28,846 bases of DNA from a virus, in IMG/VR virus record IMGVR_UViG_3300027985_000364, positions 1 to 28,846 of that record; one strand, given 5' to 3'. A model generated the notes under the pieces. That model was not told where the DNA came from. It searched no databases and worked only from the letters and a program-made list of their open reading frames with translations. The position numbers and the translations under genes are program-made. Of this stretch, positions 1 to 28,846 are shown piece after piece. How positions within the stretch are numbered: the first letter of the stretch is position 1; the number at the start of each line of letters is the position of its first letter.

Positions 1-89
1 ATAGTATTATTATATATTTTACTTGAAAAATCAGTTTCTTGTGAAATTCCTGCTTTTAATAAAGCATCAATATACTGATCTATATTCAT
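1..89 (-). CDS. Partial hypothetical protein, N-terminal 29 residues
   Basis: Reading leftward from an ATG at 89-87, the frame stays open through the window edge and gives a start MNIDQYIDALLKAG followed by a polar stretch ending SSKIYNN. The composition looks like a real protein N-terminus, with an amphipathic helix first. The ATG overlaps the end of the preceding small gene, whose stop is at 69-67, the tight overlap typical of phage operons. The upstream Shine-Dalgarno sequence is weak. I do not recognise a family, and the short visible part does not allow a function to be proposed. Confidence 0.55.
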   Translation of the reverse strand, partial: MNIDQYIDALLKAGISQETDFSSKIYNNT

Positions 90-312
90 AATTACTTATA
101 TTTCTTAAAAATTGTAATATTCTATCCGAAAGAACTTTTGATAGTTTTGAAATCCCATAAAAAATAATACCAGCATAAGAAAATGCTGATGTAAACAGCA
201 TTGTAATTAAATCTACTATATCAACATTTTGCGTCTTTCTTGTTTCGTGAATTAAAATAGAAAGTAAATTATATACCCAATAAAATAAGCCTTCATCATA
301 ATCTCTCCTCAT
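67..312 (-). CDS. Small hypothetical protein with a hydrophobic segment (81 aa)
   Basis: This is an 81-residue protein of unknown function. Roughly residues 35-60 are rich in Leu, Ile, Phe, Ala and Gly (around TMLFTSAFSYAGIIFYG) and could form one membrane helix. A basic, helical tail follows (SKLSKVLSDRILQFLRN). The ATG at 312-310 overlaps the last codons of the upstream gene by 17 nt. No separate ribosome binding site lies in front of this ATG, while a GGAGAG stretch falls just inside the coding sequence, so the start is uncertain and translation may be coupled to the gene upstream. It sits in the middle of a three-gene minus-strand group. No family was recognised. Confidence 0.5.
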   Translation of the reverse strand: MRRDYDEGLFYWVYNLLSILIHETRKTQNVDIVDLITMLFTSAFSYAGIIFYGISKLSKVLSDRILQFLRNISNYEYRSVY

Positions 313-529
313 TTAATAAAAAATGACACCGTTGTATCCTAAAATACAAATTAATTAAATTAGCAACCCGGTAACTACAATATACTAGTTCTTTATTTTT
401 AAATCTCATCCTATGTATCCGTATAGTATACAAAATAGAAGTTGATACAGTTTTTATTGATCTTCCATCAACAACAAGATCAATATTTGTTCGAACTCTA
501 CTCGATAATAAGTCATCAATTGTTAACAT
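296..529 (-). CDS. Small hypothetical protein (77 aa)
   Basis: I place the start at the ATG at 529-527 rather than at an upstream TTG, because AAGGAG lies about 7 nt before this ATG. The 77-residue product begins MLTIDDLLSSRVRTNIDLVV and is basic in its second half, with several Arg/Tyr residues and two Cys. It has no signal peptide or obvious membrane segment. It is the first gene of a minus-strand group of three overlapping small genes that run out of the window. I saw no late-type promoter box in front of it, so it is probably read from an early or middle promoter. No family was recognised. Confidence 0.55.
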   Translation of the reverse strand: MLTIDDLLSSRVRTNIDLVVDGRSIKTVSTSILYTIRIHRMRFKNKELVYCSYRVANLINLYFRIQRCHFLLNEERL

Positions 530-686
530 ATAATTCTCCTTATGCAATAATAACAAAATTAAAAAGAATTTAAGAATATAACTGAAATAACAAAGAAATC
601 CGGAATTTTAATTCAGGATTTATTGGAATTTCTTGGATTGGATATTTCTGAATGAAATGAAGGAATATTTAAGACAACTAATAATA

Positions 687-692
687 TATAAT
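687..692 (+). promoter_or_regulatory. Candidate -10 box for the structured RNA
   Basis: A perfect TATAAT lies about 6 nt before a G-containing start region (about 698-700), just ahead of the GC-rich tandem repeat. No good TTGACA-like -35 box is present at the right distance. The surrounding sequence is AT-rich, so chance is a real possibility. Its value rests on its position at the upstream edge of the structured segment. Confidence 0.4.
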
Positions 693-700
693 ATAAGAGT

Positions 701-734
701 CGTTGCTCTACGAGCCCCGTTGCTCTACGAGCCC
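701..734 (+). repeat. Two tandem copies of a 17-nt GC-rich repeat
   Basis: The unit CGTTGCTCTACGAGCCC occurs twice head to tail with no mismatch. Each copy contains the small dyad GCTC-TAC-GAGC. It stands at the presumed 5' end of the structured RNA and is much richer in G and C than its surroundings. I did not see a third copy in the window. Confidence 0.9.
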
Positions 735-1061
735 CAACTAGTTTCTACGTATTCCTTATGCTATCGCAAAGGAAATACTATAAACTTAATTTTATTATTA
801 ATGTATTGACGTAGAAGAGTGAAAGGTTCCTCTTCCCCCTATAGCACCAAAAAGGCACTATAAAGGGAAAGAGTTTGACGTTAGTGTCGTTCGTGGTTTT
901 GTATTGTAGATTCAGTTAAGGCAGAAGCGAGTCATCCGGTTTCTCCTGCTATAATTCACGCAACAGAATTATATACTACAGTCTCATATGGCGGTCGTAA
1001 TCTAGGGCTAATGCTTGCGATTACTCGGTTATAACGTGCTATACAAACAACACATTAAACT

Positions 1062-1093
1062 GTTCGTATCCCTACGAACTTCCTTTTTGTTTT
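1062..1093 (+). terminator. Terminator-like hairpin at the end of the structured RNA
   Basis: GTTCGTA (1062-1068) and TACGAAC (1073-1079) form a perfect 7-bp stem with loop TCCC, followed by TTCCTTTTTGTTTT. The T tract is interrupted but adequate for an intrinsic terminator on the plus strand. Confidence 0.55.
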
Positions 1094-1240
1094 GAATAAT
1101 TTACTACAAGATCATTACAAGTTAGCGTAACTTACTTCTAATTAATAGGTAATGCTTGGTTAGTTTGAATACTTATAACAAACGTTAACGGTATAGAATT
1201 TTTCGAATTCCTTGCAATTAAACTTTAATTTTGTTTAACC

Positions 1241-1475
1241 CCGCAAAATTGCAAATGCGGTATTTCGATTTATGAAATATTATTTCCACGACGCAGTCTA
1301 TATTTATACTGGCGCCTCGCAATGGCGGGGTAGTCTTTATTCTCCCCAATCCCATCGGTACATCTCCAGTTCCATGTATATCTCATGTCATCGTGCCGGT
1401 CCTGTCCCCGGGTGGTACACAGCTCTCACTGTGCCATTTGTGTCACGGTTTTTAATGTACGCAAAAATGCGTGAT
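1241..1475 (+). other. GC-rich island with multiple hairpins
   Basis: By hand count, 72 of 130 bases in 1311-1440 are G or C (about 55%), far above the surrounding sequence. Hairpins seen: CCGCA/TGCGG (1241-1245 with 1256-1260), directly followed by TATTTC/GAAATA (1261-1266 with 1274-1279); CGCC/GGCG (1313-1316 with 1324-1327); GGGG/CCCC (1327-1330 with 1344-1347, sharing base 1327 with the previous hairpin); TACAT/ATGTA around 1359-1378; CACAG/CTGTG (1418-1422 with 1429-1433); and ACGCA-AAAA-TGCGT around 1459-1471. An 88-codon frame (1272-1538) crosses it but has no ribosome binding site, uses C- and G-ending codons unlike the rest of the phage, and its ATG lies at the TATTTC/GAAATA hairpin. 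I therefore favour a structured RNA or DNA element over a protein. Strand is uncertain. Confidence 0.45.
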
Positions 1476-1587
1476 ATAATCAAGAAAGGGCTTATTAAAA
1501 ATGAGCTTAAATGGGCTTTAAAATTAGTTGTTTTGTAAACTTGAGCTTATGTCTTAATATAACATACAATTCTTTAATTTGTGATAA

Positions 1588-1595
1588 AATAAATA
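1588..1595 (+). promoter_or_regulatory. Late promoter box of the endonuclease VII gene
   Basis: AATAAATA differs from the T4 late consensus TATAAATA only at the first base and ends 29 nt before the ATG at 1625. The same box-to-ATG distance is found at five other genes in the window. Confidence 0.65.
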
Positions 1596-1624
1596 TTTTT
1601 ATATAAAGAATACCGGTTAAAATT

Positions 1625-2110
1625 ATGAACAACAGGCTAAAAAATCCAGCTGATGCTGCAAAATACAGAGAACAGCTACTACAGAAACAACATAAAATTG
1701 ATCCTATAACACAAACTGAAATAAAAGATGCAGTATTAGATCATCAGCACTTTGGTGAGCAGAGATGCAGAGCAGTTTTAGAAAGAACTGTGAATAGTTT
1801 TGAAGGAAAAGTGTTTAATGCTTATCAACAATATGTGAAACACCATACAGATTTAAGTATTTCTGACATATTACGAAATTTAGCTGACTATCTTGAAAAA
1901 GATTACAGTAATAACGCTATTCACCATACTGCTATAGATACTGATGTTCGCGCATTTAAGCAATTAACATCGTCTACGCAAAAAGAAATACTTGAATCTA
2001 TTAATATTAACCCAGAAACAAACGCATTAAAACGCGCAAAACAAATAAGAAAGGCAATCAGAGAAAATAAATTAGATTCTCAAGTAATATATAATAAAAA
2101 AGGCGCATAA
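1625..2110 (+). CDS. 49: Recombination endonuclease VII homologue lacking the zinc cysteines (gp49-like)
   Basis: T4 endonuclease VII cuts Holliday junctions and other branched DNA so that replicated, recombined DNA can be packaged. At 161 residues this protein is close to T4 gp49 (157). The active-site block is present: D39-H40-x-H42 (VLDHQH), then N57 and E60 in VNSFEGK, matching the T4 DH-x-H and N-x-x-E residues. The C-terminal part also matches T4, with YLEKDYSNNAIH at 89-100 and F111-x-x-L114. Missing are the two CxxC pairs that bind structural zinc in T4: the first pair corresponds to Lys/Asp in QHKIDPIT and the second to ERTVN. The only Cys is C48. No good Shine-Dalgarno precedes the ATG, which lies 29 nt after a late promoter box. 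The last codons form one arm of a terminator. Identity is fairly sure; cleavage activity is inferred. Confidence 0.82.
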   Translation: MNNRLKNPADAAKYREQLLQKQHKIDPITQTEIKDAVLDHQHFGEQRCRAVLERTVNSFEGKVFNAYQQYVKHHTDLSISDILRNLADYLEKDYSNNAIHHTAIDTDVRAFKQLTSSTQKEILESININPETNALKRAKQIRKAIRENKLDSQVIYNKKGA

Positions 2111-2121
2111 GCGCCTTTTTT
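2096..2121. terminator. Bidirectional terminator between convergent endonuclease VII and gp6 genes
   Basis: GGCGC-ATAA-GCGCC is flanked by six A on the left and six T on the right, so it can end transcripts from both sides. The TAA of the endonuclease gene lies in the loop, and the stop of the gp6-like gene (2122-2120) lies in the T tract. A near-identical cassette stands at 28505-28529. Confidence 0.85.
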
Positions 2122-5100
2122 ATGAACCAATGTTTATTGTTACTGCATTTAAAGATGTAATTATTTCAACATTTTCAACTGTAGCTGTACTTATGAAAAT
2201 TTCATTTGATTCGCACGGTATTTCGTATAAATTACCAAATTTTGATGAACTAGAACTTGGAACTAACACGATACTTGAAATAGATGAGCTTAATTGTTGG
2301 TGAATATATGCTGATAATTCACTAAAATAGAAAGTATCGCCAAAATCCCAATAATCAATACTAAAGTAATCGTTGATAGCTGTAATTACTTCTTGTTTAA
2401 TTTCATCGTCCGTTAAATTGGAGTTAGCAATAGGAACTACTTTAAATGTACACTGATAAGAAGAATCAGACGTAGAACCAAATAATGGAACAAATTTTCC
2501 ACTATTCCAAATTATTGTATCACTCATTGCTTTTACACTGTCAAAACTTTCAAATTCAGAATTTAATTCCAAAATTGTTGGTGCTGAAGGAAATGAGGTA
2601 CTAGTTTTTGATGTACTATTTAACCACGTTTGTACTGCATCATAATATGTACTTGTAATTACAAAAATATCATGGATATTTGTAATAGCAGGATCAATTC
2701 TATAATCTTCAGAAGCGTAGTGTTTCCATTGATAATATAAACCAGTTCTACCGTATCTTACTTTGTAGTTTGTAACTACTTCTAAATTTAATGATTCTAA
2801 GTAAGTATCTCTACTGGAACTACTCATTTGGTTGCTATCAAGTATTGTAACGTTTGAGTTACTTCTGCTATCAAGATACTTAATGAATATTCCTAGTGGT
2901 TTATAATAAAAAACTGTCCCTAATAGACGTGTATTGTCTAACGTAGTTCTGTAGCTAATTGAACTTCTATATTCGTTTTCATCTGTTGAACTAATATATG
3001 TAGGATCATATACATAAAAATAATCATCAGGTAAGGTAATAATATTATCAAGATTATTTGAATCAGTATAATAAAAGACTTCAACTTCAATTGGTGAATC
3101 TTCGGGTACTAACGATCTGTACAAACCTGGATTATTAGTAATACCGTATGAGTCCACATCTTGTGAACTTAATGTAATTCTAGTAGGATCATTTCGACCA
3201 TCAGAACCAGTAACTAACCCGTTAATTCTTAAATTAATATCTGAAGAATATGCAGTATCAGTAGTAGGATTTAAGTTACTTCTTATTATCTTAATAATAT
3301 CTTCTTGCGCTGTTCCAGAAACTGTATCTGTTACTGCATCAGTATTAACAAAATAAAACTGAACAGTATCTCCTCCGCAGAAGATATAATCAACACCTCT
3401 AGCAGTAAATAACCATTCATTTCCGTTATATGCGCATTTGATTAAGCATTTATTAGTACTGTAATCAAAATCAGTGCTTAAATCAAATGTATTAAGAACT
3501 GTAGATACTTTCCATGTTAAATCGGATGAATCGTAGTATAAACCAAAATCAATAGATGATGAAAGAGCATTTGCAATTGCTGAAATTTCAGAATAAGTAA
3601 ATGATGTTCTTAAATTATAATAGAAATTACTAGTTGTATATGAACTAGGAATAGCTTTTGATAATTTATATCTAGAAATAGTTGAATCGTATTCAAGTAC
3701 ACTTGCCCATGTCACTGTTGTGCTATTAGGATCTATAAATTTAATTAATGAGCCTTGAGATACTGAAACATTTGAATCTAGTGTTCCATTAAAGTATCCC
3801 CAGTTTCCGGTTGAACTTACAGAATAATCAACTGTCCAAACTAGAGTTGATGATGATTTATAATACGATGTACTTTCATAATATAAATTCTGTAATCCTA
3901 CATATGTCAATAAAGGCTCAATTTTGGATGTTACGATATTAGCACTTGTTTTTTCAGTTGGTAACGACTCAGTATCTGATTTCCCTGCTAGTAATGTTTC
4001 TCTATAAATAACACCATCATCAGAGAATATACTAGTATTTTGATACTTACTAGTAGGATCAATAATATCAATAAATCTACTATGGCCTGAATATGTTCTG
4101 TTTACTGTTTTTGCTTTTTGGATTGTACTTGTTTGTGCTAATGCACCAATTGTGTAATCTTCACCAGTAATCAATCTATTATTTGTATAATAAGCTTGAG
4201 GAGCTCTAGCTTTAATCTGTTCAGTAGTTTCTGCTATTTGGGCATTTTCAACTGAGTATTGAAGACTAAAGGTAAATGATAAATTATACGTCATTGTACC
4301 AGAAGTATTGTTTGTTTTTAATGATACTGACGCATTTTGGATATCTGATGTTTTAATTGTATATGTTGTACCAGCTGATACTCTATACCAAACACGATAT
4401 GTTCCTAAAGGAACCGATCCTATAGTACTATCAGGATATCTGATACTAATCGTATCATTATCGTTTGTTATAACTGAATAAATGTTTGAAATTTGTTGAT
4501 TTATTGAGTTATATGTAATATTTTGAGTATTTGATACTTTTGTCCATTTTGCAGCTATAGTACCATCTGAGTTTATCTGTTGAACCCACACATCAATTTC
4601 GTTAATATTTTGAGTACTTAACGATTCAATTCTGTTCTCTACTGCTGTAGTATAAGAATAGTCATTATACTTTAATGTTCCTTGTTTAAAGTACAAAAAG
4701 AACCCAGTATTGGGTGAATTAAATCCATTTCCATCGTTACGATAGATTATATTCCATGCAGCTTTAGGATCGGGTATTCTTTCTGATATAACACCGTTTT
4801 CATCAATGTCAGGATTAACAATTTCAAAATCCAATGAAGATCCATTAACTGAAGCAGTAAATGGTAATGTAATAGCACTCATAGCTACTGAGTTTAATCT
4901 GTATATTTGATTTTGGATGCTATTTGCATAAACCTTTTTAATAGGTTTGCCAAATTTGTTACTACTGATTAAATTTGCATTTAAAACTGTTATGAATTGT
5001 TCGTACCAATCAACATTTAACGAATCGTTCCATTTTATAGTCTTTCCGGTTAAAGAATTACCATTTGAATCGTACACTTCTTGTGAGGTACTAATTTGTG

Positions 5101-5461
5101 TTAATTTTACTAAACCTCTAGCAGGATAGTTTCGTTTAGGATAATATGATAACATTTGAGCTAATCTTAAAATACTAGCTCTACGCTCTGCTGTATCTAA
5201 AAAGTTTTCTCTAGTGTTTAGATCCATACGGAATGCTAAATTTTGCCCAAGGAAACATAGAGTATCTAGAATGAATATAAATTCCTGGTTATTGATCCAG
5301 TCATTAAAACTATCAGGATATGTAGTTTGTAAATAACCAACTAAACTAGTTCTAATAGTATCAAAATCGTATGCAGTTAAATTTACTTGAGCAAAAGCTT
5401 GGTATATTACTTTCCAATCCTCAGCTGCAAATAAATTACTCTGTCGGGTTTGGGATCCCAT
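2120..5461 (-). CDS. 6: Baseplate wedge protein, gp6-like (1113 aa)
   Basis: In T4, gp6 dimers join neighbouring wedges into the ring around the tail hub and rearrange during sheath contraction. The N-terminal region is the clearest evidence: residues 31-120 include DFDTIRTSLVGYL, ILDTLCFLGQNLAFRMD and FLDTAERRASILRLA, then a YYPKRNYPARG turn. This is the usual start of gp6/baseplate-J proteins of T4-type phages. Near residue 909 is a conserved-looking YYQWKHYAS...YRIDPAITNIHD stretch, and a J-like C-terminal helix DDEIKQEVITAINDYF lies near 1015. The middle is a long Ser/Thr/Asn/Tyr-rich beta region. It is much longer than T4 gp6 (660 aa). GGAG precedes the ATG. It has its own late promoter box and is separated from gp25 upstream by a terminator. 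Confidence 0.82.
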   Translation of the reverse strand: MGSQTRQSNLFAAEDWKVIYQAFAQVNLTAYDFDTIRTSLVGYLQTTYPDSFNDWINNQEFIFILDTLCFLGQNLAFRMDLNTRENFLDTAERRASILRLAQMLSYYPKRNYPARGLVKLTQISTSQEVYDSNGNSLTGKTIKWNDSLNVDWYEQFITVLNANLISSNKFGKPIKKVYANSIQNQIYRLNSVAMSAITLPFTASVNGSSLDFEIVNPDIDENGVISERIPDPKAAWNIIYRNDGNGFNSPNTGFFLYFKQGTLKYNDYSYTTAVENRIESLSTQNINEIDVWVQQINSDGTIAAKWTKVSNTQNITYNSINQQISNIYSVITNDNDTISIRYPDSTIGSVPLGTYRVWYRVSAGTTYTIKTSDIQNASVSLKTNNTSGTMTYNLSFTFSLQYSVENAQIAETTEQIKARAPQAYYTNNRLITGEDYTIGALAQTSTIQKAKTVNRTYSGHSRFIDIIDPTSKYQNTSIFSDDGVIYRETLLAGKSDTESLPTEKTSANIVTSKIEPLLTYVGLQNLYYESTSYYKSSSTLVWTVDYSVSSTGNWGYFNGTLDSNVSVSQGSLIKFIDPNSTTVTWASVLEYDSTISRYKLSKAIPSSYTTSNFYYNLRTSFTYSEISAIANALSSSIDFGLYYDSSDLTWKVSTVLNTFDLSTDFDYSTNKCLIKCAYNGNEWLFTARGVDYIFCGGDTVQFYFVNTDAVTDTVSGTAQEDIIKIIRSNLNPTTDTAYSSDINLRINGLVTGSDGRNDPTRITLSSQDVDSYGITNNPGLYRSLVPEDSPIEVEVFYYTDSNNLDNIITLPDDYFYVYDPTYISSTDENEYRSSISYRTTLDNTRLLGTVFYYKPLGIFIKYLDSRSNSNVTILDSNQMSSSSRDTYLESLNLEVVTNYKVRYGRTGLYYQWKHYASEDYRIDPAITNIHDIFVITSTYYDAVQTWLNSTSKTSTSFPSAPTILELNSEFESFDSVKAMSDTIIWNSGKFVPLFGSTSDSSYQCTFKVVPIANSNLTDDEIKQEVITAINDYFSIDYWDFGDTFYFSELSAYIHQQLSSSISSIVLVPSSSSSKFGNLYEIPCESNEIFISTATVENVEIITSLNAVTINIGS

Positions 5462-5491
5462 ATAAAATCTCCGAAAAACTAACGTATAAGT

Positions 5492-5499
5492 TATTTATC
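5492..5499 (-). promoter_or_regulatory. Late promoter box of the gp6-like gene
   Basis: On the minus strand the sequence reads GATAAATA, with 30 nt between it and the ATG at 5461. It lies between the terminator of the gp25 gene and the gp6-like gene, so it can supply that gene with its own transcript. Confidence 0.6.
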
Positions 5500-5506
5500 A
5501 GTTAAA

Positions 5507-5530
5507 TAAAAAATGCCTCTCACGAGGCAT
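5507..5530 (-). terminator. Terminator of the gp25-like gene, stop codon in the loop
   Basis: Read on the minus strand, ATGCCTC-GTGA-GAGGCAT is a perfect 7-bp stem with a GNRA-type loop, followed by a run of T. The TGA stop of the gp25 gene (5522-5520) is the last three bases of the GTGA loop. Confidence 0.8.
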
Positions 5531-5876
5531 TGTTAAAATAAAGAGATAACATATCTGATGTTTCTTCTGTGTAAAAATACAGCGAAATATCTATTTGATA
5601 TCCATTATCCAATTCAGTAATTGTAATAGAATTTTCTTTTACTCTAGGATCTGATTGGATAATACGTCTAGCATCATCTTTAAGCTTAGTTCTTATATCA
5701 TCGCTCATTAATTCAAATGTTAAATTGTGCCCAATGAACCCGTAATTTACATCAAGAAGCCTTTCGCCTTTCATTGTCATAAATTGATTCATTAAATCTT
5801 TTTTAACTAATTCAATATCTGTTAATATTTGAGTTGGACCTGTAGAATTTGAGCCAAAACCAACAAATTCAGCCAT
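5520..5876 (-). CDS. 25: Baseplate wedge protein, gp25-like (118 aa)
   Basis: Proteins of the gp25 (GPW_gp25) family sit at the inner baseplate wedge, where they contact gp6 and gp53 and help nucleate the sheath. The family core is visible at residues 24-60: VKKDLMNQFMTMKGERLLD followed by NYGFIGHNLTFEL, corresponding to the usual GER-x-x-x-P-x-F/Y-G block. Then come the Arg-rich helix DDARRIIQSDPRVKENS and the short beta tail typical of the family. Length fits the family (T4 gp25 is 132 aa). The ATG overlaps the upstream lysozyme stop by one base (TAATG), so translation is probably coupled. A terminator whose loop holds the stop codon ends the gene. Confidence 0.88.
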   Translation of the reverse strand: MAEFVGFGSNSTGPTQILTDIELVKKDLMNQFMTMKGERLLDVNYGFIGHNLTFELMSDDIRTKLKDDARRIIQSDPRVKENSITITELDNGYQIDISLYFYTEETSDMLSLYFNNAS

Positions 5877-6364
5877 TATTTACTCATCCCTGATAATAAG
5901 ATAATATATCGTTTAATTCTATTTGGTGCTTGTTTGTATAACCTAGAATTTTTTAATTCAGCTGCGGCTGTTTTGTAATTATTAGATTTTAGTGCAGTTA
6001 AGAAATTTTTAAATTTAGATAACCCGCCTTTTCCTATTTGATATACTAAACATGCTAGAAGTATTTGAATTTCTAAAGGGCATGACAATTCGTACTTAGA
6101 ATACAGTTCTTCAGCACCAGAAACAGCAGTTTCTAAATCTCTTACTAATAAAGCAGATGCTTCATCAGGAGTAAGCCCTTGTTTAAATGACTCGTTAATT
6201 AATACCAAATGACCATAACCGATAGTAGGTTTCCCTAGAGTATCGTTATATTGCACAAATTTACCGTTCTTATATGTACCAATTTTTGCTTGATATTCTT
6301 TTGACCCTTCGTCTAGCATTATTTTGTTAACTAGATCCTTGTTTGACGTTGTTAAAGACCACAT
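5876..6364 (-). CDS. T4-type lysozyme, stand-alone (GH24 muramidase, 162 aa)
   Basis: It hydrolyses the MurNAc-GlcNAc bond of peptidoglycan. The T4 lysozyme catalytic triad Glu-Asp-Thr maps to E19 (MLDEG), D41 (YNDTLG) and T47 (PTIGYGH). Near the C-terminus, PNRIKRYIILL matches PNRAKRVITTF of T4 lysozyme. No signal peptide is seen, so release would need a holin or the virion. It is encoded inside the baseplate operon, directly downstream of the gp5-like gene, whose C-terminal domain is a related GH24 lysozyme (both share a D-x-x-G-x-P-T-I-G-x-G-H core and a PNR motif). It could be a virion or baseplate enzyme or the cell-lysis enzyme. It has a strong AGGAGG ribosome binding site and its own late promoter box. 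Confidence 0.88.
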   Translation of the reverse strand: MWSLTTSNKDLVNKIMLDEGSKEYQAKIGTYKNGKFVQYNDTLGKPTIGYGHLVLINESFKQGLTPDEASALLVRDLETAVSGAEELYSKYELSCPLEIQILLACLVYQIGKGGLSKFKNFLTALKSNNYKTAAAELKNSRLYKQAPNRIKRYIILLSGMSK

Positions 6365-6392
6365 AAGTAGTACCTCCTCTTATGGTTTTAAA

Positions 6393-6400
6393 TATTTATG
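6393..6400 (-). promoter_or_regulatory. Late promoter box of the lysozyme-gp25 unit
   Basis: On the minus strand the sequence reads CATAAATA and ends 28 nt before the ATG at 6364. It lies in the 40-nt gap after the gp5-like gene and probably boosts the free lysozyme and gp25 over read-through from the gene upstream. Confidence 0.62.
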
Positions 6401-6404
6401 CTGA

Positions 6405-9029
6405 TTAGCTACCTAACCCTTTCAATTTAGCAATATGTCTGTTTACTCGATTTGGTGTTTGTCTGTACCATGCAGAAGCTTTCAGAGCATCACCCGCAGC
6501 TGAATATTTTCCTTGTGACATAAGACTTAAAAATGTTTTGAATTTTCTTAATCCACCAGGGCCTAATTGATAACATGCTTGAACAAGTACTTGTTGAGCT
6601 TGATACGGTATTTTCATATTATACTGACATGCAATTGCTTTAGCATTTCTAACATGCTTAATTAAATCTTTTTGTAATAACGCAGCACATTCGTCATCAG
6701 TTAAACCTGCACCAAAGTTCTCACCTGCAGTTACTAAATGACCTATGCCTATAGTAGGATAACCTCTAGTATCACGGTATACCCAGAATCTATTATTTCT
6801 ATAGTAACCCAGTCTAGTTTGAATACCTTTTCCGCCCTCATCTGCGGTTATTTCTCTATTTAATTGAGCATCATCGGCTTCAACTATCCAATCTATTGGT
6901 GTTGGATCTGATTTTAACGGTTCCTGATCATCTGGAAGACTTACAGTACCAGAGGTTACACCAGTTTTTGAAGTAGTATTTGATGATATAATTGCTCCAC
7001 TTGATGGATCATTTAATGAACCACTTAAAGGTAATGTAGTAATGATGGTATCAATACCTGTAATTTTAACTAGCCCTGAACTAGTATATCCTGTACTATT
7101 TGATATAGCACAAACTGGATTTGATGTTTGACTCTGTGTTAGTTGTTTGTTTGACGAATCAGAACCGGTACTAGTAATTTCAATATAAAATAAACCTGGA
7201 TCAACTGTTCCCTCGAACCCTGCTAAACTACTTGTATTTTTTCTTATTTCAAATAGCATGGTATTTTTTGCCTTACCAAATACTGTACCAGCAGTAATTT
7301 CTTTTCCTTCTTTAAATTGAGAATCTGTACTTAGTTTTATACCATCATACACTGATTCGTAGCCATCTTGATGATCTACTATAAAAAGAGTACCACTTGA
7401 ATATTTAATTACACCGTTGGCAACTGAAATAACATCAACATCAGTCGGTCCTAAATCAATTGTCCACCCTGTATTATTATCAGTAGTTCCATCGAGCTGT
7501 GTTATATTTTCTCCCCAGTATCCATATTTTTGGATAGTACCAGTAACTGGCATCATATAGCACAAAGCACTTAATGATTTATCCGAAACTTTTCCTATAT
7601 CATTAATTACTGTTGCTCCTACAGCTGATTCAGTTTGAACTTCAATAACATCATTATAGGCTGATGGGCCTAATGAACTTACGCTAACAGAACCAGCAGA
7701 TTGTGGTGATTGAATACTAGGAGACGATCCTGAACCGGTAATTGGAACACTAACAATAGGATCTCCATGGTTGTGCCTATGACTATTTAAGCTAACAGAT
7801 GGTGTAGTAACATCATCGCCTGCATGAATAGCACCACTAAAGTTCATTGATGAACTTACACTCATTGTTCCGCCACCACCCGACATTGCGATACCAGACC
7901 CCGAGATTAATGATATAGACCCACCTTTTACTAATATTGAACCAGATATATTTGTAGAAAGTGAAGATGTTTGTAAATTAAATGAAGAAGAAGACTGCCA
8001 ATTTATTGTACCAGAATTTAAAATATCTAAAGATGACAAATCCTGCTTAAACGCACCTTTTACTCTCAAATTATAATTACCTAGAACATCAACATTATAA
8101 TCACGTTCAGCTAAAATATTTACATCACGTTTTGCTCTTATTGAAACATCTCTATCTCCTAATAGTGTAATATTACCATCAGGATCTAATTCAATTCTAG
8201 CTGTGCCGTCTCGGTTAATAATAAAGATATTCCCTTTTGATTCGGATATCATTATTGTTCCACCACTTCTAGTTCTTAATAATATACCTTCGTATTTTCT
8301 ATCACCTAGAACTGTATCTTTTGATGGTGAACCTTGTTCAGTATTTTGATATTCGTCTGGATTATCGTCCCATGTTTGAGATTTTTCTTCGCCTTCAATA
8401 TAACCATCATCAAGAACAATATGATTACCGCGAGGTGAGCTTAAACCATACACCATATAAGGAACTTGTCTACTGCTAGATCTATCAGCAGTGGACATAT
8501 CATAATCGTATAGCATACGTTGTCTACGTAAACCATCAATTAAATTAACATTTGGATACTCCGCATCGATTGCACTATGCATTGAATTTCTATCGTATTC
8601 TGTTACTGGTAAAGGAGCATCAATTGTAGCAATACTAGGAGTTTTAGTTTTTGGACCAGGAACATTATTAGTCATTCCGTAATCATAAGCGCACCCAAAC
8701 CAATAAGCTTTATCTAATCTTCCGTTAACAAAGAATACAAATACTCTTACATTTATATCAGGAGGAACACCCCAAAAACCATATGACATAGGATAATCTT
8801 CAAACTTAGTAGCAAATGGCTCGCCTTGGGTTCTCCCACCAAATGGTGTTGCATAATCACATGTTATCCACCCAGATTTATTATCTTCTGGTGATGATGA
8901 ACCAACAATCCAAACTTTTAAACGACCCATTTTTTTAGGGTCTCTGTTGTCTTTTACTATAGCTTCTTGTATAAATGACGGATTACTTTGTGATAGCTCA
9001 GTTTTTTGAAATTCTTCAAAACTGCTCAT
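6405..9029 (-). CDS. 5: Baseplate hub spike, gp5-like, with degenerate M23 and C-terminal lysozyme domains (874 aa)
   Basis: This is the cell-puncturing spike at the tail tip. Order of parts: an OB-fold-like domain (about 18-115; IVKDNRDPKKMGRLKVWI at 24-41 is the usual gp5/VgrG start); a linker; a beta-helix-like region (about 245-410) with alternating short strands (GDRDVSIRAKRDVNILAERD); a His-rich tip motif SHRHNH (416-421); a domain resembling peptidase M23/LytM (about 490-616); and a GH24 lysozyme (about 712-874) with catalytic E731, D753 and T759 and PNR near the end. The M23-like part keeps D525 and the DHQDGYESVY and LFEIR strands, but the zinc His positions are occupied by G521, T590 and L592, so it should be inactive. 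In T4 gp5 the lysozyme lies between the OB fold and the helix; here it follows the tip. An AAGGTAGG stretch, about 8 nt upstream, precedes the ATG. Confidence 0.82.
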   Translation of the reverse strand: MSSFEEFQKTELSQSNPSFIQEAIVKDNRDPKKMGRLKVWIVGSSSPEDNKSGWITCDYATPFGGRTQGEPFATKFEDYPMSYGFWGVPPDINVRVFVFFVNGRLDKAYWFGCAYDYGMTNNVPGPKTKTPSIATIDAPLPVTEYDRNSMHSAIDAEYPNVNLIDGLRRQRMLYDYDMSTADRSSSRQVPYMVYGLSSPRGNHIVLDDGYIEGEEKSQTWDDNPDEYQNTEQGSPSKDTVLGDRKYEGILLRTRSGGTIMISESKGNIFIINRDGTARIELDPDGNITLLGDRDVSIRAKRDVNILAERDYNVDVLGNYNLRVKGAFKQDLSSLDILNSGTINWQSSSSFNLQTSSLSTNISGSILVKGGSISLISGSGIAMSGGGGTMSVSSSMNFSGAIHAGDDVTTPSVSLNSHRHNHGDPIVSVPITGSGSSPSIQSPQSAGSVSVSSLGPSAYNDVIEVQTESAVGATVINDIGKVSDKSLSALCYMMPVTGTIQKYGYWGENITQLDGTTDNNTGWTIDLGPTDVDVISVANGVIKYSSGTLFIVDHQDGYESVYDGIKLSTDSQFKEGKEITAGTVFGKAKNTMLFEIRKNTSSLAGFEGTVDPGLFYIEITSTGSDSSNKQLTQSQTSNPVCAISNSTGYTSSGLVKITGIDTIITTLPLSGSLNDPSSGAIISSNTTSKTGVTSGTVSLPDDQEPLKSDPTPIDWIVEADDAQLNREITADEGGKGIQTRLGYYRNNRFWVYRDTRGYPTIGIGHLVTAGENFGAGLTDDECAALLQKDLIKHVRNAKAIACQYNMKIPYQAQQVLVQACYQLGPGGLRKFKTFLSLMSQGKYSAAGDALKASAWYRQTPNRVNRHIAKLKGLGS

Positions 9030-9043
9030 AAATTTAACCTACC

Positions 9044-11338
9044 TTATTTGTTTAAAGATTTTAAAATACCAGCGGCTGTTAGTGTTTGTTTAAAACCTGA
9101 ATTATTAAATGTGCTAGTTACTGATAGTACTCTGTATAAACATTGAGCTAAAACCCCATCAGGATCTTGTGTTGCTATACCAGTATTTTGATTATAATAT
9201 TTGGCTGGATATAGATTTAATAAAAAGCAAGATTCATTTTTAAGCATTTCTAAATCATAATTAGCAAATGATGAAGTTGCTGTTGTATTTTGTGAATTCA
9301 TTGCTTGCTCTAACGCAGCATTAATATTTTTATCGCTAGGTCCTAACCAATGCGGATCACCAACAACACCGAGAGTAATTGATAATAAAGTACCTGAACT
9401 ATAATAGTTTGAGCGTATCATACGTTTTTCTATTTCTGCTTTGTGACTATTAGCATCATCAGTTCCTGATGTTATATCTCTAATGTTTTTACTACTGTAT
9501 CTAGGACTAATTATTAACCCTTCATCATAGGCTAAGTCTAAATCATCAAATGTAAGAACTTTTGTTGTTTTTGCATTTGATTTTAAATATGTCATTATAG
9601 TGCTTTGTAATGACTCACCTTCAGTTGGTGTTGTAGTACTTGGTGTTAATTTGGTGCTAACTGTTGAATCTGTTTTATCTGACGATAATTTATTTTGTGG
9701 TTGTGTTGTTGTTGCACCGTACGCTCTTGTTTCTCTTCCGACAAGAATAGGATCAACTGGTGAATACTGAGAACGTTTTACGCCTTTTCTGTTATGTGAA
9801 TCATACTGCCCTATTATATTCCTAGTAATTGAGACTTGAGCTGCGGTATTAAAATCATAATCAAAATTTAAAATTTCAGTATTAAGCCCACTCCACAAAT
9901 AATCATATCGTTTAATTCTTAAATTTGAATTTTTTTTGTGTCCTTTTTGCAGCTCAGTAATTAAATCCTGAACGGTACTTTCTCTATAATCAGACACAGT
10001 TTGATTTTCATATTTTGAAATTTTTACAATATGAAGTATAATTCCATAAGCACCGCTATTATGATCATCATCGTAGCCTAGATATTTATTTTCAATAATA
10101 ACATCAGCAAATGTACATCTAGTCTTATCTTTAGTGTCTTCAGGATCTTGAGTACTAGATAATATATTGTTAATCATATTAGCATACGTATCACTTGATT
10201 TAAATGTGAATTTTTTTGCTGATGGTGATTTATTGTTATTATCAGAAGATGGATCTTGTTGTGGATCAGTTAAAATTTTATATTGTGCTATTTCAGGATC
10301 AACATTAAAGGTTATATAAGTATTTGATGTTACTTTATTTCCGAACTTCTTTGGCCAGTTTGGATATATTGATGCTAATGATTTATTACATTGCTTTTCT
10401 AATTCTTTAACAGCTTCACCAAATGTACTAGGCGCAGTGAATTCAATATTTTGGCCAGCTACTGAACTAGATTCGTCTTTGGTGTTTACTACTTTTGAAC
10501 CAATATGTCTAAGAAGAGTTATACCATAAACTGTTTGAGAACCTCCAGAAGAGACTTTACATGATGAGTTAGCAATTGAACAAGCCCAAAGTCTTGTTTC
10601 TGGTAATGTATAAGGAAGATGCGTAGTTGAATCGTATCCAACAAAACCAATCTCAACAAATAAAGGCAAATCGCCAAAATTACTACCATAACCCAACGCC
10701 TGAACAGCTAATTGCAAATCATCAAAAAGTTTTAAAGATCCTATTTCTGTTAATTTAACTTCTATTGTAGTAATAGTACCATTTTTTGTATACACTGACC
10801 CTGATGGCAATGTATTAACCACCACTTCATCTATTGAATAATGGCTTGTTAAACCAGTCTCAGCTAATATATATTGAGTTAATGTACTAGCTTCTCTATC
10901 GTTTTGATACGCTAAAAAATCTTCACAAGATACTGCGAATATTTTACATCTCCATGATACGTTTTCTCCAATTAACAAAGGGTTTGTATAACCATCAAGC
11001 AATGAATTTAAATCAACATCAGATACAGTACTATAATCTGCATCTGACGGATCTGCTTTGAAATTATTACCCGTATCTGCACTTGAATTAACGCTAGTCG
11101 AAGATGACGTTATTAAAGATGGAGAGGTTCCTTTTACTCGTTTCTCTGAAGCATAAGATGCTTCCATTTCTTTAACTGTGCTAAAGTTGGCGCTCCAATC
11201 GGATGCTTTTCCTTGTGCTGCTGCATTTTTAGCTGAAGCATAGACATATGAATTATTAGATGAAGTGTTAGATCCTTCAGTTGACACTGAAGAATTTGAA
11301 GAATTATTAAAAAACGCACTCCAATTTGATGTAGCCAT
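9044..11338 (-). CDS. Probable baseplate hub protein, gp27-like by position (764 aa)
   Basis: The first 110 residues are low-complexity Ser/Asn/Thr, followed by a folded region. The part LPLFVEIGFVGYD (about 222-234), followed by LWACSIANSSCKVSSGGSQTVYG (not quoted in full), resembles the strands of hub proteins that carry the tail tube on the spike. The gene lies directly before the gp5-like gene and directly after gp53, where a gp27-type protein would be expected. T4 gp27 has only 391 residues, so this would be a much enlarged version. No enzymatic motif was seen. The ATG is 4 nt from the gp53 stop, with AGGATC as ribosome binding site. The assignment rests mainly on position and general strand pattern. 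Another large hub or baseplate protein is possible. Confidence 0.45.
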   Translation of the reverse strand: MATSNWSAFFNNSSNSSVSTEGSNTSSNNSYVYASAKNAAAQGKASDWSANFSTVKEMEASYASEKRVKGTSPSLITSSSTSVNSSADTGNNFKADPSDADYSTVSDVDLNSLLDGYTNPLLIGENVSWRCKIFAVSCEDFLAYQNDREASTLTQYILAETGLTSHYSIDEVVVNTLPSGSVYTKNGTITTIEVKLTEIGSLKLFDDLQLAVQALGYGSNFGDLPLFVEIGFVGYDSTTHLPYTLPETRLWACSIANSSCKVSSGGSQTVYGITLLRHIGSKVVNTKDESSSVAGQNIEFTAPSTFGEAVKELEKQCNKSLASIYPNWPKKFGNKVTSNTYITFNVDPEIAQYKILTDPQQDPSSDNNNKSPSAKKFTFKSSDTYANMINNILSSTQDPEDTKDKTRCTFADVIIENKYLGYDDDHNSGAYGIILHIVKISKYENQTVSDYRESTVQDLITELQKGHKKNSNLRIKRYDYLWSGLNTEILNFDYDFNTAAQVSITRNIIGQYDSHNRKGVKRSQYSPVDPILVGRETRAYGATTTQPQNKLSSDKTDSTVSTKLTPSTTTPTEGESLQSTIMTYLKSNAKTTKVLTFDDLDLAYDEGLIISPRYSSKNIRDITSGTDDANSHKAEIEKRMIRSNYYSSGTLLSITLGVVGDPHWLGPSDKNINAALEQAMNSQNTTATSSFANYDLEMLKNESCFLLNLYPAKYYNQNTGIATQDPDGVLAQCLYRVLSVTSTFNNSGFKQTLTAAGILKSLNK

Positions 11339-11342
11339 AACT

Positions 11343-11642
11343 TTAAGATCCTATTATTTTTTGTAGTCTAGTATTACTAGGAACACGGATTGTTGTACCA
11401 GTTGTAAAATCATAAACTGGATCAACTAAAGTGTTTTTATTAAGAATAGCAAAAACCCAGTAAAGTTTTTCATTATCATACAATTCTTTAGCTAACACCC
11501 ATGGTTTTAAATTATAGGTGCTAGTAATTGTAAAATATAAATCATCATCGGCTTGTGGGATATCAATAGGTGTTATTATATCTAGATACCACGATTGAGA
11601 AGTTTTATAGTAAGGTGAATAATTTGAATATGTACTACTCAT
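11343..11642 (-). CDS. 53: Baseplate wedge protein gp53-like (99 aa)
   Basis: gp53 links wedges together in the inner baseplate. The whole protein follows the family pattern: aromatic N-terminus SNYSPYYKTSQSWYLDI, then IDIPQADDDLYFTITSTYN (25-43), LAKELYDNEKLYWVFAILN (50-68), DPVYDFTTG (74-82) and IRVPSN (85-90). The pattern Y-x-x-[KR]-P-x-x-L-A-x-x-L-Y and WVFAxxN is characteristic. It is shorter than T4 gp53 (196 aa), as is common in T4-related phages outside the enteric group. The ATG overlaps the stop of the gene upstream by one base (TAATG), and the hub-like gene follows after 4 nt, so all three genes are likely to be co-translated. Confidence 0.85.
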   Translation of the reverse strand: MSSTYSNYSPYYKTSQSWYLDIITPIDIPQADDDLYFTITSTYNLKPWVLAKELYDNEKLYWVFAILNKNTLVDPVYDFTTGTTIRVPSNTRLQKIIGS

Positions 11643-12463
11643 TAAATAAATCCTCCAGATGTTAATAAATTACCGTTTTTAAATGCAGCTAAGTCAAATG
11701 AATCAGTTGTCCATTGCGCAGTTGGCTGCTCTTCTAGAGTAATTGAAATATTCATCTTACTAGGAACCCAAACTCTATCTTGTTGTTGGGTTGATTTGGT
11801 ATAATAATTTGAAATACTCTTTAATAGAGTAGCAACTGTTTGTTGAGTACCAGCTGTAATTGGAACTTGGATATAATCAACATCGTTTTGTAACGTAAAA
11901 TGAACATTTTTAATTATCACTGAGATATCATTGTACATTAATGAGCCATACCCAGAAAATAAAAGTATTGGAGGAGGTGTTCCTGCTTGGGTTGAATTTT
12001 TACCAAAATCAACCATAGTACTAGTTCTTAAAAATGTTATTATAGCTAAAAGATAGGCTGCTTCTGTTGCATTGTTTACAAAAAAATCACCAGTTACTTG
12101 AAGAACAACATTATCTGTATGTTCAAAGTTATTAAATTTTACTATTCCGTGAGCTGGCTCATACGAGCTATATCTTACTGAGTGTGTTTCTGAAATTGTT
12201 GGAGTATTCATCCACACCATTCCAGTTGTACTTCTAAGTATATTCATGATTCCGGTTGTACTACCGTACACGTAATTTTCAGCGCCAGGTTTAGCTCTTA
12301 ATCTTACTCTTCTGTCTATATTTGCAGCAGATGATGTTGAACTTTCTAATAGTGAAGACGCAGATGATGTAAATTGAGACGAAATATTTGACGAACTCAC
12401 TAAAACTGGAGTATTAACCTCACTTGATGAATATACGGGAATCCCGTTTGGACCTACATACAT
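11642..12463 (-). CDS. Probable tail-tube cap/initiator protein (gp48/gp54-like, 273 aa)
   Basis: The N-terminal 50 residues are a Ser-rich linker. The folded part starts at RRVRLRAKPG (51-60). The stretches TGDFFVNNATEAAYLLAIITF (partly, 124-144), AGTPPPILLFSGYG (160-173) and LQNDVDYIQVPI (191-202) form a tube-protein-like fold: an aromatic strand, a helix, then GTPPP-x-L-x-F and DVDY. I associate this with the baseplate proteins on which the tail tube is built in T4-related phages, where gp54 and gp48 do this job. The location directly upstream of gp53 and the hub supports this. It is the first gene of the leftward baseplate operon, with an AAAGGAG ribosome binding site and a late promoter box. 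I cannot tell gp48 from gp54. Confidence 0.5.
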   Translation of the reverse strand: MYVGPNGIPVYSSSEVNTPVLVSSSNISSQFTSSASSLLESSTSSAANIDRRVRLRAKPGAENYVYGSTTGIMNILRSTTGMVWMNTPTISETHSVRYSSYEPAHGIVKFNNFEHTDNVVLQVTGDFFVNNATEAAYLLAIITFLRTSTMVDFGKNSTQAGTPPPILLFSGYGSLMYNDISVIIKNVHFTLQNDVDYIQVPITAGTQQTVATLLKSISNYYTKSTQQQDRVWVPSKMNISITLEEQPTAQWTTDSFDLAAFKNGNLLTSGGFI

Positions 12464-12491
12464 ATATAAACTCCTTTGTTTCTTATATTGA

Positions 12492-12499
12492 TATTTAGA
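12492..12499 (-). promoter_or_regulatory. Late promoter box of the leftward baseplate operon
   Basis: On the minus strand the sequence reads TCTAAATA (7 of 8 to T4 TATAAATA), ending 28 nt before the ATG at 12463. Confidence 0.55.
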
Positions 12500-12538
12500 T
12501 AATGAGAGTATTAATCTTATATTGGAAACAATCTGCGT

Positions 12539-12544
12539 TATAAT
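12539..12544 (+). promoter_or_regulatory. Sigma70-type -10 box of the gp55-47-46 operon
   Basis: A perfect TATAAT lies 31 nt before the ATG at 12576. The -35 region at 16-17 bp spacing is weak (TTATAT), and I did not see a T4 MotA box (TGCTT). Host polymerase alone or with a phage activator could use it. Confidence 0.5.
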
Positions 12545-12575
12545 GTAGAATAAATGTACTAAGAAAGGTATTGTT

Positions 12576-13472
12576 ATGTTTAAAAAACCTTTAAAACGAA
12601 TTAATTATCTTAACAACCATGATATTTTAGTAGAGATACATAAATCAAAAATGTCATTTTGTTATTGCGATGCACCAGAATATTTTTATTATGATATCAT
12701 CCTTAATGATATTAATGACATCACTTTTGAACTTGCAGAAAAAGTTATTCCTCAGCGTGTAAAACGTATTAATGAAACAATTATTAGATCTTATCAAAAG
12801 ACAAATTCATGTACTATTAGAACTGCTATGAGTGCATGTAATAACTTAGGTATGTTAATTGCCGACGAAACTGTATCCCCATATGATGTTGTTTTTCGTG
12901 TAATGACTACTGATCATATTCCAGATGAATATGCTATTACTGATAAGACTCGAAATATTAAATTGAATTTTAACTCATTTAAACACTTCGTAATTACTGT
13001 AGATGGTGAATTAAAGGAAGTTGCTAGATCTCATTGGGATGGCAATTTTAATTCAGGTGAGTTTTCGTTGTTTCATGGGCACTTAACTAATGAACTCGGT
13101 AAGATGTTTATTATGCTCACTGATAAGATTGCAACTAAGCCGAATTATAGAGGTTATACATTTCTTGACGAAATGAAAGCTGATGCAAGATTTCAATTAA
13201 CAAAAAACGCATTACTTTTTAATGAATCACAAACACCAAATAAAGTAATGAAGAAAATGCACAACCTTGAAAAAAGTGCAAATCCAAATCCATTTGCATA
13301 TTATACCACTATTGTTAATAATTCATTTAAAGCTATTTTAAACTCAGAAAAGAAAATTAGAGATTTTAGAGATGATATGCTTGAAGATTTAGGATTCAGC
13401 CCTAGCGCTACTAGACAAAATGAAATGGAACAACGCATGTTAGACCAAAAAGGTAATAATAATGGTATTTAA
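12576..13472 (+). CDS. 55: Late-transcription sigma factor, gp55-like, with a long insertion (298 aa)
   Basis: T4 gp55 is a minimal sigma factor that lets RNA polymerase recognise TATAAATA late promoters. Two blocks align with it. The N-terminus RINYLNNHDILVEI (8-21) matches T4 YNYVNNKELLQAI. Residues about 171-260 match the sigma region 2 part: LGKMFIMLTDKIATKPNYRGY, then EMKADARFQLTKNALLFNES and PNPFAYYTTIVNNSFKAI, compared with T4 SGYTQSWKQEMIADGIEAS and KNPHAYITQACFNAFVQRI. T4 gp55 has 185 residues. The extra length lies mainly between these blocks, about residues 30-165, a domain I do not recognise. Six boxes of the expected kind in this window support the role. Its end overlaps the next gene by 11 nt. 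Confidence 0.78.
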   Translation: MFKKPLKRINYLNNHDILVEIHKSKMSFCYCDAPEYFYYDIILNDINDITFELAEKVIPQRVKRINETIIRSYQKTNSCTIRTAMSACNNLGMLIADETVSPYDVVFRVMTTDHIPDEYAITDKTRNIKLNFNSFKHFVITVDGELKEVARSHWDGNFNSGEFSLFHGHLTNELGKMFIMLTDKIATKPNYRGYTFLDEMKADARFQLTKNALLFNESQTPNKVMKKMHNLEKSANPNPFAYYTTIVNNSFKAILNSEKKIRDFRDDMLEDLGFSPSATRQNEMEQRMLDQKGNNNGI

Positions 13473-14478
13473 AAAAGCTGTTCAGTTTACTGATATTCAT
13501 CTCGGATTAAAAGGTAATAGTAAAGAACATAATAATTTGTGTATTGAATACATTAATTGGCTAATTACTGAATCTAAAGAGTTTGGTGCTGAAACTTGTA
13601 TATTTAATGGTGATTTATTCCATCAACGAAATGCAATTAATGTTCTAACATTTGATTATGGTATTAAATTAATGGAATTGCTTTCTCAAAATTTTGAGAA
13701 AGTATACCTAGTGGTTGGTAACCATGATTTGTTTTATAGAACATCACGAAACGTGCATAGTTTAGGATTTGCAAAGAAATATAGCAACATTCATGTTGTT
13801 GATGAAATAACAAAAATTGACGATTGCTTATTTCTTCCATTTCTCGTTAAAGATGAACATAAAAACTTAGATTTAACTAATGTTAAATATGTATTCGGGC
13901 ATTTAGAATTACCGGGGTATATGTTAAACAACATGATTCAAATGCCAGATACTGGAAAAGAAACTGATGAAATGTTTAACACTTGTGAATACGTCTTTAG
14001 TGGGCACTTTCATAAACGGCAAGTAAAAACATTAAAATCTGGAACTGAGATACATTATATTGGTAATACATTCCCTCATAATTTTAGTGATTCGTGGGAT
14101 GATAAGCGCGGATTAGTTTTATTAGAATATAATTCAGCTCCTATCTACCGAGATTGGGATGATTGTCCTAAGTATAAAGACGGGCAATTGAGTGCTATAT
14201 TACAAGATCACGAATATTATTGCGGGTACAGAACAACATTAAAAGCTAATTTAGATATGGATATATCTATAGAAGATATTAATTTTATTCGTGAAATATT
14301 TAAGCAAAAATACAATATGACAGATTTTATTATTAGAGGTGGTAATATGTCTGTTGATGGTATTGTTGATGAAGAATGCGAAATATTAAGTGTTGATCAA
14401 GTAGTGAACGCTCAGCTAGAAAAACTTGAAACAACCTTTAATAAGAATTTATTAATAGACATTTATAATTCACTGTAA
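13462..14478 (+). CDS. 47: Recombination nuclease subunit gp47 (Mre11/SbcD-type, 338 aa)
   Basis: It is the nuclease partner of gp46. Together they resect DNA ends for recombination-dependent replication. The metallophosphoesterase motifs are all present: D11-x-H13 (FTDIHLG), G50-D51 (NGDLFHQR), G86-N-H-D89 (VVGNHD), H147 (FGHLE) and G181-H-F-H184 (SGHFHKR). Length is almost the same as T4 gp47 (339 aa). The ATG lies within the last codons of the sigma gene in another frame, with AAAGG upstream, so translation is probably coupled. The gp46 gene follows after 9 nt. Confidence 0.93.
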   Translation: MVFKKAVQFTDIHLGLKGNSKEHNNLCIEYINWLITESKEFGAETCIFNGDLFHQRNAINVLTFDYGIKLMELLSQNFEKVYLVVGNHDLFYRTSRNVHSLGFAKKYSNIHVVDEITKIDDCLFLPFLVKDEHKNLDLTNVKYVFGHLELPGYMLNNMIQMPDTGKETDEMFNTCEYVFSGHFHKRQVKTLKSGTEIHYIGNTFPHNFSDSWDDKRGLVLLEYNSAPIYRDWDDCPKYKDGQLSAILQDHEYYCGYRTTLKANLDMDISIEDINFIREIFKQKYNMTDFIIRGGNMSVDGIVDEECEILSVDQVVNAQLEKLETTFNKNLLIDIYNSL

Positions 14479-14487
14479 GGGCAAAGA

Positions 14488-16629
14488 ATGCTTAAATTTA
14501 AATCAATAGAAATGAGAAATTTTCTTAGTTTTGGTAATGTTCCTCAAGTAGTAAATCTTGAGGATTCACCACTAAGTGTTATCGTTGGTATTAACAACGA
14601 TGCAAGTACTGATGATGAAACAAGAAACGGTGTTGGTAAATCATCACTAATCCAAGCAATGCACTTTGCTATTTACGGAAAAAGTATTGATAATAAAATC
14701 AAGCTAACTAACCTTGTAAACAAAACTAACAAGAAACATTGTTCTGTTAAACTTCAGTTCGAACAAAATGGAATAATGTATCAAATTGAGAGAACTAGAA
14801 GCCCTAACAACTTAGTCTTTATGGTTAATGGAAGAACCCTCGATAATAACGAAGCACAAGGCGAAAATAAAGAAACACAATTAGAAATTGAATCTATAAT
14901 TGGCATGTCACAAGATGTATTCTCCCAGATTGTTACATTGACTACTAATACTGAACCATTTTTATCATTAAGCGCTGCAAAACAACGTGTAATAATTGAT
15001 GAATTATTTACAATTACGCAGCTTTCAGAAAAAGCAGAAAAATTAAAAGAATCAATTAAAACAACAAAAGATTTAATTAATAAAGAATTATTTAAAATTC
15101 AAACAATTGATCAAACTAACGCTAAAATGCATCTAGCGATAGAATCCGCGTTATCTGCATCTTCTAAATTTGAATCAACTAGACTGTTGGAAATTGAATC
15201 GCTGGAAAAAGAAAGAAGTGCATTTTCGACTTTTAACCTTGAAGATGAGCTTAATCAATATAAAGAATATACCAGAATTAACAGCAAGAACACTGAAATA
15301 TCAAAACTTGAAATTTCAGCAGTGCAATTATATGATAGATATAATTCGTGGAATATCGAATTTCAAAATTCGTTAAATGAATTTAATGTTGAACTAAAAC
15401 GGTTGCAATCAATTGATATTGAGCAAGAAATTTTAAATCATGATGCTAATTTAGAAATTCAAAAAGTAATAGAAGATAACAATATAATTGATAAAGAAAT
15501 CTTGCATTTAAATACTCAAAAAATGCAGATCAAAAAGCTACTTGATGAATATTCAAAAAAAGTAAGCAATCTTGAAATTGAAATTGATAATATTGCAGAA
15601 CATTCAGAGCAATGTCCGTTATGCAACGGTGTAATTAATAGTGATGTTCATGAAAAGATTATTAACGATAAAAAAGATGAATTAAAAAAGTATCAAACTC
15701 AAGTAACAAATACTTCTGTAATGTTGGAAGAATGTACTACTTCAATTAGTTCTTCATTATCTAAAAAAGTTGAAGTTAAACCGCTAGTTTCTACTGTATA
15801 TAAAAATAAGAACGATGCTACTGAACATAGTTATAAGATAAAAACTTTAGAAGAAAAAATAACAGATAAAACTACGCAAATTAATCCGTATGATTCTCAA
15901 CTAAATGATATTACTAAGCAAATAGAGTTGATGGGTGAAAAAGAAATAGTTCCTAATAATATTTGGAAATCTGAATCAGAATTGCATTTAACGTATCAAT
16001 ATATCCAATCATTAAAAGAAAAAATTAGTACAGAGAAAAATAGAATTAACCCTTATATTGATCAAATAGAACAACTTAAAAATGCATTGATTGCAGTTGA
16101 TGAAGTTGAGCTTAATAGACTTAGAACGTTACTAGATCATCAAGACTTTTTGGTAAAACTTTTAACTGATAAGAATTCATTTGTTCGAAAGACTATTATT
16201 AACCAAAATCTTTCGTTTTTAAACGAAAGACTTAGATTTTATATTGAAAAATCATCATCTTTGCATACTGTAAAATTTGAAAATGATTTATCGGTAAATA
16301 TTACTAAGTTTGGTGAATCGTACGACTATGATAATTTATCTAGAGGCGAGAAAACTAGAATTATTATATCGTTATCTTTAGCATTTAGAGACTTATATGA
16401 ATCATTGAATTCACCAATTAATTCTCTAATGATAGATGAATTTTTAGATAATGGATTAGATGCAGTTGGTGTTAAATCATGTTACGATATTATAAATTTA
16501 ATTTCACAATACAACAAGAACTGTTTTTTGATTACTCACCGTGAAGAAATAAAAAATAAATGCCCCGTCACTCTTACTATAACCATGGAAGGCGGTTTTA
16601 GTACCATTCAACAAGAAAGTGAAGCGTAA
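14488..16629 (+). CDS. 46: Recombination ATPase subunit gp46 (Rad50/SbcC-type, 713 aa)
   Basis: This is the ABC-type ATPase that controls gp47. Visible parts: N-terminal FKSIEMRNFLSFG (4-16); Walker A NGVGKSS (47-53); Q-loop area near 143-150; two coiled-coil arms (about 180-370 and 390-560) around a zinc hook CPLC (376-379); ABC signature LSRGEKTRI (617-625); Walker B SLMIDEFLD (646-654) with D-loop N655-GLD; H-loop LITHRE (681-686). It is longer than T4 gp46 (560 aa), mostly through longer coiled coils. AAGGGCAAAG precedes the ATG. The last codons (GAAGC then GTAA) are part of a terminator hairpin, so the transcript probably ends here before the late structural operon begins. Confidence 0.95.
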   Translation: MLKFKSIEMRNFLSFGNVPQVVNLEDSPLSVIVGINNDASTDDETRNGVGKSSLIQAMHFAIYGKSIDNKIKLTNLVNKTNKKHCSVKLQFEQNGIMYQIERTRSPNNLVFMVNGRTLDNNEAQGENKETQLEIESIIGMSQDVFSQIVTLTTNTEPFLSLSAAKQRVIIDELFTITQLSEKAEKLKESIKTTKDLINKELFKIQTIDQTNAKMHLAIESALSASSKFESTRLLEIESLEKERSAFSTFNLEDELNQYKEYTRINSKNTEISKLEISAVQLYDRYNSWNIEFQNSLNEFNVELKRLQSIDIEQEILNHDANLEIQKVIEDNNIIDKEILHLNTQKMQIKKLLDEYSKKVSNLEIEIDNIAEHSEQCPLCNGVINSDVHEKIINDKKDELKKYQTQVTNTSVMLEECTTSISSSLSKKVEVKPLVSTVYKNKNDATEHSYKIKTLEEKITDKTTQINPYDSQLNDITKQIELMGEKEIVPNNIWKSESELHLTYQYIQSLKEKISTEKNRINPYIDQIEQLKNALIAVDEVELNRLRTLLDHQDFLVKLLTDKNSFVRKTIINQNLSFLNERLRFYIEKSSSLHTVKFENDLSVNITKFGESYDYDNLSRGEKTRIIISLSLAFRDLYESLNSPINSLMIDEFLDNGLDAVGVKSCYDIINLISQYNKNCFLITHREEIKNKCPVTLTITMEGGFSTIQQESEA

Positions 16630-16647
16630 GCTTCACTTCTGTTCTTT
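16617..16647 (+). terminator. Terminator-like hairpin at the end of gp46, stop codon in the loop
   Basis: AAGTGAAGC-GTAA-GCTTCACTT is a perfect 9-bp stem with a GNRA-type loop that contains the TAA of gp46. The T-rich tail (CTGTTCTTT) is weak, so some read-through into the giant gene is expected. Confidence 0.65.
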
Positions 16648-16664
16648 AATATCGCTAAACTATC

Positions 16665-16672
16665 AATAAATA
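16665..16672 (+). promoter_or_regulatory. Late promoter box of the giant structural gene
   Basis: AATAAATA ends 28 nt before the ATG at 16701 and lies just after the gp46 terminator. Confidence 0.65.
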
Positions 16673-16691
16673 CCATATATTAATTATATGG
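16673..16691 (+). promoter_or_regulatory. Hairpin that could hide the ribosome binding site of the giant gene
   Basis: CCATATA (16673-16679) pairs with TATATGG (16685-16691) over a TTAAT loop. The only ribosome binding site candidate, GGA (16690-16692), overlaps the 3' arm. A late transcript starting about 6-8 nt after the promoter box would lack most of the 5' arm and could not form it. Confidence 0.5.
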
Positions 16692-16700
16692 AACATAAAG

Positions 16701-19700
16701 ATGACTGACTATAGCTTTACTTCAAGCACTCCCTCTGATGCTTCACAGAAAAAGATTGCTATTGAATTTTTGCCTGAATGGGCTCAAAATACTGAGCAAA
16801 TCCAGAAATTTTTTGATGGAGCGATACAACAGTGGTTCACCCCAGAAAATAACGAAGCAATTAATGGGTATATTGGAACTAAAGGCTCTGCTGATAAATC
16901 AAAATTATTCATAGATGAGCAGGATTCATTGAGAAATGAATACCAATTGTCGCCTTCGTATGTAAGTAAGTCAGATTCAAATACTATTTTAGGTGCTCTT
17001 CATTATCAAGATTTAATTGATAATTTAAAAAATGAAGGAGCATTAACTGAAGATGAATCTCGTCTTCTTGCTGGCACTTTTTACTCATGGGCTCCACCTC
17101 TTAATCCTGATATGTTTGTTAACTATTCAAACTATTACTGGGATACTGAAAATGAAGATGGTATTACTACTCCATATTATATAGTAATGGAAAGAGGAAG
17201 TATTGACGGTAACTTGTGGAGCGTTTACAATTATTGGTATTATATAACTGATAGTACTGTTAATATTGATAGTATTAATAGTGGTCGTTTTGTTCAAGCA
17301 ACTAGACCTATTATCCAATTTGTTAAAAATATAGAATTATATAATTTTGGTAGATACGCTAGAACTGCTGTTGATTTAGTTTCTGTAGATGTATTACCAC
17401 AAGATATCATGTTTAGAAATTTATCAGACAATATAACAATTGATGGCGAATTTATTAAAGATGGTGATAGAATATTATTCACTAGTATTACAACCAACAA
17501 AGGCGAAAATAATAGAGTTTATAAAGTAGTAACTGATGTTATTAACGGTATCGAAGTATATGGTTTATACATGGATACTGATGAAATGACTTCCGAAAGA
17601 CCAACTGGTGAACCAGTACAGTACGATACTATAAGAGTAAAACGTGGAACCTACTTTAAAAATAAGGTTCTATGGTGGGATGGTACAAGTTGGGCTGAAG
17701 GGCAGCAAAAATCTGATGTTAACCAAGATATTAAATTCAATCTATATGATTCTGATTTTGTAGCGCTTGATAATAACGAAGCTTATCCTAGTAGTACTTT
17801 TGAAGGGAATACTATATTCACGTATTATAGTTCTAGTAACTACACATACGATAATACTCTTACTAGAAATGTAACCTACGATACTGATGGTAATATTCTG
17901 TATTACAACTCAATGCAATCAGACGAGTATTATTATGATGGAACATCTAAAATAGAAGATGTAAGATTTTATAAACTTCTTGGTTCTACTGTAAGTAATG
18001 ATGCGTATTATACTGATTGGAAAAAATCAACTCATGTATTACAACAATACTTAACCACAAGTGTTAGTGCAAAATACGAAATTGATGATTCACAACAATA
18101 CACATTTGAAACTGGTTACTCATTACCAGCGGTACCAACTTCATCGCAGTACAATGCAGTAAAAATTTCCGTTGACGGGTCAAACTTAAATTACAACAAT
18201 ACTGCAACTACTTTTGATGATTTGGATACTAATGAATTTTATTATTCGAATAATGTAGCTTACATTAATTATGATTTAACTACAAATTCATACGTTAAAA
18301 TATCAGTATTAGGAACTGAGAAGCTTGATTCTGAAGCAGTTTATGAAATTCCATATAACCTAAGTAACAATGCTAGTAACGATTCAATTAGCGTGATTAA
18401 CAGTTCAGTTTTAATATATCATTTTATGAGTATTATCTCTAATCAAGATTCAATAACGGGATCTCCTTACGGTGTAAACAATTTTAACAGCACCGCAAAA
18501 GATATATCAAGAGGGACTGAGATAATCCAACATGAATCATCATTAATTCCTTTAATGGCTCATTATTCTGATAGCAATCTTAATATAATTGATAGTATTA
18601 ATTATACCAAGCATAATTATAACAGATACAGAAATAAATTTACTCAATTAATGAACACACTTGTGGGTTCTGATACTTCAAGTACTGATTCAGAAATTGT
18701 ACAGGAAATATTTGATACAATTACTTTAAGTAAATCATCAGAATTTCCATTCTGGTTATCAACTATGGCAGATTCATATGGCTCAACTTATATGCCTAGT
18801 ACTCCAACGTACTTAGGTATTACTGATGTATATGTTCCAAAAACAAAAGTTAAGTTAAATCTTAATAATTCAGGTTTTGCTCTTTATAATATAAACCACA
18901 TGGGCCAATTATCAAAATCGTATAGCACATTACTTAATGGTACTATCCAAGCTGATAGACGAGATAATATTATATATCTTTTAGAGATGAGTATCTATAA
19001 TTCAATCGAAACAAGTTTTAGGCAATACGATAGAATCAAAGCTTATAGTATATATGATATCAAACCTGGTATCTTTAGAGAAACTAATTATTCAAAAGAT
19101 GAATTTAAAGAAATATCATTAAGAGGATTTTCACAGTGGACATATGCAAACGATGTTGATGCATATACTAATAACGAGTATGTTTCTGGTAATTGGAAAA
19201 CTTTTAATTATAGCTCATGCACATATTCCATAAACAATCAAGCAGTGTCAGGATCATGGAGATCAATTTATCTTGACTATTTTGATACGTTAACCCCTCA
19301 CACCACACCATGGCAAATGTTAGGATTTAGTATTAAACCAACATGGTGGGATACAATTTATACCTCATATATTTCAGTAAACGATACTATTGTATATACT
19401 GATATGAATATGTGGGCTGATATTGAAACCGGAACAATTAAAAGTGGTGATAGAGCTGGGATAGATTTACGTTTTGCTAGACCTGATATTACGAAATACA
19501 TTCCATATGATTTTAGTACTGGTGAATTATATTCTCCATGGACAGCACCGAGTGGAATGAATCCACTTATTAGCTCTAAACCATCAGCAGTGAGTGCTGC
19601 TTCTGATTGGATAATTGGTGATATTGGTAGTATTGAATATAGTTACATGCAAAGCTCGTTTTATAAATTTGAGGAATGTATAACATTATATCTAGCTCAG

Positions 19701-22700
19701 CCTGCTAAGTTCTGTTCTTATTTTTGGGATACTAGAAATAACTCAGTAGTTAATGTTAATGGTAGCAATGAATACATTAATAACACCACAAAACGAAGAT
19801 TATCGTTTGATTCTACTATAGCAGTACACGGTGAAGAGGATGTTGCTGTTTTGGGTTATCAAACTTGGGTTTCCGACTATTTAAAAAGCCAGCATTATGA
19901 TATTGCAACAACATACGGTAGACTTATTAGAGGCTCAAATGCTCAATTGATGCATAGAATTGGCGGTTTTAGTACCGACACTGCTCTAACATTTAGTTCA
20001 GATAGTTTCGGGTTAATACCACAAGAAAATGCCACTGTTAAATTAATTAAATCTGCCCCAAGAGTACAAGTATCATATAGTGCTATTAAGATTTTAAAAA
20101 CTAATGGGTTATATCAAATTAGCGGATTCAATCAAAAAGATAGTTATTTTACCTATAGTACGCCAAATAAATCAGGATTAAAATATTCAAATAAAGTAAA
20201 CAATATTACCGTTACTGATTATAAAGATTTTTCTGGTACTGCAATATTAGAGTATAACGAATCAATAGCATCAATACAGGATGTGTATCAATTTATTATT
20301 GGGTACGGTAATTACTTAGTTCAATCTGGATGGATTTTTGAAGATTTGAATCCTTCAAATGGAACTGTTTTTGGGTGGCATAGTATAGGAGATTTATTCC
20401 TTGAATGGGTAGCTAGTAAGCCAAGTGATGGAACTTACATTACATTAACACCATCATCAAAAGCAATTAAGTTTGGTACTACATTTGGATTTATTGATAA
20501 TGTTGGTACGTATTCTGGTGGTTTATGGTCTTTAATTGACGAATCGTACGAATCAATTGATATAGCAGAACTTGACATTGTTAGATTAGGTAATGTTTTA
20601 GTATTAAGAACATTAGAAGATTCAGATAAGAAAATAATGTCAGTAAGAATGAATATTGTTGAGTTTGAACATGCAGTTATATTTGATAATAGCACTATTT
20701 TCAACAACACTATATATCTTCCGTTGTATGGATTATACCAACGTCGGCTAAATGTAAACGGAACAATTTCAGGGAACTGGAATGGTCGTTTAGAGGCTCC
20801 TGGTTATATGATTGTTGATAGCAATACTATACCAAACTTTGAAAAGCTTGTTAATGACTTTACTCACTATTATGATTCTGAAAATCCTCAAATTAGTTTA
20901 ACAGTTTCTGATTTGTCAAAACATCTTATTGGATATCAAACTAGAGACTTCTTAACGAACTTAATTAATACTGATGCTAACAGATTCTCTTTTTATAAGG
21001 GTTATATTAAAGAAAAAGGAACAAGACAAGCATTTGATAAAGTGTTGCGTGTAGTTCAAAGTTCAGAAAATACACAGGACTATCAAGTATTTGAAGAATG
21101 GGCGATTAAAGTTGGTGAATACGGAAACGTAAAAAATACCAAAATATTAGAATTTAATATCAAGCAATCTGAAATTAAACAAGACCCTCAAGTTGCTACG
21201 TTTAGTGAAGACTATACAAGCGATAGTTCAACGGATAATATTATTACATATTATGGCACGACAGGTATTGATGAACGCTGGATTACTCGCCCAACTGGTA
21301 ATAAAGTATTTCCATTAGTTTTAAGAAATGAAGACTTTATTGATGTTCCGAATTATGGCCCGATTAATCTAAATGAAGTATCGTTTATTACTGAAGATTT
21401 TAGTACTATTAATACTGACAGATTAGCATATGTTAAAAAGAATAGCTCTATTCCAACAGTTGCATGGATGTTAAACAACAATGGAACATGGGACCTTTTT
21501 GATATTGTTGATACTGGGATTGTAGTAAGTAGTGTTGTTGTTGATTCAGATAACAATATTAGCACTATTACATGTTCAAGTAATTTAGTATTAGATGATG
21601 ATACTCCAATTTTTATAAATGATGAATCTAGTACTACTAGTAATATCAATATAGATATGTTCTATTATAATTCTAGTGATGTTGCATCAAATGAATTGGT
21701 TTATAGTTCAGCATTAAGCGCATTAACCTATACTGAAAGTAATCCAAAAATATACAAATACGTTAATAGATTTAGCACATTAGCAGAGAAAGCTACCTTT
21801 GTTACTTCTAGAAATACATACGTTCCTAATAATTCAAATTTTGTAAGACCTGTAGTTTATAACAAAAATACTGATTTAACTGAAACATATGTAAATGTAT
21901 GGGATCCATTGCAAGGAATGATCCCAGGTTTAGCTAAATCTGAAATTACATTCATTACGCAAATTGATCCAGCGTTGTATAATAATGATGATATAAATGC
22001 AACTGCTTGGGGAAGTCAGCATGTAGGTGAAGTTTGGTGGGATACTAGTACTGTTAGATATATTGATTATACACAATCAGATGATATAGATTATATAAGA
22101 AAACAATGGGGCAAAACGCTACCAGGTAGTTCTATTGATATATACGAATGGGTTAAATCCCCTGTACTCCCATCAGAATGGGACACATATGTAGCATCAC
22201 AGGAAAGCACAAATAAGAGTAGTTCGTCATATGTTCCTTCTGGAACTGCTAACCAAAGCGATTGGTGCGAAATCCAAGAATATGATTATACTATTGCTGA
22301 TTATAAGTCATATTACTATTTTTGGGTAAAAGATTCTATATATGTCCCTGATGTGTCTTTTAGAAAACGTAGTATTTCTGAAATTGCAAATATCATAGAA
22401 GATCCAACTGCTCTTAATATACCTTGGTTTGCAGCAATTGATACTAATTCTTTTGTAATCAGCGGATTAAGCGATTTAATTGACGAAACAACATCAGTAA
22501 TTCAAATAAAATACAAAATGGTTGAAACTGATGATGTTAAACATACTCAATGGTTGTTAATGAAAGAGAAAGATGAGTATAAAGTTGATCAAACGTTATG
22601 GGATAATATGGTAAATAGTATCTGCGCATCTGATACTGATGGGAACTTGATGTTATACCCATATAAATCATTGGGTAATACTGATAGTACTGTTTGGTTT

Positions 22701-25700
22701 AAAGATGTTCTAGCTGCTAGAAAAGTATTAGTTCAAAGTATTAATAAAATTCTTGGTTCTGTTAGTATTTTAAGTGATACGTATTACTCAGCAAATGTAT
22801 TAAATTACAATAGCTCATACGTTAATCCATATTCATTTAAAGCGTCTGTGATACTATATGATTCATTATATGCTCTTAAAATTGAAAATCCTTCTTATTT
22901 CTCAGAGGGTGACTGTGTTATTTTGAGTACTACTAGTGTGTTGCCTGCTCCTTTGAGTGCTAACCAACCATATTATATACATATTGTTGATAGCGAAAAT
23001 GGCATCTTTAAGTTAAAAGCAACATCGAACTCAAAATCGTATTTTAATATTACGTCGAAAGGTACTGGGCAGCTATATTGCACTAAACAGACTGATTTAA
23101 GCACTTCTGATATGGATCTATCTTATGATATTTCTGAATATTGGGAAATATGTGATTGGTATAATTCAGGCTATAGCGAATCAACTCCATATACTGAATA
23201 TTACGATTTAAGCACAGTAAGTATAAAAGATCATAGCATTGGTGATGTAATACGAATTACTGATCAAAGTAATAGTTCATTGTGGGAGTTGTATGTTTTA
23301 GAATATTCAAGAGGTGCATTAATTTGGAGTTCTATTGGTAAGAGTTCAATGACGGTGAAATTTAATAGTAATTTGTATACTGATTATTCCGTTGTTGATG
23401 AAAATCTTTCTCCAAGTATAACTGAATACAAAACTAGAAGTATAATAAGATTGCTTCTTTCATCGTTATCTGATTACGAAAGTACTATCTTCTTTGATTT
23501 ATTGCACTACGTTCATTATGAGCAAAATATTGTTGCATGGGCAAATAAAACATCGTATATCAGTATTACTGGTATTAGTCAAACATTAACTAGTTCAACA
23601 TTAAGTAATTCAGATCCATTTAATGATGCATTATCGTATTTTACTGAAGTTAAACCATACAGAACAAAAATTAGACAATTAACAGCACAAAGAACATCTG
23701 ATTCTGATACAGCTTCAATTTCAGCATTTGATAGCGATCCAGATTCGTTAAACCGAGATGCATTAGCTGGTATAGTATACGATGGTGAAACTGTGCAAGA
23801 TTTTTCAAATATAAGTAGAACATTTAGACAGCAACTTGATATTTTAAATTTTGATATTGTTTCAAATGAAAAGATTTCAAATTTATCATCTGAATCATAT
23901 TATCTTGATACTTATAATTCATACTTTGTACAGAATTATCCTGATAATTGCGTTTTGAGTACTCTTGTTGTCTCAAATGCTGGAAGTTCTATTTATAACG
24001 GAACGTATACAGAGATTACTTCTGATATTCCAACCTTTAGTTCGTTTAGAAATGTATTACTATCGAAAATTATAGTTGATGAAAATAAAAAAGTATATAT
24101 GAATTCAAATTCATGTTATATTTGGTTCTTGCATGACTACGGTTGGGTTATGAGTACTACTGATAGTGCAACTGTTTATTATGTTGATTACTATCATGCA
24201 ACTGTTGAAAATTCTGAAATAGACGACGTTACTGTTTGGGGTCAAATAATAAGCTCAGTTTGTGTGGCTAATAATATCGCAATAAGTAACATAACTAAAA
24301 GAAGTATAGATACTTCTAAGGTTTATAATGTAAATCCGATTTCAGAGGAAGTAAATTGGTTAAAAGACCAAATTGAATCATCGTTAATAAGCAATTTAAA
24401 TGAATATGTAAATTATGATTCAAGTTCTATTATAAAAGATAATGCAAATTCGATATTTAAATCATTAGTTGGTGGTGGTTATTATTTTGATGTTAAATTT
24501 GTAGTAAGCTTGTTTAGCACACTATCAGAAACTGTTTTAAGTACTATTATTTCTAATGCAATGAACACACAAGCTGAAATTAACGAATATTATAATAACG
24601 CAGCTAATAGATTGTATATTTCAGATGCAGAAATATCACAAGAAGAGATTGATTATCGTTTAGGTATAGGATTTAAAGGTGCTCATTTATCAAATCTAAC
24701 TAATTATAGAGTGTCACCTGGTTTCAGTTCATCATTAGATGAAAGCGTTCTTGATTTTATAGTTGACTACGGTATATATTTAAAAAATGGTACTATCCAG
24801 TTTGGAACACCTATTGGTAGCTTAGATGTTGATTATTTACAAGACGACTATTTTGAATTTGATGATTATGGTAAATTTTCATGGGATTTAAATACATCTG
24901 ATGATGTTAACGCAAATATTGGGTCATTAAACGATAACGCATACTATTCAGATAACAAATATCTAAACGATTCATTGCCATTAATGGGTGGTTATATAAA
25001 TGATGTAGCAGCATATGACCAAAGTGGTCTAGAAGATGCAACATCTGAAATGATATTTGAAAATGTATCAGCTAGTAATATTCTTGATGAAACAGCTAGT
25101 GCAGCTAACGCATTATTTAATATCAGTATGTTTGATATTGGTGATTTGATACATGGTAATAATTTTAGTACTATCCAAGCGCACGTATCGAAAATAACTC
25201 CTGATATGTTAGCTGATATTGACTTCGGTATATATCATGGTACTGGTGTTATAACTGATACGTACGGTATATTAAATGAAGACTTTGGATTACATATTGA
25301 CTTTACTGGCACAAACGACGATGATATTGATTTAGATTTAGATAGATCATTTAGTGACAGTTATAATATAAATGTTGGTGATTTTAGTATTAAATGTGAT
25401 GTAATGCAACATCCTCAAAATAGAAACATAGCTATTGTATCTGTTCCATCAAAAATGAATTATATATTCTCAAAATGGCAAACTGAAGACGCAATAGATG
25501 TTCCTACATACGAATTAATGCATAGACGTCAAAAATGGCCTTTTGTTATTGATGCTGAATATTTTAATCAATCATCAGTTATATTAAGAGTTCAAAATCA
25601 TAGATTTACAACAGATGATATAGCAATGATATGTTATAATTTATCAGATAGTGATAATTATAATAATGTCGCATGGGTAAACGTCAGAGTAATTGATAAG

Positions 25701-26087
25701 AACTATATTACATTTGATTTAAATGCTGATGGTTCTACTATAACATCACCATTATACGGTCTTGTTGAAAGTAGTAAAGGAAAAGAAAAGATACAAGGTT
25801 GCATTTACAAAATCAATTCTGTTCCAAAAGGCTGCACAGTTAAATTTAACGTGATGAATTATAACAATACATTTGATAGATTTATTGATGGTGGAACATT
25901 AGAAACACCTTATATTTCTAGCACTTTACAGAGTTATGACTTTGTAGGATATGGTGAAGATGAACCAGTTAAAATGAGTGACGGTAGCATTGAATATGTA
26001 GAAACATCGCAAGATATTGATTCTATGTTTGATGATATAAGCAAAGACGATACTGTTCGGAACTTTACTATAAAACCATCTATGTAA
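16701..26087 (+). CDS. Giant virion structural protein, probably tail/baseplate (3128 aa)
   Basis: One uninterrupted frame of 9.4 kb, Ser/Thr/Asn/Asp/Tyr-rich and mostly beta-like, with no signal peptide and no enzyme motif that I can see. Local blocks I associate with large tail proteins of big T4-related phages are: FLPEWAQN near 23-30; YSWAPPLNPDMFVNYSNYYW near 127-146; TTPWQMLGFSIKPTWWD near 870; KGTRQAFDKVLR and EEWAIKVGEYG near 1440-1475; GEVWWDTS and QWGKTLPGS near 1775-1810; and VKPYRTKIRQL near 2316. The gene follows gp46 and opens a plus-strand structural operon. By neighbours it could take the place of the wedge protein gp7 (1032 aa in T4), but I see no direct evidence for that identity. 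The ribosome binding site is weak and partly within a hairpin, and a late promoter box lies upstream. Confidence 0.6.
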   Translation: MTDYSFTSSTPSDASQKKIAIEFLPEWAQNTEQIQKFFDGAIQQWFTPENNEAINGYIGTKGSADKSKLFIDEQDSLRNEYQLSPSYVSKSDSNTILGALHYQDLIDNLKNEGALTEDESRLLAGTFYSWAPPLNPDMFVNYSNYYWDTENEDGITTPYYIVMERGSIDGNLWSVYNYWYYITDSTVNIDSINSGRFVQATRPIIQFVKNIELYNFGRYARTAVDLVSVDVLPQDIMFRNLSDNITIDGEFIKDGDRILFTSITTNKGENNRVYKVVTDVINGIEVYGLYMDTDEMTSERPTGEPVQYDTIRVKRGTYFKNKVLWWDGTSWAEGQQKSDVNQDIKFNLYDSDFVALDNNEAYPSSTFEGNTIFTYYSSSNYTYDNTLTRNVTYDTDGNILYYNSMQSDEYYYDGTSKIEDVRFYKLLGSTVSNDAYYTDWKKSTHVLQQYLTTSVSAKYEIDDSQQYTFETGYSLPAVPTSSQYNAVKISVDGSNLNYNNTATTFDDLDTNEFYYSNNVAYINYDLTTNSYVKISVLGTEKLDSEAVYEIPYNLSNNASNDSISVINSSVLIYHFMSIISNQDSITGSPYGVNNFNSTAKDISRGTEIIQHESSLIPLMAHYSDSNLNIIDSINYTKHNYNRYRNKFTQLMNTLVGSDTSSTDSEIVQEIFDTITLSKSSEFPFWLSTMADSYGSTYMPSTPTYLGITDVYVPKTKVKLNLNNSGFALYNINHMGQLSKSYSTLLNGTIQADRRDNIIYLLEMSIYNSIETSFRQYDRIKAYSIYDIKPGIFRETNYSKDEFKEISLRGFSQWTYANDVDAYTNNEYVSGNWKTFNYSSCTYSINNQAVSGSWRSIYLDYFDTLTPHTTPWQMLGFSIKPTWWDTIYTSYISVNDTIVYTDMNMWADIETGTIKSGDRAGIDLRFARPDITKYIPYDFSTGELYSPWTAPSGMNPLISSKPSAVSAASDWIIGDIGSIEYSYMQSSFYKFEECITLYLAQPAKFCSYFWDTRNNSVVNVNGSNEYINNTTKRRLSFDSTIAVHGEEDVAVLGYQTWVSDYLKSQHYDIATTYGRLIRGSNAQLMHRIGGFSTDTALTFSSDSFGLIPQENATVKLIKSAPRVQVSYSAIKILKTNGLYQISGFNQKDSYFTYSTPNKSGLKYSNKVNNITVTDYKDFSGTAILEYNESIASIQDVYQFIIGYGNYLVQSGWIFEDLNPSNGTVFGWHSIGDLFLEWVASKPSDGTYITLTPSSKAIKFGTTFGFIDNVGTYSGGLWSLIDESYESIDIAELDIVRLGNVLVLRTLEDSDKKIMSVRMNIVEFEHAVIFDNSTIFNNTIYLPLYGLYQRRLNVNGTISGNWNGRLEAPGYMIVDSNTIPNFEKLVNDFTHYYDSENPQISLTVSDLSKHLIGYQTRDFLTNLINTDANRFSFYKGYIKEKGTRQAFDKVLRVVQSSENTQDYQVFEEWAIKVGEYGNVKNTKILEFNIKQSEIKQDPQVATFSEDYTSDSSTDNIITYYGTTGIDERWITRPTGNKVFPLVLRNEDFIDVPNYGPINLNEVSFITEDFSTINTDRLAYVKKNSSIPTVAWMLNNNGTWDLFDIVDTGIVVSSVVVDSDNNISTITCSSNLVLDDDTPIFINDESSTTSNINIDMFYYNSSDVASNELVYSSALSALTYTESNPKIYKYVNRFSTLAEKATFVTSRNTYVPNNSNFVRPVVYNKNTDLTETYVNVWDPLQGMIPGLAKSEITFITQIDPALYNNDDINATAWGSQHVGEVWWDTSTVRYIDYTQSDDIDYIRKQWGKTLPGSSIDIYEWVKSPVLPSEWDTYVASQESTNKSSSSYVPSGTANQSDWCEIQEYDYTIADYKSYYYFWVKDSIYVPDVSFRKRSISEIANIIEDPTALNIPWFAAIDTNSFVISGLSDLIDETTSVIQIKYKMVETDDVKHTQWLLMKEKDEYKVDQTLWDNMVNSICASDTDGNLMLYPYKSLGNTDSTVWFKDVLAARKVLVQSINKILGSVSILSDTYYSANVLNYNSSYVNPYSFKASVILYDSLYALKIENPSYFSEGDCVILSTTSVLPAPLSANQPYYIHIVDSENGIFKLKATSNSKSYFNITSKGTGQLYCTKQTDLSTSDMDLSYDISEYWEICDWYNSGYSESTPYTEYYDLSTVSIKDHSIGDVIRITDQSNSSLWELYVLEYSRGALIWSSIGKSSMTVKFNSNLYTDYSVVDENLSPSITEYKTRSIIRLLLSSLSDYESTIFFDLLHYVHYEQNIVAWANKTSYISITGISQTLTSSTLSNSDPFNDALSYFTEVKPYRTKIRQLTAQRTSDSDTASISAFDSDPDSLNRDALAGIVYDGETVQDFSNISRTFRQQLDILNFDIVSNEKISNLSSESYYLDTYNSYFVQNYPDNCVLSTLVVSNAGSSIYNGTYTEITSDIPTFSSFRNVLLSKIIVDENKKVYMNSNSCYIWFLHDYGWVMSTTDSATVYYVDYYHATVENSEIDDVTVWGQIISSVCVANNIAISNITKRSIDTSKVYNVNPISEEVNWLKDQIESSLISNLNEYVNYDSSSIIKDNANSIFKSLVGGGYYFDVKFVVSLFSTLSETVLSTIISNAMNTQAEINEYYNNAANRLYISDAEISQEEIDYRLGIGFKGAHLSNLTNYRVSPGFSSSLDESVLDFIVDYGIYLKNGTIQFGTPIGSLDVDYLQDDYFEFDDYGKFSWDLNTSDDVNANIGSLNDNAYYSDNKYLNDSLPLMGGYINDVAAYDQSGLEDATSEMIFENVSASNILDETASAANALFNISMFDIGDLIHGNNFSTIQAHVSKITPDMLADIDFGIYHGTGVITDTYGILNEDFGLHIDFTGTNDDDIDLDLDRSFSDSYNINVGDFSIKCDVMQHPQNRNIAIVSVPSKMNYIFSKWQTEDAIDVPTYELMHRRQKWPFVIDAEYFNQSSVILRVQNHRFTTDDIAMICYNLSDSDNYNNVAWVNVRVIDKNYITFDLNADGSTITSPLYGLVESSKGKEKIQGCIYKINSVPKGCTVKFNVMNYNNTFDRFIDGGTLETPYISSTLQSYDFVGYGEDEPVKMSDGSIEYVETSQDIDSMFDDISKDDTVRNFTIKPSM

Positions 26088-26088
26088 A

Positions 26089-26110
26089 AATGAGGGGTAA
26101 AACCCTCATT
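26089..26110 (+). terminator. Intergenic hairpin after the giant gene
   Basis: AATGAGGG and CCCTCATT form a perfect 8-bp stem with a GTAAAA loop, starting two bases after the giant gene's stop. On the plus strand no T tract follows, so it may be an attenuator, an mRNA 3' end stabiliser or a processing site rather than a full terminator. On the minus strand it would be followed by five T. The next gene has no late promoter box of its own and needs read-through. Confidence 0.5.
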
Positions 26111-26133
26111 CTACAAACTTATAAGGTAATATT

Positions 26134-26844
26134 ATGACAACATTTACAGCAAATGATTTAACTCCAGAAACTTTACCAATTGCAGCTGAGAATTGGTATA
26201 CTGGTGATGTAACATGTGTAACTAAATCATACGATAAACATATTCTAATCGAAGCAATGAGCTTTGAGGAAAAATTAGCATATATGCAATCTCAATATGA
26301 TAGCTCTTATAATTATATCCCAGAAATCGATGATAGAGTAGTATCATGGGGTTTTAGTAGACCTGGTTACGAAGCTACAAGTGCTAGAGATAGAGTTGAT
26401 ATTCAAGCTCAAGAAGCATTAAGTATTAAATTAACATTAGATACTGGTGATAATTATTTATCAATGCAAGATTCATTGAGCCCAGTGAAAACTTTAAGTA
26501 AGATAGAAACTAGTACTGATACTTTAACAACTGATTTTGGGTTTTCTGATACATCATGTTCAGTGACAGTAGGATTGTCGACTGTTTATTCAGCTCCTGG
26601 ATATGTTTTAATTAATGATGAGATTATAAAATATACTAAAGTAAATAAAATCAGCGTAACTGAATATGTATTATATGGGTTATATAGAAGCTGTTTTTGC
26701 ACAGCTGATAACCTATCACATTCAGCTACTTCAGTAGTACAACCTATTACGTTTGATTACAAGACATCATCAGTATCATATTCAGATTCGGATTACTTGT
26801 TTAGTTCACAGAGTAATTTCTTAAATATAAATTTAAAGAATTAA
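26134..26844 (+). CDS. Virion structural protein with a tail-type beta domain (236 aa)
   Basis: The N-terminal 110 residues are charged and helical with no motif I recognise. Residues about 141-205 form a small beta domain known from phage tail and baseplate proteins: SVTVGLSTVYSAPGYVLI, then NDEIIKYT, and GLYRSCFCTADNLSHSATSVV (182-202, quoted in part), following the usual pattern of Ile-Gly/Asn-Glu-Ile-Ile-x-Tyr-Thr and Gly-x-x-Arg-(x)n-Thr-Ala-x-x-His-x-x-x-x-x-Val. It lies 46 nt after the giant gene, with AAGG before the ATG, and shares its transcript. The exact place in the virion is unknown. A wedge-periphery protein (gp8 or gp10 area) would fit the context, but this is only inference. 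Confidence 0.6.
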   Translation: MTTFTANDLTPETLPIAAENWYTGDVTCVTKSYDKHILIEAMSFEEKLAYMQSQYDSSYNYIPEIDDRVVSWGFSRPGYEATSARDRVDIQAQEALSIKLTLDTGDNYLSMQDSLSPVKTLSKIETSTDTLTTDFGFSDTSCSVTVGLSTVYSAPGYVLINDEIIKYTKVNKISVTEYVLYGLYRSCFCTADNLSHSATSVVQPITFDYKTSSVSYSDSDYLFSSQSNFLNINLKN

Positions 26845-26845
26845 A

Positions 26846-26853
26846 AATAAATA
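26846..26853 (+). promoter_or_regulatory. Late promoter box of the 209-aa structural gene
   Basis: AATAAATA begins just after the previous stop codon and ends 29 nt before the ATG at 26883. Confidence 0.62.
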
Positions 26854-26882
26854 AGAGTATAGTTATATTTTAAGGATTTTAT

Positions 26883-27512
26883 ATGAATAATGCATTAAGC
26901 GAAGTTAAGCATGGTATAATCGCTAAGGGTTATGTAAAAATAACCGACATTAATACAGGTGAGGTAGTATTTGATGGGTGTAATGATATTAACCCTGAAA
27001 ATTTATCTTATGCTATTGCACAATCGCTTTGCGGTGAAGCTGCATTAGATGGCGGATTGTTAGGCTCTATTTATCAGATGAGATTTGGTAATGGTGGCAC
27101 AACTGTAATTGCAGGCGAAGATAGAATTTACTACAGAAAACCCAGAACTACTACTATAAGTTCATTATATAACGATACATATGGTAAAGTTATTAATAAA
27201 TCACTTGATAGCTCAGTTGATAGTAATTATAATTCAGTAAAATCTGTTCATATACCTGGGCAAGTGTATTCTGACATTATTGCAACATGTACTCTACAAA
27301 TGAATGAACCGGTAAGTCAAAGTACTACTGATAGTTCAACTATTGCAGGAATTAGCACTAGCTCATCATCAAAAGATGAATACGTTTTTGATGAATTAGG
27401 ATTATATGATTATAGCGGAAAACATTTAACACATATTATTTTCCATCCTATCCAGAAAGCTGCAAATCGAATTTTACAGATAAAATATACTGTTAGAATT
27501 CAATTAGTATAA
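26883..27512 (+). CDS. Virion structural protein, probably baseplate or tail (209 aa)
   Basis: The N-terminal half reads like a phage tail-associated family: GYVKITDINTGEVVFDG (16-32), N38-x-x-N at the start of a helix, then SIYQMRFGNGG (62-72). The C-terminus has DELGLYD near 169-175, followed by a closing beta hairpin (HIIFHPIQKAANRILQIKYT, 184-203). This pattern (FG-x-GG, then DE-[LI]-GL, then a K-x-x-x-R-x-L strand) is frequent in structural genes of large myoviruses; its exact role is not known to me. A Ser/Thr linker lies around 145-165. AAGGA precedes the ATG, and it has its own late promoter box. The next gene begins 10 nt later. Confidence 0.6.
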   Translation: MNNALSEVKHGIIAKGYVKITDINTGEVVFDGCNDINPENLSYAIAQSLCGEAALDGGLLGSIYQMRFGNGGTTVIAGEDRIYYRKPRTTTISSLYNDTYGKVINKSLDSSVDSNYNSVKSVHIPGQVYSDIIATCTLQMNEPVSQSTTDSSTIAGISTSSSSKDEYVFDELGLYDYSGKHLTHIIFHPIQKAANRILQIKYTVRIQLV

Positions 27513-27522
27513 GGAAAATAGA

Positions 27523-28506
27523 ATGTATAAAATTTATAGAACAAATGGTGATTTTTATGCATCAGTTCCTGATAATATTTCGTTAGGACCAAATATACCA
27601 TCACAAACTAGTACACCAATTAATTTAATTGGAAGAAATAAAGTTTCGTATGGTGTAGCACATAATGAGAACTTCGTATGGCTTACTGAGAACTTCTGCA
27701 ATACAACACCACCAACATCATCAATTAAAGGTCAATTATGGTATGATACTACTAATGACTTAGGGTCTGGCGGCGAACTTAAATTAGCAATAACTGATGC
27801 TGCAAGTACTTCTTCGGGGTGGTTGTCAGTTTCTACTGTAAGTAAAGTTTCAACATTACCCAGTGCATCACTTGATGGTCGTTTAATTATATTTAAAGAC
27901 AATACATTAAAAATTAGAATGAATTCTGATTGGTATACTGTTGTTACTGAAGCACCAAGTGCAGAAACAACACAAACATCTCTTGATGTGTTATATAACT
28001 ACGATTCAAATTTAGATGGGATATATGATACAGTATATTTAAATGCACAAACTACATCGTATAATATAGCTAGATTTAATGATGGTGCTTATTTGGAAAC
28101 TGCAAGCACAATTGGTGGAACTACTAGTGGAACTTTAAGATACGGAAAATCATATGCAATTGATGCAGTTGTAATGTGTTCAGTTTATAATACACCTAAT
28201 GTATATAAAGCATGGTCTATTACTGGCACATTTTATATTGATCTTGAAGCTAATCAATCTACTCCAGCTGATCCTAGAAAAATATCTTCAATAAACTGCA
28301 CTGTAACTTCTCTTGCTGGTTCAAGCTCTTCATTGAGTTATTTAAGTTTAGTAGTTAATGCTGATACATCACTTCCTCCAACCGGGTCTAGTGCTGCTGA
28401 AATAGTAAACGGTGATTACTATGGTTTACTCTTTAATGCAATACTAGGAACTCACGCAGATGTAAATCTTAACTGGACTGTTAATTTGAAATTATATTCA
28501 GTATAA
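27523..28506 (+). CDS. Tail fibre or baseplate-attached protein (327 aa)
   Basis: The N-terminal 80 residues carry a signature seen in fibres and related structural proteins of T4-type phages: TPINLIGRNKVSYGVAHNENFVWL (31-54, not quoted contiguously), LTENF (54-58), then PTSSIKGQLWYDTT (64-77), corresponding to the usual L-x-GR-x-x-x-YG-x-x-x-x-EN-x-x-x-L-x-ENF and GQLWYD. This part probably anchors the protein to the baseplate or to another copy. The C-terminal 180 residues are Ser/Thr/Asn-rich beta sequence and end LNWTVNLKLYSV. They may form a trimeric head or a host-binding part, but I recognise no lectin or enzyme motif. AAGGA precedes the ATG. It is the last gene of the plus-strand structural run and ends at a bidirectional terminator. 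Confidence 0.6.
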   Translation: MYKIYRTNGDFYASVPDNISLGPNIPSQTSTPINLIGRNKVSYGVAHNENFVWLTENFCNTTPPTSSIKGQLWYDTTNDLGSGGELKLAITDAASTSSGWLSVSTVSKVSTLPSASLDGRLIIFKDNTLKIRMNSDWYTVVTEAPSAETTQTSLDVLYNYDSNLDGIYDTVYLNAQTTSYNIARFNDGAYLETASTIGGTTSGTLRYGKSYAIDAVVMCSVYNTPNVYKAWSITGTFYIDLEANQSTPADPRKISSINCTVTSLAGSSSSLSYLSLVVNADTSLPPTGSSAAEIVNGDYYGLLFNAILGTHADVNLNWTVNLKLYSV

Positions 28507-28529
28507 AAAAGGCGCTTTAAGCGCCTTTT
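28505..28529. terminator. Bidirectional terminator between convergent fibre and Nudix genes
   Basis: GGCGC-TTTAA-GCGCC is flanked by A6 on the left and T4 on the right. The Nudix gene's TAA (28519-28517) is inside the loop. It nearly repeats the cassette at 2096-2121. Confidence 0.85.
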
Positions 28530-28846
28530 AATATTTCGTCTATGTTGATTTCTGATAATACCGCATTTGCACCAGGATGAATACATTTTGGCCAGTTATG
28601 AGCTCTAAGCCACGCATAACCACATGATTCGTTATTTAATTGAGGAATAAACTCATTTTTAACAAAAACAATAAAAGAATAATACGTAAAATTATTATTT
28701 GAGTTAAAAATATTAATCTCAATTATTTCCTCTATCATGTCTTTCTCTAAATTTATTTCCTCAAATAATTCTCTATACAATGCTGCAATTGGTTCTTCTT
28801 TATCTTCAACTTTTCCGCCAACAAATCCCCAATAATTTGAGTATGT
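28517..28846 (-). CDS. Nudix hydrolase, 5' end outside the window
   Basis: Nudix enzymes hydrolyse nucleoside diphosphates linked to another group, for example oxidised nucleotides, ADP-ribose, NAD or RNA caps. The frame is open from the window edge (first visible residues TYSNYWGFVGG), so at least the N-terminal strand is missing; a short TTG-started version inside it is not the real start. The Nudix box G-x5-E-x7-R-E-L-x-E-E-x-x-L is complete in GGKVEDKEE followed by YRELFEEINL, with all catalytic Glu present, but the late Gly of the consensus is Asn. The rest is a short alpha/beta tail ending EINIDEILKGA. It is convergent to the fibre gene, and its last codons make one arm of the shared terminator. 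The substrate cannot be inferred. Confidence 0.88.
   Translation of the reverse strand, partial: TYSNYWGFVGGKVEDKEEPIAALYRELFEEINLEKDMIEEIIEINIFNSNNNFTYYSFIVFVKNEFIPQLNNESCGYAWLRAHNWPKCIHPGANAVLSEINIDEILKGA

Follow-up and report, generated by a model that had tools for sequence, protein, structure and literature searches.

Evidence for a multi-copy structured RNA family of Rak2-group jumbo phages, with a diverged copy in a gene-free stretch of a viral DNA fragment

What occupies a long stretch of phage DNA that encodes no credible protein? The question is raised by a gene desert near one end of the window, the whole stretch of 28,846 nucleotides analyzed here (IMG/VR record IMGVR_UViG_3300027985_000364). 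This 28.8 kb virus fragment encodes baseplate, tail-lysozyme, late sigma factor, SbcCD-like and giant virion proteins. The phages closest to it are the Rak2-group jumbo phages GAP32, 121Q, BF, CBB, RaK2 and XaC1, and its 1113-residue baseplate protein shares approximately 42-46% identity with the counterparts in this group; by sequence comparison, we take the window to be a piece of a Rak2-like jumbo phage genome. The desert spans positions 557-1624. Two small minus-strand ORFs bound it on one side and a plus-strand endonuclease VII gene on the other; this gene also adjoins the corresponding slot in contig L032 and in XaC1, GAP32 and CBB:

1625-2110, plus strand: endonuclease VII gene (phrog_423, E 2.9e-32), a divergently oriented neighbour by which the syntenic slot can be recognised.

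A first-pass annotation had seen no credible protein gene in this stretch, and our analysis agrees, as none of the ORFs of the desert has a convincing PHROGs family (best E 0.07). Elsewhere in the window, a strong hairpin flanked by runs of A and T follows the endonuclease VII gene (2095-2125) and is likely a bidirectional terminator, and two tail-lysozyme paralogues lie side by side (5876-6364 and 6405-9029), like those of GAP32.

Direct searches with the stretch of the window (BLASTn and nhmmer) found no relatives, the window copy having diverged too far. Relatives were reached through contig L032, which carries the nearest endonuclease VII and has a 700-base desert in the same place, sharing short motifs with the window. 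With the L032 desert as the query, intergenic matches were found in Rak2-group phages, several per genome. A second search, using a 121Q copy as the query, identified 164 places in 41 records, with 4-5 per record in most members; individual copies were taken from whole-record searches. At the matched places, the records listed show no feature, short hypothetical proteins, or are unannotated altogether. Synteny on the baseplate side was also followed in the relatives, and no desert was found there.

To describe the family, a covariance model of the 3' domain (R1) was built from 24 copies, with the window left out; its alignment has two-sided changes in 14 of the 25 predicted pairs. R1 matches the window only once, at 1002-805 on the minus strand (40.3 bits, E 4.8e-8, a value that rests on a rough calibration), and this match sits beside endonuclease VII, the same place that copies occupy in GAP32, CBB and XaC1. 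An alignment of 18 copies, including those of the window and of RaK2, contains four helices, one of them a pseudoknot, which are 94.9% paired; 17 of their 20 pairs show compensatory changes on both sides. None of 500 shuffles reaches these values; the shuffles do not keep relatedness, so that the argument lies in the size of the effect and in the two-sided changes. Structures slid along the same alignment are only 37-53% paired, a comparison that favours the four helices, since we defined them ourselves from one aligned sequence. By helix, and in window coordinates, pairing reaches 98.9% for 988-992/931-935, 97.8% for 976-980/905-909 and 100% for 943-947/923-927.

These results bear directly on the alternative that AT-rich intergenic DNA folds by chance here and yields no functional RNA. 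The excess stability of the plus strand is indeed modest (z -2.7), as this alternative would have it; however, the compensated pairs, the shuffles and the far lower pairing of the slid structures refute it, and the independent R1 match in the window stands against it as well, leaving it a negligible probability. A real conserved structured RNA almost certainly sits at this locus, on the minus strand. The central proposal of the first-pass annotation, a conserved structured RNA lacking an Rfam entry, is in this respect strongly supported by the covariance models, the covariation and a search of Rfam 15.

The 5' domain of the other copies holds a second pseudoknot, in which an upstream strand pairs with the loop of a small hairpin: at least 7 contiguous pairs form within the own copy in 77% of 53 copies, compared with 19% of swapped controls. 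Two further observations concern the sequence of these RNAs. A hairpin-tip motif, TACAATATAGATCCGTC (variants ACAAGAAAGATCCGTC and GGCTGGCTATAGATCCGTC), is found inserted at two separate places in the RNA, which gives it a modular look. In the three RaK2 copies (L251-L253), both CGTCA motifs of the 3' end read CTTCA, a concerted change.

More distant occurrences were also sought. Searches with R1 and a further model, R3, gave no convincing remote copy in Atu_ph07, SCTP-2, PA5oct, XacN1, RAS14 or Phosso, and a weak R3 match in Vibrio phage 2.275.O (289992-290103; 22 bits, E 0.006), lying within a giant coding gene, was taken as chance. A pattern scan of the genome collection returned mostly chance matches in high-GC genomes; the six best-looking of these were scored with R1, and only RIT714 matched. 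This assembly of Enterobacteriaceae bacterium RIT714 (L198, WJYB01000004.1) carries a strong copy (135 bits) and probably has a jumbo phage contig inside it.

The strand and the limits of the RNA differ from those first proposed. Transcription of the stretch from the plus strand was not confirmed; both fold stability and the covariance-model match favour the minus strand. Across 698-1093, the folding excess has a z of -5.2 on the minus strand versus -2.7 on the plus strand, and in sliding windows the excess stability is concentrated at 651-950, again on the minus strand. The rod reported at 830-873 exists, but its supposed symmetric internal loops are C-A and A-C mismatches of the plus strand that turn into G-U pairs on the minus strand; this is why the rod (829-874) is more stable there, at -27.7 kcal/mol versus -15.8 on the plus strand. 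In the RNAalifold structure of the family, G-U cells number 160 and A-C cells 56, a count that supports the sense strand but is biased towards it, given that the structure was predicted on that strand. The perfect 8-bp closing helix between 743-750 (TTCTACGT) and 809-816 can be seen in the sequence as described. Two proposed signals were correctly located but misread: TATAAT is present at 687-692, although as a lone hexamer in AT-rich DNA, outside the promoter-like sites that we found, and the 7-bp hairpin is present at 1062-1079, not as a plus-strand terminator but probably as an internal hairpin of the minus strand. Of the whole RNA, the interval 698-1093 takes in just the 3' half, and in reverse orientation.

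On the minus strand, the RNA of the window probably starts near 1549 and runs to 805 or past it, which makes it longer than first proposed. The following parts were assigned to it:

740-1549, minus strand: inferred extent of the RNA, from the promoter position, the homologous 3' domain and the terminal helix 743-750/809-816; the 3' end is uncertain.
1556-1585, minus strand: putative promoter ATCACA-18-TATATT with an extended -10 (TGTTATATT), in a position like that of the boxes of other copies.
1062-1079, minus strand: 7-bp hairpin, probably internal; its equivalence to the hairpin after the family AAGGGAG was judged by eye.
1028-1060, minus strand: hairpin with loop TTGTTTGTATAG at 1039-1050, a loop sequence that the family has in its hairpin upstream of GACCG.
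805-1002, minus strand: best-conserved part of the RNA, its 3' domain (covariance model R1), sole R1 match, 40.3 bits, E 4.8e-8 (rough calibration).
931-992, minus strand: pseudoknot helix 988-992/931-935, 4 of 5 pairs formed, 3 of them by two-sided compensation relative to 121Q.
905-980, minus strand: helix 976-980/905-909, 5 of 5 pairs, 3 by two-sided compensation relative to 121Q.
950-973, minus strand: inserted hairpin specific to the window (TATAATTC/GAATTATA), at a junction in alignment A4 that carries no insertion in other copies.
923-947, minus strand: helix 943-947/923-927 around the conserved GAAAC loop, 5 of 5 pairs, 2 compensated.
829-874, minus strand: long 3' hairpin, counterpart of the family CCCC/GGGG hairpin, aligned by R1; -27.7 kcal/mol.

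The core helices of the family are thus present in the window copy (H2 with five of five pairs, H3 with five of five and the pseudoknot with four of five), while a fourth helix, H4, is not conserved in it. The middle domain of the family (GATAGA...AAGGGAG...GACCG), as represented by model R2, has no match at the window locus, where only the loop TTGTTTGTATAG is recognisable; TTGNTTGTATAG occurs once in the window, with 0.05 occurrences expected. A comparison by eye of the 5' domain of the window with P1-P3 revealed no convincing likeness. Because R2 does not match at the locus and only that loop can be recognised, the window RNA, as far as these models describe it, has a 5' half that is either very diverged or different. 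Just past the 3' end of the RNA, at 701-734, the window has two perfect tandem copies of a 17-base sequence (CGTTGCTCTACGAGCCC).

Most copies of the family are preceded by an extended -10 box (TGnTATAAT) and an upstream TGAAAC-like element. This motif matches the TGAAACG/TATA class, which has been reported as a second promoter type in CBB, is shared by GAP32 and lies mostly close to genes for DNA synthesis (PMC5259590). The genome of BF contains 26 full motifs, on one strand only, and the motif is therefore not specific to the RNA. As for the window, shuffled sequences contain at least as many promoter-like sites as the desert does, and the case for the putative promoter is its position and not the match itself. 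It should also be mentioned that six copies (L088, L081, L091, L264, L077 and L080, which are those of slot S1 in GAP32, BF, 121Q and Munch together with two XaC1 copies) have a terminator-like hairpin and a T run directly after the predicted start, before the structured core; the GAP32 record annotates a terminator at 35113-35142.

Eleven near-complete genomes (XaC1, BF, GAP32, Hallingskeid, CBB, Kaldavass, Munch and four IMG/VR genomes) have exactly five strong copies each, all on one strand; 121Q has four and RaK2 three. The gaps between copies are mostly 50-90 kb, and the window record, at only 28.8 kb, is roughly one third as long as the usual gap. In each of the genomes tested, the spacing of the copies is more even than random placement would give (P 0.0001 to 0.025), it being understood that these genomes are related and that spacing and strand are not independent observations. 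The slots are syntenic as far as they could be assigned, which was done by where they lie with respect to the baseplate gene. A tree of the copies gives every slot a clade of its own in the large group that includes BF, GAP32 and CBB, and the copies of XaC1, 121Q and RaK2 tend to group by genome. Repeated homogenisation of paralogues at fixed positions would fit this picture, which comes from one quick tree with long branches. That five positions are kept while the sequences are homogenised suggests that selection acts on dosage, or on how the copies are spread around the genome.

An even distribution around the genome is what might be expected of a replication-origin RNA, that is, of regularly spaced transcripts that make R-loops or primers and so start DNA replication; the link of the promoter class to DNA-synthesis genes (PMC5259590) and a conserved hairpin block just 3' of the core would suit such a role too. 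However, the GC skew of BF does not change sign at the copies but tracks gene orientation, so that replication origins there are not supported, and covariation with G-U pairs points to selection for a single-stranded RNA fold rather than for DNA. We regard this role as distinctly unlikely.

A cis-acting leader or antitermination element, through which each copy would govern how its downstream genes are transcribed or translated, has somewhat more to recommend it, although it too is unlikely. A same-strand gene lies within a few hundred bases after four of the five GAP32 copies, and in several copies the start site is immediately followed by a terminator-like hairpin; yet nearly all genes are on the same strand (PMC5259590), so such neighbours are expected, and the genes downstream differ from slot to slot. 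Moreover, in GAP32, CBB and Munch the copy at the endonuclease VII slot points into a convergent gene, and a simple leader role therefore does not fit this slot.

Since a leader misfits the endonuclease VII slot and the skew does not support origins, a trans-acting role is the leading reading. We consider it somewhat likely that the family is a trans-acting ornate RNA of Rak2-group jumbo phages, made with the replication-phase genes; the case for action in trans comes chiefly from one slot at which a leader is excluded, and the mechanism given here is conjectural. Host RNA polymerase would start each copy at its middle-type promoter in the replication phase, and each transcript would adopt a compact, ornate fold. 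The copies would not each control the adjoining gene but would jointly provide, in trans, the dose of one RNA species, which might be a structural scaffold, an RNA-only assembly or a sequestering RNA. More tentatively, regularly spaced, homogenised copies at five conserved positions could possibly reflect a genome-scale role of a new class of ornate RNA. Such an RNA may, for example, organise, count or scaffold the jumbo genome or its transcription units, or form RNA-only assemblies; we know of no noncoding RNA with a genome-scale role of that kind. A special case of action in trans is a host-directed decoy, an RNA that binds and diverts a defence nuclease, a ribosome component, RNA polymerase or another host factor. 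Titration would fit multi-copy early or middle expression, and in pull-down experiments GOLLD is reported to be bound by bacterial ribosomes (PMC12286853); we nevertheless rate the decoy as very improbable.

To our knowledge, phages encode few large structured RNAs, none with an established function. The occurrence of this family in the cultured, laboratory-friendly phages 121Q, GAP32, BF, CBB and RaK2 opens the function of ornate RNAs to E. coli phage genetics, and it means that the unannotated gaps of jumbo phage genomes are not empty. The first-pass annotation had suggested membership in GOLLD, ROOL or a similar class, or in a new one. At the gathering threshold, no Rfam 15 family (GOLLD, ROOL, OLE, HEARO and phage RNAs among them) matches the window or its relatives, and permissive thresholds, applied to the window and eight copies, gave sub-threshold chance matches only. 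In the open-access literature, the scope of our survey, with subscription papers and preprints outside it, no description of this RNA family was found. Because of these two results, membership in ROOL or GOLLD is not supported.

OLE, which is known from bacteria and has protein partners, resembles the new family in being a large conserved structured RNA but differs in the lack of an Rfam match, and we know of no OLE RNA in the Rak2 phage group. For HEARO and IscB-type guide RNAs, a multi-copy structured RNA acting as a guide is conceivable; however, no Rfam match was obtained, and the GAP32 copies inspected have no annotated IscB- or TnpB-like neighbour gene. GOLLD is likewise a large ornate phage RNA, with a conserved 3' region and a variable 5' region (PMC12286853), and the window copy too keeps only its 3' domain detectably, a likeness that is not evidence of membership. 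Unlike GOLLD, the new family has no Rfam match and has 4-5 copies per genome, and the window copy is not beside tRNA genes, although the proximity of GOLLD to tRNA genes is a tendency and not a strict rule. No tRNA genes were found in the 28.8 kb window, nor in 12 related loci scanned, save two that were reached only via distant endonuclease VII genes. ROOL is phage-encoded, 500-700 nt long, with several pseudoknots, no known protein partner and an unknown function (PMC12286853). The new family is similar to it in size, in its pseudoknots and in being a structured RNA encoded by phages, but it has no Rfam match, its conserved sequences differ as far as the models tell, and it is multi-copy and regularly spaced; four to five evenly spaced paralogous copies, as found in most of these genomes, are not described for ROOL or GOLLD in PMC12286853.
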